Positions 1 to 64,000 of a DNA stretch of 64,000 nucleotides are shown in pieces. Positions within the stretch are counted from its first letter, which is position 1; the number at the start of each line of letters is the position of its first letter. The translations under genes were made by a program, and so were the position numbers. Source of the DNA: Salinisphaera sp. Q1T1-3 (lineage in GTDB: Bacteria > Pseudomonadota > Gammaproteobacteria > Nevskiales > Salinisphaeraceae); assembly GCF_003602005.1 (NCBI RefSeq), contig NZ_QZWD01000002.1, positions 248,001 to 312,000 on the forward strand, in the 5' to 3' direction. The notes under the pieces were generated by a model. The model was not told the DNA's origin, made no database searches, and was given only the letters and a program-made list of their open reading frames with translations.

Positions 1-2
1 GG

Positions 3-677
3 GCGCTGTTGTCCGATCCTGCGATGCTGCTGCTCGACGAGCCGCTGGCCTCGCTCGATGCCTCGCGCAAGCAAGAGGTATTGCCTTACATCGCGCGTCT
101 GAGCGCCGAAAGCGAGCTGCCCATCGTCTTTGTCAGTCATCAGCTGGATGAGCTGTTGCGCCTGGCCAATCGACACGTTGCGGTCGTCCAGGGCGGGCGC
201 GTGGTCTTTTCCGGGGCGACCGCCGATTTTCTCTCGCGGCCGTCACTGCTCGGAGCCGAGGGGCATAAGGACACCGGCGTGCTGCTCAAGGCCCATGTGC
301 ACGCCCACGATGTGGACGATGGATTGAGCGTTCTGGCCTGCCCACAGCAGCGTCTGTACGTGCCGCATCTGCCCGGTTATGCGCCGGGCGCCGAAGTGAC
401 GGTGCACGTGCGCGCCCGCGACGTGATTCTGGCGCGGGCCGAACCCGGCGTGACCAGCGCGCTCAACGATCTGCGCGGTATCGTGGTGCACATCGCCGAG
501 GATGCACCGGCGCATGCGGTTGATGTGATTCTGGATATCGACGGCCAGCGGCTCGATGCCCGGATCACGCGCAAGTCGGCGGCCGCGCTGGCGCTCCGGC
601 CGGGCGACGGGGTACACGCGATCATCAAATCGCTGGCACTCGCCGAGCAGGCCTGGCAGCGGCTCGGCGGTCTCTGA
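3..677 (+). CDS. modC: Molybdate ABC transporter ATP-binding protein, 5'-truncated by the window edge
   Basis: This is the C-terminal part of the ATPase that energises molybdate import at the inner membrane. The reading frame is open to the window edge, so the Walker A and signature motifs lie upstream. What is visible is Walker B with D-loop (MLLLDEPLASLDASR), the switch histidine (FVSHQLDE), and then a C-terminal TOBE/Mop-like domain over roughly the last 100 residues, which in ModC binds oxyanion. The DVILARAEPG...SALNDLRG stretch is typical of ModC. Two molybdenum-cofactor fusion genes lie about 4 kb downstream, which supports the assignment. A different oxyanion ABC ATPase is the main alternative. 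Confidence 0.85.
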   Translation, partial: ALLSDPAMLLLDEPLASLDASRKQEVLPYIARLSAESELPIVFVSHQLDELLRLANRHVAVVQGGRVVFSGATADFLSRPSLLGAEGHKDTGVLLKAHVHAHDVDDGLSVLACPQQRLYVPHLPGYAPGAEVTVHVRARDVILARAEPGVTSALNDLRGIVVHIAEDAPAHAVDVILDIDGQRLDARITRKSAAALALRPGDGVHAIIKSLALAEQAWQRLGGL

Positions 678-844
678 CGACCTGTGTCAACTTGGTCGAA
701 GGCGCCGGTCATGCCACGTGACGCCGCGGGGCAGGCGTTGTAGTTTTAACCTGCATCGCGCCGCGTCGCGTTTGGCCTGGTCCCGTTGGGTGGGGAAGTG
801 CCAGACGACTCGCGCCGGTCTTTTTATTCAAACCAGGGGGCAAC

Positions 845-1369
845 ATGAAGAAAGGATTGATCATCGGGTTGGCATGTCTGTGCATCGCACCGGCGGCCAT
901 GGCCGAAGCGCCGTCGAAGGCGTCGATCGACAAGCTGCTGAAGGTGATGCACAGCCAGCAGCTCGTCGAGAGCATGCAGTCTCAGATCGAACAGTCGAGT
1001 CGTCAGGCGATGCAGGCGGCATTGAAGGGAGAAAAACCCAGCGCGGCCGAGCAGAAGGCCATCGACGACATGCAGGATCAAATGATGGCCGTGATCCAGG
1101 ACAGCACGAAGTGGTCCGACATGCGGCCGATGTTCGTCAAGATATACCAGCAGTCGTTCGATCAGCACGAGGTCGACGGCATGACGAAGTTCTACAGTTC
1201 CGACGTCGGGCAATCGGTCGTCAAGAAGATGCCCAACGTCATGCACCAGACGACCGAGATCATGCAGCAGAAAGTCCAGGCGATGATGCCGCGTATCGTG
1301 GCCATCCAGAAACGGTTCCAGCAGCGCATGAAGACGATTCACGCGCAATCGGACGACGGCGCTTCCTGA
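845..1369 (+). CDS. DUF2059-type exported protein
   Basis: A 174-residue protein with a clear Sec signal peptide (MKKGLIIGLACLCIAPAAMA, cleavage after AMA). The mature part is helical, rich in Gln and Met, and carries the DUF2059 pattern: a 'VESMQSQIEQ' helix, then KWSDMRPMFVKIYQQSFDQ, 'EVDGMTKFYSSDVGQSVVKKMP', and a Met/Gln-rich end. The SD-like AGGGGGC lies just before the ATG. The family is periplasmic and its function is unknown. It stands alone, convergent with the arsenic operon. Confidence 0.8.
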   Translation: MKKGLIIGLACLCIAPAAMAEAPSKASIDKLLKVMHSQQLVESMQSQIEQSSRQAMQAALKGEKPSAAEQKAIDDMQDQMMAVIQDSTKWSDMRPMFVKIYQQSFDQHEVDGMTKFYSSDVGQSVVKKMPNVMHQTTEIMQQKVQAMMPRIVAIQKRFQQRMKTIHAQSDDGAS

Positions 1370-1382
1370 GCCGGACGGGTGT

Positions 1383-1411
1383 CGCGGGGCCCGTGGTTGT
1401 CGGGTCCCGCG
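1383..1411. terminator. GC-rich hairpin between convergent genes
   Basis: CGCGGGGCCCG (1383-1393) pairs with CGGGTCCCGCG (1401-1411) with one G-U pair and a 7-nt loop. It lies between the ends of the DUF2059 gene and arsB, which converge. There is no T-tract, so it is a stem-loop that may slow or end transcription from both sides rather than a classic intrinsic terminator. Confidence 0.45.
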
Positions 1412-1417
1412 GCGGGG

Positions 1418-2737
1418 TCAGCCGCTTGGTGCCGGGCTCACCAGCGGCAGCCACAGGGCAAGCATCAACAGGGTGGCGATCAAGACCGGCGGCGTGAGCA
1501 GCAGGCCGATCTTCATGTACTGCCCCCAGCCGATGCGATATCCCTTCCTGGCCAGCACGTGCAGCCACAAGAGCGTGGCGAGGCTGCCGATCGGCGTGAA
1601 TTTCGGCCCCAGGTCGTTGCCGATGACGTTGGCGTAGATCATCAGCTGCGCGGTCTGGTGCGAAAGCTCGGCATGATCGATGGCCAGCGCCCCGAGGAGC
1701 GTGGCCGGCAGATTGTTCATCACCGAGGCCAGCCCGGCGGCCAGCAGCCCGCTGCCCACGGTCGCCAGGATCGTGCCCCGGTCGGCCAGCCATTCCAGCG
1801 CCTGTACGCCGTAGTCGGTCAGGCCGGCCCGACCGAGGCCGTAGACCACGATATACATGCCGACCGAGAACAGCACGATCTGCCAGGGGGCACCGGCCAG
1901 GATCGGTTTCAGCGCGATGTGTGCCCCGCGGCCCCGGCGCCAGAAGCGCGAGGCCAGGGCCAGCAGCAGGGCCGCGACGAGGCCCGTCACGAACGCGAAC
2001 GGCACGCCGCGTGCCGCCAGGGCGACGTAGGCGATCAGCAAGAGCACCAGTAGCGGCAGGGCGCTCACGAAGACCAGCCGATCGCGAATCGCCGCCGCCG
2101 GGGCGGACAGTTGTTCCAGCGGATAGCGCGTTGGGAGGCGACGGCCGAAGGCGAGCCAGAGCACGGCCAGTGTGCTGGCGATGGAAACCAGATTCACCGG
2201 GCCCATGACCTGCGCGTAATCGGTGAAGGTCAGCGAGAAATAGTTGGCGCTGACGATATTCACGAGATTGGAGATCACCAGCGGCAGGCTCGCGGTATCG
2301 GCGATGAAACCGGTGGCGATGATGAAGGCCAGGGCGGCGTCCGGCCGGAAATCCAGCCGCAGCAGGATGGCAATGACGATCGGGGTGAGCAGCAGGGCGG
2401 CGCCGTCGTTGGCGAACACCGCGGCGATGGCCGCGCCGAGCAAAACGATCAGTGGAAACAGGCGATGTCCGCGTCCACCGCCCCAGCGGGCGATGTGACG
2501 TGCCGCCCATTCGAAACAGCCGGCGTCGTCGAGAATGAGCGAGATGATGATCAGGGCGACGAACGTGAACGTGGCGTCCCATACGATATGCCAGACCGTG
2601 GCGATGTCGTCGATCTGCACGACCCCGGTGGCCAGCGCCAGCGCCGCCCCGCCGAGCGCGCTCCAGCCGATGCCGAGCCCCCGTGGTTGCCAGATCACCA
2701 GCACCAGCGTGGCGACGAAAATGGCGAAGGCCAGCAC
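1418..2737 (-). CDS. arsB: Arsenite efflux membrane protein ArsB
   Basis: ArsB exports arsenite/antimonite across the inner membrane. The protein is hydrophobic throughout with about 11-12 membrane segments. It opens with LAFAIFVATLVLVIWQPRG, the usual ArsB N-terminus, and has the conserved 'VMNNLPATLLG' loop and the 'NVIGNDLGPKFTPIGSLATLLW' stretch. I chose the GTG at 2735-2737 (440 residues, the family length). The ATG at 2791 would add 18 proline/arginine-rich residues and overlap arsH. With the GTG the gene begins one base after the arsH stop, so translation is probably coupled. Third gene of arsR-arsH-arsB. Confidence 0.92.
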   Translation of the reverse strand: MLAFAIFVATLVLVIWQPRGLGIGWSALGGAALALATGVVQIDDIATVWHIVWDATFTFVALIIISLILDDAGCFEWAARHIARWGGGRGHRLFPLIVLLGAAIAAVFANDGAALLLTPIVIAILLRLDFRPDAALAFIIATGFIADTASLPLVISNLVNIVSANYFSLTFTDYAQVMGPVNLVSIASTLAVLWLAFGRRLPTRYPLEQLSAPAAAIRDRLVFVSALPLLVLLLIAYVALAARGVPFAFVTGLVAALLLALASRFWRRGRGAHIALKPILAGAPWQIVLFSVGMYIVVYGLGRAGLTDYGVQALEWLADRGTILATVGSGLLAAGLASVMNNLPATLLGALAIDHAELSHQTAQLMIYANVIGNDLGPKFTPIGSLATLLWLHVLARKGYRIGWGQYMKIGLLLTPPVLIATLLMLALWLPLVSPAPSG

Positions 2738-2738
2738 G

Positions 2739-3464
2739 TCAGCGCGAGGCCGGCTGATTGACGCGGGCCGAGGTCTCGGCGGCCGACTCAAGGCGTTCCG
2801 AGTAACGATCGGTCAGATATTCACGCCGATCGCGCACGAGCCACGTGAACTTGACGAGTTCCTCGCACACATCGACCACGCGTCGGTACAGGGCCGATTC
2901 GCGCATCCGGCCGGCCTCGTCGAACTCCCCGAAGGCCTTGGGCACCGAGGACTGATTCGGGATGGTGACCATGCGCATCCAGCGGCCCAACAGGCGCATC
3001 TGGTTCACGGCATTGAAACTCTGGCTGCCGCCGGAAACCTGCATCACGGCCAGCGTCTTGCCCTGCGTGGGACGTATGCCGCCGAGTGCCAGCGGGATCC
3101 AGTCGATCTGTGCCTTCATGACTGCGGTCATCGCCCCGTGACGTTCGGGGCTGACCCAGACCATGCCTTCCGACCAGGACGCGGCGTCGCGCAGGACGCG
3201 CACACGGGGATGGTCGGCATCGACATCGTCGGGCAGCGGCAGGCCACTCGGGTCGAATCGCCGGACCTCGGCGCCGTAGCCGGTCAGAAGACGTTCGGCC
3301 TCGTCGGCGAGAAAACGCGAGTAGGAACGTGCCCGGAGCGAGCCGTGCAACACCAGAATGCGCGGCGCATGCGACGCTGCCGCCGGGCCGGCGAGGGCCG
3401 CGGTGTCGATCGGCTCGGCCGCGTTCGGCCAAATCTGGGGCGTATCGTGGAATCGGGTCGTCAT
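2739..3464 (-). CDS. arsH: Arsenical resistance NADPH-FMN reductase ArsH
   Basis: 241 residues, flavodoxin-like fold. ArsH is an FMN-dependent NADPH oxidoreductase that oxidises trivalent organoarsenicals and guards against redox stress. The phosphate-binding loop is [20 protein letters not shown] at about residues 37-56, and the ArsH signature [20 protein letters not shown] follows near residue 110. The N-terminal extension (residues 1-34) is normal for ArsH. It is the middle gene of the ars operon, 97 bp downstream of arsR and directly abutting arsB. Confidence 0.92.
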
Positions 3465-3561
3465 GGTCGGTTTCCCGGCAGGGGTATCGACAGGGGGATA
3501 GCGTGTCGCAGGGCGTCGCTCGCCACGGCCGTGGACGCGGCGCGTGGACGGCAGCGGCGGG

Positions 3562-3891
3562 TCAATCCGGCGCGTCGGTGGGGGCGGCCGGCCAGCACAG
3601 CGATGGGCGATTGCCGCAGCAGTCGTGCAATAGAAAACCCAGGATCGAGTCGACGGTCGCGAGATTCGCCCGATAGATGATCGAGCGGCTCTCGCGATGT
3701 GCGACCGCCAGACCGGCCCGTGTGAGCGTGCGCAGGTGCGTCGACAGCGTGTTGTGTGGCACGTCCAGCTGTCGCGCGATCTCGCCGGCGGGCAGACCGT
3801 TCGGCTCGTGGGCGATCAGCAGGCGCACCGTCTCCAGCCGGGTCTGCTGGGCGAGTGCGGCGAAACAATCGATGGCGTTGTTCTTGTCCAT
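3562..3891 (-). CDS. arsR: ArsR-family arsenic-sensing repressor
   Basis: 109 residues, winged helix-turn-helix. The recognition region is '[25 protein letters not shown]'-like at about residues 38-62. Near the C-terminus is [10 protein letters not shown] with Cys91, Cys92 and Cys99. A CC-x(5-6)-C site in this position is the As(III) sensor in the Acidithiobacillus-type ArsR proteins, unlike the CxC site of the plasmid type. It heads the arsR-arsH-arsB operon. The start codon directly abuts a palindrome at 3892-3911, so repression may also block initiation. There is no room for a standard SD, so the mRNA may be leaderless or the true start may be slightly further in. Confidence 0.88.
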
Positions 3892-3911
3892 ATGTCGACG
3901 ATTATCGACAT
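3892..3911. promoter_or_regulatory. Likely ArsR operator
   Basis: ATGTCGA (3892-3898) and TCGACAT (3905-3911) form a perfect 7-bp inverted repeat with a 6-bp spacer (CGATTA), immediately upstream of the arsR start codon. Position and symmetry fit autoregulation by the ArsR dimer. Binding is an inference. Confidence 0.6.
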
Positions 3912-3950
3912 GATGCAGCGGATTGCAATGCCGACATGGCGCTCGGCCAG

Positions 3951-4140
3951 GGCCTGTTATTAAGCCGGCATAAAAATAGATGGTTTTTCGGGTTGATAAC
4001 GCGCGTGTGCGAAAACACGCGCGCCACGGTCAACGGCCGTGAAGCCATTGAAAATAAAAAGACGGACAAGGGCCGGCGTTTCTTTCGATGGCGTTGAAGA
4101 CAGCTGACGTCGTCAGCTGTTTTGGTGCCGGATTAATAAC
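3951..4140 (-). repeat. 185-bp hairpin repeat, copy 1 (with a GGCCTGTT end)
   Basis: One of three copies of the same 185-bp unit (core 3956-4140; others at 23587-23771 and 26896-27080). Ends are inverted: GTTATTAAGCCGGCA (3956-3970) and TGCCGGATTAATAAC (4126-4140), 14 of 15 matching. Inside are three hairpins: CGCGCGTGT/ACACGCGCG, a CACGG/CCGTG-type stem, and ACAGCTGACG/CGTCAGCTGT around 4110. The unit is preceded by GGCCT and followed by ACGTCGCCCGTGACCGCG, which together look like the end of the larger GGCCTGTTAACAC repeat seen at 30119 and 35994, split at GTTAAC. No coding potential is shared between copies. This fills most of the 379-bp gap between arsR and moaC-moaB. Confidence 0.85.
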
Positions 4141-4270
4141 ACGTCGCCCGTGACCGCGTTGCCGTCGTCTGAGACCAATGAAAGCCAACACCCGAAAACG
4201 GCGATTGTGCGCCATCGCAGCTGTCCGGCAGTCGATGACACGGCCGCCGGCCGGACGCCGCGCGGGCCGC

Positions 4271-5194
4271 TCAGGCGGGCTTGTCGGCCGTGAAGCGCGC
4301 GTGGATTTCCAGGATATGGATCAGGCTCGGCAGCAGTGCAGCCATGGTTTCGTCTGCGCCGCGCCGGCTGCCGGGAAACGTCACGACCAGCGTGTGCCCG
4401 ATGAACCCGGCCACGCCGCGCGACATCACGGCATAGGGGGAGCGCTTCTGGCCGAAGGCACGCGCGGTCTCCATGAGCCCCGGCATTGGCGTGGTCAGCC
4501 GCGGCTCGATGGTCTCGACCACCTGATCACGCGGGCCGATGCCGGTCCCGCCCACGGTGATCACCAGCGGTGTGTGGGCGGCCACGGCATCGTCCAGCGT
4601 TTGTGCCAGCGCCTCGGGTTCTTCGCGCAGCACCTGATAATCCAATGGCGCAAAGCCGGCCGAGACCAGGGCATCGGCCGTATTGCGCCCGGCGGCATCG
4701 CTCTTGGCGCCGTCGGCGGCGGGGTTGGAGACCATGTACACCGCAGCACCCAGCGGCTCGGCCAGTCGGCGGCTGTGATCGCTCTTGCCACCGGTCTTGT
4801 CGAGCAGCTGTGTATCGCCGATCGCCAGTTCGTCGGGCTCGGCGTAGGGCTTGAGCATGTCGTAGAGCGTCAGGGCGGCCATGCTGGCTGCGGTCAGTGC
4901 TTCCATTTCCACGCCGGTCGGTCCGATGGTGTGGACCTCGGCCCGAATCGCGACATGGTCATCGGCGATCTCGAAATGCACCTCGGCCGCGTGGATCGGC
5001 AGCGGATGGCACAGCGGCAGCAGTTCGTCGGTGCGCTTGGCCGCCAGAATACCGGCGATGCGGGCGCTGGCCTGCGGATCGCCCTTTTCCGTATCGCGCT
5101 CGGCGATACGCGCCAGACAGTGGGCGGGCGCATAGAAGCGTGCCGCTGCGGTGGCCGAGCGCAGCGTGTCCGGTTTCATGCCGACGTTTTTCAT
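4271..5194 (-). CDS. moaCB: MoaC-MoaB fusion for molybdenum cofactor synthesis
   Basis: 307 residues joining two pathway enzymes. Residues about 1-150 are MoaC (cyclic pyranopterin monophosphate synthase): KGDPQASARIAGILAAKRT, PLCHPLPI with the conserved His, and GVEMEALTAASMAALTLYDM. Residues about 155-307 are a MoaB/MogA-type molybdopterin-binding domain with VITVGGTGIGPRDQVVETIE and a PMPGLMETAR loop. MoaC acts just after MoaA, while MoaB/MogA adenylates molybdopterin at the end of the pathway. The gene lies 23 bp downstream of the moaD-moaE fusion on the same strand, so the two are probably one operon. No moaA is in the window. Confidence 0.9.
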   Translation of the reverse strand: MKNVGMKPDTLRSATAAARFYAPAHCLARIAERDTEKGDPQASARIAGILAAKRTDELLPLCHPLPIHAAEVHFEIADDHVAIRAEVHTIGPTGVEMEALTAASMAALTLYDMLKPYAEPDELAIGDTQLLDKTGGKSDHSRRLAEPLGAAVYMVSNPAADGAKSDAAGRNTADALVSAGFAPLDYQVLREEPEALAQTLDDAVAAHTPLVITVGGTGIGPRDQVVETIEPRLTTPMPGLMETARAFGQKRSPYAVMSRGVAGFIGHTLVVTFPGSRRGADETMAALLPSLIHILEIHARFTADKPA

Positions 5195-5217
5195 GGCGAG
5201 CGGGTATCAGTATGGGA

Positions 5218-5925
5218 TCAGGAGGAGCGCGGGCGCTCGGGCTGCGGTACGGCGGTGCCGTCGAGCCAGGCCTGCGTGCCGTCGACATAGTATTCGTTCT
5301 TCCAAACCGCCACGCGTGCCTTGAGTTCCTCGAGCGCGTGTTCGGCGGCGGCGAAGGCCGGGGCCCGATGCACGGCGCGTACCACGATATAGACGCTCAT
5401 CTCGCCCAGGCCGAGACGGCCGGTGCGATGCTGCATGCGACACGCGGTGATATCGAAGGCGTCCAGTGTTTCGCCCTCGATCTCGGCCATGGTGCGAGCG
5501 GCGAGCGGGCCATAGGCCGAATAATCCATGGCCGTGACTTCGCGCCCGGCGTTGGACAGACGCACGGTGCCACCGAACACGACCATCGCGCCGGCGGTGA
5601 TATCGGCGGTTTCGGCCATCAGCGCGTCGAGATCCAGCGGTGCCTCGGTCAGATGGGCCGTCGTGTCCTGGCCACCCGAGACCGGCGGAATGAGCGCGAT
5701 TTCGTCGCCGTCGGCCAGCTCGGTGTCGGCGGCGAGCAGGGTATCGCCACGGGCACAGGCAGTACGCGCCAGCAGGCCCGCGGCCGCCGGCCAGTGCGAT
5801 GCGGCGGCGGCAAGCAGCCCCGCGGGCGTCTGCGGGGGCGACAGGTCGAACCCGACCTGCTCGCCGCCCAGTTGGTCGACAAGCGCGCCGTGGCAGTCGA
5901 GCGTGATGTGAACGGTTTCGGCCAT
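5218..5925 (-). CDS. MoaD-MoaE fusion, molybdopterin synthase
   Basis: 235 residues. The N-terminal ~85 residues are a ubiquitin-like MoaD domain ending in ALIPPVSGGQ. The Gly-Gly is normally the free, thiocarboxylated C-terminus. A MoaE domain follows: 'DITAGAMVVFGGTVR', ...MEIEGETLDAF-type core, 'VRAVHRAPAFAAAEHALEELK', and the catalytic lysine stretch ELKARVAVWKNEYYVDG. The same domain order occurs in mycobacterial MoaX, where cleavage after the Gly-Gly has been reported. I infer a similar cleavage here. Start is the ATG at 5925; longer in-frame starts add only low-complexity sequence overlapping rpiA. No strong SD is visible. Confidence 0.88.
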   Translation of the reverse strand: MAETVHITLDCHGALVDQLGGEQVGFDLSPPQTPAGLLAAAASHWPAAAGLLARTACARGDTLLAADTELADGDEIALIPPVSGGQDTTAHLTEAPLDLDALMAETADITAGAMVVFGGTVRLSNAGREVTAMDYSAYGPLAARTMAEIEGETLDAFDITACRMQHRTGRLGLGEMSVYIVVRAVHRAPAFAAAEHALEELKARVAVWKNEYYVDGTQAWLDGTAVPQPERPRSS

Positions 5926-6019
5926 GAGGGGCGTGACGGGCGCAAAGCGACTGGGTTGGCCAGTGTAGCGGTTCGAAGGGCGATCGCGACAAGACGGCCG
6001 ACCCGAAGCCGGCCCGGTG

Positions 6020-6682
6020 TCAGCGCGTGATGGTCCGCGCGCCGCTGTTGTCGGCGAGGACGAGCACATCGGCCGGCCGAGCCGCGAACAGGCCCACGGT
6101 GACCACGCCGGGAATCGCGTTGATCCGGGTTTCCATGGCTTTCGGATCGGTCAGATCCAGGCCGTAGACGTCGAGCACGGGATTGTCGTTATCGCTCGAA
6201 AAGCCCTGGCGCAGCTCGGGGCTGCCGCCGAGACGGACCATCGCCCGCGCCACGGCGCTGCGGCCCATCTCGATGACCTCGACCGGCAGCGGGAACGCGC
6301 CGAGCACGTCCACCTGCTTGCTGGGATCAACCATGCAGATGAAGCGCTCGGACACGCTGGCGATGATCTTCTCCCGCGTCATGGCGCCACCGCCGCCCTT
6401 GATGAGCTCAAGCCGCGGATTGACCTCGTCCGCGCCATCGACATAGACGGGCAGGTCGCCGGCGAAGTTGAGTGTTTCGACCTGGAAGCCCGCTTTCTTG
6501 AGCTGTGCCGTGGTCGCTTCCGAGCTGGACACGCAGCCCTTCAGGCGCGGCCGTTTCTCGGCGAGCACATCGATGAAATGATTGACCGTCGAGCCGGTGC
6601 CGACGCCGAGATACTCGTCCTCGACCACGTATTCGAAGGCGGCTTCCGCTGCGGCCCGTTTGTATTGATCCTGTTTCGACAT
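6020..6682 (-). CDS. rpiA: Ribose-5-phosphate isomerase A
   Basis: 220 residues, the usual length. RpiA interconverts ribose-5-phosphate and ribulose-5-phosphate in the non-oxidative pentose phosphate pathway. Signature stretches are [17 protein letters not shown] (phosphate-binding loop), [18 protein letters not shown] with the catalytic Asp, and [14 protein letters not shown] with the catalytic Glu/Lys region. The start is ATG 6682 ([11 protein letters not shown]), preceded by GGGGAGCG in the transcript direction. It lies between yggS and moaD-moaE on the same strand. Confidence 0.95.
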
Positions 6683-6787
6683 GTCGCTCCCCGGCTGGTG
6701 CTGTTCGCCCGGCGGCCGCATGCGTGGCAACGGCCGCGTGCGCGGCAGTGTAGCGGCATCGGGCAATGCCGGAAAACTCGGGTCGGT

Positions 6788-7498
6788 TCACTGGCCTCGG
6801 GCGCCGAAGATCGCGGTGCCGATACGGATATGGGTCGCGCCCTCGGCAATCGCGGCCTCGAGATCCGCACTCATGCCCATCGACAGCGTATCGAGCGCGT
6901 GGCCGGCCGCATTCAGTCGCTCGCGTATCTCGCGCAGGGCAGCGAAGGGCCGGCGCTGGGCGGCGAAATCCTCGGTGTGGGCCGGAATCGTCATCAGCCC
7001 GCGAAGCCGCACATTATCGAGCTCGGCGATCCGGTCGGCGAGTGCTTCGACGGCGTCGGGTGCCACGCCGGACTTGCTCGTCTCGTCGTCGATATTGACC
7101 TGGATACAGGCATTGATCGGGGCAAGTGCGGCCGGGCGTTGCTCGGACAGGCGTCGGGCGATCTTGAAGCGGTCGATCGCATGGGTCCAGTCGAAATGCG
7201 CGGCGATGTCGCGGGTCTTGTTCGACTGGATGTCGCCGACGAAATGCCAGCGCGGCGCCGGCTCGGCCTTGGCCAGCGCCTCGATCTTGGCCAGCGCATC
7301 CTGCAGATAGTTCTCGCCGAAGTCGCGCTGCCCCGTGCCCAGAGCGCGCTCGACCATGGCGGCCGGTTTGGTCTTGCTGATCGCCACGAGATGGATCGTG
7401 GCAGGATCGCGGTCATGCTTTGCCGCGGCCGCGGCAATGCGCTCGTGCACGGCCGTCAGACGGGCGACGACATCGACATCGGTTTCGGCTTGGCTCAT
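6788..7498 (-). CDS. yggS: YggS/PROSC pyridoxal-phosphate homeostasis protein
   Basis: A PLP-binding alanine-racemase-fold protein without known catalysis, which buffers cellular PLP. The PLP lysine is in HLVAISKTKPA. Other family landmarks are DFGENYLQDALAK, WHFVGDIQSNKTRDI, LRGLMTIPAH and LSMGMSADLEAAIAEGATHI-type phosphate contacts near the C-terminus, then RIGTAIFGAR. ATG 7498 gives 236 residues; an in-frame ATG at 7510 adds four. It is divergent from pilT, as in Pseudomonas. Confidence 0.93.
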   Translation of the reverse strand: MSQAETDVDVVARLTAVHERIAAAAAKHDRDPATIHLVAISKTKPAAMVERALGTGQRDFGENYLQDALAKIEALAKAEPAPRWHFVGDIQSNKTRDIAAHFDWTHAIDRFKIARRLSEQRPAALAPINACIQVNIDDETSKSGVAPDAVEALADRIAELDNVRLRGLMTIPAHTEDFAAQRRPFAALREIRERLNAAGHALDTLSMGMSADLEAAIAEGATHIRIGTAIFGARGQ

Positions 7499-7599
7499 GG
7501 CAGCGGGCATCGCGATTGACTTGCCGGTAGGATAACGAAAAGCATGCGTTGCATTGTGGCCGTCGCGACCACCACGCACCGATCGACTGGGGGAAAGGG

Positions 7600-8637
7600 A
7601 TGGACATCTCGCAACTGCTGGCATTCTCGGTCAAGCAGGGCGCATCGGATCTGCACCTGTCGGCCGGCCTGCCGCCGATGATTCGTGTCGATGGCGACAT
7701 CCGCCGGATCAATCTGCCCGCGATGGAGGACAAGGAGGTCTTCGGGCTCGTTCAGGACATCATGAACGATCGGCAGCGCCGTGATTACGACGAGCATCTG
7801 GAAACCGACTTCTCCTTCGAGATCGATGGCTTGGCGCGCTTTCGCGTCAACGCGTTCCATCAGAACCGGGGCACCGGGGCAGTCTTTCGCACGATTCCTT
7901 CCGAAGTGCTATCGCTGGCCGATCTGGGCGCGCCGGCCAGTTTCGCCGAAATCGCATCGCTGCCACGCGGTCTGGTGCTGGTCACCGGGCCGACGGGGTC
8001 GGGCAAATCGACCACGCTGGCGGCGATGATCAACCACAAGAACCAGAACGAACTCGGGCATATCCTGACCATCGAGGACCCGATCGAGTTCGTGCACGCC
8101 TCGCAGAAATGCCTGATCAACCAGCGCGAGATCGCCCGCGACACCCATTCGTTTTCGGTCGCGCTGCGCAGCGCGCTGCGCGAGGATCCGGATACCATCC
8201 TCGTCGGCGAACTGCGCGATCTGGAAACCATCCGGCTGGCGCTGACCGCGGCCGAGACGGGGCATCTGGTCTTCGGCACGTTGCATACCTCGTCCGCGGC
8301 CAAGACGATCGACCGTGTGATCGACGTGTTTCCCGGCAGCGAGAAGGATATGGTGCGGGCCATGCTGTCCGAATCGCTGGTCGCGGTGATTTCGCAGACC
8401 CTGCTCAAGCGTCGCGACAGCGGCGGGCGGGTGGCCGCGCACGAGATCATGCGCGGCACGCCGGCGATTCGTAACCTGATTCGCGAAGGCAAGATCGCGC
8501 AGATGTATTCGGCGATCCAGACCGGTCAGACCGCCGGCATGCAGACGCTCGACCAGTGTCTGGCGGAGCTGGTGCGACGCGGTGAGGTCGAGCGCGAGGA
8601 GGCCCGTCGTCGCGCCGCCAATCGCGACGCGGTCTGA
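7600..8637 (+). CDS. pilT: Type IV pilus retraction ATPase PilT
   Basis: 345 residues. PilT hexamers at the inner membrane depolymerise type IV pili for twitching. The order is the PAS-like N-terminal domain (KQGASDLHLSAGLPPMIRVDG), Walker A GPTGSGKSTTLAAM, the Asp box 'TIEDPIEF', Walker B ILVGELRDLETIRLAL, and the His box TGHLVFGTLHTSSAAKTIDR. The C-terminal AIRNLIREGK region matches the retraction motif. ATG 7600 is chosen for its SD (GGGGGAAAGG) and the standard MDISQLLAFSVKQGAS start. It is the first of three related ATPases. Confidence 0.95.
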   Translation: MDISQLLAFSVKQGASDLHLSAGLPPMIRVDGDIRRINLPAMEDKEVFGLVQDIMNDRQRRDYDEHLETDFSFEIDGLARFRVNAFHQNRGTGAVFRTIPSEVLSLADLGAPASFAEIASLPRGLVLVTGPTGSGKSTTLAAMINHKNQNELGHILTIEDPIEFVHASQKCLINQREIARDTHSFSVALRSALREDPDTILVGELRDLETIRLALTAAETGHLVFGTLHTSSAAKTIDRVIDVFPGSEKDMVRAMLSESLVAVISQTLLKRRDSGGRVAAHEIMRGTPAIRNLIREGKIAQMYSAIQTGQTAGMQTLDQCLAELVRRGEVEREEARRRAANRDAV

Positions 8638-8651
8638 GCGGAGGCTGTTCC

Positions 8652-9821
8652 ATGGATCGTAGTCAGGCCACCAAACTGGTGACGGTGCTGCTCGAGCGGC
8701 TGGTCAACGAGGGCGGGTCGGATCTGTTCATCACCGCCGGGTTTCCGCCGGCGATCAAGAAGGACGGGCAGCTCACGCCGTTGATGGAGCGCCCTCTCAC
8801 CGAGGAACAATCGGCGTTGATGGTCCGGACCATCATGAACGATCGACAGACCCGCGAATTCGACGAATTCCGCGAGGCACAGTTCGCGATTTCGCCGGCG
8901 ATCGGGCGTTTCCGTGTCTCGGCCTTTGTCCAGCAGGGCCGCGTCGGGGCCGTGATCCGTGTCATCAATACCGAGATCCCGGCGTTCGAATCGCTCGGTC
9001 TGCCGCCTGCGCTCAAGACGCTGGTGATGGGCGAGCGCGGGCTGATCCTGTTCGTCGGTGCGACCGGCTCGGGCAAGTCGACCTCGCTCGCGGCCATGAT
9101 CGGCTATCGCAATGCCGAGTCGGCCGGCCATATCATCACGATCGAGGACCCGGTCGAGTTCGTCCATCCGCACGGCCGCTCGATCGTCACCCAGCGCGAA
9201 GTCGGCGTGGATACGCAGTCCTGGGAGAACGCGCTGAAGAACACGTTGCGCCAGGCCCCGAATGTCATCCTCATCGGCGAAGTGCGCTCGCGCGAGACGA
9301 TGGAATACGCGCTCAACTTCGCCGAGACGGGGCATCTGGTTCTGGCCACGCTGCATGCGAACAATGCCAACCAGGCGCTGGAGCGAGTGCTCAATTTCTT
9401 CGACGAGGGCAAGCGCGATCAATTGCTCATGGATCTGTCGCTGAACCTGCGGGCCATCGTCTCCCAGCGTCTCGTGCGTCGCGAGGGCGGCGGTCGGGCC
9501 GCCGCGGTCGAGATCCTGCGCGACACGCCGCTGGTCTCCGACATGATCTTCAAGGGCCGCATCGGCGAGCTGCGCGAGGTGATGGCACGCGGCAGAGAGC
9601 AGGGCATGCAGACCTTCGACCAGCATCTGTTCGATCTTTACGAGGCCGGCGTGATCGACCTGACCGAGGCACTGCGGCATGCCGATTCGCAGAACGAGCT
9701 GCGGTTGTCGATCAAGCTGCACGGCACGCGCGATGTGACCAATCTGCTCGAAGACGAGGATATCGACGCCTTGAGCGTCGACGATGAATCCAGCGAACAC
9801 CGGAGAGATCGTCGCTCATGA
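8652..9821 (+). CDS. pilU: PilT-dependent retraction ATPase PilU
   Basis: 389 residues, 14 bp after pilT. It has the PilU-type N-terminus (NEGGSDLFITAGFPPAIKKDG), Walker A GATGSGKSTSLAAM, TIEDPVEFVHP, Walker B VILIGEVRSRETMEYAL, and the His box ETGHLVLATLHANNANQALE, a PilU hallmark. The C-terminal tail after residue 340 is acidic. PilU boosts PilT-driven retraction. The stop overlaps the next gene's start in ATGA, so translation is coupled. Confidence 0.93.
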   Translation: MDRSQATKLVTVLLERLVNEGGSDLFITAGFPPAIKKDGQLTPLMERPLTEEQSALMVRTIMNDRQTREFDEFREAQFAISPAIGRFRVSAFVQQGRVGAVIRVINTEIPAFESLGLPPALKTLVMGERGLILFVGATGSGKSTSLAAMIGYRNAESAGHIITIEDPVEFVHPHGRSIVTQREVGVDTQSWENALKNTLRQAPNVILIGEVRSRETMEYALNFAETGHLVLATLHANNANQALERVLNFFDEGKRDQLLMDLSLNLRAIVSQRLVRREGGGRAAAVEILRDTPLVSDMIFKGRIGELREVMARGREQGMQTFDQHLFDLYEAGVIDLTEALRHADSQNELRLSIKLHGTRDVTNLLEDEDIDALSVDDESSEHRRDRRS

Positions 9822-10900
9822 ACGATCGACTGCGACTCGAGCCCTATCTCGAACTGGCCATGGACAAGGGCGCTTCCGATCTGTATTTCACTACGCATGC
9901 GCCGGTGATGATGCGGGTCGAGGGCCAGCTCCACCCGCTGCGTGCTGCCGAGGCGGCCACATTGACGCCGACCGTGCTCGAGCAACTCGTCCACGACACG
10001 CTCACCGAGGAACAGCGTGAGGTCTTCGCCGCCGAGCGCGAGCTCGACTTCGCGTTTCGCTACGGCATGCGCGGGCGTTTTCGTGCCAACGTGTTCCGCC
10101 AGCGCGGCTCGGCCGCCATGGTGCTGCGCAACATCGGCCATGTGCCGACGCTGGCCGAATTCGAGATGCCCGATGTGCTCGCGCGCCTGGCGATGCAAAA
10201 GCGTGGCCTCGTGCTGGTTGTCGGTGCGACCGGTGCCGGCAAGTCGACGACGCTGGCGGCCATGCTGAATCATCGCAACGAGAGCAGCTCGAACCATATC
10301 CTGACGATCGAGGATCCGGTCGAGTTCATGTTCCGGCACAAGCGCTCGATCGTGAACCAGCGCGAGATCGGCACCGACACCAACAGCTTTGCCCGGGCCC
10401 TGCGTTCGGCGATCCGCGAAGCCCCGGACGTCGTGCAGATCGGCGAGGTGCGTGATCACGAAACCGCCGATGCCTGTCTGCAGCTGGCCAATACCGGTCA
10501 TCTGGCGATGGCCACGATGCACGCCTCCAACACCTATCAGTGTCTCCAGCGACTGACCTCGCTGTTTCCCGAGAGTGCGCGGACCGCGATGTACATGGAT
10601 CTGTCGCTGAACCTGCGGGCGATCGTCTGTCAGCGGCTCGTGGCCACGCCCGACGGCAAACGCACTGCGGCCTACGAGATCCTGCTGAACACCCCGCATA
10701 TCGCGGATCTGATCCTGAATGGGCGGCTCGACGCGGTTGCCGAGGCCCTGTCGGTGGCCGACGGCGCGGACGGGGCGATCAGCTTCGACAATGCCCTGAT
10801 CGGTCTCGTGCAGGCCGGGCGCATTTCGGCGGAAGAGGCCCAGGCCCATGCCGACTCGCCGGACAACCTGCACAGCCGCATGATGTTCGATCAACGATGA
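9818..10900 (+). CDS. Third PilT/PilU-family ATPase
   Basis: 360 residues, translationally coupled to pilU by a 4-bp overlap. All motor motifs are present: N-terminal DKGASDLYFTTHAPVMMRVEG, Walker A GATGAGKSTTLAAM, TIEDPVEFMF, Walker B VVQIGEVRDHETADACL, and His box TGHLAMATMHASNTYQCLQR. The His box and DLSLNLRAIVCQRLV region are closer to PilU than to PilT, so this looks like a diverged PilU paralogue. It might tune retraction force or work with another pilin system. No pilin or assembly gene is nearby. Confidence 0.85.
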   Translation: MNDRLRLEPYLELAMDKGASDLYFTTHAPVMMRVEGQLHPLRAAEAATLTPTVLEQLVHDTLTEEQREVFAAERELDFAFRYGMRGRFRANVFRQRGSAAMVLRNIGHVPTLAEFEMPDVLARLAMQKRGLVLVVGATGAGKSTTLAAMLNHRNESSSNHILTIEDPVEFMFRHKRSIVNQREIGTDTNSFARALRSAIREAPDVVQIGEVRDHETADACLQLANTGHLAMATMHASNTYQCLQRLTSLFPESARTAMYMDLSLNLRAIVCQRLVATPDGKRTAAYEILLNTPHIADLILNGRLDAVAEALSVADGADGAISFDNALIGLVQAGRISAEEAQAHADSPDNLHSRMMFDQR

Positions 10901-10931
10901 GGAGGTCGGCACGGCGTCGTCCCGACAACGC

Positions 10932-11372
10932 ATGACCAAAAAACAGATCACCATCGGCTGGCGCGAGTGGGTCAGCCTGCCTGAGCTGGGCATCGATGCC
11001 ATCAAGGCCAAGATCGATACCGGCGCCCGGACCTCGGCGTTGCATACCTTTTCCCTGGAGACCGGGCGCGAACACGGGGCTCGGGTCGCGCGTTTCGGGG
11101 TGCACCCGATGCAGGGGGATGCGGAGACGATTGTGTGGTGCACCGCGCCGATCGTCGACGAACGCAACGTGCGCGACTCCGGGGGCCACCGCGAGTGGCG
11201 CTACGTGATCGCCACACCGCTGGCGATGGGCGATCGCCGATGGACGGTCGAGATTACGCTGACTGCGCGCGATACAATGCTGTTTCGGATGCTCGTCGGC
11301 CGCACGGCCATGCGCGATCTGTGTGTTGATCCGAGTGCTTCCTTTCTGACCGGGCGTTCCGGTTCCCAATAA
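10932..11372 (+). CDS. rimB: RimB-type retropepsin-like protease (DUF785 / 'zinc protease')
   Basis: 146 residues. The family has a retropepsin-like fold with the aspartic-protease motif [15 protein letters not shown] at about residues 26-40 (catalytic Asp in DTGA). Other conserved parts are '[14 protein letters not shown]' at the start and [12 protein letters not shown] near the end. In Pseudomonas the homologue RimB partners RimK, trimming poly-glutamate tails from ribosomal protein S6. That partnership is established knowledge; this gene sits 80 bp before rimK. A GC hairpin separates the two. Confidence 0.85.
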
Positions 11373-11375
11373 ATG

Positions 11376-11399
11376 CCGCCGGCGCCACGACGCCGGCGG
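11376..11399. other. Intercistronic hairpin between rimB and rimK
   Basis: CCGCCGGCG (11376-11384) pairs perfectly with CGCCGGCGG (11391-11399) around a 6-nt loop. It starts 3 bp after the rimB stop and has no T-tract. It could protect the 3' end of the rimB message or set the rimB/rimK ratio. Confidence 0.4.
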
Positions 11400-11452
11400 T
11401 TCGAATTCATCTTGACGCCGTCGGGCGTCGCCATCTGGCACGGGGTCTCGCC

Positions 11453-12358
11453 ATGCATATCGCCATCATGTCTCGGAATCGGCAGCTCTATTCGACGCGT
11501 CGTCTCATCGAGGCGGGCAAGGAGCGCGGTCACGACGTTTCGATCGTGGACCCGTTGCGCTGCTACATGAACATCGTGCCGCACGCGCCGGAGATTCATT
11601 ACAAGGGCCGCAAGCTCGAAGGCATCGACGCGGTGATTCCGCGTATCGGCGCCTCGATCACCTTCTATGCCACGGCCGTGCTGCGCCAGTTCGAGATGAT
11701 CGGTGTCTATCCGCTCAACGAGTCGGTTGCCATCTCCCGATCCCGCGACAAGCTGCGTTCGATGCAGCTGCTGTCGCGCAAGGGCATCGGCCTGCCGGTG
11801 ACCGGTTTCGCCCACAGCCCGGACGACACCGACGATCTGCTCGAACTGGTGGGCGGCAACCAGTACGTGATCAAGCTGACCGAAGGCACGCAGGGCAAGG
11901 GCGTGGTGCTGACCGAGACCCGCGGAGCCGCCGAGTCGGTGATCGACGCCTTTCGCGGCCTGGATGCCCACTTTCTGGTCCAGGAATACGTCAAGGAAGC
12001 CCGCGGCGCGGACATCCGCTGTTTCGTGATCGGCGAGAAGGTCGTCGCCTCGATGAAACGTCAGGGCAAGGACGGCGATTTCCGCTCCAACCTGCATCGC
12101 GGTGGCACGGCCAGCGTGGTCAAGATCACGCCTGAGGAGCGCTCGACCGCGGTCCGTGCCGCCAAGATCATGGGGTTGAACGTGGCCGGTGTGGACCTGC
12201 TGCGCTCCAACCACGGCCCGGTGGTCATGGAGGTCAATTCCTCGCCGGGCCTGGAAGGCATCGAACGCGCGACGAGCAAGGATATCGCCGGTCAGATCAT
12301 CGGCTTCATCGAGAACAACTCCAAGCGCGGCAAGACGCGTACCCGCGGCGCGGGATGA
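11453..12358 (+). CDS. rimK: RimK ribosomal protein S6 glutamate ligase
   Basis: 301 residues, the E. coli RimK length. An ATP-grasp ligase that adds glutamates to the C-terminus of ribosomal protein S6. Landmarks are [18 protein letters not shown] at the N-terminus, [36 protein letters not shown] (ATP-grasp glycine loop), [30 protein letters not shown], and the metal-binding [15 protein letters not shown]. The basic tail KRGKTRTRG is a minor extension. It lies downstream of rimB; a terminator follows. Confidence 0.95.
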
Positions 12359-12401
12359 CGCATCGCCCGGCGTTCAGCCAGGCGCGATTATATTGTGGAT
12401 C

Positions 12402-12430
12402 AGGCAGTGCCGGGCGGCGCTGCCTTTTTT
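12402..12430 (+). terminator. Rho-independent terminator after rimK
   Basis: AGGCAGTGCC pairs with GGCGCTGCCT around a GGGC loop (one G-U pair), followed at once by six T residues (12425-12430). It is the cleanest intrinsic terminator in the window. It lies 43 bp after the rimK stop and 22 bp before the next start, so it should end or attenuate read-through into the M14 deacylase gene. Confidence 0.85.
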
Positions 12431-12451
12431 CATGAGGCGAGCAGGCAGCGC

Positions 12452-13534
12452 ATGGACGACAGTCGAGACAACAGGTCACAGGGCCCGGAGATTCTGGAAA
12501 TCGCCGGCCGACGGATTGCTCGCGGTGAGCGCGCGAGCCTGGAGATTCCGGTCGCCGATCTGTACACGCACACGAAGCTGACCATGCCGGTCAACGTGAT
12601 CCGCAGCGAAGCGCCCGGGCCGGTGATGTTCATTTCGGCGGCGGTGCACGGCGACGAGCTCAACGGCGTGGAGATCATCCGGCGGCTTTTGCGTCTGCGC
12701 CAGCTGCGGCGTCTGCGCGGCACCATCATCGCGGTGCCGATCGTCAACGTTCATGGGTTTCTGCGCAATTCGCGCTACCTGCCGGATCGGCGTGATCTGA
12801 ACCGCTCTTTTCCCGGCAGCAGCAACGGTTCGGTGGCCGGCCGGCTGGCCAAGGTCTTCATCGACGAAATCGTGCTCAACGCCGATTACGGGATCGATCT
12901 GCATACCGGGGCCGTGCACCGCGCGAATCTGCCCCAGATCCGGGCCGATCTGTCACAGGCGACCGTGCGGGACATGGCCGATGCGTTCGGCTGCCCGTTG
13001 TTGATCGATGCGCCGCTGCGAGAGGGTTCGCTCCGGGAATACGCGGATCGCAAGGGCGTGCCGCTGCTGCTTTACGAAGCCGGCGAGGCCCTGCGCTTCG
13101 ATGAATTCTCGATCCGGGCAGGCGTGCGCGGCGTGGTTGGAGTGATGCGGCATCTGGGTATGCTGCCGGCGCGTCGACAGGCCAGCACGCCGGCTGCCCC
13201 CGTCGTGGCCACGGATTCCTCGTGGGAGCGGGCGCCTGAGTCCGGCATTCTGCGGATGCTGGTCGATCTGGGGCAGCATGTGGAGGCCGGCCAGGTGCTC
13301 GGCTATGTCGCAGACCCGTTCGGCGAAACGGAAGTCGCTATCCAGGCCGAGCATGCCGGCATCGTCATCGGTCGGACCTATCTGCCGCTGGCGCATGCCG
13401 GCGATGCGATCTATCACGTCGCCCGCGTGAAGGGCGCCGAGGCGCTTGCCGCGCGTGTGGAACAATTCCAGGAGGCCCATGAGCCGGATGACGCGACCGA
13501 TCGCGGTCTGTCCGGCGAGCCGCCGTTGGTGTGA
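12452..13534 (+). CDS. Succinylglutamate desuccinylase/aspartoacylase-family M14 hydrolase
   Basis: 360 residues. A zinc-dependent M14 deacylase: the first metal motif is AAVHGDELNG (His, Glu) near residue 70, with the third metal histidine in YGIDLHTGA. RYLPDRRDLNRSFPG is the conserved substrate loop. The last 100 residues form a beta-barrel domain. It is often found next to rimK and rimB, suggesting a role in glutamate-peptide or amino-acid turnover rather than arginine catabolism; no other ast gene is present. ATG 12452 is chosen because the upstream in-frame start overlaps the terminator. No close SD. Confidence 0.85.
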   Translation: MDDSRDNRSQGPEILEIAGRRIARGERASLEIPVADLYTHTKLTMPVNVIRSEAPGPVMFISAAVHGDELNGVEIIRRLLRLRQLRRLRGTIIAVPIVNVHGFLRNSRYLPDRRDLNRSFPGSSNGSVAGRLAKVFIDEIVLNADYGIDLHTGAVHRANLPQIRADLSQATVRDMADAFGCPLLIDAPLREGSLREYADRKGVPLLLYEAGEALRFDEFSIRAGVRGVVGVMRHLGMLPARRQASTPAAPVVATDSSWERAPESGILRMLVDLGQHVEAGQVLGYVADPFGETEVAIQAEHAGIVIGRTYLPLAHAGDAIYHVARVKGAEALAARVEQFQEAHEPDDATDRGLSGEPPLV

Positions 13535-13561
13535 TACCGCGCGCCGGCCGTGTGCGCGGGC

Positions 13562-14554
13562 TCAGACGAGGCCGTGCACCGGCCGGGCCGACGGCGGCGC
13601 GGCCGAGTTGCCCGCGATCAGCGCCATGACGGCCATGCGGATGCCGATGCCGTTGCGTACCTGTTCGAGAATCACGGACTGACCGGAGTAGGCCACGTCG
13701 GCGGTGATCTCCACGTCGCGGTTGATCGGCCCCGGGTGCATGATCAGGGCATCGGGCCGGGCGTGGGCCAGGTTGGTCGGATTCAGGCCGAAGCGGCGGT
13801 GATAATCGTCGACGCCGGCCAGCGTTTCGTCGGCGATGCGCTCGCGCTGGATACGCAGCCCCATGACCACATCGGCATCACGCAGGCCGGCTGCGATATT
13901 CTCGGTCGCGCTTACCCCCAGGGCGGCCGGATCGGCGGGCAGGAATTCGGCCGGACCGACGAGGCGGATATCGCGCGTGCCGAGCGTGCGCAGTGCGTGG
14001 ATGGTCGAATGCGCGACGCGCGAGTGCACGATATCGCCCACGATCGCCACACGTAGATTGCTGAAGTCCGGTCGATGACGGCGGATCGTGAATACATCGA
14101 GCAGCGCCTGCGTGGGATGCGCGTGGCTGCCGTCGCCGGCATTGACGATCGCTACGCCGGGGGCCGCGTGTGCGGCGAAACGGGCGGCCGCGCCGTTGTC
14201 CGGGTGCCGGATCGCGAAGATATCCGCGCCCATGGCCTGGAGCGTGAACAGGGTGTCCAGGTCATCCTCGCCCTTGGTGCGCGACGAGGTCCCCACATCC
14301 ATGTTGATCACGTCGGCCGAGAGCCGCTTGGCGGCGAGTTCGAACGTCGTGCGGGTCCGTGTGGAGTTCTCGAAGAACAGGTTGAACACGGTTTTGCCAC
14401 GCAGCAGCGGGACTTTCTTCGGCGGGGCGCCCATTTCGGGCACGAACGATTCGGCCGTATCCAGAATCTGCTCGATCAGCGGACGGGGCAGACCTTCCGT
14501 GGTGATGAGATGGCGCAGGCGCCCGTCGGCATCGAGCTGGATATCGTTGTTCAT
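13562..14554 (-). CDS. pyrB: Aspartate carbamoyltransferase catalytic chain
   Basis: 330 residues. It makes carbamoyl-aspartate, the second step of pyrimidine synthesis. Carbamoyl-phosphate binding is FFENSTRTRTTFELAAKRL, followed by DGSHAHPTQALLDVFTI and the aspartate-binding MHPGPINRDVEI. It lies 60 bp downstream of pyrR. In Pseudomonas the catalytic chain needs an inactive dihydroorotase partner (pyrC') just downstream; here the next gene is the convergent M14 hydrolase, so that partner is absent locally. Confidence 0.95.
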   Translation of the reverse strand: MNNDIQLDADGRLRHLITTEGLPRPLIEQILDTAESFVPEMGAPPKKVPLLRGKTVFNLFFENSTRTRTTFELAAKRLSADVINMDVGTSSRTKGEDDLDTLFTLQAMGADIFAIRHPDNGAAARFAAHAAPGVAIVNAGDGSHAHPTQALLDVFTIRRHRPDFSNLRVAIVGDIVHSRVAHSTIHALRTLGTRDIRLVGPAEFLPADPAALGVSATENIAAGLRDADVVMGLRIQRERIADETLAGVDDYHRRFGLNPTNLAHARPDALIMHPGPINRDVEITADVAYSGQSVILEQVRNGIGIRMAVMALIAGNSAAPPSARPVHGLV

Positions 14555-14614
14555 GCAAGTCTGGCGTGGTGGCGGAAGGAAAGGCCGCGAAGACGTCGGA
14601 TCGCGGCCGTCTTG

Positions 14615-15118
14615 TCAGCGCTGTTCGAGCTGCAGCGGCTCGGGCCCGGTCAGTTTGATGCGCTGCTCGGCCGGCAGATCCAGCGTCAGACCGACGGCGT
14701 CGGGTGCGAAGGGCAGCTCGCGCGTGCCGCGATCAACCAGTACCGCCAGCCGCACGGCAGCCGGGCGGCCGTAGTCGAACAGTTCGTTGAGCGCGGCGCG
14801 CACCGTGCGCCCCGTGTAGAGCACGTCGTCGACGAGGATGACGGTCGCATCGTCGATATCCGCCGGGATATGCGACGGGCCGACACTCGGGTGCAGTCCG
14901 ACGGTCGAGAAATCATCGCGATAGAAACTGATGTTGATCGTGCACAGCGGCGCGCTCAGGCCGAAGTGGGCGTGCAGGCGCTCGGCGATCCAGGCGCCGC
15001 CGGTCTCCACGCCGACAATCACCACGTCCGGCTGTTCGGCCACCACCGGGGTGAGTTGTTCGGTGAGTCGGGCCAGGGCCGCGTCCACATCGTAGGTTCG
15101 AGTCGGGGTATCAGTCAT
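14615..15118 (-). CDS. pyrR: PyrR pyrimidine operon regulator / uracil phosphoribosyltransferase
   Basis: 167 residues. The PRPP-binding motif VILVDDVLYTGRTVRAAL lies near residue 100. Other PyrR parts are 'VGVETGGAWIAERL' and DAVGLTLDLPAE. It binds pyr mRNA or acts as a minor uracil phosphoribosyltransferase. Start ATG 15118 overlaps the ruvX stop by 8 bp; the longer frame to 15265 runs through ruvX and is rejected. Being just upstream of pyrB fits control of that gene. Confidence 0.92.
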   Translation of the reverse strand: MTDTPTRTYDVDAALARLTEQLTPVVAEQPDVVIVGVETGGAWIAERLHAHFGLSAPLCTINISFYRDDFSTVGLHPSVGPSHIPADIDDATVILVDDVLYTGRTVRAALNELFDYGRPAAVRLAVLVDRGTRELPFAPDAVGLTLDLPAEQRIKLTGPEPLQLEQR

Positions 15119-15551
15119 GGATCGTTCCCTGTAACCAGCTTTCGAGTATGACCTGTGCGGCCATGGCGTCCGAATCACCCTTGGCCAGGCGCTTGCCCCG
15201 GCTGCCCGAGGCCCGTGCGGCGGCCAGCCGTTCCCGTGCTTCGATCGTTGAATATCGTTCGTCAACGAGATGGGCCCGTTTGCGATACCGGCCCCAGAGT
15301 TCGTCGGCGAAATTCCTGGCCCTGTTGGTCATCTTCTGGGTCGCCCCGTCGACATTCAACGGCAGACCGACGACGAAGATGTCGGGCCGCCATTCGGCGA
15401 CCAGCGTGTCCAGCCGGGGCCAGTCCGGTTGGCCATCGATATGGGCGTGGGTCACCAGCGGTTTGGCGGTGCCGGCGATCGCGTTGCCGATAGCGATGCC
15501 GACCCGGCGTTTGCCATAGTCGAAGCCGAGCGCGAGCTCGGCCTCAGGCAT
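15111..15551 (-). CDS. ruvX: RuvX/YqgF Holliday-junction resolvase-like / pre-16S rRNA nuclease
   Basis: 146 residues from ATG 15551, RNase H-like fold. The first catalytic Asp is in ALGFDYGKRRVGIAIG; IFVVGLPLNVDGATQKM and LVDERYSTIEARERL carry the second and third acidic regions, and GDSDAMAAQVILESWL the last Asp. The family trims 16S rRNA precursors. It overlaps yqgE by 8 bp and pyrR by 8 bp, so the three genes are tightly coupled. Confidence 0.93.
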   Translation of the reverse strand: MPEAELALGFDYGKRRVGIAIGNAIAGTAKPLVTHAHIDGQPDWPRLDTLVAEWRPDIFVVGLPLNVDGATQKMTNRARNFADELWGRYRKRAHLVDERYSTIEARERLAAARASGSRGKRLAKGDSDAMAAQVILESWLQGTIHD

Positions 15552-16098
15552 GTCCGGCCCGCCCGGACAGCTGGTGTGCCTCCAGGCCGAGCAGGCCGGC
15601 AGCATCGGCCCAGCGCCGCTCGGCCGGTGAGGAGAAGATGATGCGTGACTCGGCCGGCGTGGTCAGCCAGCTGTTGGCCAGCATCTCGGATTCGAGCTGG
15701 CCGGCGCCCCAGCCGGCATAGCCGAGCGTGATGAGATAAGCGCTCGGGCCGAATCCGTTGCCGATCGCCTCGAGGATGTCGCGGGAGGTCGTGATCGCCA
15801 GACCGCCGTCGATATGAAGGCTGGATTCCCAGTCGCCTTCGTCGACATGCAGCACGAAGCCGCGCTCGGTCTGGACCGGGCCGCCCCAGTAGACCGGCAT
15901 GTCTCGATCGACGTGGGCCTCGATATCCAGCTGCGAGAGCATGTCGGCGAAGGCCAGATCGCTCGGCTTGTTGATCACGAGCCCCATGGCGCCGTCGTCG
16001 TTGTGCTCGGCCAGCAGCGTGACGCTGGACGAGAAATCACCCTCGACCTGGCCGGGCATCGCGAGGAGGAACTGATTTTTGAACTGCGCAGATTGCAT
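15544..16098 (-). CDS. yqgE: YqgE/AlgH family protein
   Basis: 184 residues from ATG 16098 (MQSAQFKNQFLLAMPGQ). UPF0301/DUF179 signatures are PGQVEGDFSSSVTLLAEHND, GAMGLVINKPSDL and VYWGGPVQTERGFVLH, ending in 'AGWGAGQLESEM'. Molecular role is unclear. It heads the yqgE-ruvX-pyrR-pyrB run, whose order is conserved in Pseudomonas. Confidence 0.92.
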   Translation of the reverse strand: MQSAQFKNQFLLAMPGQVEGDFSSSVTLLAEHNDDGAMGLVINKPSDLAFADMLSQLDIEAHVDRDMPVYWGGPVQTERGFVLHVDEGDWESSLHIDGGLAITTSRDILEAIGNGFGPSAYLITLGYAGWGAGQLESEMLANSWLTTPAESRIIFSSPAERRWADAAGLLGLEAHQLSGRAGHA

Positions 16099-16175
16099 GG
16101 CACTAATTATCGGGCGCGCGTGGCGTTGCAGCAAATATCGGCCACCGGGCATGGCATTGGCCGGGCTGAGGTACA

Positions 16176-17339
16176 CTATGTCCTGTCGCGTGCCATGCAG
16201 TCGTGCCAGCGTGATGCCACCCGCTTGGCGAACCAGGCGGTGGTCAGGTGTCGCGTGATCTTCGGGCTGTCGAGCGTGATACCCGGCAGGATGGCGCGCG
16301 CGACCGGTTTACCGGCCTGCTGGTCGGCCAGTGCCATGACCCGCGTGTACAGATGGGTCTGGCTGAAATCGGCTGTGTTTTCCTGCGCCAGGGCCTCGTG
16401 AATGGCCCGCTCGTCCAGGTCCAGAGATGACGACAGCGTGCGCGTGGCGCGCTCGGTCTGGCTCGTGCGGCGCCGGCCCGGGATGACGAGATCACCGTCG
16501 AGCGCCAGTGAGATACCGGTCAGTCGGCTGACCGCGCGCTGGAAGGCCGCGTTGCGACTGGCATACCAGCCGGCGTTGTAATCGGCGAAACGATAGAGCG
16601 GCCTGTCGTAATCGGCCGGATAGCCGAGCAGGTGGCGAACACCGAAATATACGCCGCCGCGTCGAGAGAACACTTCATGGCGAATCGAGCCGTCGATGTC
16701 GTAGGGGTAATCGTCGGCGTGGGCCTTGGCGAAATCCACGTCGACCTGCATGGGGCCACCGGTGTGCACCGGGTTGAACGAGCCCAGCAGTGTGTGGCCG
16801 AGCGGCACACGGCCGACGAAGTCCTCGAACAGGTCACTGAGCTGGCCTTCGGTCTTCACGTCGGACAGACGTTGATCGTAGGTGCGACCGTTGCTGGATT
16901 TCAGGCGCAGGGCGGCATCGAGCAGGGCCTGCGGAACGTGGGCCGCGCGCGCCCGCCGTGCCAATTCATCATGCGCAATGCGCCCGAGGCCGCTGACCTG
17001 CGGGTCGGCTTCGAAGCCGGATTCCTGACCGATCACGGCGATGGTGGCACAGACGTGGGTCGGCGTCGTGGCGATATTCTGGGTGGAGAGCGCGACATAG
17101 ATCGCCTGCGACCAGCCGCTTCGGTCGTGCACATCGCTTGGCAGACGCTCGGCGATATCCTGCTGGATACGCGCCGGCGATCGCCCGGGCTCGCTCGGTG
17201 GGTGCCAGCGTGCACAGCCGGCCAGTACCAGAGCCGCCATGCCCATGGCCAAGCCGGCCCTGACGAGGCTGGCGCGGCAGTGAAATCGCCGACCACGCGG
17301 GTGTGAGACGGTCGGTGCGCGATTCGATCCGGAGTCCAT
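16176..17339 (-). CDS. DUF1615-family lipoprotein
   Basis: 387 residues. A hydrophobic stretch ends in lipobox LVLAGC (Cys42), so it should be a lipoprotein. If so, the start may be an internal Met (residue 32 or 34), because 30 residues before the hydrophobic core is long. The body has DUF1615 features: CATIAVIGQESGFEADP with a lysozyme-like Glu, FNPVHTGGPMQVDVDFA, RHEVFSRRGGVYFGVRHLL and FADYNAGWYASRNAAFQ. The Glu-containing 'QESGF' motif suggests a glycan-cleaving fold, which is an inference. It is a single gene, divergent from the XpaC/TelA pair. Confidence 0.82.
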   Translation of the reverse strand: MDSGSNRAPTVSHPRGRRFHCRASLVRAGLAMGMAALVLAGCARWHPPSEPGRSPARIQQDIAERLPSDVHDRSGWSQAIYVALSTQNIATTPTHVCATIAVIGQESGFEADPQVSGLGRIAHDELARRARAAHVPQALLDAALRLKSSNGRTYDQRLSDVKTEGQLSDLFEDFVGRVPLGHTLLGSFNPVHTGGPMQVDVDFAKAHADDYPYDIDGSIRHEVFSRRGGVYFGVRHLLGYPADYDRPLYRFADYNAGWYASRNAAFQRAVSRLTGISLALDGDLVIPGRRRTSQTERATRTLSSSLDLDERAIHEALAQENTADFSQTHLYTRVMALADQQAGKPVARAILPGITLDSPKITRHLTTAWFAKRVASRWHDCMARDRT

Positions 17340-17446
17340 CGGATCGATTGGAACATATTCCGGCGCCGGTCGGGCCGTCGACGGTCGGTCGTCATGTACG
17401 GCGCGCCTGGCGTGCCATGGGTTTGATGTTTGTCGCCGTGACCCCC

Positions 17447-18439
17447 ATGAACAGGGAAGATCAGGCGAAGGTACGAGAGGGCTTACCGGGTTCAGTCATG
17501 TTCGGATTTCTTCAGGGTTTCGCTTACGGGCTGTTCCTGTCATGTCTGCCGTGGTTTCTTATCGGCATGCTGGACCCACGGCTGGCGGTGCCGACAGAGC
17601 CGCCGACGCGCTGGCGCGCGATCCTGCGTTACTGGTTTGGTGTGCCGTTCGTGGCTTTCGTGCTGTGGCTGACATCGCTCTGGGGCGGTTTCTCTCCGAG
17701 TTTTCTCGGTTGGCTGACGGGGCTCGGAGCGCTGGCCGTGGCGGTGCCGGCCGAGCGCTGGTGGCATCGCCTGACGCGTCGCCGAGCGCATCGGCGGCGG
17801 CGGGCGATTACCGAGGCAGAAAACCGGCGCGCACGGGCCGAAGCCGAACGGGATGCGCGCGAGGCCGGGCTTGCCGAACTCGATCCGAGCCGGCCGCCGG
17901 CCGATGCAGATCCGGTCGTGCACGCCTTGTGCCGCGCCAAACAGATGCTGCTGGACAGCGAGCGTACCGATCTCGCGGCTCAGGCCGATCGGCTCTATAC
18001 CCGTTATCGCCGCGTGCTCGATGTGCTGGCGGACAAGTTCGACGCCCGTGAAATCACCTTCGAGCGCTCGCGTGCGATGGTCGGCCAGGTCGGGCTGTCC
18101 GCTGCCGATAACCTGAGCGCGATGGGGGCATTGGCCGCTGGCGTTGTGGGGATCGATACCGCGTATGTGCGTCGGCGGCTCGCCGAGCGATCGAGCCGAC
18201 AGGTGGCCAACGAGCGGGACGCACTCCAACAGCGTCTTGATCTGGTGGCCGATACCGAACGACGACTGGCCGAGCTGTCTGCACACAACGAAACCGCGAT
18301 GACGACGCTGGACAATGCGGTCGTGGTGATGTCGCGCGTCGACACCGGACGGCCGCAGGCGGATGTCGCGACCGATGAGGCCCTGGCCGATCTGAAACGC
18401 TTCATGGACAAGGCGGAGCGCTATGGACACACGCACTGA
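17447..18439 (+). CDS. XpaC-family membrane protein, partner of TelA
   Basis: 330 residues from ATG 17447 (in-frame ATGs at 17417 and 17426 are possible). Two membrane segments lie at about residues 20-40 and 62-95, followed by a long charged helical domain (EAENRRARAEAERDAREA and later 'LVADTERRLAELSAHNETAM'). The family is annotated as '5-bromo-4-chloroindolyl phosphate hydrolysis protein' from early work, and true function is unknown. It overlaps telA by 17 bp; XpaC-TelA pairs are common and linked to tellurite or other toxic-anion and antimicrobial stress. Confidence 0.7.
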   Translation: MNREDQAKVREGLPGSVMFGFLQGFAYGLFLSCLPWFLIGMLDPRLAVPTEPPTRWRAILRYWFGVPFVAFVLWLTSLWGGFSPSFLGWLTGLGALAVAVPAERWWHRLTRRRAHRRRRAITEAENRRARAEAERDAREAGLAELDPSRPPADADPVVHALCRAKQMLLDSERTDLAAQADRLYTRYRRVLDVLADKFDAREITFERSRAMVGQVGLSAADNLSAMGALAAGVVGIDTAYVRRRLAERSSRQVANERDALQQRLDLVADTERRLAELSAHNETAMTTLDNAVVVMSRVDTGRPQADVATDEALADLKRFMDKAERYGHTH

Positions 18440-19688
18440 ACAGGAACCGGTCGGCCGGCCCAGCGCCGAAAGCACCGGGTCGTCGCCGTTATCGCTGCCG
18501 ATCGACGAGATCGAACAGGAGATCGCCGCGCAGAGTACGCCGGCGCCGGAGTCCGCGGCCGAGGACGATGAACTCGCGGCCACGGCCGATGCGTTCGTCG
18601 CCGATGTGCTGGCGATGAACGATGCCGAAGCTGCAGCCGCGCAGGCCAAGCGCGAGGCGGTCGACGGCATGGGCGTGGAAGTCCAGCGTCGGGCAGCCCA
18701 TCGCAGCCGCATGCTCGAAACGCCGATTCGCCAGCTCGCCCGGCACGGCGAGGACGGCGGGCCGGTCGCCAAGGCACTCACGGATCTGCGCGGTCGGATG
18801 CAGGCGCTCGACCCCAATCGGCACAAGCTCTCCGAAGGGCGCTTCGGGCGAGCGATGTCCTTCATTCCGGGTGTCGGCGGCCGACTGAACCGTTATTTCC
18901 AGAAGTTCGAGACAGCGCAGGAGGCGATCGATGCGATCATCGATGACCTCGAGTCCGGCAAGGACATGCTGCATCGAGACAACCTCACGCTCGCCGACGA
19001 TCAGACGGCGCTCCGTGAGACGCTCGGCCAGCTCAAGCGCCAGATCGAGCTCGGCCAGCTCATCGATCGGCGTCTGACCGCGGCGGCCGAACGAGAGCCC
19101 GGCGACAGCCCGCAGCGCCGGTTCATCGAAGAAGAGCTGTTGTTCCCGCTGCGGCAACGCATCGTCGATCTGCAGCAGCAGCTCGCCGTGAGCCAGCAGG
19201 GCGTGTTGGCGCTCGAGGTCGTGATCCGCAACAACCGCGAACTCATGCGGGGTGTCGATCGGGCGCGCAATGTGACGGTCTCGGCGCTCAACGTGGCCGT
19301 GACCACGGCACTGGCACTGGCCAATCAGAAACTCGTGCTCGATCGTGTCGAGGCGCTGAATCGCACCACATCGGACATGATTGCCGGCACGGCAAGCCAG
19401 CTGCGGGCGCAGGGCGTGGATATCCAGAACCGCGGGGCGTCGGCCATGCTGGACATGGAACAACTCGAATCTGCCTTTGCCGATGTGCTCGGCGCGATCG
19501 ACGATATCTCGCGCTACCGACGCGAGGCATTACCGCGGCTCGACGAACAGATCAGCCGGTTGTCGGAGATGGCCAGCCGCGGCGAGCGTGCCATCCAGGA
19601 TCTCGATCGCGGCGATGCCGCGGCGATCGACCCCGCCGAGGTCGAGACCGGGACACGCACATCGTCGGCCGATGAACGCCGGCCGTAG
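18423..19688 (+). CDS. telA: Toxic anion resistance protein, TelA/KlaA family
   Basis: 421 residues. A soluble, mostly coiled-coil protein. TelA landmarks are 'MSFIPGVGGRLNRYFQKFETAQEAIDAII' (conserved FIPG and KYF-like region), GKDMLHRDNLTLADDQ, 'LIDRRLTAAAE', and LNVAVTTALALANQKLVLD followed by 'GTASQLRAQ'. The N-terminal 90 residues are acidic and variable. It overlaps the XpaC-like gene and is probably translated from the same message. The tie to tellurite resistance is from plasmid homologues; chromosomal members have broader membrane-stress roles. Confidence 0.85.
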   Translation: MDTRTEQEPVGRPSAESTGSSPLSLPIDEIEQEIAAQSTPAPESAAEDDELAATADAFVADVLAMNDAEAAAAQAKREAVDGMGVEVQRRAAHRSRMLETPIRQLARHGEDGGPVAKALTDLRGRMQALDPNRHKLSEGRFGRAMSFIPGVGGRLNRYFQKFETAQEAIDAIIDDLESGKDMLHRDNLTLADDQTALRETLGQLKRQIELGQLIDRRLTAAAEREPGDSPQRRFIEEELLFPLRQRIVDLQQQLAVSQQGVLALEVVIRNNRELMRGVDRARNVTVSALNVAVTTALALANQKLVLDRVEALNRTTSDMIAGTASQLRAQGVDIQNRGASAMLDMEQLESAFADVLGAIDDISRYRREALPRLDEQISRLSEMASRGERAIQDLDRGDAAAIDPAEVETGTRTSSADERRP

Positions 19689-19786
19689 CGCCGGGGCTGC
19701 GTGTGACCTGTTGCAGCGTCGGAATGCGCTGTACATGGCGGTGCCTGTTAGAGTCGAGGCATCACACATCCGCAAGGCGTCAAGTC

Positions 19787-19900
19787 ATGGCGAATCGATT
19801 TCTGGCGAAGGCCAAGCGTTGGCTGAGCAAGCCACGCAACCAGCAGAAAGTGAAACGGGCCGCGCGATCGGCGTATCGGAAGTACAAGCAGCGTCGATGA
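19787..19900 (+). CDS. 37-residue, extremely basic small protein
   Basis: MANRFLAKAKRWLSKP is followed by a Lys/Arg-rich helix ending YRKYKQRR. By my count 15 of 37 residues are Lys or Arg and none is acidic. The ORF begins 98 bp after telA and is followed at 4 bp by a perfect 10-bp stem-loop, as expected for a real transcription unit. No family is recognised. It could bind nucleic acid or membrane; an amphipathic N-terminal half (FLAKAKRWL) is visible. The SD is weak. Confidence 0.5.
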   Translation: MANRFLAKAKRWLSKPRNQQKVKRAARSAYRKYKQRR

Positions 19901-19904
19901 TGCC

Positions 19905-19928
19905 GCCACCGGCCGACTGGCCGGTGGC
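19905..19928. terminator. Perfect 10-bp hairpin between convergent genes
   Basis: GCCACCGGCC (19905-19914), GACT loop, GGCCGGTGGC (19919-19928). It lies between the small basic gene and the deaD stop. No T-tract, but the position suggests a bidirectional terminator. Confidence 0.55.
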
Positions 19929-19958
19929 GGGGGCACCGACGCCAGCGCGGCGCACGCC

Positions 19959-21782
19959 CTAGCGCGAGTCCGACTGGCGTCGCGGCTTGTGCCGCTTCTT
20001 GGCTTTCGCCCCGGTCTTGGCTTTGTCGCCTTTTTTCGCCGATTTCTTGTGGCGCGGCTTGTCCTTGGACGGCTTGCCGCGCGAGCCGGGCGCGCTTTCG
20101 CCGAAGCTGTTCTTCACCCGGGTGATCGCGAGCTGGCGATTGGCCACCCAGACTGTCTTCAGATGGGCGAATACCTCGTCGGGCATGCCGCGCGGCAGGT
20201 CGACCAGGCTGAAATCGTCGTGAATCGCGATCCGCCCGATCTCCTTGCTGTCGACTCCGGCCTCGTTGGCGATGGCGCCGACGATATTGCGCGGCGCCAC
20301 CCCGTGGGCACGTCCGACCTCGAGCCGGAAGGTCTCGAGGCCCATGCCGCCAGCGGCCTTCTTCTTGCCGCCTGATTTCTTGCCATCGTTGTCGTCGTGG
20401 AAGGCATGGCCGCTCGACTTGTCCACCGGCGTCGTGCCGAAGGCCAGCGGCTCGCCGCCCTGGGCCATATAGGCCAGGGCAGCAGCGAGATCGCGCGGTT
20501 CGACGTTGTGCGCCTGGCGATAGTCGTCGACGAGATCGGCGAAATCCGACAGGCCGCCGGTGGCGAGTGTATCGCTGATCCGTTGCTTGAAGCGTTCGAT
20601 GCGCTGGGCGTTGACTTCGGCCATGCTTGGCACGTCCATCGGTTCGATGGCCTGGCCGGTGGCCCGTTCGATGTTCTTGAACAGACGCTTTTCGCGCATG
20701 GTCACGAACAGGATCGCATCGCCGGTGCGGCCGGCGCGTCCGGTCCGGCCGATACGGTGCACGTAGGATTCCGTGTCGTGCGGAATATCGAAGTTGATGA
20801 CGTGGCTGATGCGTTCCACGTCGAGGCCGCGGGCGGCAACATCGGTCGCGACGATGATGTCCAGCTGCTTGTTCTTGAGCTGTGCGATCGTGCGTTCGCG
20901 CTGGGCCTGGACGATATCGCCGTTGAGCGCGGCACAGGCATAACCCCGAGCGGCGATCTTCTCGGCCAGTTCGTCGGTCGCCTTCTTGGTGCGGGCGAAC
21001 ACGATCATCGCATCGAACGGTTCGGCCTCCAGCAGACGGGTCAGCGCCTCGAGCTTGCTGATGCCGCCGCCGACGATCCAGTACCGCTGGCGGATGTTGG
21101 CCGCGGTCGTGGTGCGGGTCTTGATGGTGACTTCCGCCGGCTCGCGCAGATGGGTCTTGGCGATACGGCGCACCGCGGCCGGCATGGTCGCGGAGAACAA
21201 CGCGACCTGACGTTCCGGCGGCGTGTTCTCGAATACCCATTCGACGTCATCGATGAAGCCCATGCGCAGCATCTCGTCGGCTTCGTCGAGGACCAGCCAG
21301 TCGAGATGGTCCAGGCGCAAGGTGCCGCGCTTGAGATGGTCGATGACTCGGCCGGGCGTGCCGACCACGACATCGACGCCGCGCTTCAGAGCGGTGAGCT
21401 GTGGGCCGTAGCCCTGGCCGCCGTAGATCGGCAGCACGTGGAAATCGGGCATGTGCGCGGCATACCGCTGGAATGCCTCGGCGACCTGAATGGCCAGTTC
21501 CCGTGTCGGTGTCAGCACCAGCGCGCGCGGTGCCTGGGCCGTCACGCGCCGGTCGGCCGGAAGACTGGAGAGAATCGGCAGGGCAAACGCCGCGGTCTTG
21601 CCGGTGCCGGTCTGCGCCTGGCCCAGCACGTCGCGCCCGGACAGCAGCGGCGCGATGGTCGCGGCCTGAATGGGTGAGGGGGTCTCATAGCCGACGTCGG
21701 ATAACGCTTTCAATACGGCATCGGACAACCCCATCGCCGAAAACGGCACGGGATCGGTTTCAGGGGAATTCGGGGAAGACAT
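19959..21782 (-). CDS. deaD: DEAD-box RNA helicase DeaD/CsdA
   Basis: 607 residues from ATG 21782. Motifs run in order: Q motif (GYETPSPIQAATI), I AQTGTGKTAAFALP, Ia LVLTPTRELAIQVAE, II VLDEADEML, III FSATMPAAV, IV-V (IVFARTKKATDEL, ATDVAARGLDVE), VI VHRIGRTGRAG. A DbpA-type RNA-binding domain at about residues 465-560 (FRLEVGRAHGVAPRNIVGAI) and a Lys/Arg-rich tail follow, matching DeaD rather than RhlE or DbpA. It works in ribosome assembly and mRNA turnover in the cold. The in-frame extension to 21854 lacks family similarity. The 305-bp gap to the divergent aldehyde dehydrogenase holds no gene. Confidence 0.92.
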   Translation of the reverse strand: MSSPNSPETDPVPFSAMGLSDAVLKALSDVGYETPSPIQAATIAPLLSGRDVLGQAQTGTGKTAAFALPILSSLPADRRVTAQAPRALVLTPTRELAIQVAEAFQRYAAHMPDFHVLPIYGGQGYGPQLTALKRGVDVVVGTPGRVIDHLKRGTLRLDHLDWLVLDEADEMLRMGFIDDVEWVFENTPPERQVALFSATMPAAVRRIAKTHLREPAEVTIKTRTTTAANIRQRYWIVGGGISKLEALTRLLEAEPFDAMIVFARTKKATDELAEKIAARGYACAALNGDIVQAQRERTIAQLKNKQLDIIVATDVAARGLDVERISHVINFDIPHDTESYVHRIGRTGRAGRTGDAILFVTMREKRLFKNIERATGQAIEPMDVPSMAEVNAQRIERFKQRISDTLATGGLSDFADLVDDYRQAHNVEPRDLAAALAYMAQGGEPLAFGTTPVDKSSGHAFHDDNDGKKSGGKKKAAGGMGLETFRLEVGRAHGVAPRNIVGAIANEAGVDSKEIGRIAIHDDFSLVDLPRGMPDEVFAHLKTVWVANRQLAITRVKNSFGESAPGSRGKPSKDKPRHKKSAKKGDKAKTGAKAKKRHKPRRQSDSR

Positions 21783-22087
21783 GCAAGGCCTGCAGGCTCG
21801 GACGCGCGTTGCGCCGGAAAACATCGCGCACGAAACCGGCGCGGAAAGCGACATCTTAACGGTTATCGCGCCCTGACGGTCGGCTTGCCGCTGAGTCGAT
21901 CGGCCAAGGTGGGAGGCGGGGCGTCATACCAGGGACCGGAGCCAGCACGACGGGCCGCGCCACCTTACGGGAAAGCCCGTGCCTTGAAAGGTGCCGTGTT
22001 CAGCGCCATCACCTTCCCATCTGTCGTTGTGGCACACGAACCGCTGTCACGCGCCTCAACGACCCATGGCAGAACCTGGAGTGTCTT

Positions 22088-23464
22088 ATGTCTCAAACGG
22101 TCACCACCATCAACCCGGCCACCGGCCAGGAAATTCGTCGGTTCGACACGATTTCCGATGCCGATCTGCAGCACAAGATCGAACAGACCCACGCCGCGTT
22201 CGAGGACTGGAAGCACTGGTCCTTCGAAGCGCGTGCGGTGCCGATTCGCAAGGTCGGCGAACTGCTGATGGCGAACAAGGATCGGTTGTCGCGTCTGATA
22301 ACCGAGGAAATGGGCAAGCCGATCGCGCAGGCGCCCGGGGAGCTGGAGCTCTGTCAGGGCATCTGTGAATACAGCGCCGACCACGCGGCCGAGGTGCTGG
22401 CCGATGAGGCACGTGATCTACCGGGCGGTCGGGCGCTGGTCACGCATCAGCCTGTCGGGGTGATCTTCGGTATCCAGCCGTGGAATTTCCCCTTCTATCA
22501 GGTGGTCCGCTACACGATCGCCAACCTCATGGCCGGCAACACGGTCCTGCTCAAGCATGCACCGAATGTCTGGGGCTGCGCCGAGGCGCTGGAAGCGATC
22601 ATGCGTGAGGCCGGGCTGCCGAAGAACGTGTTCAACGTGCTGTATATCCGCGACGATCAGGCCAGTCAGGTGACCGAACATCGTCTCGTGCGTGGTGTGA
22701 CGTTCACCGGCAGTGCGGCGACCGGCCGCAAGATCGCCGCCGATGCAGGCCAGCACTTGAAGAAGACGGTGCTTGAGCTCGGCAGTAACGATGCTTTCCT
22801 CGTGCTCGAGGATGCCGATATCGACAAGGCGGTCGATGCCTGTGTGACCGGCCGTATCAACAACAACGGCCAGACCTGCGTGGCAGCCAAGCGGTTCGTC
22901 GTCGTCGACGCGGTCTACGACAAGTTCCGCAATGCCTATCTCGAGAAGATGAAACAGATCGAGTTCGGCGATCCGCGCGACGAGAACACACAGCTTGGCC
23001 CCGTGGCGCGCGAGGATCTGCGAGACGAGCTCCACGCCCAGGTCAAGGAATCGGTGGCCAAGGGGGCGAGCTGCCTCATTGGTGGTGAAGTGCCGGATGT
23101 GGCCGGCTGGTTCTATCCGGTCACGATCCTGGAAAATGTCGAGCCGGGCATGCCGGCCTACGACGGCGAGTTGTTCGGCCCGGTCGCCTCGCTCATTCGT
23201 GCCAAGGACGAAGCGGACGCGATCCGGATCGCCAACGATTCGGTCTACGGCCTGGGTGGCGGCATTTTCTCCGAAGACGAGGCGCGCGCCGTGCAGATCG
23301 CGCGGGACCATTTCGATACCGGGATGGTCAGCATCAACGGCTACTACATCGCGCAGCCGAATCTACCGTTCGGTGGCGTCAAGGATAGTGGCTACGGTCG
23401 TGAACACGGCGGCTTCGGCATGCGGGAGTTCATCAACAGCAAATCGTTGATGATCGCGCAGTAG
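22088..23464 (+). CDS. NAD(P)-dependent aldehyde dehydrogenase, succinate-semialdehyde type
   Basis: 458 residues, the short form of succinic-semialdehyde dehydrogenase (Sad/YneI-like). Cofactor and active-site motifs: GIQPWNFPFYQVVRYTIANL, FTGSAATGRKIAADA, VLELGSNDAFLVLED (general-base Glu) and NNNGQTCVAAKRF with the catalytic Cys; FGGVKDSGYGREHG near the end. It lies alone and is followed by a strong hairpin. Exact substrate cannot be told from sequence. Confidence 0.85.
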   Translation: MSQTVTTINPATGQEIRRFDTISDADLQHKIEQTHAAFEDWKHWSFEARAVPIRKVGELLMANKDRLSRLITEEMGKPIAQAPGELELCQGICEYSADHAAEVLADEARDLPGGRALVTHQPVGVIFGIQPWNFPFYQVVRYTIANLMAGNTVLLKHAPNVWGCAEALEAIMREAGLPKNVFNVLYIRDDQASQVTEHRLVRGVTFTGSAATGRKIAADAGQHLKKTVLELGSNDAFLVLEDADIDKAVDACVTGRINNNGQTCVAAKRFVVVDAVYDKFRNAYLEKMKQIEFGDPRDENTQLGPVAREDLRDELHAQVKESVAKGASCLIGGEVPDVAGWFYPVTILENVEPGMPAYDGELFGPVASLIRAKDEADAIRIANDSVYGLGGGIFSEDEARAVQIARDHFDTGMVSINGYYIAQPNLPFGGVKDSGYGREHGGFGMREFINSKSLMIAQ

Positions 23465-23470
23465 TTGAAC

Positions 23471-23498
23471 CGGGCGCGCCGCCATGGTGGCGCGCCCG
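23471..23498 (+). terminator. Strong hairpin after aldehyde dehydrogenase
   Basis: CGGGCGCGCC (23471-23480) pairs perfectly with GGCGCGCCCG (23489-23498) around GCCATGGT. It starts 7 bp after the stop codon. No T-tract follows. Confidence 0.5.
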
Positions 23499-23586
23499 CT
23501 CCGTGCGCCGTGATGTCGATCACCGAGGCCGCGGCTGCGATGCGCCCGGCCATCCGTTGTGGGCTGCAACGCGGTCACGGCGACGT

Positions 23587-23771
23587 GTTATGAATCCGGC
23601 ACCCGAACAGCTGACGACGTCAGCTGTTTTCAACGCCATCGAAAGAAACGCCGGCCCTTGTCCGTCTTTTTATTTTCAATGGCTTCACGGCCTTTGGCCG
23701 TGGTGCGCGTGCTTTCGCACACGCGCGTTATCAACCCGAAAAATCATCTATTTTTATGCTGGGTTAATAAC
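23587..23771 (+). repeat. 185-bp hairpin repeat, copy 2
   Basis: Same 185-bp unit as at 3956 and 26896, in the opposite orientation to copy 1 and the same as copy 3. Ends are GTTATGAATCCGGCA and TGCTGGGTTAATAAC. The first hairpin has arms AACAGCTGACG / CGTCAGCTGTT around a single A (23608-23630). On the left it is preceded by CAACGCGGTCACGGCGACGT and on the right followed by AGGCC, i.e. the same split repeat end as copy 1. Confidence 0.85.
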
Positions 23772-24194
23772 AGGCCTTGACCCGCGCGATGCAGATATTG
23801 TGCTTGCGTGCCCCTTGCTCTGGATCGATGCGTGCTGCGAGCAATGGCCGGTAGCAGCCGCTTCGCCTGGCCGGCCAGGCCCGAATGCTGTCGCCGAGGT
23901 CTGCGCGGATTGGCGGGCGCGGCTCAGGCTTCGTTCTGCGGCAAGATGGTGTATGCCCACCGAGCGGTGGTGAACGGTCGGGTCTTTTGTTGGCGCTGTT
24001 TTCAGAGCCGGACCGGTTGTTTGCAACCGACTAAGCGCAAATAGCGCGCAGCGCCTTTGCCCGGCAATCGGCGTATGCTGCCCGGCGCGCTGCGGCACGG
24101 CTGGCTTCTCAGGTCGTGACCGACGCTGGGAATCTGTTTCTCGTGCGGGCATGTGTCAGACTGCGCGCCAGTTTTTTCGTGACTGACTGCGCCG
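23772..24194. other. Non-coding gap
   Basis: About 420 bp between the repeat copy and the diguanylate cyclase. Open frames here are short, overlap each other and lack start signals or family features. I see no RNA gene or clear terminator. Confidence 0.4.
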
Positions 24195-25343
24195 TTGTCG
24201 ACGATATCCAAGATATGGCGCGTAGGCACCGAGGGTACGGATGCCGGACTGAGGCGACGCATCATGCTGTCGAACCAGCTCGGCCTGTTCGGCATCGTCA
24301 CGACGATCCCGTATCAGATTCTCTATGCGTTTCTCTCGCTGTCGACGTATGGCCCGCTTTTCGAGAGCAATCTGGCCGTCATGGGCGGTTATGCCTGGAT
24401 ACTGTGGGCCAATCATCACGGCCGCTATGCCTCAGCCCGCAACTTTGCGGTCAGCCTGGTGATGTTGCAGCTGTTGGCCGTGACCTGGTATGTCGGCCCC
24501 GGCATCGGCGTGCATCTGTTCTATTTCACCATTGGTGCGATCCTGCCGCTGCTATTCGAAAGAGCGTGTGCCTCGACGATCACACTGTTCGCTTCGGCTA
24601 ACATTGGTCTGTTCTGGCTCTGTGATCGCGATTTCATGCGGGCCGCCCCGATGCTCGGCCTGCCCGCACCGGTCACCACCGGATTGTTTGTTCTGAGTCT
24701 GGTCGGTGCCATCGCGCTGACCTGTGCGTTTGTGCTCTTGTTTCGCATGGAGATCGATGCCGTCGAGGCACGGTTGACCGATTCGAACCGCAAGCTGGCC
24801 CGTCTCAGCGAAACCGATGCACTGACGGAACTGCCGAACCGCAGGGCCATGGAGGCGTTTCTCGATCACTGGCGTGACGAGCACTCGTGTGTGGGCATCA
24901 TTCTCTGTGACATCGATCACTTCAAGTCCTACAACGACTACTACGGTCATGCCCGTGGCGATCTGGTTCTGCAGGCCATCAGCGGCATCCTGACCCGGAC
25001 CATGCGACAGGGCGTCGATCTCGTGGCGCGCTACGGCGGCGAGGAATTCATCATCCTGATGCCGCGTGCCACGCTCGGCTCGACGCTGGACGCGGCCGAG
25101 CGGCTGCGAGTGGCCGTAGAGACGATGCCGCTCGCCGACCGGCCGCGCACCATGACGACGAGCGCCGTGACCTTGAGTGTCGGCTACAGCCTGTTCGATC
25201 CGATTGAACAGGCCGACCCTGAAGCCGCCATCGAGGAGGCGGATCAGGCCCTGTATCGGGCCAAGCGCGGCGGACGCAATCGCGTGGTCGGGCGCACGGC
25301 CGGCTTGGTGCCGGCCGAAGAAAATCGCCTTCCGGGCATTTGA
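24195..25343 (+). CDS. Membrane diguanylate cyclase (GGDEF)
   Basis: 382 residues. Six or so membrane segments occupy residues about 25-185, then a short helix and a GGDEF domain from about residue 205 (SETDALTELPNRRAM). The active-site loop is RYGGEEFIIL (GGEEF, intact), with CDIDHFKSYNDYYGHARGD for metal and substrate binding. No RxxD inhibitory site is seen four residues before GGEEF (the preceding residues are DLVA), so product inhibition there seems absent. It should make cyclic di-GMP. The start is a TTG at 24195 because VGTEGTDAGLRRRI before the first membrane helix is typical of such sensors; ATG 24264 is the alternative. Confidence 0.85.
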   Translation: MSTISKIWRVGTEGTDAGLRRRIMLSNQLGLFGIVTTIPYQILYAFLSLSTYGPLFESNLAVMGGYAWILWANHHGRYASARNFAVSLVMLQLLAVTWYVGPGIGVHLFYFTIGAILPLLFERACASTITLFASANIGLFWLCDRDFMRAAPMLGLPAPVTTGLFVLSLVGAIALTCAFVLLFRMEIDAVEARLTDSNRKLARLSETDALTELPNRRAMEAFLDHWRDEHSCVGIILCDIDHFKSYNDYYGHARGDLVLQAISGILTRTMRQGVDLVARYGGEEFIILMPRATLGSTLDAAERLRVAVETMPLADRPRTMTTSAVTLSVGYSLFDPIEQADPEAAIEEADQALYRAKRGGRNRVVGRTAGLVPAEENRLPGI

Positions 25344-25515
25344 TGTGTGAGCCCCTCGGTTGCATGCCGAGTCAATACAAGCCGTCGATGGCCTCGTCGT
25401 TTCAAGACAGCGGCCGGCGCCATGTTCATCGGCAGCGCTTCGGTTACTTGGTTATGCTTGACGCCGCCGCGGCATCGATCGACGCCCGGTCATGACGATT
25501 GTCCGGGAGACGACG

Positions 25516-26859
25516 ATGCATCAAACGCCGCCGCGACGCAGGCGATCGTATGGGCTGGGACTGGCGCTTCTTGTCGCCGCGGGCGCCGTGACTGGCATGG
25601 CAAGGGCCGAAACGCCGGCGGGCGAGTCGGCCAAGGCACCGCGCCTACTGCCGATCTGCGCGGGCAAGAGCTACGATTCGGCTTGCGGCCTGCTCAGACG
25701 CGACGGTACATGGGCCGTCACACCCCGTTATGGCGCGTTGTACGCCCGCGATGATGGGTGGCGTTTCATGCAGGACGGGCGCAGCGGCCTGCTTGATCCC
25801 GACGGCAAGCCGTGGCTGGACGCCCGATACAAGTTCATCGGCGCCTTCCATGACGAGCGCGCGAAGGCGTCGAGTTCGACCGGCAATTACGGCTATATCG
25901 ACCGGCAGGGGCAGTGGATTGTCGAGCCAACGTATCTGATCGCCAAGAGCATGCATGACGGTCTGGCGCCGGTCTGCAAGTCCGGTCGCGAAGACGGCGA
26001 CAGCGGCCTGCGTTGTCATTATATCGATCGTGACGGCAAGCGTGCCTTTGACGGCGATTTCGCCGACGCCGAGCCGTTCGAGCACGGCGTGGCCGTCGTC
26101 CAGCCGATCGGCTCCAACACGATCAGCCTGGACGGACGACGGATCGGGGTCATCGACACCGAGGGGCATATGCGCATCGACTATGCGGCGCGCAACGCCT
26201 TGAGCGTGGTCGGGCCGGATCGGATCATCGAAGCCACGCCAGAGCGCTACGCGCTGATCGATTTCAACGACAAGACACTGTTCCGTGTCTCCCACGACGG
26301 GGTGCTGCGCGACGCTTCGCCGACACTGATGACCTACCGTAAGCTGCCGGGTCAGCACTACGGTCTGCGAAACAAGGCGACCACCGATGTCGTCGTGGCA
26401 CCGGAAAACGGATATGCGAGCTGGCCGGTGTTCGAACACGGTACGGCAACGGCCCGTTCGGCGGGCGACCACGGACGGCTGAATGCGATGCTGATCGACA
26501 CGCAGGGCAATGTCCTGATCGAGCCGGGGCAATACAACGGCATCGGTCCGTTCTACGAGGGCGTGGGCCCGGTCAGTGCGAAACGCTATGAGTGGCAGTT
26601 GGTCACGATCGACGGCGAGAAATTGACCGACGCGGTGTTCAGACAGATCGAGCCCGCCTGGCAGAGTGCTCCGCAGACTCGCCGGACCGGTGATGTCTGG
26701 GAAGCCGTGCCGATCGATGCGCCGGGAGATCATGTCTGGCTGGACAATCGTGGCCAGACGATCGCGCGCGTGACCGAGCTCGACTGCGGCGTCGAGATCG
26801 TCAAGAACGGCGACGGACAGCGGATCTGGCCGAAACAGCTTGATGAAAAATGCGAGTGA
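25516..26859 (+). CDS. Exported WG-repeat protein
   Basis: 447 residues from ATG 25516 (SD GGGAG 8 bp upstream). A signal peptide (GLGLALLVAAGAVTGMARAE) precedes several WG/KWG beta repeats, recognisable as 'dGtWavtPrYg', 'GLLDPDGKPWLDARY', GYIDRQGQWIVEPTYL, 'CHYIDRDGKRAFDG', 'GVIDTEGHMRIDY' and 'MLIDTQGNVLIEPG'. Each repeat is aromatic-Gly-hydrophobic-Asp. Pairs of cysteines at both ends (CAGKSYDSAC; LDCG...KCE) suggest disulphides in the periplasm. The family lacks an assigned biochemical role. A 185-bp repeat carrying a T-tract hairpin lies 36 bp after the stop. Confidence 0.75.
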   Translation: MHQTPPRRRRSYGLGLALLVAAGAVTGMARAETPAGESAKAPRLLPICAGKSYDSACGLLRRDGTWAVTPRYGALYARDDGWRFMQDGRSGLLDPDGKPWLDARYKFIGAFHDERAKASSSTGNYGYIDRQGQWIVEPTYLIAKSMHDGLAPVCKSGREDGDSGLRCHYIDRDGKRAFDGDFADAEPFEHGVAVVQPIGSNTISLDGRRIGVIDTEGHMRIDYAARNALSVVGPDRIIEATPERYALIDFNDKTLFRVSHDGVLRDASPTLMTYRKLPGQHYGLRNKATTDVVVAPENGYASWPVFEHGTATARSAGDHGRLNAMLIDTQGNVLIEPGQYNGIGPFYEGVGPVSAKRYEWQLVTIDGEKLTDAVFRQIEPAWQSAPQTRRTGDVWEAVPIDAPGDHVWLDNRGQTIARVTELDCGVEIVKNGDGQRIWPKQLDEKCE

Positions 26860-26890
26860 TCGATGACTGGCGGCGTCATCGATCAATCAG

Positions 26891-27138
26891 GGCCTGTTAT
26901 TAATCCGGCACCAAAACAGCTGACGATGTCAGCTGTTTTCAACGCCATCGAAAGAAACGCCGGCCCTTGTCCGTCTTTTTATTTTCAATGGCTTCACGGC
27001 CGTTGGCCGTGGCGCGCCTGCTGTCGCACACGCGCATTATCAACCCGAAAAATCATCTATTTTTATGCCGGGTTAATAACAGTTCGCACGTGACCGCGTG
27101 GCCGGTTTCTGGGCGCACGCGGGAAGTATTAACACGCC
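26891..27138 (+). repeat. 185-bp hairpin repeat, copy 3, inside a GGCCTGTT-ended element
   Basis: Core 26896-27080 with ends GTTATTAATCCGGCA and TGCCGGGTTAATAAC. The first hairpin reads AAAACAGCTGAC...GTCAGCTGTTTT (26912-26938), an A-stem-T arrangement that would terminate transcription in both directions. The right side continues as AGTTCGCACGTGACCGCG to ATTAACACGCC at 27138, followed by CTAG (27139-27142), so the whole 248-bp block is bounded by GGCCTGTTA-type inverted ends. The left flank is TCAG. It separates the WG gene from the convergent opgC-like gene. Confidence 0.8.
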
Positions 27139-27185
27139 CTAGTACCTGCATAGGGCCGGGAGCTGACTGTTTGCGCGCGGTGTGA

Positions 27186-28376
27186 TCAGGCAGGGGATGA
27201 TCGGCGCGTGCGTCTGCGTTGGCGCTGCCATCTCCACAGGTAGGCCGGAATAGTCAGCGAGCCGAGACAAACCAGCGTATAGGCGCCGTAGATCACCGGC
27301 CCGAACGCACGGATATGCCATCCGACGAGAAGCGTGAAATAGACGATGAACAGGTGGAAGGTGAACACCTGGATCGATGCCTGGCCGAGACTGGCGAACC
27401 AGGGCAGGCGGGCGCTGACCGGCACCCGGGTCATGAGCCAGGCCGCGATGACGAGTACGCCGGCAAAGTCGAGTATGCGGAGCCAGCCCAGGTCGTCTCT
27501 CGTCACCGCCGCCGGTGAGAGCGACAGGCCAAGGACCTCATGCCGGGTCAGGCAAAGCACTGCGATGAACAGGGCAGGGCCGACGAACAGCCAGGTCGGC
27601 GTCCGGTGCACGCGTTGCTGGATAGCGTCGCGATAGATGCCGAGCAGCAAGCCGAGAACCCACACGAGTTGCCAGGAAAGCAGATTGAAGAACGGCGTGC
27701 GAAGCTCGGCGATGAAAAAGGAATCGAGCGCACCGACCGGATCACTGGTTCGCCCGAGACCCCAGAGCGCAAGACTGCCGCCGAGAACGAGGGCGGGCCC
27801 CGCGCGGTACCGAAGCCAGGGAATCAGCGCCGGCGTCAGGGCGACGAAGACGACATACATCGGCAATATGTCGAAAAACGTCGGCGTATTGACCAGTAGC
27901 ATCGACGCCGTCGACCAGCTGAGCGGGTGAACGATCAGCGCCTCGAAGCTCCAGTAATGGATCAGCGCGGGCGAAAAACAGGCCAGGCCGACGAGCAGAG
28001 ACAAGGCCAGCGCGTGATGCCGGTAGATCAAACCGGCGCGGCGCAGTGACTGTCGTACGAGCATCATCGACGAAGACGCGCGGCGGACGTACACCAGGGC
28101 GTACATATAGCCCGACAGAAAGACGAATCCTTCCGCGGCCGAGGCATACCCGAACGGTTCGAAGGTCAGATGCTCGAGCGGGCCGCCGAGATGATCGATC
28201 ATCATGGTCGCCAGCATCAGCCCACGCAGACTGTCGACGCGATGGTCTCGTCCGGCACAGGCGGTATTGGTCGCCGTGGCGGGTGTTGAGCCAACCCGGT
28301 TCAGCGTATTGGCCGATCCCGATCGTGTCGTGTCGGCCGCGTCGCCGGCGATGTCCTGTGTGTCCTTGCGCCCCAT
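27186..28376 (-). CDS. OpgC-family membrane acyltransferase
   Basis: 396 residues with about ten membrane segments after a ~45-residue polar N-terminus. OpgC-domain features: DHRVDSLRGLMLATMMIDHL, PFGYASAAEGFVFLSGYMYAL, 'YVVFVALTPALIPWLR' and a C-terminal HIRAFGPVIYGAYTL. OpgC members succinylate osmoregulated periplasmic glucans or modify other surface glycans. No opgG/opgH is nearby, so the substrate is open. The gene stands alone; 298 bp to the next gene hold nothing I recognise. Confidence 0.8.
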   Translation of the reverse strand: MGRKDTQDIAGDAADTTRSGSANTLNRVGSTPATATNTACAGRDHRVDSLRGLMLATMMIDHLGGPLEHLTFEPFGYASAAEGFVFLSGYMYALVYVRRASSSMMLVRQSLRRAGLIYRHHALALSLLVGLACFSPALIHYWSFEALIVHPLSWSTASMLLVNTPTFFDILPMYVVFVALTPALIPWLRYRAGPALVLGGSLALWGLGRTSDPVGALDSFFIAELRTPFFNLLSWQLVWVLGLLLGIYRDAIQQRVHRTPTWLFVGPALFIAVLCLTRHEVLGLSLSPAAVTRDDLGWLRILDFAGVLVIAAWLMTRVPVSARLPWFASLGQASIQVFTFHLFIVYFTLLVGWHIRAFGPVIYGAYTLVCLGSLTIPAYLWRWQRQRRRTRRSSPA

Positions 28377-28674
28377 GATTGGTTCTTCTGCCCGGTCGAT
28401 GGCCGTGGACGCAGCAAATCGAGGACCAGTGGGAGAATTCGCGCGATTTCAATCGTTTATCGAGGTCTTCGATATCGGTTGTAATGTGACTGTCATTTTT
28501 TTCGACAGGCGATCGAGTGGAATCGAACGCGATCGGAGCGCGGACACACAACGCTTGGCCGTGATCATCGACAGTTGATCGATGGCGCGACGGGCTGGGG
28601 CACACCATCGGAACATGGGTCAAGGACGGCGCTGCGACGAGGCCGATCGTCGCGGCGCCATTCGGCCATTGGCC

Positions 28675-29133
28675 TCAGAGGCCGAGTGCACTCAGACCGG
28701 GATGATCGTCGGGCCGCCGGCCCAGTGGCCAGTGGAACAGCCGGTCGGCTTCGGCAATCGGCAAATCGTTGATGCTGGCCAAACGTGTTTGCATGAGACC
28801 GTCAGCTGCGAAGTGCCAGTTCTCGTTGCCGTATGACCGAAACCATTGGCCGGCTTCGTTGTGCCACTCGTAGGCAAAGCGAACGGCGAGGCGGTCACTC
28901 CCGTGGGCCCAGAGTTCCTTGATCAGGCGATAGTCGAGCTCGCGACGCCATTTCTCGGCCAGAAATGCGCGAACCTCGTCGCGGCCGGATAGGAACGTGG
29001 CGCGGTTGCGCCAGCGTGTGTCCGTAGTATAGACCCGCGCCACACGGTCCGGATCACGCGTGTTCCAGGCATCCTCGGCGTTGCGAACCTTGCCGAGGGC
29101 GCCAGCCTCGTCGAAAGGTGGGGCGAGCGACAT
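28675..29133 (-). CDS. NTF2-like protein (DUF1348)
   Basis: 152 residues, a small cone-shaped NTF2-like fold. DUF1348 landmarks: [57 protein letters not shown], '[20 protein letters not shown]' and [15 protein letters not shown]. No enzyme activity is established. It is divergent from a TetR regulator with two identical operators between them, so it is almost certainly the regulated target. Confidence 0.85.
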
Positions 29134-29152
29134 GTGTAGCCTCCTATGTCAT

Positions 29153-29170
29153 GTAGACCAATCTGTCTAC
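29153..29170. promoter_or_regulatory. TetR-type operator 1
   Basis: GTAGAC-CAATCT-GTCTAC, a perfect 6-bp inverted repeat, 20 bp upstream of the DUF1348 start codon. It is repeated at 29190-29207, 37 bp centre to centre. Confidence 0.75.
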
Positions 29171-29189
29171 GTGGCAGAGCATAGAATGA

Positions 29190-29207
29190 GTAGACCGACT
29201 TGTCTAC
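29190..29207. promoter_or_regulatory. TetR-type operator 2
   Basis: GTAGAC-CGACTT-GTCTAC, the same 6-bp arms and 6-bp spacing as operator 1 with a different spacer, ending 9 bp before the TetR start codon. It should cover the ribosome entry or promoter of tetR, giving autoregulation. Confidence 0.75.
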
Positions 29208-29216
29208 AATGCGCCA

Positions 29217-29792
29217 ATGCAAGCAAGAGACACCACGCCAGAACGGCCCGGCGCTCGTGAGCGTATCCTCACAGCGGCTCGGGCCCTGTTCTACGAGCAC
29301 GGGATCCGCGCGACCGGCACCAATCGCCTGATCGAGACCGCGGGGGTGACGAAAGTCACCTTCTATCGGCATTTCCCGAGCAAGGATGCTCTGGTCGTGG
29401 CGTTTCTCGACGACCGACACGAGCGCTGGCTGGCCTGGTTCGATGACGCGCTCACACGTCACGGGCGGCAGCCGCAGGCGATCGTCGGGGCGCTCGGCGA
29501 GTGGTTTGCCCGCGCCGATTATCGCGGATGTGCCTTTCTCAATACCGTGGCCGAGCAGGGCACCGTGCTACCCGACACGCATGTACGTGCGCGCGTGCAC
29601 AAGCAGGCCATGACACGCCTCATCGATTCCCTGCTGCCGTCGACACCGAGGGATGATGCGCTTGCCGAACAGCTTGCGATGGCTGTTGACGGCGCCATCG
29701 CCTGGGCAGTCTTCACCGAGCCGGCGGTGGTTCTGGCATCGCTCGATCGAACGATTGCCGCGCTCGTCTCGTCCGATCGGGCGGGCCGCTGA
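29217..29792 (+). CDS. TetR-family repressor
   Basis: 191 residues. The N-terminal DNA-binding domain is clear: ARERILTAARALFYEHGIRA then TNRLIETAGVTKVTFYRHFPSKDALV (recognition helix around VTKVTFYRHF). The ligand domain has 'CAFLNTVAEQG', a feature of TetR_C-type regulators of electrophile or biocide response genes. It is divergent from the DUF1348 gene, sharing two GTAGAC-N6-GTCTAC sites. Confidence 0.9.
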   Translation: MQARDTTPERPGARERILTAARALFYEHGIRATGTNRLIETAGVTKVTFYRHFPSKDALVVAFLDDRHERWLAWFDDALTRHGRQPQAIVGALGEWFARADYRGCAFLNTVAEQGTVLPDTHVRARVHKQAMTRLIDSLLPSTPRDDALAEQLAMAVDGAIAWAVFTEPAVVLASLDRTIAALVSSDRAGR

Positions 29793-29830
29793 TCGCCAGG
29801 GGCATCCCGGCGCCGGTTGGCACAAACCAC

Positions 29831-30119
29831 GGCAGGCAAGGCGCCCCGGCGCGAAACCGGTTTCGGCCCCGGGGCGCTACCCGAAGAGCCGGACTGTTTT
29901 CCCGCAATTGGGCGTTGCCGCTTGCTTGTGGGGCATAGCGACACCGCGCTCCCGCCGCCTTGTCTTGCACAAAGAGCCGCCGTCCCGTCGGGTTGCGCCC
30001 CAAAACCGGCCATGCGGCGTTGCACGGCTTGACCCTGGAATGACCAAGATCGGCGCCATGCGCCTTGCCTGGCCGGTTTTGGGGCGGCAACGCGGTCACG
30101 TGCGAAGTGTTAACAGGCC
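29831..30119 (-). repeat. Structured repeat 'E', copy 1
   Basis: Non-coding block between tetR and the YwqK-like gene. A perfect 15-bp stem CCCCAAAACCGGCCA (29998-30012) / TGGCCGGTTTTGGGG (30070-30084) encloses GCGGCGTTGC on one arm and CGCCATGCGCCTTGC on the other (on the minus strand GCAAGGCGC...GCAACGCCG), with a smaller stem-loop in the middle. A second, weaker half at about 29900-29990 repeats the pattern (GGGCGTTGCCGC; CCGCCTTGTCTTG). A separate hairpin GCGCCCCGG/CCGGGGCGC sits at 29841-29877. The right end is GTGTTAACAGGC followed by CTAG at 30120-30123, which contains the neighbour's stop codon. The left end is not clear. Confidence 0.65.
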
Positions 30120-31751
30120 CTAGGTGGGCGAGGGGCGGGCCCAGTCCGGCAGTCGATCACGACAATAAGCGGCCGCGCTCGGTGTATCCGGGGCGTCGAA
30201 ATCGGGCGTGTCCTGGCGCTTGCCGTGGTCGTACCGAGGGCAATTCCTGATCTGACCGTCGTCGTCGTAGATGACCCAGACGCCGTGTTCCTCGCCGTCG
30301 TCGTCATAGTCGCCGGCAGCCCGGAGTTCGTCGTCGGGCGTGACGACTTCCCAGTGGCCGGTACGCTGGTCGTCGTCGTAGGTGCCGCGCCAGATCAGGT
30401 CCGAATTCTTCTCGCTGATCCGCCAGGTGCCGACCCGTTGGCCCTGGCGGTAGGTGCCGCGTTCGATGACACGGCCTTGCCTGTCGTAGCTTATGTATTG
30501 GCCGTCGCGTTTGCCGTTGTCGTAGTGGAACGTCGCGGCCAGATTCCCGTCGCTATCCACGCGTTCGGCTTTACCCTGCGGCTTGCCCTGATCGTTGTAA
30601 TGGCCCTGTTCGGAGCCTTCCTCGCCGCGTGCGAAGACAATGTATGACCCGGTCGGCTGGTTGTCCTGCCGGACCTGATGCTGAATGACACGGCCGTCCG
30701 GGGCGTATTCGGTCTCGCTGCGTCGATCGATGTCGAGATACCGGATCTGGCGCGTGTGAATGTAGCCTTCACGGGTGAAGCTCTCCTCGACTCGACGGCG
30801 CTCGTCGTCTTCGCCGGTGACGTACTCATGTTGCATGAGCCGGCCGGACTTGAGGTTGAATCGCTTGCGCGCAATCACGTCCTGGCTGCCGTCGTCGGCG
30901 TAGACGATTTCCCGATACAGCTTGCCGTTGCCGCTGTACTCCTTCCAGCTGCCGACCGGTTTGCCCTGGGCATAGTGATGTTCACTGAGCGGCCGATGCG
31001 GGTTGGTGGCGAAACGACGTTCCGGCCCGTCCTTCTTCGCATGGGCGTAATGGACCTCGTGCTTGAGCTCGCCGCCATTGAAATAACGAAACCAGCCGTG
31101 TGGTACGTCGTTGTGGTAGTGCGCACGCTCACGGACCACGCGCGTGTCGCCGGGGCTGGCATATTTTTCGGCGACACCTTCGCGTTTGTCGTTCCGGTAA
31201 TGCGCGATATAGAACAACTTGCCCTTGATGAAGTGCTTGAACACGCCGTGACGCTTGTCGTCGACGTATTCGGTCAGGCATCTGATGTTTTCGTGTTCAT
31301 CGAAACAACGCATGGTGCCATCGCGTTTGCCGTGCTTGTACTCGATCGTCGACTTGATCGACTGGTCGCGCCGGTAATCCGTGATCACCCCGTCCAGCGC
31401 ACCGTTCGCATCGCGATGTCCGTGTTGTTCCTTCGTATGATCATCGAACCGATAGGCTGTGAACTCGCCGACCAGATCGGTCTCGTCATCGGTGTAATCG
31501 GGGTCGTTGATGAAAGTCCGGAGGACCTTGCCACCGTCTTCGATCGTATCGATCGCCAAGGGCCAGAGCCCGTCGTCTTGCTTCGGACCGACGGTGACCT
31601 TGTAGGCCGCCTTGTCGCGGCTCGTGAGTTCGTCGTCCAAGTCCAGCCAGTAAGTGCCGACGGCCTCGTCGGCACAGGCAGCGCCGGCCATCAGCAGCAG
31701 AGCGAGGGTGGCGAGTCGGTGCAGCTGGCGTGTCATGGCATGCCTCATCAT
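30120..31751 (-). CDS. Exported YwqK/MORN-like repeat protein
   Basis: 543 residues with a signal peptide (LATLALLLMAGAACA). The body is a run of about fifteen 20-25-residue repeats of the YwqK type, such as 'YKHGKRDGTMRCFDEHENI', 'YVDDKRHGVFKHFIKGKLF' and YRQGQRVGTWRISEKNSDL: hydrophobic-x-x-G-K/R-x-x-G, then an aromatic strand. These form an extended beta solenoid, and their role is unclear; some YwqK proteins neutralise toxins. The start overlaps the stop of the upstream unknown gene in ATGA. The stop TAG lies in the CTAG at the end of repeat E. Confidence 0.7.
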   Translation of the reverse strand: MMRHAMTRQLHRLATLALLLMAGAACADEAVGTYWLDLDDELTSRDKAAYKVTVGPKQDDGLWPLAIDTIEDGGKVLRTFINDPDYTDDETDLVGEFTAYRFDDHTKEQHGHRDANGALDGVITDYRRDQSIKSTIEYKHGKRDGTMRCFDEHENIRCLTEYVDDKRHGVFKHFIKGKLFYIAHYRNDKREGVAEKYASPGDTRVVRERAHYHNDVPHGWFRYFNGGELKHEVHYAHAKKDGPERRFATNPHRPLSEHHYAQGKPVGSWKEYSGNGKLYREIVYADDGSQDVIARKRFNLKSGRLMQHEYVTGEDDERRRVEESFTREGYIHTRQIRYLDIDRRSETEYAPDGRVIQHQVRQDNQPTGSYIVFARGEEGSEQGHYNDQGKPQGKAERVDSDGNLAATFHYDNGKRDGQYISYDRQGRVIERGTYRQGQRVGTWRISEKNSDLIWRGTYDDDQRTGHWEVVTPDDELRAAGDYDDDGEEHGVWVIYDDDGQIRNCPRYDHGKRQDTPDFDAPDTPSAAAYCRDRLPDWARPSPT

Positions 31752-34114
31752 TCATAACCCCCGAGTTCGTCCTGCCAGTGGCGTTCGAGCGGCTCGCCGG
31801 CGAAGGCGAGCCGCTTCACCGCGGCCACCCGACCCCAGAAGCGAATCGTACCGTCGGCCGCCAGGTAATCGGCCAGCGTGGTCTGTTCGGATTCCGTTCG
31901 CCACGTCTGCAGGCGATCGTTCGGTCGCGCATCGACAGGCATCGGGCGCAACGCTTTGCCCTTGTCGTCGAGAAACCGGACGCGTTTGAAGAACGTCGCA
32001 CTGGCCGTGGTCGGGTCGACCGGGTGGCCGACGACATCGGCGATATTGACCAGCCAGGGCTTGTTCGTATCGGCGGTTTCGGTCTCTTGCCATTGCGGCG
32101 TACCCGGACAGCGCAGGGTGGTCGCGACCTGGATGTTGTAAAAATACCGTCGGAACCCGTCATCGGTGACCAATTCCCAGTCCTGAGTCTGCGCATCCGC
32201 CGCTTCACCGTCGGCGCGTGAGGACCGATATCGTTCCGGCTCCCGGGGTTGCCAGATCAGGGCATGATCGTTCTGTGGCGGCGCCTTGGATTCGATCCGG
32301 CAGGCCTGACCCACACCGATCGGCAGCCGCAGGCGCAGACGGTTGCGCTCGGCATCACGGGTGCTGACATCGGTCAGCGTCAGTGCCTCGTCCGGGGTGT
32401 CGCCCATGCCGTAGATGTGACGAGTGTCCGGCGGCGGTGCATTGCGATCGCGATAACGCTTGGCCTGGTCCTCGAACGTGATCTGCTGGGTATCAACATC
32501 CTTTTTGAAGCGCCAGTAGGCCAGAGGCAGGCGTCCGGCCTTGCCCTTGACCGTGTACTGGAGATGATCGGCAAGTTCGTTGTCAACGCGCGCGAGCAGG
32601 CCGTCTTCGACCGGCGAGATCGGGGCGCCGTTGCGATGATTGGTATGGCGAACCTCCAGGCCGGCATAGGATTGTGAGACGTCGAGATAGAAACCTGCGG
32701 TCCCGTTTTCGATCTCGATGTACCACTGGTTGGCCTTGTCGTCTCGCGGAATCGCGCGTACGCGGGCATCGCCGCGGCGCAGTTCGGTCGGATGATCGGT
32801 CAGCTCGATACCCGTACTCTCGCGATCGCCCATGCCCCGACGCGTGAACGTTGCTTTGACCTGATGAATACGGGACAGATCGGCCTGGCCCCAGCCGAGC
32901 GGTCGAAACGTGAGCCGCTTGCCCAGTCGGTCGTCGACCATCGCTGGCATCATGTCATCGAGCGTCATCGGCAGTTCGAGCGTCTTGCCGTTTTCGTCAG
33001 CCAGCGCCAGATCGGTGATAGCCAGCTCGCCGGTCGCCTGATGGGGTTTGATGTCGTAGGGCACCTCCAGCGTGAGCTCTTGATCGTCCGGATCGACCTT
33101 GAACATAGCGTTCTTGGATGACAGGGCCGGCTTCGAACCGTCCGACGTGGAATTGCTCGGTATCGCGGTGGTGTCTTCGTCGCTTTCGGGCAGGCTAAGC
33201 GGATAGCCGGGATCGTCCTCCTCATCGTCGGCGAGATCCACGACCGATTTGAAGCCGCCGAAACTATGCCGCTGTGAACCGGCAGCCGGGGTGTCCAGCG
33301 CCTGCATCGACAGGATCGTATGTATAGGAACGGTCCGGCCGCGGTTTTCGCCGGTCTGGTCGAGGATTATGGCCAGCGATTCGAGCCAGCCCGTATTGCG
33401 GTCCACGCGCATGCGACCGGTGAGATGGTCGATGGTCATCGTGATCTTTCCGATGCCGGACCCGCTGTCCATGGAGACCGATTCGGCACCCTCGGCGCGT
33501 GCGATGTCCACGACGATGCTGTCGCGATCGACGTCGGTGACCGTCAGCTTCACTTTCGGCAGCGTCTGGAAGCCCCCGGCAGTACGACTTGCCCCGATCT
33601 CGGCGGGCAGTGATGTGAGGATCCCCGGGGCATTGAATTGCTGCTGCCACTGGTCCAGCTGTCGGCCGAGGCGGCCTTTGAGCAGCTCGGCCTGATCCGC
33701 GTTGTTCGGTTGGCTGATCTCGATATGGCCATCGTCGTCCATCGTCAGCGAGAATCCGTCGCGTACGATGCCGAGCGTCGGATCCGTTCGATCGTCGCCG
33801 ATATCGGTGCTGTCGAACAGTGTGCGATGCCCGATACGTCCGGCCATGTACTGTGGTGTCAGATGCAACGTGATGCGATCGCCGTCGCGATCAGTCACGC
33901 GATAACGGAGCACACTCTGCAATGTGACCGATTGATCGAACACGCTCTTGCCCGAGGCGAGACTGGAGCGCATGCCGATACGGTATTGATGACTGTCGCC
34001 GACCTGCGGATTGAACCGGACCTCACTGGCCGGCCGGTTCCAGACCTTGAAACCAGCCGCTGCGGCCGCGAGCACGACGGCGAGGGCGCCGGAAGTGATG
34101 AGAATACGTTTCAC
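31748..34114 (-). CDS. Large membrane-anchored periplasmic protein, unrecognised
   Basis: 788 residues from the GTG at 34114 (KRILITSGALAVVLAAAAAG, one N-terminal membrane helix; weak SD AAGAAG). The first half begins 'VRFNPQVGDSHQYRIGMRSSL' and resembles periplasmic beta-rich proteins with a Q-Y-R-x-x-M theme; no family is certain. Acidic, low-complexity DLADDEEDDP lies near residue 310. The second half has alternating strands and 'YWRFKKDVDTQQITFEDQAK'. Cysteines are few. It is coupled to the YwqK-type gene by a 4-bp overlap, so the two products probably act together in the envelope. Confidence 0.6.
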   Translation of the reverse strand: MKRILITSGALAVVLAAAAAGFKVWNRPASEVRFNPQVGDSHQYRIGMRSSLASGKSVFDQSVTLQSVLRYRVTDRDGDRITLHLTPQYMAGRIGHRTLFDSTDIGDDRTDPTLGIVRDGFSLTMDDDGHIEISQPNNADQAELLKGRLGRQLDQWQQQFNAPGILTSLPAEIGASRTAGGFQTLPKVKLTVTDVDRDSIVVDIARAEGAESVSMDSGSGIGKITMTIDHLTGRMRVDRNTGWLESLAIILDQTGENRGRTVPIHTILSMQALDTPAAGSQRHSFGGFKSVVDLADDEEDDPGYPLSLPESDEDTTAIPSNSTSDGSKPALSSKNAMFKVDPDDQELTLEVPYDIKPHQATGELAITDLALADENGKTLELPMTLDDMMPAMVDDRLGKRLTFRPLGWGQADLSRIHQVKATFTRRGMGDRESTGIELTDHPTELRRGDARVRAIPRDDKANQWYIEIENGTAGFYLDVSQSYAGLEVRHTNHRNGAPISPVEDGLLARVDNELADHLQYTVKGKAGRLPLAYWRFKKDVDTQQITFEDQAKRYRDRNAPPPDTRHIYGMGDTPDEALTLTDVSTRDAERNRLRLRLPIGVGQACRIESKAPPQNDHALIWQPREPERYRSSRADGEAADAQTQDWELVTDDGFRRYFYNIQVATTLRCPGTPQWQETETADTNKPWLVNIADVVGHPVDPTTASATFFKRVRFLDDKGKALRPMPVDARPNDRLQTWRTESEQTTLADYLAADGTIRFWGRVAAVKRLAFAGEPLERHWQDELGGYE

Positions 34115-34155
34115 GAGCGGGCATCTTCTTGTGAGACCGAGCGGCCGTAAATCGC

Positions 34156-34180
34156 CATGCGTCGGCGCCACCGACGCATG
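34156..34180. promoter_or_regulatory. Perfect 10-bp inverted repeat upstream of the 788-residue gene
   Basis: CATGCGTCGG (34156-34165) and CCGACGCATG (34171-34180) with a 5-nt loop, 42 bp before the GTG start. It could be an operator or a leader hairpin. The remaining 280 bp to the repeat at 34464 contain no gene I can support. Confidence 0.4.
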
Positions 34181-34463
34181 GAACAGATATATCGCGAATC
34201 GCGCGCAACTTAGCAGCCGCTTCGAATAACCGCAGCCGCGACTCGTGCGCCATTGTCTGGCCCGCGATCAACGATCGTCCGACCGATCGGTCGAACCCGG
34301 CTGGCGCTCATGCGTCACGACACTGTCCAAGGGCATGGCGGTGGCCGGACGCCTACGCGTTGCAAGACACGAATCGCGACAGCGAACGGCATCCCGCTGG
34401 CTCGCGCTGGCAAAGGCCGCCCGGTGGGCTGGAAAGTCGGAGTCAGGTTCTGACGGCGTCTTG

Positions 34464-34745
34464 GAGCCTGTTGATGTTTCGTGCGAGTCCGCGCCAAGCG
34501 CTGTTTTGCGGCAATACAGCGTTCTAGCAGGCTGGCGCAGAATGACTGCGCGGCGCCTGCTACGCCTCGTCTTGCCGCAAACAGCGCTTGTCCCTTCGGG
34601 TTGGGCCGCCCATGAAAAATCGACGATGGGCGCCCGGCGGCGTTACGAGTCTGGATGGTGGCACGCCACGATCGGCAACTCGCGCCTTGCCGGACACACG
34701 GCGGCCTCTCGACGAAAAGGCGCTCGCACGAAACTTCAACAGACC
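34464..34745 (-). repeat. Twin-hairpin repeat 'B', full-length copy 1
   Basis: About 282 bp with inverted ends GAGCCTGTTGATGTTTCGTG and (reading inward from the right) GGTCTGTTGAAGTTTCGTG. Hairpin one: AAGCGCTGTTTTGCGGCAA (34496-34514) with TTGCCGCAAACAGCGCTT (34572-34589). Hairpin two, about 34620-34700, carries GGCGGCGTTACGAGTC and CTCGCGCCTTGCCGGAC, i.e. the AAGGCG / AACGCCG pair on the minus strand. Between them is CCCTTCGGGTTGGG. Right flank TTAG contains the stop of the MFS gene; left flank is CTTG. Confidence 0.75.
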
Positions 34746-35933
34746 TTAGGCCCCGGATCGGTTCAGCCAGGGCAGAAGCGCCAGGAAGAAGAGCACCCCG
34801 ATCAGCGTCACCGCGAACCCGGCCCAGATGGCCGCTGGAAAGTCGTAACCGGCATGCACGGCCAGACCGGCCGCCGCTGCGCCGATGGCATTGGCGATGT
34901 TGAAGGCGGCCATGTTCATCGCGCCCGTCAGCGTCGGCGCTTCCGGGGCCATTTTCATCAATTGCACGGGAATTGTCGGTACCGCCGTCATCTGTATGAA
35001 CCCCATGGCTGCGAACAGACATAGCAGGGCAATCGGCTGGGCGGCGGTCAACGCCATGACCGCCAATACGACAAGGGTGCCCACGAAGCCGACGAGCATG
35101 GCGCTGAAACGAAACCGATCTGCCAGATGTCCGCCGACGATATTGCCGAGTGCCATGCCGATCCCGATGAGGGCGAGCGCGACCGGCGTCATGACGGGGG
35201 CCATGCCTGCGGTTTCGGTGACCAGTGGACCGACGAAGGTATAGACCGCGAACAGGCTGGCTACCACCAGGCACACGAAGATGAGCAGGCCCCAGACCGG
35301 GCCGCGTTTCAGGGCCGAAAGTTCGCCAAGCACCGTACCGCCGGCGAAGGCCCGACTGCGCGGCAGGCAATACAGCAGGGCCGCGATCGAGGTCACCCCG
35401 AGAATGGCCATAAGCGTGTAGGCCGCACGCCAGCCGAGGATCTGGCCGAGCCAGGTGCCGACCGGAGCGCCGATGATGGTCGCCACCGTGATGCCGCCCA
35501 TGACCCAGGCCACGGCCTTGCCGCTGCGATCCGGTCCGACGAGCGTGGTCGCGACCACGGATGCCGCACCGAAGTAGGCGCCCTGGGGCAGGCCGCTCAG
35601 GAAACGCGCCACGAGCAGCAGCCCGAGCCCGTTTGCCGCGGCGGTCAGCAGGTTGGCGATCACGGCGAGCACGAGCAGGGCAATCAGCAGCCCGCGCTTG
35701 TTCAGTCGGGCCGCCGCAACCGTGATGGTCGGCGCGCCCGCCATCACGCCGATGGCATAGGCGGTGATCGCGTTGGTGGCCAGCGGGACGCCCAGGTCGA
35801 GCCCGTTCGCGAACAGCGGCAACAGACCCATGCTGGCGAATTCGGATGTCGAGATGACGAAACTGCCGAATGCCAGACTGATCAATGCCCAGAGGACATG
35901 GGTGGCCGGCAGTGCTGGAGAATCCGTGGTCAT
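34746..35933 (-). CDS. MFS drug/arabinose-type exporter (DHA1)
   Basis: 395 residues, twelve membrane segments. N-terminus LISLAFGSFVISTSEFASMG and the loop 'LLLVARFLSGLPQGAYFGAASVV' with GxLxxG-like signatures are typical of AraJ/YdhP/PbuE-type DHA1 exporters. 'GWRAAYTLMAILG' follows the motif-C region 'GGITVATIIGAPVGTWLG'. Substrate unknown. The stop TAA (34746-34748) lies exactly at the end of repeat B copy 1. Confidence 0.85.
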   Translation of the reverse strand: MTTDSPALPATHVLWALISLAFGSFVISTSEFASMGLLPLFANGLDLGVPLATNAITAYAIGVMAGAPTITVAAARLNKRGLLIALLVLAVIANLLTAAANGLGLLLVARFLSGLPQGAYFGAASVVATTLVGPDRSGKAVAWVMGGITVATIIGAPVGTWLGQILGWRAAYTLMAILGVTSIAALLYCLPRSRAFAGGTVLGELSALKRGPVWGLLIFVCLVVASLFAVYTFVGPLVTETAGMAPVMTPVALALIGIGMALGNIVGGHLADRFRFSAMLVGFVGTLVVLAVMALTAAQPIALLCLFAAMGFIQMTAVPTIPVQLMKMAPEAPTLTGAMNMAAFNIANAIGAAAAGLAVHAGYDFPAAIWAGFAVTLIGVLFFLALLPWLNRSGA

Positions 35934-35993
35934 GGTTCGGCGCTCGCTCTTGTATTTATCAATGCATCAACACAGAAGCCCGAGACGTCCACG

Positions 35994-36426
35994 GGCCTGT
36001 TAACACGTCCCGCGTGCACCGTCCCGTCGGGTTGCGCCCAAAAAACGGCCACGCGGTGTGGCACGGCTTGACCTTGGTATGACCAAGGCCGGCGCCATGC
36101 GCCTTGCCCGGCCGGTTCTTGGGCGGCAACGCGGTCCGCTAGGGAACCTCTGATCTATTCATCTACGGTCGCGCCGGTGTCTTTTGCGCGCGTCTGACAA
36201 GACGCCGCGAGCGCCGTTTGCTGAATGCAAATGAGCGAGCGGCAACGCCGCTCAGGCGCGCGCAAAAGCCCGGCCGCCAAGCGGTTTGGCCCAAAAGGCC
36301 GCGCTACGGCGTTGCATGGCTGGATCATAGAGTGGCTATGACGCGGCGCCATGCCCCTTGTATCGTGGCCTTTTGGGACTCAAACGCGACCGTGGATGAA
36401 TAGATCAGAGGTTCCGTAACAGGCTC
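35994..36426 (+). repeat. Structured repeat 'E', copy 2, interrupted by element D
   Basis: Left end GGCCTGTTAACACGTCCCGC; then CCCGTCGGG and an 87-bp hairpin from CCCAAAAAACGGCC (36037-36050) to GGCCGGTTCTTGGG (36110-36123). The minus strand carries GGCAAGGCGCATGGCGCC and a central CTTGGT-CAT-ACCAAG loop. CGGCAACGCGGTCCG then leads to the junction, and GTAACAGGCTC (36416-36426) on the far side of element D completes the right end. It has one hairpin rather than two, so it is a deletion form. Confidence 0.65.
36143..36415. mobile_element. Element 'D', 273-bp twin-hairpin MITE-like insertion
   Basis: Perfect 21-bp inverted ends beginning GGAACCTCTGATC and running to TTCATC (36143-36163 and 36395-36415); a further CGGTCGC / GCGACCG match lies just inside. 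Two hairpins of 88 bp each: 36181-36268 (CTTTTGCGCGCG / CGCGCGCAAAAG) and 36290-36377 (CCCAAAAGGCC / GGCCTTTTGGG). Each has CAAG..G.CG on one arm and GCAACGCCG on the other, on opposite strands. Left flank CTAG, right flank GTAA, so a TA or 3-bp target duplication is possible. No coding region. End sequence resembles IS5-superfamily-type ends only loosely. Confidence 0.8.
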
Positions 36427-36477
36427 ACAGACGCCTCGGGCAACGAGTCGCGATTGGCGTGTCGCGTGTTCGGCGGT

Positions 36478-37440
36478 TCAGGCCAGGGCGTCGCCGAAGA
36501 ACGTGTCGAGCTTGTCGAAGGGAATCACGTTCACACGATCGTAGAGATCGACATGGCCGGCGCCTTCGACCCAGTGCAGCGTTTTCGGCTCGGCGGCGCG
36601 GGCATAGGCATCGTCGCTGAACTCGTGCGAATGCGCCTGATCGCCGGCGATGAACAACATCGGCCGCGGCGCAATCGTCTCGATATCATTGAACGGATAG
36701 AAGTTCAGGAAATTGACGTTGCTGGTCAGCGTCGGATGCGTGGTGGTGGCCGGCGACTGGCCGGCCGGCGTGAATTCGCCGCGTGGCGTCCGGTAGAAAT
36801 CGTAGAATTCCTTGGCGATCGGATGCGAATCGGCATCGATCTCATGCGGGCAGCCGCCGGTCAGCGCGGTTTCGGCGCCGCCGAATTCGGCGTTGCGCTG
36901 GGTGCCGGCGGCTTCGATCATGGCCTGACGGTCAGCCAGGGACAGACTGTTGCCGATGCCGTTTCGGGTGGCCTGACCCATGTCGTACATGCTGACCGTG
37001 GCCACCGCCTTCAAACGGGCATCGATCTTGGCGGCACTGATGAGAAAGCCGCCGCTGCCGCAGACGCCGATCCCGCCAATGCGCGCGCCGTCGACGAATG
37101 TCTGGTTGGCGAGAAAATCCACGCCGGCGGAAAAGCCCTCGGCGTACAGATCCGGCGAAACACGATTGCGGGCGCCTTCGCTGTCGCCCCAGCAGGGCAG
37201 GTCGATGGCCAGCGTCACGAACCCGCGTTCGGCCATCTTCTGGGCATACAGGTTCGCGCTCTGTTCCTTGACCGCGCCCATGGGATGACCGACCACCAGG
37301 GCCGGATGCTGTCTGCTGCGATCGAGATCGTTCGGGACGAACAGATTGCCTGCGACCGTCATCTTGAATACGTTCTGGAAATCGACGGCCTGTCGGCTGA
37401 CGTGCGCGCTCTGATAGAAATTGTCGGCATCGCTGGGCAT
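36478..37440 (-). CDS. Alpha/beta hydrolase, YcjY-like
   Basis: 320 residues from ATG 37440 (SD GGAG, MPSDADNFYQSAHV). The nucleophile elbow is GIGVCGSGGFLISAA (Ser in C-G-S-G-G). Acid and base are likely in DQAHSHEFSDDAY and GAGHVDLYDRV. 'VTLAIDLPCWGDSEG' and 'GVDFLANQTFVDGARI' are typical of the DUF1100/YcjY-type group. Substrate unknown. It is divergent from an AraC-family gene at 37615, which probably controls it. The frame extends to 37650 but the extension lacks similarity. Confidence 0.8.
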   Translation of the reverse strand: MPSDADNFYQSAHVSRQAVDFQNVFKMTVAGNLFVPNDLDRSRQHPALVVGHPMGAVKEQSANLYAQKMAERGFVTLAIDLPCWGDSEGARNRVSPDLYAEGFSAGVDFLANQTFVDGARIGGIGVCGSGGFLISAAKIDARLKAVATVSMYDMGQATRNGIGNSLSLADRQAMIEAAGTQRNAEFGGAETALTGGCPHEIDADSHPIAKEFYDFYRTPRGEFTPAGQSPATTTHPTLTSNVNFLNFYPFNDIETIAPRPMLFIAGDQAHSHEFSDDAYARAAEPKTLHWVEGAGHVDLYDRVNVIPFDKLDTFFGDALA

Positions 37441-37614
37441 GATGTGCTCCGTTGCGTGATGGCAGGATCGGTTGCCGTATATTCTGGTCGTCGCGGCCGG
37501 GTATCGGTAGCGCATTCCCCTGATATTCTTGCCTGATCCGATGAGGTGCCATCGAATCGGGTCAATCGGCGCTACACTGGCTGCATCGGGCCATGCAAAT
37601 CGTCGAGAATCCGG

Positions 37615-38553
37615 ATGCCAGCCGAGCGTGAATTCGAGCCGGGACAACATGCGGCCATCGGGATGGTGGACGGCATCGATCGCTGGTCACGCGGCGAATT
37701 CGACTGTACGACCGCTGTTCCAGGCCTCGGACTGTTTCGACGCGAGGCACCGATGCCGCCCGCGCATTGCATGATCGCCCCGAGCATCGTGGTCGTGGTG
37801 CAGGGCGCCAAACGGATGTGGATCGCCGACCGCGCCTATCGCTACGACGTATCCCAGTTCCTGATCACCTCGCTGGATCTACCGGGGCGTTCGGAAGTCA
37901 TCGAGGCCAGTCCCGAGGTGCCCTGCCTGGGCCTCGCGCTGGCGCTGGATTCGTTTGTGCTGGCCGAACTCATCGCTCAGGGTGATGCGGCGTTGCCGCC
38001 GCGCGAACGCAGCCCGGTGGCCAGCGTCGGACTCGGCACGGCCACACCGGATATTCTCGCGCCGCTTGCGCGATTGGTGGCATTGCTCGATGAGCCGGAG
38101 GCGATTGGCGTGTTGGCCCCGTTGATCAAGCGCGAGATCCACTTCCGGCTGTTGCAGAGTGACCAGGCGGCGCGCCTGCGCCAGATCGCTTCGGTCGACG
38201 GCCACGGTTTTCGTGTAGCCCGTGCGATCGACTGGCTCAAGGCGCACTATGCCGAATCGGTACGGGTCGAGGACCTGGCCGGGAGGGCGCGCATGAGCGC
38301 GCCCACCTTTCATCATCATTTCCGTCAGCTCACCACCATGAGCCCGCTGCAATACCAGAAACAGCTTCGGCTCGACGAGGCCCGACGGCTGATGCTCAGT
38401 GAACGGCTGGACGCAGCCAGTGCGGCGTATCGCGTGGGCTATGAAAGCCCGTCCCAGTTCAGCCGTGAGTACAGCCGCCTGTTCGGCGCACCGCCCAAAC
38501 GCGATATCACGAACCTCCGCTCACAGGCGGCGACCGTAGCCGGCGGTGTCTGA
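37615..38553 (+). CDS. AraC-family regulator (AraC_N type)
   Basis: 312 residues from ATG 37615. The N-terminal cupin-like AraC_N domain (about residues 30-180) has 'IVVVVQGAKRMWIADRAYRY' and LITSLDLPGRSEVIEASPE. The double HTH has 'VRVEDLAGRARMSAPTFHHHFRQL' and SPLQYQKQLRLDEARRLM, then 'GYESPSQFSREYSRLFGAPP'. This subgroup often regulates an adjacent oxidoreductase or hydrolase; the divergent hydrolase is the obvious target. Confidence 0.88.
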   Translation: MPAEREFEPGQHAAIGMVDGIDRWSRGEFDCTTAVPGLGLFRREAPMPPAHCMIAPSIVVVVQGAKRMWIADRAYRYDVSQFLITSLDLPGRSEVIEASPEVPCLGLALALDSFVLAELIAQGDAALPPRERSPVASVGLGTATPDILAPLARLVALLDEPEAIGVLAPLIKREIHFRLLQSDQAARLRQIASVDGHGFRVARAIDWLKAHYAESVRVEDLAGRARMSAPTFHHHFRQLTTMSPLQYQKQLRLDEARRLMLSERLDAASAAYRVGYESPSQFSREYSRLFGAPPKRDITNLRSQAATVAGGV

Positions 38554-39014
38554 TCGGCTCGCGGCAGGCCAGCGCGTGCCCGCGGATCGTCGCGCGGTGA
38601 GGATAACGACGGCTGCTTGCGCCGCTGATATCGGCAACGCCGGGGTACAAGCCGGTCTGTCGGCCTGTCGAGGCAGCCGTTTGTATCGCGTTCAGGCGGC
38701 ATGCAAAAAACTCTCCGCGACAATAAGCACGCACCTTTGCACTGACCCGTGCGCGGCAGCGTTGCCACGACGACGCAGAGGCGACGACTTTCAACGGTTG
38801 AGCGCGACCAAAAACGACACGGATGGCGACGTGACGAGGCGAGCGGTCGAGATCACCAGCCTCTGGCGCGGGCCGGGCTATGGCGACGTATTGAGGGAGC
38901 CCACGTCACGGTTTTCGGAATCTCGATGCGGATTCGGCGTCGTATCGGCGCCGGACATGGACAATCAGCTTGATCGAGAAACCGCTCGGTGAACGAGCTA
39001 CCCGAGGATGAATG
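38554..39014. other. Non-coding gap
   Basis: 460 bp between the AraC gene and the next exported protein. Open frames on both strands are present but show no start signals, family motifs or coding character like that of the neighbours. I see no repeat or RNA gene. Confidence 0.4.
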
Positions 39015-39527
39015 ATGACAAGAAATGGTGGTTTTCGATGGGCGACAGGCCTGTTGCTGGGCGGCATGCTGGCGGCGCCGGTTTTTGCCGCGCCGACCGA
39101 TCAGGCGGTCTCGCTGTTCAAGCAGTACTGCATGGGCACCGATGGCGATCTGGATGCCGCGATCAAGGCACTGGATTCCTCCAAGACGTTCGGGCATCGC
39201 AGCGGTCACGACGGCGACACGATGCGCTATGCCAGTTTCACCGGGCCCAGTCATATCAATGCGTCCGTGAAGATCGGGTTTGCGACCATCGACGATCATT
39301 GCACCATCATCCTGCAAGACGTCGCGGACCCGATGGGGACCAGCCAGCAGATCGCGCAGTCGCTGGCGGCGCCGACACATGCCGAGGTGGCACAGATCAA
39401 GCCGTTCGATGACTACGGCAAGGGCGGTTACGGCATCATCGGCGATGAAAACGAGGGCGATATCCTCGTCGCGCCCTTGGCCGACGGCATCAGAAAAGGG
39501 ATCGTGCACATCAATTATTTCCCGTAA
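39015..39527 (+). CDS. Small exported protein, unrecognised
   Basis: 170 residues from ATG 39015 (SD GAGG 7 bp before; ATG 39012 is adjacent). A signal peptide (WATGLLLGGMLAAPVFAA) is clear. The mature protein has 'DQAVSLFKQYCMGTDGDLDAAI' and ATIDDHCTIILQDVADP, with a cysteine pair that could form a disulphide, and ends 'GIRKGIVHINYFP'. No family recognised. A strong hairpin follows. Confidence 0.7.
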   Translation: MTRNGGFRWATGLLLGGMLAAPVFAAPTDQAVSLFKQYCMGTDGDLDAAIKALDSSKTFGHRSGHDGDTMRYASFTGPSHINASVKIGFATIDDHCTIILQDVADPMGTSQQIAQSLAAPTHAEVAQIKPFDDYGKGGYGIIGDENEGDILVAPLADGIRKGIVHINYFP

Positions 39528-39685
39528 GCGCCCGTGTTCGATCCCGGGCCATGGCCGTGCCGAGCAGGGACGTCGCGGTCGGCCTCGTCTTTTGACGATG
39601 GCTGAGCGATCCCGACCGGTGCGATGTGCAAGGGCAGATCTGTTCGAAACGGCGATGTAACGGGCCGGATCGGTCGTGAATGACA

Positions 39686-39719
39686 ACGGGCCACGAGACG
39701 TCGTCGTCCCGCGGCCCGT
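39686..39719. terminator. Long imperfect hairpin between convergent genes
   Basis: ACGGGCC-A-CG-A-GACG pairs with CGTC-C-CG-C-GGCCCGT around TCGT: three stems separated by two single mismatches. It lies between the exported protein gene and fdhA, which converge. No T-tract. Confidence 0.5.
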
Positions 39720-39811
39720 GGCATCAACAGCGTATTGGCGCCACCGATGTGGCGGCAGTCGCGCCGGGTGAGCAACGCCTTGCGGCTTGCCGACCCGGCG
39801 AGGCTTGGCGG

Positions 39812-41008
39812 TCAGGCCGCGATCTGTGAGTGCGGGTCGATCACGAATTTCTTGGCTGCGCCGTCGTCGAACGCGGCATAGCCCTGCGGCGCCTCATCGA
39901 GGCTGATCGTTTGCACGTTGACTGCCTTGCCGATCGCGGCCTTGTCGTGAAGAATCGCCTGCATGAGCTGGCGGTGATAGCGCATGGCCGGCGTCTGCCC
40001 GGTGTGGAACGACATCGCCTTCGCCCAGCCGAGCCCGAACTTCATCGACAGGTTGCCGTGCTTGGCATCATCCGATGTCGCCCCTGGATCCTCCGTGACG
40101 TAAAGACCCGGAATACCGACGCGGCCACCGGCCTGGACGATTTCCATGGTCGCGTTGAGCACGGTGGCCGGTGCTTCGTGGCTGTGATTATGGCCGTGGC
40201 AGTTGGCCTCGAAACCGACCGCATCGACCGCACAGTCGACTTCCGGCACGCCCAGCACGGATTCGATCAGCTCCGACATGCTGGCATCCTGGCGCAGATC
40301 GATCGTCTCGCAGCCGAAGCTCCTGGCCTGATCCAGACGCTGCGGATTCATGTCGCCGACGATCACGCAGGCTGCCCCCAGCAGTTGGGCCGAACAGGCC
40401 GCGGCCAGGCCGACCGGGCCGGCGCCGGCGATATAGACGGTCGAACCGGGCCCGACGCCGGCGGTCACGCAGCCGTGGAAACCGGTCGGGAAGATATCGG
40501 AGAGCATGGTCAGATCGAGGATCTTCTCCATGGCCTGTTCCTTGTCCGGGAAGACCAGAAGCTGGAAGTCCGCGTAGGGGACCATGACGTATTCTGCCTG
40601 GCCACCGACCCAGCCACCCATGTCGACGTAGCCGTAGGCGCCGCCCGGGCGATCATCGTTGACGTTCAGACAGATGTGCGTATCGCCACGCTTGCAGTTA
40701 CGACACCGGCCACAGGCGACGTTGAATGGGACGGACACGATGTCCCCGACGTTGATGAATTCGACGTCGCGTCCGCACTCGATCACTTCACCAGTAATCT
40801 CGTGACCCAGCACCATACCGGTCGGGGCCGTGGTCCGACCGCGAACCATGTGCTGGTCGCTGCCGCAGATATTGGTCGTGACGACCTTGAGAATGACGCC
40901 GTGTTCACAGGTGCGCCGGCCGAGGGCCAGCTGGGGGAAGTCGATCGATTCGACCGCAACTTCGCCCTTGCCGCGAAACACGACACCGCGATTGGAGGGA
41001 GAGGACAT
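39812..41008 (-). CDS. fdhA: Glutathione-independent formaldehyde dehydrogenase
   Basis: 398 residues, zinc alcohol-dehydrogenase superfamily. It oxidises formaldehyde to formate with tightly bound NAD, as in Pseudomonas putida FdhA. Catalytic zinc: NICGSDQHMVRGRT and GHEITGEV; structural zinc: CGRCRNCKRGDTHIC. Rossmann motif GAGPVGLAAACSAQLLG, and the family-specific DAVGFEANCHGH. The C-terminal 'GQTPAMRYHRQLMQAIL' is also characteristic. It stands alone, with a 740-bp divergent gap upstream. Confidence 0.92.
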   Translation of the reverse strand: MSSPSNRGVVFRGKGEVAVESIDFPQLALGRRTCEHGVILKVVTTNICGSDQHMVRGRTTAPTGMVLGHEITGEVIECGRDVEFINVGDIVSVPFNVACGRCRNCKRGDTHICLNVNDDRPGGAYGYVDMGGWVGGQAEYVMVPYADFQLLVFPDKEQAMEKILDLTMLSDIFPTGFHGCVTAGVGPGSTVYIAGAGPVGLAAACSAQLLGAACVIVGDMNPQRLDQARSFGCETIDLRQDASMSELIESVLGVPEVDCAVDAVGFEANCHGHNHSHEAPATVLNATMEIVQAGGRVGIPGLYVTEDPGATSDDAKHGNLSMKFGLGWAKAMSFHTGQTPAMRYHRQLMQAILHDKAAIGKAVNVQTISLDEAPQGYAAFDDGAAKKFVIDPHSQIAA

Positions 41009-41748
41009 GTCAGGCTCTCGTTTCTTTTGGGGACCTGCGTTTAAAACTACCGGTTGTAATCCGTTCGATCAGTCATCCCTTTGGCTAACGACAGCCCGCT
41101 CGAATCGCTTGCCCCATCAACGTTTTGGGCCGATCGAGACGGGGTTGAAACGATCGTGTCGCGGCCGCCGGGGCCACGCAGGCAGACAGACCGGCGCGGC
41201 GAGGGACCGCGACAGGCCGTCGGCCTGGACCGGCGTGGTGCCTTGATGGTCGAGTGCGTCGGACAACATGAGCGCGCCATGACTCGTGCAATCGCAAGAG
41301 ACCGGTTCCCTTGTGCGTGATCCATCACACGTCCGGTGAGGCATCCGAGCGGATGATCCGGTCCGTGACCACCGGGCCGGGCGTGCATTCAGGTATGGCA
41401 TTGCGCCCAGACAGTCCCCGCGCGGCATCCAGGGCTGCGCGTGTCTTGAACTGACAACACCGATTCGGTTGTCGAGGAAAGATGCCCGTTGCGCGGGCGG
41501 GTCTGTCACGGTCGATGACCGACCGATATACGCCGCTCAGCGTGCCATGGCATCCGATGGCGACCGGCGTGGCGGCCATCGCCGATCTGCCGGACAGGAA
41601 CGATGTGTCTGATATCGATGCGTCGGTTTTTTTTACATCGGCGGAGAGATGGTTTTATAACTTTATGATTTTGAATTAGAAAACTAATGGCCCGTTATTT
41701 GCGACCGTATGTTTCCGTGTTTCAACGAACCTTCCGGAAGTACAGCGG
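41009..41748. promoter_or_regulatory. 740-bp divergent intergenic region with an AT-rich island
   Basis: No ORF in this stretch has convincing coding character. From about 41625 to 41700 the base composition drops sharply: GGTTTTATAACTTTATGATT contains -10-like TATAAC and TATGAT, and ATTAG-AAAA-CTAAT (41675-41688) is a perfect small inverted repeat. This is the likely promoter and operator region of the PEP-CTERM gene. The fdhA promoter is probably near 41010-41060. Confidence 0.4.
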
Positions 41749-42429
41749 ATGTTGCAGGGATCGATCAAGAGGACGTTCTGGGCGGCCATGGCGCTGTGTC
41801 TCAGCGTGAGTGCCGGTGCCACGACCATCGGCTACGACAACGCGATGGACGCCAACGGCGTGGCGAAATCGGCCGTGACCGGGGTGACGACCGTGGATTT
41901 CAACCACGGTTGTGGTTATGCGCGCTGTACCGGCAATTACGCGATCCGTACCGGCCGTGTCGCTAATGCTTACAGTGCCCCGCGCCTCGACGATGCCGGC
42001 CCGAACGAAACCCCGTTTCTGAGCGCCCCGGCCACTATCTTTGCCGATTCGACAGCTTCAACCTACACACTCGGCCAGACCGCAAACTATTTCGGGCTGC
42101 TCTGGGGATCGATTGATCCCTTCAACGTCATCAGCTTTCTCGACAACGGCCGGATCGTCGCCCGCTATACCGGCGGCTCGCTCACCGAGTCGTCCCGGTC
42201 GAGCGACCATCCACTGGCGATCGGCGACAGCGCCTATGTCAACTTTTTCGATCTGCCGGCGTACGACAGCATCCGGTTGACCAGTCCGGAGACGGCTTTC
42301 GAGACGGACAATCACGCCTACGGCACGGTGAATACGGCAAGCGACGTGCCCGAACCTGGCGCCCTGGGTCTGTTTGCGTTCGCGCTCGTCGGGCTGGGCG
42401 CGCTGGTGCGTCGTCGCGCCCCGTATTGA
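41749..42429 (+). CDS. PEP-CTERM sorting-domain exported protein
   Basis: 226 residues. A signal peptide (FWAAMALCLSVSAGA) and a C-terminal PEP-CTERM domain, VPEPGALGLFAFALVGLGAL followed by VRRRAPY, frame a secreted beta-rich core with NTTP-like Asn/Thr/Ser content. Such proteins are cut and anchored by exosortase/archaeosortase systems and often belong to exopolysaccharide biofilms. No exosortase gene is in this window. The next 330 bp hold no gene. Confidence 0.85.
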   Translation: MLQGSIKRTFWAAMALCLSVSAGATTIGYDNAMDANGVAKSAVTGVTTVDFNHGCGYARCTGNYAIRTGRVANAYSAPRLDDAGPNETPFLSAPATIFADSTASTYTLGQTANYFGLLWGSIDPFNVISFLDNGRIVARYTGGSLTESSRSSDHPLAIGDSAYVNFFDLPAYDSIRLTSPETAFETDNHAYGTVNTASDVPEPGALGLFAFALVGLGALVRRRAPY

Positions 42430-42758
42430 GCGCGCGATACCCAGCCCGTTTCGCCGACGACGCGACGCACGGATAATGATGACGCGGGGCCGTGGTCGAC
42501 GTGTCGGTCATGATTTCGAGTCGTTGCCGAATGATTTGTACCTCCGTAGCGCCGGCGTGGCTGGATGGGCCGGTCACACGCGGACTGGTGACGTGTCTGA
42601 GCTGTCCCGCCGCCAAGAGGCAACGACACCGCACGCCGTGCCGGCTGATTGGCGGACGAGCGCCGACCGGCCGCCTGACGGGGCACGGGCGCCAAAACGA
42701 GATCGCGGGTTTCAGGGCGTCGTTGGCGCTGGACGGGCCCGCTTTGGGAGAAATGCTT

Positions 42759-43154
42759 ATGGTGACCGCCGTCTATTCCTGTCGAGATGCCCAGGGCGGA
42801 CTCGTCGAACACCGCGAGGAATTGGCCAGTCCGCGCGACCTGCAGGCATTGTTCGCGCGTTATCCCTGGCAGAACGAGTACTTGCCGCTCGAACGGGATG
42901 AGGCCGGCGGCGGCCTGTTCTTTCAGGCGGGTAACAGCAAGCGTCGCGCCAGCTACCAGTTCGTGCCGTTCGAGCGTGGCCTGGGCTGGCTGCATTTCGA
43001 AGCCGTGCTCAAGCCGGGCCTGTTCGGATGGCTCGGTCGACGTGCGGTATTCGTCGATTTCGATCGTGTCTCGACCAGCGAAGCCAAGCACCGAATTCGC
43101 GAACTCTTCGACTGCGATATCGAAACACTGTTCGAGCGCCATCGCGATTGTTGA
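42759..43154 (+). CDS. Small protein of unknown function
   Basis: 131 residues from ATG 42759, 8 bp after the SD GGGAG; ATG 42753 is too close to it. No signal peptide or membrane segment. Sequence: VTAVYSCRDAQGGLVEHR, then 'FARYPWQNEYLPLERDE', 'KRRASYQFVPFERGLGWLHFE' and EAKHRIRELFDCDIETLFER. The pattern looks like a compact cytoplasmic alpha/beta protein. I do not recognise the family. Confidence 0.6.
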   Translation: MVTAVYSCRDAQGGLVEHREELASPRDLQALFARYPWQNEYLPLERDEAGGGLFFQAGNSKRRASYQFVPFERGLGWLHFEAVLKPGLFGWLGRRAVFVDFDRVSTSEAKHRIRELFDCDIETLFERHRDC

Positions 43155-43572
43155 AGACAAGCCACGGCCGGCCCGAAGGTATCTCGTGGCTTGGTTGGAG
43201 CGCTCCGTTGCCGGCGGTCGGCGGCGCCCGCCGAGGCGCGAGTCGCCGCCCGAGCCCGGCCGTGAGCCAGACGCGCGGTGTCTCGGAATGCCTGACCGTG
43301 GATTAAATCGGCGGGCGCAAAACGGGGCAGTGATCGTAGGCCTGCAACGCGCACGATTGTCGGCACGCGACGGCATCATGACGACACGCCCGGGCGAGAC
43401 GCCAAGATCGTGGTTCGCCCGGCGGGGCGAATACCGGCCGCGCCGTCAGACCTGACTTGCCAAGCCGTGCCGTCGTGTCGTTTCATCACGCGCGACGCGA
43501 CGGGGCCGAGGCGCGTCGTCATCGATTCACGGATTCGCTCGCCGACGCGGCGGGATGGCCGGGGGGCCTGAC
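43155..43572. other. Non-coding gap
   Basis: 418 bp between the small unknown gene and the DUF1275 gene. Frames here are shadows of high-GC sequence; no repeat, terminator with T-tract, or RNA gene is evident. Confidence 0.4.
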
Positions 43573-44220
43573 ATGCTTTCTCATCGCAAACGCGAACGTT
43601 GTGTCGCGATTTCCTTGACTGCACTGGCCGGCTATGTGGATGCGCTTGGTTTCATATGGCTGGGCGGATACTTCATCGCGTTCATGAGCGGCAACACGAC
43701 GCGATTGGGTGTTGGCACGGTGAGCCCGGCCTCGGATGCCGGCATTCCGCTGGCCCTGATTCTGCTGTTCGTCCTGGGTGTCATGTGTGGCTCACTCATC
43801 AACCGTCGGGTCGGGCGCCACCGACGCGTCGTCATCATGGGCGGCGTGACAGGCCTGCTGCTGCTGGCCGCATGTTGCCAGAGCCTGGATCATCATATCC
43901 CGGCCGTCATCTGCATGGCCGTGGCCATGGGGCTCGAGAACACCGTGTTCGAGCGTAACGGTGAGGTCAGTCTGGGCGTGACCTACATGACCGGTACTCT
44001 GGTCAAACTCGGCCAGCGGCTGACGGCGCTGGTGCTGGGCGAGGATCGGTGGGGCTGGTTCTGGTATTTCCTGCTGTGGTGCGCGCTGCTGTTCGGCACC
44101 GTGCTCGGCAGTATCCTGTATCTGCATCTGGGCCTGGCTAGCCTGTGGCCGGCCTCATTGTTCGCCGCCATGGTGACCGTCGCGGTCGCCCGCTATGTCG
44201 CGCCGCCGCCGACGGCCTGA
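43573..44220 (+). CDS. DUF1275 (YoaK-type) membrane protein
   Basis: 215 residues with about six membrane segments. Family features: TALAGYVDALGFIWLGGYFIAFMSGNTTRLG at the N-terminus (split here across the first two helices: GYVDALGF and FMSGNTTRLG), then AMGLENTVFERNGEV and VTYMTGTLVKLGQRL. Function unknown; some members associate with stress tolerance. Start ATG 43573; an in-frame ATG at 43555 adds six residues. Confidence 0.85.
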   Translation: MLSHRKRERCVAISLTALAGYVDALGFIWLGGYFIAFMSGNTTRLGVGTVSPASDAGIPLALILLFVLGVMCGSLINRRVGRHRRVVIMGGVTGLLLLAACCQSLDHHIPAVICMAVAMGLENTVFERNGEVSLGVTYMTGTLVKLGQRLTALVLGEDRWGWFWYFLLWCALLFGTVLGSILYLHLGLASLWPASLFAAMVTVAVARYVAPPPTA

Positions 44221-44523
44221 AGTCGACTCGTCGCCGGTAGCGGTTCCGACCGCGGCGGCCGGCCACCGTGAAGCACTGACGATGCGCCACGGGCCTGATC
44301 GATGTCGGCGACCCGGGCCTCGTTTCCGGGGCGGAAGATGCCGATTGTCGATTCGGGGGCGATGCCCATCGAAGCACAAGACACGGGGACTCGAAGATAC
44401 CTGGCCGCGATGCCCGTCGCTTACGATCGGCAACGCGGCGCCGGCCAGCGTCTTCGTTCGTGCCGCATTCATTCGCGCGTGTCTATAGTCAACGAAAACA
44501 TGTTGATGCTCTTCGGAAAGATC

Positions 44524-45024
44524 ATGTCGTATCCGCGTTTTGTCAGCGTTTTATCGATTGCCGCCGCGGGTTGTCTCGCGGCGGGTTGTGCGACCAGTCG
44601 GTCGGCAGACTCGTCGCATGCCGGGGCACCGGACGATGCCACCCAGGCGATGTTTGATTATCTGTTCGCGAACAGCGCATCGTCGGATTCGGTGGCGACG
44701 AAAGCGACGTACTGTGTGGGGCTCGGGACGCGGCCGGATCTGGCTGATCCGTCGCCGGCCCTGGTCAACGCGCTTGCCAGCGAAGCGCGGACAACCGTGG
44801 TGCCGGCGTCACAGTGTCAGGCCGGAACGCAGGCCACGGACGCGGCCGGCCAGCCGGCGATGATCTTTCATGTCGATCCGGTCTCGCAGTCCGGTGGCAA
44901 TGCCTACGAGTATCGTGCCGGCTATTACGAAGGCAATCTCGGCGGCGGCACGGGGCATTACCGGGTCGAATTCAGCCACGGGGCCTGGCATGTCTCGCCG
45001 ATCGGTGCGCCGGTCATGTCGTGA
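44524..45024 (+). CDS. Putative lipoprotein, unknown function
   Basis: 166 residues from ATG 44524 (SD GGAAAG 6 bp upstream). The N-terminus MSYPRFVSVLSIAAAGCLAAG followed by C gives a lipobox (LAAGC) at about residue 22. The body has 'TYCVGLGTRPDLADPSPALV', a Cys pair, and a C-terminal 'NAYEYRAGYYEGNLGGGTG' beta region. No family recognised. Upstream ATGs at 44500 and 44506 lack an SD. The 300 bp before it contain no gene. Confidence 0.65.
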   Translation: MSYPRFVSVLSIAAAGCLAAGCATSRSADSSHAGAPDDATQAMFDYLFANSASSDSVATKATYCVGLGTRPDLADPSPALVNALASEARTTVVPASQCQAGTQATDAAGQPAMIFHVDPVSQSGGNAYEYRAGYYEGNLGGGTGHYRVEFSHGAWHVSPIGAPVMS

Positions 45025-45088
45025 CCCCGCGACCGTGTCAAGAACCCGCGTCAGGGCGTATCGTGACGTGATAGATCGCCAGCGGGGC

Positions 45089-45214
45089 AACCCGAAGGGA
45101 CAAGCGCTGTTGTGCGGCGATACAGCGTTCCAGCAGGCTGGCGCAGAATGAGCTACGCCTCGTCTTGCCGCAGAACAGCGCTTGGCGCGGACTCGCGCGA
45201 AACATCAACAGACC
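45089..45214 (-). repeat. Repeat 'B', truncated copy 2
   Basis: Contains one hairpin and one end of the B family: CCCGAAGGGACAAGCGCTGTT, the GCGTTCCAGCAGGCTGGCG stem, TCTTGCCGCAGAACAGCGCTT, and the terminal CGAAACATCAACAGAC followed by CTAG (45215-45218). The other half and its end are missing. The CTAG contains the stop of the ABC ATPase gene. Confidence 0.75.
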
Positions 45215-46012
45215 CTAGGAAAAAGCGTCCGGCGCCCGTGGTTTGACGGCGGGTACAACGATCGGCGCGCCGTCGCGGGGCGCGTTTATCACATCCGCTT
45301 CGATCCCGTAGAGCGCCTGCGCCAACGCCGGTGTGACCACCGCGCCCGGCTTGCCGCTGGCATGAATGCGGCCACGGCGCATCGCCACCAGCCGATGCGC
45401 ATAGCGCACTGCAAGGTTCAGATCGTGCATCACCATGATCACCGTGCGGCCGGCGGCGGCACTGTCGCGTATGCAGCCCAAGACGTCCATCGCGTGCCCC
45501 GGGTCGAGCATGCTGGTGGGCTCGTCCAGCAACAGGACGGATGTGTTTTGGGCCAGCGCGGTGGCAAGCCAGGCCCGTTGTCGCTGGCCGCCGGACAGCT
45601 CGGCGAGACGGCGCGCCGCCAGTGCGGTCATGCCGGTCTCTGCCAAGGCTTGCTGCACGGCTTGTTCGTCCGCTGTCGACCATTGATGAAACAACCCCTG
45701 ATGCGGGTGCCGCCCGAAACGCACCAAACCGGCGACGCTGAGGTCGTCCGGGGCTTCAGGGGCCTGCGCCATCAGTGCGATGCGGCGCGCGACATCGCGC
45801 GGGCGACGTGTCCATACATCGACATCGTCAAGCAGCACGCGACCGGCCGTCGGGCGATGTAACCGGGCGATCGCATGCAGCAACGTCGACTTGCCGCAGC
45901 CGTTCGGTCCGACCAGGGCGACGATCTCGCCGGCCGCCACCTGCAACTCGACGTTATCCACGGCCGTGTGCGCGCCGTATTCGACCGTCAGATTCTCGAC
46001 TTGCAACGTCAT
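45215..46012 (-). CDS. Ferric-siderophore ABC transporter ATPase
   Basis: 265 residues. Walker A VGPNGCGKSTLLHAI, ABC signature LSGGQRQRAWLATAL, Walker B TSVLLLDEPTSML, switch HDLNLAVRYAHR: the FecE/FepC/FhuC type. Start ATG 46012 overlaps the permease stop (ATGA). It is the last gene of a six-gene operon (esterase, reductase, binding protein, two permeases, ATPase). The TAG stop coincides with the end of a truncated repeat B. Confidence 0.92.
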   Translation of the reverse strand: MTLQVENLTVEYGAHTAVDNVELQVAAGEIVALVGPNGCGKSTLLHAIARLHRPTAGRVLLDDVDVWTRRPRDVARRIALMAQAPEAPDDLSVAGLVRFGRHPHQGLFHQWSTADEQAVQQALAETGMTALAARRLAELSGGQRQRAWLATALAQNTSVLLLDEPTSMLDPGHAMDVLGCIRDSAAAGRTVIMVMHDLNLAVRYAHRLVAMRRGRIHASGKPGAVVTPALAQALYGIEADVINAPRDGAPIVVPAVKPRAPDAFS

Positions 46013-47055
46013 CAGCCGATCTCGCCCGTTCTTCGATACAACAACCACAACACGAATAGCCCGCCGAACACGCTTGTCAGCGCGCCGGCCGCGATTTCAT
46101 TGGGCGCGGCAATCACGCGGGCCAGCGTGTCGGCCACGAGCACGATCAATGCGCCGATGAGTGCGGCCACGAGCACCGGCACGCGACCGGGCCCGACCAG
46201 ATGCGAGGCCGCCACCGGCGAGGCCAGAGCGACAAAGCCAACCGGACCGCCGACCGGGCCGGCGATGCCGACAGCCAGGCCCGACAGCAATGCGGCCACC
46301 GTCAGCGCCAGCCATTGATCGCGTTGCACGTCCGCGCCGAGCGCGCGGGCTGTCGTCAGGTCGAAGCCGAGAAGAACCAGTCGCCTGCCGAGTGCAACCG
46401 CGACCGCAAGCGCCAGCGTGACCGGGATGACGGCGATCCGCAGGCGTGAGAAATCAGCGCCCAGCAGACTCCCCAGACTCCAGTTGTAGACGGCCGTCGC
46501 GTGATTGACGGCCAGCACGGACATGCCCATGTCGACGATCGAGCGCAGCAGAATCGACAACGCGATCCCGATCATCAGCACCCGGAAACCGCGCATTCCG
46601 ATCCCGCCGGACAGGCCCACGAGCACAATCGCAGCCGCGAGGGCACCGATCGGCGCGATCCACCATGGACCGAGCCCGCTGCCGGGCACGCAGAAAACCC
46701 AGACCATGACCGCCAGCGTCGCCCCTTCGTTGATGCCGAGAATGGCCGGCGTGGCCAGCCGGTTGCGGGCGACGGTCTGGATCAGACAACCGGCTGCCCC
46801 GAGCGCGGCGCCGATGACGAGCGCATCGCAGACACGTGGCAGGCGCAGCCCACGTACGAGAAACACGCGGCCACCGTCGCCGGAACCGAACAGAGCGGCC
46901 AGCGCCGTGCGAGGCGACAGACCGCCCGGCCCGGTGGCCAGACACAACGGGATCGCGGCGATGATCGTGACGACGAGCGCCAGGCCAGTCAGGCGGGCGC
47001 GCACCTGGCCGGCCTCGCGAACGTGTGCCGCGCGACGTATCGGCTGCCTCGTCAA
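46012..47055 (-). CDS. Ferric-siderophore ABC permease (FecCD), second subunit
   Basis: 347 residues, about nine membrane segments. FecCD motifs: 'LRLPRVCDALVIGAALGAAGCLIQ', RNRLATPAILGINEGATLAV, LGADVQRDQWLALTVAALL, and GFVALASPVAASHLVGPG near the end. I place the start at a TTG (47055) that overlaps the stop of the first permease as TTGA, matching the coupling used elsewhere in the operon; no ATG or GTG lies nearby and the longer frame is shadow. Confidence 0.88.
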   Translation of the reverse strand: MTRQPIRRAAHVREAGQVRARLTGLALVVTIIAAIPLCLATGPGGLSPRTALAALFGSGDGGRVFLVRGLRLPRVCDALVIGAALGAAGCLIQTVARNRLATPAILGINEGATLAVMVWVFCVPGSGLGPWWIAPIGALAAAIVLVGLSGGIGMRGFRVLMIGIALSILLRSIVDMGMSVLAVNHATAVYNWSLGSLLGADFSRLRIAVIPVTLALAVAVALGRRLVLLGFDLTTARALGADVQRDQWLALTVAALLSGLAVGIAGPVGGPVGFVALASPVAASHLVGPGRVPVLVAALIGALIVLVADTLARVIAAPNEIAAGALTSVFGGLFVLWLLYRRTGEIG

Positions 47056-48095
47056 AACCCGCTCCCAGTGGTCGAACACGGCCGGGATCGACGACCGCGT
47101 ACGATGGCGATCATCGCGGGCGCGCCGAGCAGGGCGACGACCGCACTCACCGGCGCCTCGTAGGGCGCCAGGATGCGGCGGGCGATGATATCGGCGAGCA
47201 GCACGAGCCCGGCGCCGGCCAGAATCGAGGCGCTGACTTCCGCGATCGGGCGCCGGCCGATCAGCCACCGGGCGACGTGCGGCGCCAGCAGACCGATGAA
47301 CGCGATCGGGCCGGCCAGGGCCACGGCCGAGGCGCTGGCCAGCGCCACGACGCCGACCACGGCAAGACGAATCCACGCTGGGCGATGGCCCAACGCGCGG
47401 GCTGCGCGATCGCCCAGCGTCAACGCCGAGAGCGGCCGCGCCAGCATCACACCGCCCGCGAGAGCCCCGATCAGGCCCGGGAGCACGCTGGCCATCATCG
47501 ACGGGCTGGCACCGACCAGCGCCCCCTGAATCCAGAAGCGATACTCATCGAAGGCGAGCTGGTGCGTGGTCAACATGACGGCCGTCACTCCGTACAGGCT
47601 CGCCCCGATCGCGGCCCCCGCCAGAATCAGGCGCAGCGGGGTGACCGTGCCGCCCAGATGGGCCAGCAGCAGCACCAGCGCACACGCGCTCGCCGCGCCA
47701 AGAAAGGCCGCGCTCAGATAGCCGGCGCCGCTGTTCAGCCCGAACAGACTGATTCCGAGGACGACTGCCGTGGCCGCACCGGCGTTGATGCCGAGAATCC
47801 CCGGCTCGGCGAGCGGATTGCGCGTCGCGGTCTGCAGCAACCATCCGGCCAGGCCCAGAGCCCCGCCGACCAGCAGGCCGGCTGTTGCCCGGGGCAGACG
47901 CAGTGTGGTCACGATGCGCGCGATATCCGCCGCAGTGTCGGGCGGCGCCCGGCCGGTCAGGTAGGCCAGGCTCGCGCGCAGGCCGTAGTCGCCGCCGCCG
48001 ACTGTCAGTGAAACCATGAAGACCAGGCCGACAAACGCCGCCAACAGGACCAGCGCGCCGGGGATCGATGTGTCTGCTCGGGGCCGGTGCCTCAC
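47052..48095 (-). CDS. Ferric-siderophore ABC permease (FecCD), first subunit
   Basis: 347 residues, about nine membrane segments. Features: 'LRLPRATAGLLVGGALGLAGWLLQ', RNPLAEPGILGINAGAATAV, 'LILAGAAIGASLYGVTAV', 'YRFWIQGALVGAS' and GPIAFIGLLAPHVARWLIG. It forms the membrane channel with the following permease. Its start overlaps the end of the binding-protein gene, and its stop overlaps the second permease. Confidence 0.92.
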   Translation of the reverse strand: MRHRPRADTSIPGALVLLAAFVGLVFMVSLTVGGGDYGLRASLAYLTGRAPPDTAADIARIVTTLRLPRATAGLLVGGALGLAGWLLQTATRNPLAEPGILGINAGAATAVVLGISLFGLNSGAGYLSAAFLGAASACALVLLLAHLGGTVTPLRLILAGAAIGASLYGVTAVMLTTHQLAFDEYRFWIQGALVGASPSMMASVLPGLIGALAGGVMLARPLSALTLGDRAARALGHRPAWIRLAVVGVVALASASAVALAGPIAFIGLLAPHVARWLIGRRPIAEVSASILAGAGLVLLADIIARRILAPYEAPVSAVVALLGAPAMIAIVRGRRSRPCSTTGSGF

Positions 48096-49021
48096 GATCC
48101 GAGGATCGTGCGTTGCAGGGTATCCAGAATTGCCAGCGCGGCCAGCGGACCGCCGCGGCTGGTCCAGAGCGCGCCGTCGACGCCGAAGGCGTGACCGTTC
48201 TCGACCACTGGCAGGGTCCGGAAAGCCGCCGAGCGTCGGGCCTCGGCCAGGGCGGCCTCGGGGGCTGCATCGAGCAGACCGACATAAAGCCAGTCGGCGT
48301 TCAGCCGGCGCATGGCCTCGAGGCTGAGCGGGCGCGTGTGGGCGCTGCCGGGCTGTTGCTGGCTGGGCGGGCGCGACAGCCCGACATCGGCGAGCACCTG
48401 GCTGGCGAAGGCATCGCGCTGCATGGTCATGGGGCCGCGCGGATTCCAGCGAACGATGCTGACTGTCTCGCCCGCGCGATCGCCGAGCTCCGCACGCAGC
48501 GCGGCTACCCGGTCTTGGTAGCGCTGCATGAAACGATGCAGTCGGTCGGGCCGACCCAGTGCCGCAGCCACCCGTTCCAGGCTCTGTTTCCAGTCGTCGT
48601 CATGGGTCGAGGTGACGACCGTAGGAGCGATGCGCCGCAGTTGGGCGATGAGTCGTGCATCGGTGAAGCCGCCGGCCAGGATAAGGTCCGGCCCGGCTTC
48701 GATGACCCGGCCCATCGCAGGTTGCAGGAACTGCCCGAGACTCGGGATCTGTTCGGCGGCCGGGCCGAGATAGCGTGGGGCCCCGGACATGCCCCGTCCG
48801 TCGAGCCGACCGACGGGGGTGACCTCAAGCGCGAGTGCGGCCCCGAGATCGCGTTCGCCGAGCGCGAGCACGCGTTGCGGCTGCTCGGGCACGTCGACCT
48901 GTGTCCCCGTGGCATCGACGATCTCGCGTGCGGTGGCCGGGCCGGCCAGGCACAGGAGCAAGAGGCCGAAGACAAGCGTCGGCGCATGCGGCGCCCAGCG
49001 ATCAATCCACATCGAAGGCAT
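48092..49021 (-). CDS. Ferric-siderophore periplasmic binding protein
   Basis: 309 residues with a signal peptide (LVFGLLLLCLAGPATA). FepB/FecB/FhuD-type fold: EIVDATGTQVDVPEQPQRVL, 'GRVIEAGPDLILAGGFTDA' and 'LNADWLYVGLLDAAPEAALA', 'HAFGVDGALWTSRGGPLAAL' near the end. It delivers the iron complex to the two FecCD permeases. The start overlaps the reductase stop by about 20 bp; an in-frame ATG at 49012 is possible. Confidence 0.9.
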   Translation of the reverse strand: MPSMWIDRWAPHAPTLVFGLLLLCLAGPATAREIVDATGTQVDVPEQPQRVLALGERDLGAALALEVTPVGRLDGRGMSGAPRYLGPAAEQIPSLGQFLQPAMGRVIEAGPDLILAGGFTDARLIAQLRRIAPTVVTSTHDDDWKQSLERVAAALGRPDRLHRFMQRYQDRVAALRAELGDRAGETVSIVRWNPRGPMTMQRDAFASQVLADVGLSRPPSQQQPGSAHTRPLSLEAMRRLNADWLYVGLLDAAPEAALAEARRSAAFRTLPVVENGHAFGVDGALWTSRGGPLAALAILDTLQRTILGS

Positions 49022-49820
49022 CCATCACCTGATGACGCTCGGCATGATAGCGCTCCTCGGTGAGTTGCGATTTCCAGTACGGTACCGCATACATGGCCTC
49101 GCGCGGCCAGCCGCGATCCCGCAGCATCCGGCGCAATGCGATGACGGTCGCGTTTTCCCCGGCCACCCAGGCAAAGCCGTGTTCGGGGGCCGGCGCCTGC
49201 GCGATGATCTGCGCGCACCAGGCGTGATCGACCCGGCCGTCGGCCGGCCCATAACGCCAGTGCAGGCTAATACCCGGCGCTACGTGCGGCAGTCGAGCCG
49301 CGTCGTCTTCGTCCGGCACATGGATGAAGACATCGCCCCGGGCTGTATCGGGCAGGCCGGCAAGCAGGGCTTCGATCGCCGGCAGCGCCGAGAGATCCCC
49401 GACCAACAGATAATACGGCGCCGCTGCCAGCATGGGCATCGGCCCGCCCGGGCCGGCCAGTCCCACGGTCGCACCGCTCGTGGCGGTCGCCGCCCAAGCG
49501 GCAGCCGGGCCGTCGTCGGCGTGCATCACAAAATCCACGCTCAGGCGGCAACGTGCCGGGTCGACGTGACGGACCGAATAGGTGCGCACGATCGGGCGCG
49601 GCCGATCCGTGGGCCAGACAGGACCGTCCGCGGTGACGATCGGCAGCGCCGGTTGCGTCTCTCCGGCGGGAGCGAAGAACAGCTTGATGTGGGCCCCGGG
49701 GCGGTCGAGCGGGAAATCGGCGAGTGATGCGCCGGCCAGCACGATTCGCCGGCGATGGGCCGACACGGCCTGATTGTCGGCGACCTGCAACAGGGCCGGT
49801 GGACGACGGGCGACGCTCAT
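49002..49820 (-). CDS. Siderophore-interacting FAD reductase (SIP/ViuB family)
   Basis: 272 residues from ATG 49820. FAD-binding region RPIVRTYSVRHVDPARCRLS (RxYT/S motif) and 'GPAAAWAATATSGATVGLAG', then the NAD(P)-binding half with YYLLVGDLSALPAIEALLA and 'FAWVAGENATVIALRRMLRD', ending GWPREAMYAVPYWKSQLTEE. It reduces ferric siderophore in the cytoplasm to release iron. ATGA overlap with the esterase gene upstream. Confidence 0.92.
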   Translation of the reverse strand: MSVARRPPALLQVADNQAVSAHRRRIVLAGASLADFPLDRPGAHIKLFFAPAGETQPALPIVTADGPVWPTDRPRPIVRTYSVRHVDPARCRLSVDFVMHADDGPAAAWAATATSGATVGLAGPGGPMPMLAAAPYYLLVGDLSALPAIEALLAGLPDTARGDVFIHVPDEDDAARLPHVAPGISLHWRYGPADGRVDHAWCAQIIAQAPAPEHGFAWVAGENATVIALRRMLRDRGWPREAMYAVPYWKSQLTEERYHAERHQVMDAFDVD

Positions 49821-50680
49821 CGGGGGGCTGTCCCGGTCGCGAGCTCGGCCCGTCGCCGGTTGGCAGTCCACTGGCCGAGGCCGAAGCACAGCCCGCGCCG
49901 GAGCGCTTGGCCGTGATCGGCACCGGGTATGAGTTGCGGAATCACTGTCAGATCGGCCCGCGATGCCAGGCGCGCACCAAGCCAGCGGGCGTTATCGACC
50001 ATGCGCCGCTGTCGTTGGCGCAGGGCACGGGCCGGAGCATCCGCGCCCAGCGGCCCGACAGGTTGTTCGGCGGCACCCACGGTTACCAGCACATGGGCGC
50101 GACGCCTGCGTTCGGTCTTCGCGCGAGCATAGGTCGCGATATAGGGCTTGTAGCTGTCGTCGGCCCACCACAGTGCCGGTGAGGCGATCCAGTAATCGGT
50201 GAACACGGCGGGTTTGTCCATGAGCAGCGTCAAGACGGCGAGGGCGCCGAGCGAATGCCCGAAGACCGCCAGACGGGAGGCGTCGATCGCGATCCGGCCG
50301 GCCACATGCTCGAGCACGTCGTCGATCACGAAATCGGCGAAACGCGAGGCCCCGCCGCTACCGGGATAAGCTGGGTCGGCTATTGGCGTGAAATCGTGAT
50401 AGCGCCGCACGATATTGAAATCACGGGTGTTCGGATAGCCGATACCGACCAAGACCACCTGTTCGGACAGTCCGCGCGTGGCAAGCCACTCCCGCGCGAG
50501 TGAGGCCGTGTGATTGCCATCGAAGACGACCAGCGCAGGAAAACCGCCGGCGGGTGCCGGTCCGCGCGGCCGATGTACGGCGATCTCATAACACTGCCCG
50601 GTCGCGGTATCGATGCGATAGGTGGTTTCGAAGGCATCGTCGGCTGCGGCCGTGGCGGCCGGATGAATCACAGAAGACAC
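49817..50680 (-). CDS. Siderophore/enterochelin esterase-like hydrolase
   Basis: 287 residues. PF00756-type esterase: nucleophile RLAVFGHSLGALAVLTLLMD, oxyanion/early strand PALVVFDGNHTASLAREW, and a likely catalytic His in QLIPGADHGQALRRG. IroE/Fes-like enzymes open tri-lactone or other ester siderophores to release iron. I place the start at the GTG of 50678-50680 with SD GAGGAT; the longer ORF to 50914 runs into repeat sequence. First gene of the uptake operon. Confidence 0.85.
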   Translation of the reverse strand: MSSVIHPAATAAADDAFETTYRIDTATGQCYEIAVHRPRGPAPAGGFPALVVFDGNHTASLAREWLATRGLSEQVVLVGIGYPNTRDFNIVRRYHDFTPIADPAYPGSGGASRFADFVIDDVLEHVAGRIAIDASRLAVFGHSLGALAVLTLLMDKPAVFTDYWIASPALWWADDSYKPYIATYARAKTERRRRAHVLVTVGAAEQPVGPLGADAPARALRQRQRRMVDNARWLGARLASRADLTVIPQLIPGADHGQALRRGLCFGLGQWTANRRRAELATGTAPR

Positions 50681-51081
50681 GATACGATCCTCGGGTACGG
50701 CGCCCCGTGCGTCCCGGACGGCGCGCGGGTCGTGCCCGGGCCTGTTGATGTGTCGTTCGAGCGCCGTCCTCGAAGGGGCGCCGTATGCCTGCCACAGCTG
50801 GCACCACGGGCTGTCAACACGAACCGAACCGCCGTGCGGCGGGCCATTTCGTGTGAGAAGAGACGCGCCGGGCTCGGTGTGGCGGTGCGACATGCGAGAA
50901 CGGCAACACCGCATGACGGGATCATGGCCCGCTGTTCGACGGCTATCATCGAGAAATCCGCCGTGCGGTTGGGCGCGTTTTCCTTTCCATTGGGCTCATC
51001 ACTTGATCTTTGCTCGCGTCTTGCACGGGAAATTCTCGGACGCCAGGGTCGCGATTGGGCTTCGTGTGTCACACGCTCTAG
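50681..51081. other. Intergenic region with a lone repeat-B end
   Basis: GGCCTGTTGATGTGTCG starts at 50739 and matches the B inverted end, but no matching second end or hairpin pair is seen before the intact copy at 51082. It looks like a decayed B remnant that also contains the promoter region of the esterase operon. No gene is supported. Confidence 0.45.
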
Positions 51082-51357
51082 GGCCTGTTGATGTGTCGTG
51101 CGAGCGCCGCGTTGGCACCACAAATCATGTCCGGCAAGGCGCGAGTTGCCGATCGTGGCGTGCCACGATCCAGACTCGCAACGCCGCCGGGCGGGATTTG
51201 TGGCCCAACCCTTCGGGACAAGTGCCCCCAAAATCAAAAACACGACGGCAATCCAGCGTTCTAGCACGCTGGCGCAGAATGACACGCTATGCGTGCTATG
51301 CCTCGTCTTGCCGCAAAACAGCACTTGGCGCGGACTCGCACGACACATCAACAGGCC
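51082..51357. mobile_element. Element 'B', intact 276-bp copy with CTAG target repeats
   Basis: Perfect inverted ends at least 23 bp long (GGCCTGTTGATGTGTCGTGC then GAG), flanked on both sides by CTAG (51078-51081 and 51358-51361). First hairpin: CCACAAATC (51118-51126) / GATTTGTGG (51195-51203), 86 bp overall, with GGCAAGGCGCGAG, a central ATCGTGGC-GT-GCCACGAT and GCAACGCCGCC. Second half: AAGTGC (51220-51225) / GCACTT (51321-51326), with inner CCAGCG/CGCTGG. Between them is CCCAACCCTTCGGGAC. No ORF. The downstream TAG stop of the receptor lies in the right CTAG. Confidence 0.85.
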
Positions 51358-53547
51358 CTAGAAGTCATAGCGCAGTGAGGCAACGGCGTTGCGCGGTGCG
51401 CCATAGAAATTGAAGGTGCCCTGACTGCCCACGCGGTTGTAGTACGACTTGTCGAGAATATTGTTCACGTTGACCTGACCGGACAGATGTGACGTGAATT
51501 GATAGCCCACAAGGGCATCGACCGTGGCATATCCCGGTGCCTCGACCCCCTGCAGCGAGGAGAAATCGCTGACCGCGGTCACGCCCACGCCGGTTTCCAG
51601 GCCGCGCAGCGGGCCATTGTCGAACGTGTACTTGCCCCAGAATTCGAAACTGTGGCTGGGCATCAACAGGAACGTCGTGGCCGCATCGCCGCGTTCGACG
51701 TCGGTGTGCAGATAGGTGTAACCGGCCGATAGCTCGACGGCACGAATCGGCTGGCCGCTGATCTCTGCTTCGATACCGCGCACTTCCCGCTTGCCGATGG
51801 CCGCCGAATAGGACTCGCCCACGACACCGGCGGCGAAGTTGCGGTCGATCATCTTGAAGGCACTGAGCCGCGCATTGAGTTCAGCGTTGAAATAGCTGCC
51901 CTTGATGCCGGCCTCGTACTGGGTGCCCTCGCGCGGTTTGATCAGTTCGCCGTCCCGGTTGTAATCGGTCTGCGGATTAAACACCTCAGAGATGCTGCCG
52001 TAGAGCGAATGATGGGCATCGAGGTCGAAGACCAAACCGCCATAGGGTGTGAATTTGCCGTTGTCGTCACGCCGGCCGGTCGCGCCGGATCGGTTGTCTT
52101 TATAGGTCAGCTTGTAACGCGACACGCGGGCGCCGCCGATGAGTGCAAGACGGGCGAAGGGGCGTAGCGTGAGCTTGGAATACAGACCGATTTCGTCGAG
52201 TTCGGTCGAGTTGTCGCTGACGCGGCCGCTGTCCAGTACGTCGACGTAGGCGAGATCGTCGAATCGGTCGGCGTCGATTGTGCCCAGCCGGGCCCGGCCG
52301 CGCCGGGTGTCGGTATCGTAGTGCTTGTAATCGACGCCGGCCACGGCCTCGCTGACGTTGCCGAACGTCGAGAAGGGCTGGCTGTAACTGGCATCGGCCG
52401 AAAGTGCGGTCTGATCGATATCGCCGCCGGTTGCGGCTACGTCCAGTGTGTTGTCGTCGGCCACGCCGCTGCCGCCGAAGGCATAGTTGTAATCGGCGTG
52501 GCGATCGGAATAACGCACGCCGAGACGTCCATAACCGCCGCTTTCGAATCGATGGGTCAGTTCGAAGACGGCGTCGTCGCTGCGCGAGTCGAAATCATTC
52601 CAGCGCGCGCCGAAATAGGTATCGCGTTTGACGTCCAGCAGGTTGCCGTCGGTGTCGGTAGCCAGCCCGTTGTTGACGGAAATATCCCGCTGCTGGTGCA
52701 GGAAGGCGAGCGAGACCTGGGTGTCGGCCCCGATCGCGTAGTCGAGTGTGCCGTAGAACGTCTGGCTGTCGCTGTCGTTGTGATCCACGAAGCCGTCGGT
52801 CCCGCGATCCGCGGCGACCAGCCGACCGCGCAGCCGGCCGTCCGCCGTCAGCGGGCCGGAGATATCGCCTTCTTCATAATGCTGGTTCCAGCTGCCGTAG
52901 CGGCCGATCAGATGCCCTTGCAACTCGTCGGTGGGCCGCTTGCGCACCAGATTGATGATGCCGCCCATTTCGCTCGTACTGTTGAACAGGCCGGACGGTC
53001 CGCGCATGACCTCGACGCGATCGAAGGCCGCCAGGTCCGGCAGCGTGCCGTTGATGCTGGCCATCGGCGCCGGTAGTCCGTCGATGTTGTACTCGTCGTA
53101 CTCGTAGCCGCGCGAATACACCGAGGAACGCCCGGCATCGTTGGTCAGAATGCGCAGGCCCGGTGTCTTCTCGGCCATCTCGTCGAGTGTGTCGAAATTG
53201 CGATCGGCGATCAGTTCACGGGGCACGACGCTGATCGATTGCGGGATGTCGCGCAGGGCGGCCGGTGTCTTGGTACCGACGGTGGCCGCGTCGACGGTAT
53301 AGCCCCCGGTCTGTTCCGAGGGCGGCATGTTGTAGAGGCGATTGCCCTCGACCGTGATCGGGACCAGGTCGACGGTGCGTTGGGCATTTTCTGATGCGGC
53401 GGCGGCCGATGCGGGCGGCTGAGCGGCGCGTTCGTCGTCACGCGATGGAACACGCGTGTCGACGGCCTGGGCCGCTACGAGCGCCGGCCAGCTCAGGCCG
53501 ATCATCAGTCCACCGAGCATTACGCCGCTGGCTCCATCTCGTCGCAT
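51358..53547 (-). CDS. TonB-dependent ferric-siderophore receptor
   Basis: 729 residues from ATG 53547 (SD GGGGAC). Signal peptide (GGLMIGLSWPALVAAQA), then the plug domain (GTKTPAALRDIPQSISVVPR, EVMRGPSGLFNSTSEMGGII) and a 22-strand barrel ending in the outer-membrane signature ASLRYDF (C-terminal Phe). No N-terminal STN signalling domain, so regulation is not by the FpvR/FecR type. It faces a divergent AraC-family gene and precedes, on the same strand, the uptake operon beyond the repeat. Its TAG stop lies in the CTAG target of the intact element B. Confidence 0.93.
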   Translation of the reverse strand: MRRDGASGVMLGGLMIGLSWPALVAAQAVDTRVPSRDDERAAQPPASAAAASENAQRTVDLVPITVEGNRLYNMPPSEQTGGYTVDAATVGTKTPAALRDIPQSISVVPRELIADRNFDTLDEMAEKTPGLRILTNDAGRSSVYSRGYEYDEYNIDGLPAPMASINGTLPDLAAFDRVEVMRGPSGLFNSTSEMGGIINLVRKRPTDELQGHLIGRYGSWNQHYEEGDISGPLTADGRLRGRLVAADRGTDGFVDHNDSDSQTFYGTLDYAIGADTQVSLAFLHQQRDISVNNGLATDTDGNLLDVKRDTYFGARWNDFDSRSDDAVFELTHRFESGGYGRLGVRYSDRHADYNYAFGGSGVADDNTLDVAATGGDIDQTALSADASYSQPFSTFGNVSEAVAGVDYKHYDTDTRRGRARLGTIDADRFDDLAYVDVLDSGRVSDNSTELDEIGLYSKLTLRPFARLALIGGARVSRYKLTYKDNRSGATGRRDDNGKFTPYGGLVFDLDAHHSLYGSISEVFNPQTDYNRDGELIKPREGTQYEAGIKGSYFNAELNARLSAFKMIDRNFAAGVVGESYSAAIGKREVRGIEAEISGQPIRAVELSAGYTYLHTDVERGDAATTFLLMPSHSFEFWGKYTFDNGPLRGLETGVGVTAVSDFSSLQGVEAPGYATVDALVGYQFTSHLSGQVNVNNILDKSYYNRVGSQGTFNFYGAPRNAVASLRYDF

Positions 53548-53605
53548 ATCGTCCCCCGTTCCCTGAACTGTCGCGCGCGGTGGCCTGACGCCGACCGGCA
53601 TGAAT

Positions 53606-53628
53606 GAGATTGTTTTGCATTCGCATCT
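53606..53628. promoter_or_regulatory. Possible Fur box between receptor and regulator
   Basis: AATGAGATTGTTTTGCATT lies in the 137-bp divergent gap and has AATG...CATT ends like a Fur site, but inner symmetry is poor. An iron-controlled promoter is expected for this receptor; this specific match is weak. Confidence 0.3.
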
Positions 53629-53684
53629 AGCGCCACGCATTATTTCAGACCTGTGGTGCCTCTGACCTTTGGAAAAAGCTCAAC

Positions 53685-54668
53685 ATGTCGATACTTCCGC
53701 GTTCCCCCGGTACGGATCGGCTCATCGACACCGCCGAGCTGGCCCGGCACGCGGCAACGCTCGGCCGCCACTATGCGTTGCACGGGTCTGCCGGCCAGCC
53801 GCCGTTGTCGGGGCATTTCGATGTCGCGACGCTGCCGGGCGGCATCCTGTTGCGACATGCGCGTGTCACCAATCGCTGCGACATGCGCTGCAGCGCCGAG
53901 GTGGCGCCGGGGATCAAACTGATTCTGCTGCTGGGCGGGCCGATCGATGTGTGTTTCGACGGTCGGGCGCTCCCGGCCATGCCCGGTGATCGACGCGGCT
54001 ATTGCGTGGACGTGCGAGAACCAGTGCGTTTCGATCGTCGGGCGCGTGCCGATACGACCGAATGCAGCCTCACACTCACGCTGCCGGGCGACTGGCTGGA
54101 AAGACGATTGGCGCTGCTGGCCGATCGACGTCACTCGCAGCCGACCGACGGCCTGTGCGATGGCGGTCTCGAGATTCGCGGCTGGCAACCCTCGGCGGCG
54201 TTATGCGCCGAGGCGGCAGGCGTGTTCGGACCCGTCACGCGCGATACGCCGGTGTCCACGGTCTATCGCGAGAACCTGGCCTGGAGTCTGATCGCCGAAG
54301 CGTGGCCGGTATTGCTCGAGCAGGCGGCGCGACGTGATGTGGCGGACACGGCACTCAAGCGCGCGACGCGCCTCGATGCCCTCGTTCGCGACAACGCACA
54401 TCAGCCGATCTGCTTGGAGAGGCTGGCCCGCCGGATCGGCATGAGCCGTGCCAGTCTGCAGCGACATTTTCGGGCGTTATACGGCATGAGTCCGCAGCGT
54501 TTCATGCGACGGCGGCGCCTGTACGCGGCGTTCCAGGCACTCGCCCGCGACGGGGCCAGCGTGAGTACGGCTGCCGGGGTCGCCGGTTACGGCGAGGCGG
54601 CGAATTTCGCGACCGCATTCCGCCAGATGTTCGGACATCGTCCGCGCGATATCGGCGCGCGTCACTAG
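53685..54668 (+). CDS. AraC-family siderophore-locus regulator
   Basis: 327 residues. The N-terminal domain (about 1-220) is the ligand-binding part found in PchR/YbtA-type regulators (GILLRHARVTNRCDMRCSAE, ILLLGGPIDVCFDG). The double HTH is at about 235-325: ICLERLARRIGMSRASLQRHFRAL, SPQRFMRRRRLYAAF, AGYGEAANFATAFRQMFGH. PchR-type proteins respond to ferric siderophore and switch on the receptor. It is divergent from the TonB receptor. Its TAG stop is at the CTAG that begins a small repeat B. Confidence 0.88.
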   Translation: MSILPRSPGTDRLIDTAELARHAATLGRHYALHGSAGQPPLSGHFDVATLPGGILLRHARVTNRCDMRCSAEVAPGIKLILLLGGPIDVCFDGRALPAMPGDRRGYCVDVREPVRFDRRARADTTECSLTLTLPGDWLERRLALLADRRHSQPTDGLCDGGLEIRGWQPSAALCAEAAGVFGPVTRDTPVSTVYRENLAWSLIAEAWPVLLEQAARRDVADTALKRATRLDALVRDNAHQPICLERLARRIGMSRASLQRHFRALYGMSPQRFMRRRRLYAAFQALARDGASVSTAAGVAGYGEAANFATAFRQMFGHRPRDIGARH

Positions 54669-54795
54669 GGCGTGTTGATGTCTCGTTGGAGCGCCGTGTT
54701 GGTGCCACAAATGGAGTCCTGCAAGGCGCGAGTCGCGGCCCATCTTCCATTTCAGGGCGCACTTGACGCGGACTCGCACGACACATCAACAGACC
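54669..54795 (+). repeat. Repeat 'B', 127-bp internally deleted copy
   Basis: Left end GGCGTGTTGATGTCTCGTTG after CTAG (54665-54668); right end CGCACGACACATCAACAGAC before CTCG (54796-54799). It keeps TGCAAGGCGCGAGTCG but lacks the second half and both long stems. It is an internal deletion derivative that kept both ends. Confidence 0.75.
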
Positions 54796-54799
54796 CTCG

Positions 54800-55257
54800 G
54801 ATGCGTCGTCACGAGATAGAGCGTCGCGCCGCCGGCCTGGATGCGGCCGGCCAGGGCAGACGTGTGTGGCGTGCGATTTGCACGGTCGCGCGTGGGCTGC
54901 CGGCCAGGCGGGGCGACGCTCGCACCTTGTCGCGGCGTCTTTGAAAAGCAGGTGATTCAGAAGGGTCCTGTCGTCGTCACGCTGGAAAACGCGCGGCCGG
55001 CAACGCTATCGCCAAGGCTTCGGGTGGGCCCGGCAAGGACACGCCCGAGTCACACCGACGCAAGCTCTTTTGATGTCGATGACCGGCGACTGGCACGGCG
55101 ACGGGGATAGAGGCGGTCCCCGCGGCGGGTAGCGAGGCCGATGCGGCGGCATACAGTACCCACCGCGTCGGAGACCGGATCAACGCGCCGACGCGGACTT
55201 GCCATGCGTTATCGATGCACGGCGATCCGGGGGCCGGCGCGTCGTCACGCCTGTGGC
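54800..55257. other. Non-coding gap
   Basis: About 460 bp with no gene I can support. It lies between the regulator's repeat and the end of the convergent aldo/keto reductase gene. Confidence 0.4.
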
Positions 55258-56244
55258 CTACCAGGCATAGGCCATTGGCGCTTCGCCGCCGGGACCGGGC
55301 CAGATCTCATCGAGTCGGGCGAGCGTGTCGGCCGAGAGTTCCAGATCGATCGCCTCAAGGTTCTGTTGCAGATGCTCGATCTTGCGCGGGCCGACGATGG
55401 CCGCGGTGACGACCGGATTGTGCAGCAGCCAGGCGAGCGCGACCTGGGCCGGCGCGGCGCCGATTTCGTCGCAGAGCGTCTCATAGGCCTCGACCTGCGG
55501 ACGCAGTTGTTCGAGCTTTTCGTCCATGCGGTCACCGCTGCGCCGGCCTTCCTTGTACTTGCCGAGCGCACCGGCCAGCAGGCCCTGGCCGATCGGACTC
55601 CACGGAATGAGGCCGATCCCGTAGGCACGCAGCGCCGGGATCATTTCCAGCTCGATCGTGCGCTGGGTGAGGTTGTACAGGCTCTGTTCGGATACCAGCC
55701 CGAGAAAATGCCGTGCCTGGGCGGCACACTGGGCGCTGACCACGTTCCAGGCCGCGAAGTTGCTGCTGCCGACGTAGCTGATCTTGCCTTCGCGGACGAG
55801 CTGTTCCATGGCCTGCCAGATCTCCTCCCACGGCGTATTCCGATCGACGTGGTGCATCTGGTACAGATCGATATGGTCGGTGCCGAGCCGTTTCAGGCTG
55901 GCTTCGCAGGCGCGGCGGATATGGAAGGCCGACAGGCCGCGATCATTGGGGCCGGTCTCCATCGGCTGATAGACCTTCGTGGCCAGCACGATCCGGTCGC
56001 GCTTGCCGGTCTGGGCCAGCCATTGGCCGATGATCTCTTCGGAAATACCGTAGCCCTTGTCCATGTCCGGGCTCTGCGGGCCGCCATAGACATCGGCTGT
56101 ATCGAAGTGGTTGATGCCGCCATCGAGGGCGGCATCCATGATGCGAAACGATTCCTTCGCGTCGGTCAGCTCACCGAAGTTCATGGTGCCGAGCGTGAGC
56201 GGGCTGACCTTCAGTCCGGTCCGGCCCAGGTTTCTGTATTGCAT
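55258..56244 (-). CDS. Aldo/keto reductase
   Basis: 328 residues, AKR TIM barrel. N-terminus MQYRNLGRTGLKVSPLTLG, catalytic region HFDTADVYGGP (Asp, Tyr), KVYQPMETGPNDRG, IDLYQMHHVDRNTPWEE (Lys/His tetrad parts), and cofactor-binding VTAAIVGPRKIEHLQQNL. It reduces aldehydes or ketones with NADPH; substrate unknown. Last gene of the SDR, isochorismatase-like, AKR run. Confidence 0.88.
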   Translation of the reverse strand: MQYRNLGRTGLKVSPLTLGTMNFGELTDAKESFRIMDAALDGGINHFDTADVYGGPQSPDMDKGYGISEEIIGQWLAQTGKRDRIVLATKVYQPMETGPNDRGLSAFHIRRACEASLKRLGTDHIDLYQMHHVDRNTPWEEIWQAMEQLVREGKISYVGSSNFAAWNVVSAQCAAQARHFLGLVSEQSLYNLTQRTIELEMIPALRAYGIGLIPWSPIGQGLLAGALGKYKEGRRSGDRMDEKLEQLRPQVEAYETLCDEIGAAPAQVALAWLLHNPVVTAAIVGPRKIEHLQQNLEAIDLELSADTLARLDEIWPGPGGEAPMAYAW

Positions 56245-56302
56245 GCGGATGGTCCTTAGGCGTGGAAGAAAATGACGATCATCACTCGCAGCGACCGTCG
56301 GT

Positions 56303-56896
56303 TCAGACGTCCTTGCCCATGAAATCGTGCACGATGCCGAATATGCTCTGGCCGCGGGGGCTGGCCATATCCGGCTCGGCCGATTGCAGGATGTCGGCGA
56401 CTGAGGTGACGATCGCACCGGCGCGCTCGATACGGCGTAGCGCGGCCGCTTCGGCCCGTGCCGAGCGCCCGCCGCAGGCCTCGATCGCGACCACGATGCG
56501 ATAGCCGCGGGCGATGCCGTCGAGGGCCAGATACTGGAGCACGGCCTCGCTCGAATAACCGGCGATGACGAGGGTCCCGCGGCCGGTGGCCGTCAATGCC
56601 GTGGCGAAGTCGGCATCGTCGAACGGCCGCGCCACCGTCCGCGTGAAGCTGTTCGCCTGGCGTGCGTGGGCGGCCAGCTCGGGCAAGTGCTGCGCCGGCT
56701 TGCCGTCGACGCCCACCAGGCTGAAGAGCATCGGGCACGCCAACACATCCGCAGCCCGGGCCAGCGCTTCGGCGCCTGCCGCGATCGCCTCGCCCGAGTG
56801 GGTGCGGCTCTTGTGCACCAGCGCGGGCTGCAGATCAGCGAAGACGATGGCCGTATCGGCGGCTTCGAGCGTCGCCATGCGATCAGCGTGCGACAT
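56303..56896 (-). CDS. Isochorismatase-fold protein lacking the catalytic cysteine
   Basis: 197 residues from ATG 56896; ATG 56878 (MATLEAADT) is the alternative. The fold is that of YcaC/isochorismatase hydrolases: the first catalytic Asp is in TAIVFADLQPALV and the cis-peptide region is VIAGYSSEAVLQYLALDG. In family enzymes the nucleophile Cys sits in 'G-x-x-T-D/E-x-C-V'; here that position is Val in SSEAVLQ. The usual Lys near SFTRTVARPF is also not evident. Either it is a non-catalytic relative or it uses another chemistry. It overlaps the SDR stop by 14 bp if the first ATG is used. Confidence 0.8.
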   Translation of the reverse strand: MSHADRMATLEAADTAIVFADLQPALVHKSRTHSGEAIAAGAEALARAADVLACPMLFSLVGVDGKPAQHLPELAAHARQANSFTRTVARPFDDADFATALTATGRGTLVIAGYSSEAVLQYLALDGIARGYRIVVAIEACGGRSARAEAAALRRIERAGAIVTSVADILQSAEPDMASPRGQSIFGIVHDFMGKDV

Positions 56897-57650
56897 AGCC
56901 GCCGTCCACGGCGATCACATGGCCGACCACGAAGCTGGACGCATCACTGCACAGCCAGAGCACGGCGGCGGCGACTTCCTCGGCCCGGCCGAGTCGCTTG
57001 ATCGGCACGTCGCGCATCATGTCCTCGATGACGCCTTCTTCGGCGTTCTTCATGTCGGCGACCATCGGCGTGTCGATGATGCCGGGGGCGACGGCGTTCA
57101 CGCGGATGCCGCGGGCCGCGTAATCGAGACCGGCGGTCTTGGTCAGGCCGTGCACGCCGTGCTTGGCGGCATGATAGGTCGCACGCCCCGGCACGCCCAC
57201 GAAACCGCCGAGCGAACTGTTGTTGACGATGGCGCCGGACTCCTGCTCGCGCATCTGGATGAGTTCGTACTTCATGCAGGCGAAGATGCCGCGCAGGTTG
57301 ATCGACTGCATATGGTCGAAATCGTCCAGCGAGATATCGGCGAGCTCGGTCGCATCGGCCTGGATGCCGGCATTGTTGAAGGCCATGTCGAGGCTGCCGA
57401 ATTCGGCCACGGCGCGCTCGACCGCCTGCTTGACCTGACTTTCCTCGGTCACGTCGCAGGTGATGCCGATCGCTTTGTGGCCGGCCTCGGTGAATCGGGC
57501 GACAACGGTTTCCAGCTCATCCGGATCACGGTCGACGAGGGCGACGTTGGCGCCGGCTTCGGCAAAGCCCGTGGCAGCGGCCAGCCCCATGCCTCGGGCT
57601 GCGCCGGTGACGAATGCGGTACGGCCGGAAAAATCGTAGGTCGGGTTCAT
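56883..57650 (-). CDS. Short-chain dehydrogenase/reductase
   Basis: 255 residues, classical SDR. Cofactor motif TGAARGMG, NNAG (AFNNAGIQ), catalytic Ser in NNSSLGGFVG, YHAAKHG (Tyr/Lys), and the GG-x-VAR end. NAD preference is suggested by the Asp in ALVDRDPDEL. Substrate unknown. First gene of the three-gene oxidoreductase operon; a palindrome lies about 200 bp upstream. Confidence 0.9.
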   Translation of the reverse strand: MNPTYDFSGRTAFVTGAARGMGLAAATGFAEAGANVALVDRDPDELETVVARFTEAGHKAIGITCDVTEESQVKQAVERAVAEFGSLDMAFNNAGIQADATELADISLDDFDHMQSINLRGIFACMKYELIQMREQESGAIVNNSSLGGFVGVPGRATYHAAKHGVHGLTKTAGLDYAARGIRVNAVAPGIIDTPMVADMKNAEEGVIEDMMRDVPIKRLGRAEEVAAAVLWLCSDASSFVVGHVIAVDGGYVAR

Positions 57651-57851
57651 GTCCAGCAGACTCCTCTTGAATGACGGCTCGGCGTGACGCGATGGAGTGG
57701 ATCATCGGATATCCAGACGCGGTGCCGGCATGCCGATCGCTCTCGAGCGCATCGCCGGTATCCGGCGGCCATGTCGATCGCGCGTCGCCGACCGTCGTGA
57801 TCAGGCCTTCCAGCGTACGCATCGGTGGCCTGTCACGGGTAGAGCCTGCGG

Positions 57852-57868
57852 CTAATAAGCCTTATTAG
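57852..57868. promoter_or_regulatory. Perfect inverted repeat, possible operator
   Basis: CTAATAAG-C-CTTATTAG, an AT-rich 17-bp palindrome in GC-rich sequence, 202 bp upstream of the SDR start and 141 bp after the end of the GMC gene. TetR- or GntR-type regulators bind such sites. No regulator gene is adjacent, so the pairing is unknown. The rest of the 358-bp gap shows no gene. Confidence 0.5.
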
Positions 57869-58008
57869 AAACTGCGGGTAAAGCGCGGCATCGGGTATCG
57901 ATGCCGCGTGCGGTACACCGTCGCGTCTGCGCAATACGGCAGGTGCTGCCGACGGCCTCTCTGTCGATCATCAGCCCGCCGGGCACGGTGCGCCGACGGG
58001 TCGCGCGG

Positions 58009-59766
58009 TCACATCAGCGGGCCGGGATTGTCGAGATAGTCGCTTCGAATCTTCTTGGCGGCCCAGAACGTCAGCGCGCCGACCGTGCCGGTCGGGTTGT
58101 GCATCATGTTCTGCGGGAAGTTGGTCGCCCCGATCACGAACAGATTATGGGCATCCCAGTGCTGCAGATAGCGATTGACCACGGAGGTGTTGGGATCGGT
58201 GCCCATGACGGCACCGCCGGTCAGATGTGTCGACTGATATTTCGATGGATCGAAGTGGTCACCGACCTGATGGAAACTGGTGGTGTGGTAATCCGGGCCG
58301 AGCTTCTTGACGATATCGCGGATCCGATCGCCCATGAACTCGGTCATGCGCATGTCATTGTCATGCCAGTCATAGGTCATGCGAAGCAGGGGATCGCCGT
58401 GGGGATCGCGATAGGTCGGATCGAGATCCAGATAGCAGTCACGGTAGGCCATGTTCGACCCGGTGGTGCCGATCATCATGTGATGTCCGTATTCCGCAGC
58501 GGCCTGGCGTTTCCACGCGCTGCCCCAGGCCGGGGTGTCCGGTGAGACGCGTATGCCGTTGATGGCGCCGCCCGGGCCTTGGGTCGTGTAGATGTACGAG
58601 CCGCCGATGAAGCCGTGTTTCTGGGTGTCGAAGGCATCCGGGGCGAAATCGTCGATGACCTGCCCACTGCCGCCGGCGTTGATGAACGGATTGAACTGGT
58701 GATGCTTGAAGTACAGATCCGCCGAGCCGGTGATCTGATAAGTGAAGTTGCGACCGACGACGCCGGTGCCCGTTGCCGGGTCGTACGGCTTGCCGATATC
58801 GGACAGCAGCAGCAGGCGCACGTTGGACAGGGTGAACGAGCACAGAAAGACCATCTTGGCGGGCTGGAAGACCTCGTTGCCGTCGCCGTCGATGTAGGTC
58901 ACACCGGTGACGGTCTTGCCATCGGCACTCTTGTTGATACGACGCACATCGCTGTTCGTGCGATAGCTGAAATTCTGGCGTTGCTTGAGGGCATCGAGCA
59001 CGCAGGTCTGCGGCGAGGCCTTGGAATAGTTCAGGCAGCCGTAATTGCTGCAGAAACCACAGAAATTGCACGGCCCGAGTTGCATTCCGTACGGATTGGT
59101 CCACGACTGCGAGGCGTTGGCCGACGGATACGGGTACGGGTGATAGCCCAGCGACTCGGTCGCTTCGGTGAACAGCGTATCGGTGAGGGTGCGGGGCAGC
59201 GGCGGCAGCGGAAACGGATTCTGCCGCGGCCCCTCGAACGGATTGCCGCCCTTGATCTTCTCGCCCTTGAGGTTGCCGGCCTGCCCGGAGAGCCCGGCGA
59301 TCTTCTCGAAGAAGTCGTAATGCGGTTCCAGTTCCTCGTAGGTGACACCGTGATCCTGCAGTTGCATGTCCTCGGGCAGAAAGCCTTGCGGAAACGTCTT
59401 CTCGGCGAACGACTTCATCGTCAGTTCGGTCGGTGTCGCGCGATAGAGCACGCCGGTCCAGTGCGCGCCACAGCCGCCCACGCCCGTGCCCGGATGAAAG
59501 GTGGTCCAGTGGCGCTGGGGCAGGGCATTCTCTTGCGTGTTACGGCGCATCGTCACGCCGTCGGTGCGCGGCTCCTGCATGAGCGACAGCCGTACGCCGT
59601 ACTTCAGCTCATCGGCCGGTTTCGGATAGAGAAAATCCTTCTTGGTTCGATCATTGCCGCGCTCCAGCGCGAGCACGTCGAGTCCGGCATCGGTCATTTC
59701 CATGCCCATGAGAGAGCCGGACCAGCCAAGGCCGATGATGACCACATCGACGGGTTTCTTTTTCAT
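58009..59766 (-). CDS. Gluconate 2-dehydrogenase-type FAD subunit (GMC oxidoreductase)
   Basis: 585 residues. FAD-binding DVVIIGLGWSGSLMGMEMT near the N-terminus, substrate-domain 'CNFCGFCSNYGCLNYSKAS' with a cysteine cluster (CxxCxxxxxxC) typical of gluconate/2-ketogluconate dehydrogenase large subunits, and a C-terminal GMC block HLTGGAVMGTDPNTSVV, VIGATNFPQNMMHNPTGT. It oxidises gluconate or a related sugar acid in the periplasm and passes electrons to the cytochrome subunit. ATG 59766 lies 7 bp after the cytochrome gene. Confidence 0.88.
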   Translation of the reverse strand: MKKKPVDVVIIGLGWSGSLMGMEMTDAGLDVLALERGNDRTKKDFLYPKPADELKYGVRLSLMQEPRTDGVTMRRNTQENALPQRHWTTFHPGTGVGGCGAHWTGVLYRATPTELTMKSFAEKTFPQGFLPEDMQLQDHGVTYEELEPHYDFFEKIAGLSGQAGNLKGEKIKGGNPFEGPRQNPFPLPPLPRTLTDTLFTEATESLGYHPYPYPSANASQSWTNPYGMQLGPCNFCGFCSNYGCLNYSKASPQTCVLDALKQRQNFSYRTNSDVRRINKSADGKTVTGVTYIDGDGNEVFQPAKMVFLCSFTLSNVRLLLLSDIGKPYDPATGTGVVGRNFTYQITGSADLYFKHHQFNPFINAGGSGQVIDDFAPDAFDTQKHGFIGGSYIYTTQGPGGAINGIRVSPDTPAWGSAWKRQAAAEYGHHMMIGTTGSNMAYRDCYLDLDPTYRDPHGDPLLRMTYDWHDNDMRMTEFMGDRIRDIVKKLGPDYHTTSFHQVGDHFDPSKYQSTHLTGGAVMGTDPNTSVVNRYLQHWDAHNLFVIGATNFPQNMMHNPTGTVGALTFWAAKKIRSDYLDNPGPLM

Positions 59767-59773
59767 CACCACG

Positions 59774-61252
59774 TTAATCGTCCTCTGCATCAGCGTGCAT
59801 CTGCAGGCCGGGATACGGATCGTCCGGTCCGTTGCCATGCATATCGTCGGGGCCAAGCTTCTTGCGGACGTCAGCCACCTGTCGGGCCGTGACCTTCGAG
59901 GCCTTGTTGCCCCAGGCCTGACGCAGGAAGGTGGCCAGTGTCGCGACATCCTGGTCGTTCAGACGCCAGGCAAAACCGGGCATCATCAGGCTTTCCGGCG
60001 CGCCGGGCGTCGACGGCAGCTGGGCGCCGGCCAGAATGACGTGAATCAGCCCGGTCGGGTTGTCGGCGTTGATCAGCGAGTTGCCGTCGAGCACCGGAAA
60101 CACGGTCTTGGCACCGCGTCCGTCGGCAAAATGACAGGCCCCACAGTTGTCCAGATACAGCCGGCCGCCGTGGGAAAGATCGGTGGCCTTGGTCAGGCGC
60201 TGCGTCGTGTCCCGGGCGTCGCTGCTGTTCGAGCCGACCTGGTCCGGCTTGGCCCGATGGCTGGGCAGCGTCTTCAGATAGGCCGCGATCGCGTTGAGAT
60301 CGGCATCGTTCAGGTGCGAGGTGCTGTGCTCTACCACGCTTTTCATCTCGCCGGCCACGGCGGCATGCGCGTTCCGGCCGGTGGCGAGATAATTCACGAT
60401 GTCTTCGTGGCTCCAGCCGCCCAGCCCGTCGCCAGCAGTGGCTTCGCTACTCGTGCGCTTGCCGCGCAGCGACGGGGCGAGCCAGCCGTTGAGTTCCGCG
60501 CCGCTCAGAAACGCCGGGTCGCCATCGTCGAGTGCCTTGGACTGGAAAGCCAGACCGCGCGGCGTATGGCAACTGCCACAATGACCGAGCCCCTGCACGA
60601 GATACCGGCCGCGTGCGACCGCATCATGGCCGTCCGGTGCCGGCGCGCTTCTCGGCGTGCCGGCGAACATCCAGTCCCAGAACATCAGGGTCCAGCGCTG
60701 GTTGAAGGGGAACCCGAGGTCGGTCTGCTGCGGCTGATGATGCACGGGCGCGACGCCGTGCATGAAGTAGGCATAGAGCGCATCGATGTCGTGGTCGCTG
60801 ATCGAGGCATAGGCCGGGTACGGCATGGCCGGATACAGGCGTTTGCCGTCGGCTCGAATGCCCTTGCGCAACGCGGCAGCGAACTCATCCCGGGTGTAGT
60901 TGCCGATGCCTGTTGCCTTGTCGGGCGTGATGTTGGTCGAGTAGATCGCGCCGAACGGGCTTTCGATGGCCAGTCCGCCGGCAAACGGCTTGCCGCCCGG
61001 CGCGGTGTGGCAGGCCGTGCAATCGCCCATGCGGGCCAGATAGGCGCCCTGGGCGACGAGTGCCTTGTCCGGTTTTGCCGCGGGGCTTCGGGAGGCCGGA
61101 TCGCCGGGGCCCGCCGGGTTGGCGAATGCCAGCACGCTGATGACCATGGCGAGCGGTATCGCCGTGGCCACGACGGCGATCGACCGGCGCCGCGCCGGGC
61201 GACGAGTCGCGACGGCACTCGGATCGTCGGCAGTTCGACTGCGGGCGCTCAT
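59774..61252 (-). CDS. Tri-haem cytochrome c subunit of the dehydrogenase
   Basis: 492 residues with an N-terminal membrane anchor (IAVVATAIPLAMVISVLAFA). Three haem c sites are present: CTACH at about residue 77, CGSCH at about 225 and CGACH at about 378, each with a downstream Met region. It passes electrons from the FAD subunit to quinone. It overlaps the small-subunit gene by 4 bp (ATGA). Confidence 0.9.
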   Translation of the reverse strand: MSARSRTADDPSAVATRRPARRRSIAVVATAIPLAMVISVLAFANPAGPGDPASRSPAAKPDKALVAQGAYLARMGDCTACHTAPGGKPFAGGLAIESPFGAIYSTNITPDKATGIGNYTRDEFAAALRKGIRADGKRLYPAMPYPAYASISDHDIDALYAYFMHGVAPVHHQPQQTDLGFPFNQRWTLMFWDWMFAGTPRSAPAPDGHDAVARGRYLVQGLGHCGSCHTPRGLAFQSKALDDGDPAFLSGAELNGWLAPSLRGKRTSSEATAGDGLGGWSHEDIVNYLATGRNAHAAVAGEMKSVVEHSTSHLNDADLNAIAAYLKTLPSHRAKPDQVGSNSSDARDTTQRLTKATDLSHGGRLYLDNCGACHFADGRGAKTVFPVLDGNSLINADNPTGLIHVILAGAQLPSTPGAPESLMMPGFAWRLNDQDVATLATFLRQAWGNKASKVTARQVADVRKKLGPDDMHGNGPDDPYPGLQMHADAEDD

Positions 61253-61980
61253 CGGCTGATCTCGCCGGACAGGCTGACGGGGCCGAGTGGATACGGCCGG
61301 TCATACTGATCGACCCACTCGCGGAAGCTCGCCCGGGCACCGGTAAAGCCGAGCATCTTCCAGCCGACCATGTGCTTGTTACCGCCGTAGATGGGATCGG
61401 CCAGAAAACCTTCCTTGGTGTTCTTCAGCAGAAAACCGAAGAACGAGCGCGCCGGCAACGGTCCGCGATCGGTGTCGGGCAGCTGGATGTCGCCGTTTTC
61501 CAGCGACGAGAGCACGTGTTCCTGATCGGCGGTCGTCAGCGCCGCGAAGGCATCGCCATGGGCCTTGCGGCAGTGGGCGTCGATGGCTGCGATGGCCGCG
61601 CGATAGAGTTCGGCCGGGGTATAGGGCAACTGATAGCCGAAGACCGACGGGGCGTCCGGCACGAACGGACCCTGCATGTACCAGCTGGCCGCTTCGCCGT
61701 AATCGCTGGCCAGCTGCAGATCCAGAAAGACCGGCACATTCGCCTCGAGTGCGCCCGGACCGGTGTCGTCGGCGGGAATCAGTCGATCCACGGCGGCCTT
61801 GATGAAACGCCATTCATCGGCTTTGAAGAAGACCGGCTGATAGCGATCCAGGGCCGGTGGGCGCGTATCCAGACGTGCGGCCAGCGCGCCCGTCGAACCG
61901 AGGCCGACGGCGGTCAGTGCGAGCAGGGAATGGCCGACGAAGCGTCGTCGCCCGGGGTCCGGTTTGATCGGAAACGACAT
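61249..61980 (-). CDS. Gluconate 2-dehydrogenase small subunit (subunit 3 family)
   Basis: 243 residues. A twin-arginine signal, DPGRRRFVGHSLLALTAVG, carries the folded complex through Tat. The body matches gluconate dehydrogenase subunit 3: FKADEWRFIKAAVDRLIPAD, EANVPVFLDLQLASDYG, 'ADQEHVLSSLENGDIQLP' and FFGFLLKNTKEGFLADPIYG. First gene of the three-gene operon. Confidence 0.88.
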   Translation of the reverse strand: MSFPIKPDPGRRRFVGHSLLALTAVGLGSTGALAARLDTRPPALDRYQPVFFKADEWRFIKAAVDRLIPADDTGPGALEANVPVFLDLQLASDYGEAASWYMQGPFVPDAPSVFGYQLPYTPAELYRAAIAAIDAHCRKAHGDAFAALTTADQEHVLSSLENGDIQLPDTDRGPLPARSFFGFLLKNTKEGFLADPIYGGNKHMVGWKMLGFTGARASFREWVDQYDRPYPLGPVSLSGEISR

Positions 61981-62152
61981 GCGTTGTCACCCGTTGGGAA
62001 AAGCCTCACCGCGACACGGTGGATGGGTCTGATACGGGGCACGGACCCGGGTAGGCGATCACGCGTGGCACAGCGGGTCGGTCGATGGATGATTGTCGGA
62101 ATACATCGATCGTCGAATATCGAGTGCTCGGTTCAGCGCGTAGTTTGAACCT

Positions 62153-62168
62153 ATGGAACCGGTCCCAT
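62153..62168. promoter_or_regulatory. PtxS-like operator between the gad and kgu genes
   Basis: ATGGAACC-GGTCCCAT, 14 of 16 positions symmetric. The core TGGAACCGGTCCCA is close to TGAAACCGGTTTCA, the site bound by the LacI-family regulator PtxS, which controls gluconate dehydrogenase and 2-ketogluconate genes in Pseudomonas and responds to 2-ketogluconate. Here it sits 17 bp before the kinase start and 173 bp from the dehydrogenase operon. No ptxS gene is in the window. Confidence 0.55.
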
Positions 62169-62184
62169 TCAGGTGTAGTTTACG

Positions 62185-63204
62185 GTGGATGCCCGAAAAA
62201 ATACAGACCTCGATCGCAAGTCTCGATTGCGCGATATTTCGGGTTCGAGCGGTATCCGGGGCGTGTTTGATCCGCGGTCGCGCCGGATCGCCTGCATGGG
62301 CGAGAGCATGGTGATGTTCGCCGCCGATGCAGCCGGCCCGCTGGACGAGGTCGCGCACTTCACACGGCGGCTGGCCGGCGCGGACTCGAACGTGGCGATC
62401 GGCCTGGCGCGGCTGGATTTCGACGTCGTCTGGACCAGTCGCGTCGGTGACGATGCGCTCGGCCGATTCATCGTCAGCGCACTCGAGCAGGAAGGCATCG
62501 ATTGCGGCAATGTCCGCGTCGTCGACGACCGGCCGACCGGATTCCAGCTCAAGTCGCGCTGCGACGACGGCCAGGATCCGACCGTCGAATACTTCCGTCG
62601 TGACTCGGCTGCGACCACGCTCTGCCCGGCCGATCTGGCGGATATCGCCTTTGGCGGGATCGATCATCTGCATCTGACGGGGATTACGGCCGCGATCAGC
62701 GAGTCCGCTTACCAGGCCTGTCATGAAGCGGTTCGCGCGATGCGTGCGAGCGGCGGGACGGTCTCGTTCGACCCCAACCTGCGCCCGAGTCTGTGGGCGA
62801 GTACCGCGCAAATGCGTGCCCGCGTCAATGCGCTGGCCCGGGCAGCGGACTGGGTATTGCCCGGGCTCGACGAGGCCAAGGTGCTGGTCGGCAGCCGGAA
62901 TGCCGAGGACATCGCGCGCTTCTATCTGTCGGCCGGTGTGTCGGAGGTCGTCATCAAGCACGGTGCGCAGGGGGCGTTCTGGCAGACCGCGACGGCTTCC
63001 GGCTCGGTCCGCCCGAGGGCCGTGTCGCGCGTGGTGGACACCGTCGGGGCCGGGGATGGTTTTGCGGTCGGCTACATCAGCGCGCGTCTCGACGGGCTCA
63101 CGCCAGACGAGGCCGCGGCGCGTGGCGCTGAGTTCGGTGCCCGCGTGGTCACGCGCCCCGGTGATTTCGATGGTCTGCCGAGGCGCGTCGAGATCGCGCG
63201 CTGA
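62185..63204 (+). CDS. kguK: PfkB-family 2-ketogluconate kinase
   Basis: 339 residues. PfkB sugar-kinase motifs: RIACMGESMVMFAADAAG, 'GADSNVAIGLARLDFDV', the substrate loop STRVGDDALGRF-like (SRVGDDALGRF), FDPNLRPSLWAS, and the ATP/anion-hole signature DTVGAGDGFAVGYIS with catalytic Asp. The pattern fits 2-ketogluconate or 2-keto-3-deoxygluconate kinases; the KguT-like transporter next door favours 2-ketogluconate. The GTG start at 62185 gives about 33 residues before the fold; the true start may be downstream. Confidence 0.75.
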   Translation: MDARKNTDLDRKSRLRDISGSSGIRGVFDPRSRRIACMGESMVMFAADAAGPLDEVAHFTRRLAGADSNVAIGLARLDFDVVWTSRVGDDALGRFIVSALEQEGIDCGNVRVVDDRPTGFQLKSRCDDGQDPTVEYFRRDSAATTLCPADLADIAFGGIDHLHLTGITAAISESAYQACHEAVRAMRASGGTVSFDPNLRPSLWASTAQMRARVNALARAADWVLPGLDEAKVLVGSRNAEDIARFYLSAGVSEVVIKHGAQGAFWQTATASGSVRPRAVSRVVDTVGAGDGFAVGYISARLDGLTPDEAAARGAEFGARVVTRPGDFDGLPRRVEIAR

Positions 63205-63252
63205 ATTCAAGAATTGCCGTGTACAGGTATTGACGAAAGGACGGAGGAGATC

Positions 63253-64000
63253 GTGTCCACTACATTATCGCCCAAGCGCTGGTGGGTTCTCATGCCCACC
63301 GTTTTCATCACCTATAGCCTTGCGTATGTCGACCGGGCCAATTACGGTTTCGCCGCAGCGGGTGGCATGGCCGAAGATTTGGGAATCACGCCCGGGATTT
63401 CGGCATTGCTTGGCTCGCTGTTCTTCCTCGGATATTTCTTTTTCCAGATTCCGGGGACGATCTACGCGGAGCGTCGCAGTGCGCGCCGGTTGATCTTTGC
63501 CTGTCTGGTGGCCTGGAGCGCGCTCGCGACGGCCACGGGGCTGGTTTCCAATATCGGTCTGCTGGCCGCGATCCGTTTCCTTCTCGGGGTGACGGAAGCC
63601 GCGGTCATGCCCGCCATGCTGGTCTATCTCAGCCACTGGTTCACACGCGCCGAACGCTCGCGCGCCAATACGTTTCTCATCCTCGGGAACCCGGCGACTA
63701 TTCTCTGGATGTCGGTGTTGTCGGGTTATCTGGTCGGCCACGGCGACTGGCGCTTGATGTTCATCATCGAAGGTCTGCCCGGGCTCGCGTGGGCCGTGGT
63801 CTGGTGGTTCACGGTCTCCGATCGGCCGCGTGATGCCGGCTGGCTCTCGGACGCCGAGACCGAGGCGATCGAAGAGCGGCTACGCGCCGAACAGGGTGAT
63901 CTCAAAGAGGTGAAGAATTATGCAGAAGCCTTTCGGGACCGCCGTGTATGGCTGCTGTGTGTCCAGTATTTCTGCTGGAGCATCGGTATCTACGGGTTCG
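63253..64000 (+). CDS. kguT: 2-ketogluconate MFS transporter, 3'-truncated by the window edge
   Basis: Open to the window end, 249 residues visible. GTG 63253 has a strong SD (GGAGGAGA). The start 'RWWVLMPTVFITYSLAYVDR' then ANYGFAAAGGMAEDLGI, 'SLFFLGYFFFQIPGTIYAE', FLLGVTEAAVMPAMLVYLSH, WFTRAERSRANTFLILGNPA and 'WRLMFIIEGLPGLAWAVVWW' matches KguT-type permeases of the anion:cation symporter group. It should import 2-ketogluconate made in the periplasm, for phosphorylation by the kinase 48 bp upstream. Confidence 0.82.
   Translation, partial: MSTTLSPKRWWVLMPTVFITYSLAYVDRANYGFAAAGGMAEDLGITPGISALLGSLFFLGYFFFQIPGTIYAERRSARRLIFACLVAWSALATATGLVSNIGLLAAIRFLLGVTEAAVMPAMLVYLSHWFTRAERSRANTFLILGNPATILWMSVLSGYLVGHGDWRLMFIIEGLPGLAWAVVWWFTVSDRPRDAGWLSDAETEAIEERLRAEQGDLKEVKNYAEAFRDRRVWLLCVQYFCWSIGIYGF

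Follow-up and report, generated by a model that had tools for sequence, protein, structure and literature searches.

A fused MoaD–MoaE protein of Salinisphaera as a probable precursor cut by a JAMM metallopeptidase

The window, a stretch of 64,000 nucleotides from Salinisphaera sp. Q1T1-3, carries two adjacent genes of molybdenum cofactor synthesis, moaDE and moaCB (Table 1). Its genome (G000) comprises 3.87 Mb in 59 contigs and is 99.97% complete. The initial annotation had described the two genes as pairwise fusions 23 bp apart, and the gene coordinates and Pfam domains bear this out. In MoaDE, a single open frame encodes the ThiS/MoaD fold (34.8 bits, cut-off 22.5) followed by the MoaE fold (107 bits, cut-off 23.4), which is the MoaX-type architecture; both halves score below the NCBIfam equivalog cut-offs (29.7 versus 66.15 bits for TIGR01682 and 64 versus 175 bits for NF007959, respectively). 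MoaCB consists of a MoaC domain (145 bits, cut-off 27) and a MoCF_biosynth domain (72.3 bits, cut-off 26.6). The closest named loci, L305 and L306, are from Salinisphaera and reach 67% and 69% identity over their best segments. Since 11 of the 14 genomes in the genus, G000 included, and both genomes of the sister genus have an open frame through the junction, a sequencing slip is excluded as the source of the moaDE fusion. The 23 bp gap, together with a moaE that immediately precedes moaCB in the same orientation in all 30 loci examined, makes it likely that moaDE and moaCB belong to one operon. Between the moa genes and a modC-like gene that is cut by the window start lie arsB, arsH and an ArsR-type regulator (1418–3891, reverse strand). 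On the forward strand, three consecutive PilT/PilU-family pilus ATPase genes occupy 7549–10900, all above the TIGR01420 cut-off and with a 4 bp overlap between the second and third, and a relative of the retropepsin-like peptidase RimB (10932–12358; 117.8 bits, below the cut-off of 200) directly precedes rimK.

Table 1. Features of the moaDE–moaCB locus, in window coordinates
Feature	Position	Strand	Basis
moaDE, fused molybdopterin synthase (MoaD then MoaE), ATG, 235 aa	5218–5925	−	ORF and Pfam
MoaD half (beta-grasp sulfur carrier), residues 1–85, end PPVSGG	5671–5925	−	Pfam ThiS 27–85
Junction Ser83-Gly84-Gly85-Gln86-Asp87	5665–5679	−	pLDDT and Gly-Gly conservation
Predicted cut, Gly85/Gln86	between bases 5671 and 5670	−	inferred
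MoaE half, Pfam residues 92–204	5314–5652	−	107 bits
moaDE/moaCB gap, 23 bp	5195–5217	−	gene coordinates
moaCB, bifunctional MoaC–MoaB, ATG, 307 aa	4271–5194	−	NF002947
MoaC half, residues 1–136	4787–5194	−	Pfam PF01967; alignment with solved MoaC 2ide, 1ekr
MoaB half, residues 152–291	4322–4741	−	Pfam PF00994

The Gly-Gly end of the MoaD half is internal (PPVSGG-QDT, Gly84-Gly85-Gln86), as had been noticed from the sequence. All 13 fused orthologues recovered by a whole-protein search have PPVSGG unchanged, followed by a stretch of varying length and sequence. The residue that follows Gly-Gly is Gln in ten of them (nine CAG codons and one CAA) and Ala, Val and Ser in one each. Invariance across phyla, where fusions with PPVSGG make up 68 of 80 named loci, was not used as evidence because the scan pattern AL[IL]PPVSGG is present in every one of the 68. 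An internal start for MoaE is unlikely; in the window, no ATG, GTG or TTG occurs between Gly-Gly and residue 103, while CTG is present. The AlphaFold2 model of MoaDE, built from 37 sequences, has a mean pLDDT of 88.3, and its stretches of at least three residues with pLDDT below 50 are residues 83–87 and 231–235. The low values at the junction suggest flexibility in the model and are no proof of a cut. The MoaE half of the model finds its best match among solved structures in the MoaE domain of mycobacterial MoaX (9jbd), and the MoaD half matches other MPT synthase small subunits and SAMP1.

An internal Gly-Gly matters for the chemistry of the carrier, because the thiocarboxylate requires a free C-terminal Gly (PMC4326299, PMC4443979). 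MoaX, which the initial annotation had named as the precedent for a needed cleavage, is rightly chosen: it is cleaved behind the second Gly, and this cleavage is necessary (PMC4326299). Separate moaD and moaE genes elsewhere, which had been named as the counter-case, are rejected at the sensitivity of these searches. In the whole of G000, we found one MoaE and no second, and the ThiS profile search returned two ThiS/MoaD-fold proteins, both fused, and no free MoaD/ThiS carrier. Since this one protein joins the only MoaE and the only MoaD that we found, in a genome 99.97% complete, cleavage of MoaDE is very likely needed.

ThiS, the only other carrier found in G000, has the same Gly-Gly-Gln junction as MoaDE. 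It is fused to ThiG (L002:1498–2493, forward strand, G000:C16), with an internal Gly-Gly-Gly followed by Gln. Fused ThiS–ThiG is shared by the 14 genomes of the genus and the two of the sister genus, and the residue behind Gly-Gly is Gln in 15 of the 18 fused proteins read, the others having Met (G071), Ala (G003) and Asp (the second copy of G010). The only ThiF-family match in G000 is a rhodanese-MoeB (NF006444, 489.6 bits, cut-off 449).

Another contig of G000 encodes a JAMM protein of 142 residues (G000:C33:239725–240150) that matches Prok-JAB (PF14464) with 64.7 bits (cut-off 25). Its catalytic motif is intact, with EICG and HSHPRGEARPSRHD supplying the Glu and the HxHx7Sx2D motif. The second of the two Prok-JAB matches over the cut-off in G000 (26 bits) also has an HNH...S...D stretch and is RadC-like in sequence. 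JAMM scores 67.1 bits versus the desampylase cut-off of 130 (NF041370) and is not classed as a desampylase; among solved structures, sequence comparison relates it to 2kks, 2kcq and JAMM1 of 5lda/5ld9. The protein diverges fast (40–53% identity inside the genus), and its gene is linked neither to moaDE nor to thiSG. JAMM is the probable protease of MoaDE.

Prok-JAB matches over the cut-off occur in 63 of the 85 genomes of the order, and orthologues of JAMM with an intact motif in 23, namely all 17 of the family together with G001, G002, G003, G004, G011 and G064. The Prok-JAB protein of G027, although its motif is intact, was not counted as an orthologue because it scores 39.7 bits versus 169–219 for the 23; G060, the second match of G079 and the weak Prok-JAB matches of G052 and G053 were also left out of the counts. 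We read the JAMM loci over about 1.5 kb on each side, matching the neighbours, presumably prmC, proS and others, by tblastn. Outside the family, JAMM lies directly behind moeB in 10 of the 12 loci read (four of six with an intact and six of six with a decayed JAMM). In the 17 family genomes, no moeB was seen within about 1.5 kb of JAMM. G003 and G004 have no moeB at the JAMM locus and keep the order JAMM–proS, which is also found in 16 of the 17 family members. Because JAMM–proS is common to the family, G003 and G004, the JAMM of the family looks like the positional orthologue of the moeB-linked gene. Around MoaD–MoaE fusions of other phyla, no JAMM was found in 80 loci, searched up to 3 kb on each side.

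Six orthologues of JAMM are decayed (G005, G006, G050, G051, G067 and G068): the catalytic Glu is lost and the metal motif is incomplete. They still lie directly behind moeB, and they score 82–107 bits versus 169–219 for intact ones against a profile of the latter. As read, the carriers end at Gly-Gly in all six of these genomes. The decayed orthologues are possibly non-catalytic partners of MoeB. Their loci are L061–L065 and L067, of which L063 belongs to G005, L061 to G006, L062 to G051, L065 to G050 and L064 to G068.

To set JAMM against the state of the carriers, we read the C-termini of MoaD and ThiS wherever these proteins turned up in the order. The carrier search relied on similarity to P0002 and P0004 (E up to 0.001), among the matches listed; the ThiS profile search covered G000 and 15 others, so that distant third carriers may be missed. 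The ThiS of G017 (contig end) and the MoaD of G036 (not found) and G033 (no match) are missing from the reading. Among the matches listed, the Gly-Gly of a carrier is blocked, i.e. not at the end, in 20 of the 84 genomes with a carrier: the 14 of the genus, the two of the sister genus, G001, G003, G008 and G010. In the genus and sister genus, ThiS–ThiG is fused in 16 of 16 genomes and MoaDE in 13 of 16. G001 has an unfused ThiS with a six-residue tail behind Gly-Gly (L187), G003 a MoaD with an 11-residue tail (L202) as well as a fused ThiS–ThiG, G008 two MoaD with tails of 27 and 6 residues (L284, L285) and no match to MoaE or MoaCB, and G010 a second, fused ThiS–ThiG beside a split copy. In the remaining genomes, a stop codon directly follows Gly-Gly, apart from the following cases. 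Nine MoaD of genus g10 end in Ser-Ala-Gly, not Ser-Gly-Gly (G013, G015, G018, G019, G020, G021, G022, G025 and G028; L207–L297 set); the penultimate Gly of MoaD is described as essential in E. coli. G069 has a weak third carrier that lacks Gly-Gly.

An intact JAMM orthologue is present in 18 of the 20 blocked-carrier genomes versus 4 of the 64 others with a carrier, among the matches listed. This association has a p of about 1e-12, with relatives that are not independent, and counted by genus it is weak (4 of 8 JAMM-bearing genera versus 1 of 13 others, p = 0.047). Four genomes whose carriers are not blocked also have an intact JAMM (G002, G069, G011 and G064); G004, which has JAMM and no carrier found among the matches listed, stands in neither group. 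For the blocked carriers of G008 and G010, no JAMM orthologue was found. The JAMM-like match of G010 looks like RadC, and base composition gives no support to contamination as the cause of this exception.

The codons at the junction point to how the fusion arose. Split relatives read Gly-Gly-TAG, -TGA or -TAA, and a single transition separates CAG from TAG and CAA from TAA; a Gln behind Gly-Gly is thus what the loss of a stop would be expected to leave. In a four-gene tree (IQ-TREE; MoaCB rows missing for G001, G002 and G003), the three species of the genus with split genes group together (100/100) in a clade that is sister to the window's species and lies inside the fused ones, a nesting also seen in five of five first trees (FastTree). 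The sister genus is placed without firm support (89/94). One common fused clade is rejected by the AU test (p-AU 1.5e-5; the fused group was named after the first trees were seen), and the fewest changes are two. The simplest history would be a single fusion followed by a single re-split; if no re-split is allowed, the four-gene tree by our count calls for at least five independent fusions. The new stop stands exactly behind Gly-Gly. This fits a free Gly-Gly end that matters and is given little weight because it is a single event and an easy mutation; the exact position could be mutational, by one CAG to TAG transition. Among the matches listed for 274 genomes of the class, an uninterrupted match to both halves occurs only in G000 and in G080 of the same genus. 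Six candidates with long open matches (G096, G248, G228, G101, G179 and G319) all proved split on reading, and G194 has MoaE only.

The best explanation, to which we give a probability of about 0.7, is that MoaDE is a precursor which JAMM cuts at Gly85/Gln86 and which arose when the stop of the carrier was lost. The starting point would be moaD–moaE–moaCB as part of an ordinary molybdenum cofactor operon, in which the loss of the moaD stop directly behind Gly-Gly would have made one gene of moaD and moaE. The JAMM/MPN+ metallopeptidase would cut the fused precursor at Gly85/Gln86 and free the Gly-Gly end of MoaD. The one rhodanese-MoeB found in the genome would then adenylate and thiolate this end, and MoaD would pass the sulfur to cPMP, a product of the MoaC half of MoaCB, in MoaE. 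The later adenylylation of MPT would fall to the MoaB half and the separate MoaB, alone or shared, and ThiS would most likely be freed from ThiS–ThiG by the same JAMM.

That a MoaD–MoaE fusion needs a cut is an already known arrangement; added here are the protease candidate, the idea of a shared protease and the reversal of the fusion. MoaD–MoaE fusions occur in 775 of 33957 bacterial genomes (PMC11237513). The window's MoaDE shares with mycobacterial MoaX the domain order, the Gly-Gly at the junction and the MoaE fold. However, MoaX has Ser behind its Gly-Gly whereas MoaDE has Gln, its cleavage has been demonstrated whereas that of MoaDE is predicted, and M. tuberculosis also has moaD1, moaD2, moaE1 and moaE2 whereas MoaDE is the only MPT synthase found here. 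Deinococcus radiodurans has a single fused MPT synthase, DR2607, cut by DRJAMM, which is encoded elsewhere in the genome (PMC8832034); it belongs to another phylum, and here the protease has its role by inference and ThiS is fused as well. In Haloferax, HvJAMM1 likewise cuts SAMP1–MoaE, in which a ubiquitin-like protein is linearly fused to MoaE (PMC4443979), although that fusion is an experimental construct and the JAMM here reaches 67.1 of the 130 desampylase bits. Iyer and others (2006) described both MoaD–MoaE and ThiS–ThiG fusions as well as E1-rhodanese/JAB operons, and suggested that JAB might free a fused carrier (PMC1779556). These authors saw no JAB in the thiamine or molybdenum pathways, whereas here one Prok-JAB protein occurs in a genome with both fusions.

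A wider reading, which we hold tentatively and at somewhat less than even odds, extends the role of JAMM to both pathways. One JAMM would serve as the shared maturation protease of MoaD–MoaE and ThiS–ThiG in the Salinisphaera family, mostly at Gly-Gly/Gln. The fusions would have been tolerable because a moeB-linked, carrier-trimming JAMM was at hand; the enzyme would have decayed into a pseudo-enzyme where carriers end at Gly-Gly, and one lineage would have re-split MoaDE at the cut site and kept the ThiS–ThiG fusion and the protease. If this is true, the syntheses of molybdenum cofactor and thiamine both hang on one protease, and junctions that need JAMM arose by the loss of a carrier stop codon. 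The literature searched, with subscription journals mostly outside it, yielded no report of a JAMM that cuts ThiS–ThiG or of the moaDE/moaCB pair in Salinisphaera. The genus offers a clean comparative case: moaDE occurs in fused and in re-split form, a second carrier is fused alike, and each species examined has one candidate protease. Here, one change in a stop codon would have created the need for a protein cut, which would later have been lost. The suggestion of 2006 that JAB/JAMM proteins mature fused bacterial sulfur carriers thereby becomes directly testable beyond well-studied microbes.

Another protease might cut MoaDE at Gly-Gly, with JAMM kept for a task such as the removal of a ubiquitin-like conjugate, and the four genomes with intact JAMM and no blocked carrier, together with G004, would then find an easy place, as would the blocked carriers of G008 and G010; the protease of mycobacterial MoaX was also still to be identified in the 2015 paper (PMC4326299). 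We nevertheless consider this unlikely, given that moeB and JAMM are neighbours at 10 of the 12 loci read outside the family and that a JAMM makes the corresponding cut in Deinococcus (PMC8832034) and in SAMP1–MoaE of Haloferax (PMC4443979). That the fused protein works uncut, by an unusual thiolation of the internal Gly-Gly or with a second copy of the chain giving the transfer geometry, is very improbable. The fusion does persist in 11 of 14 species of the genus, but the demand for a free C-terminal Gly and the invariance of Gly-Gly in all 13 fused orthologues speak against an active uncut form. Covalently linked SAMP1–MoaE is also called inactive (PMC4443979), and the uncut G81A variant of MoaX was inactive, for which the authors caution that the mutation itself may contribute (PMC4326299).

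The MoaC–MoaB fusion calls for a separate judgement. The initial annotation had read it as a channelled complex, and some form of coupling could be argued from the order, since MoaC and MoaB act at separated pathway steps and yet form one protein in 55 of 85 genomes, and moaE immediately precedes moaCB in each of the 30 loci examined. MPT synthase, however, carries out the intervening step, and it stands outside the MoaCB fusion. MoaCB is a called member of NCBIfam NF002947, the bifunctional MoaC/MoaB family (336 bits, cut-off 285, residues 1–297), and this membership and its full length in 55 of the 85 genomes (matches without stops, E 2.5e-80 or better) mark it as an ordinary fusion by its sequence. 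In the remaining genomes, the match is full-length and weaker (G037), covers the MoaC half (18, counted with or without a separate MoaB-like match) or is missing (11). MoaC–MoaB fusions have also been described in a published survey, which proposes that such MoaC fusions could stem from frameshifts within syntenic blocks (PMC11237513).

The MoaC half (residues 2–140) aligns with solved MoaC structures. The MoaB half keeps GGTG, RD and PGS and has Glu for one conserved Asp and Asn for a less conserved one. The first Asp is kept in 26 of 30 aligned relatives and is Glu in G000, G073, G077 and G079, so the window's clade shares the family architecture but differs from it in this residue, whereas the second is Asn or Thr in 10 of 30. 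The Glu lies in VLREEPEAL (residues 188–196 of MoaCB, window 4607–4633), and we take the replaced Asp to correspond to catalytic Asp49 in MogA of E. coli. In this clade, the fused MoaB half may be weakened. A separate MoaB encoded elsewhere in G000 (TIGR02667, 257.7 bits, cut-off 222.4) keeps the Asp. With a curated family, a wide distribution, a separate MoaB and the lost Asp all against it, the channelled complex is not supported, and coupling of any kind is remote at best. Of the other relevant proteins of G000, MoeA scores 498.6 bits (cut-off 440), and a CinA-like protein scores under the NCBI cut-offs.
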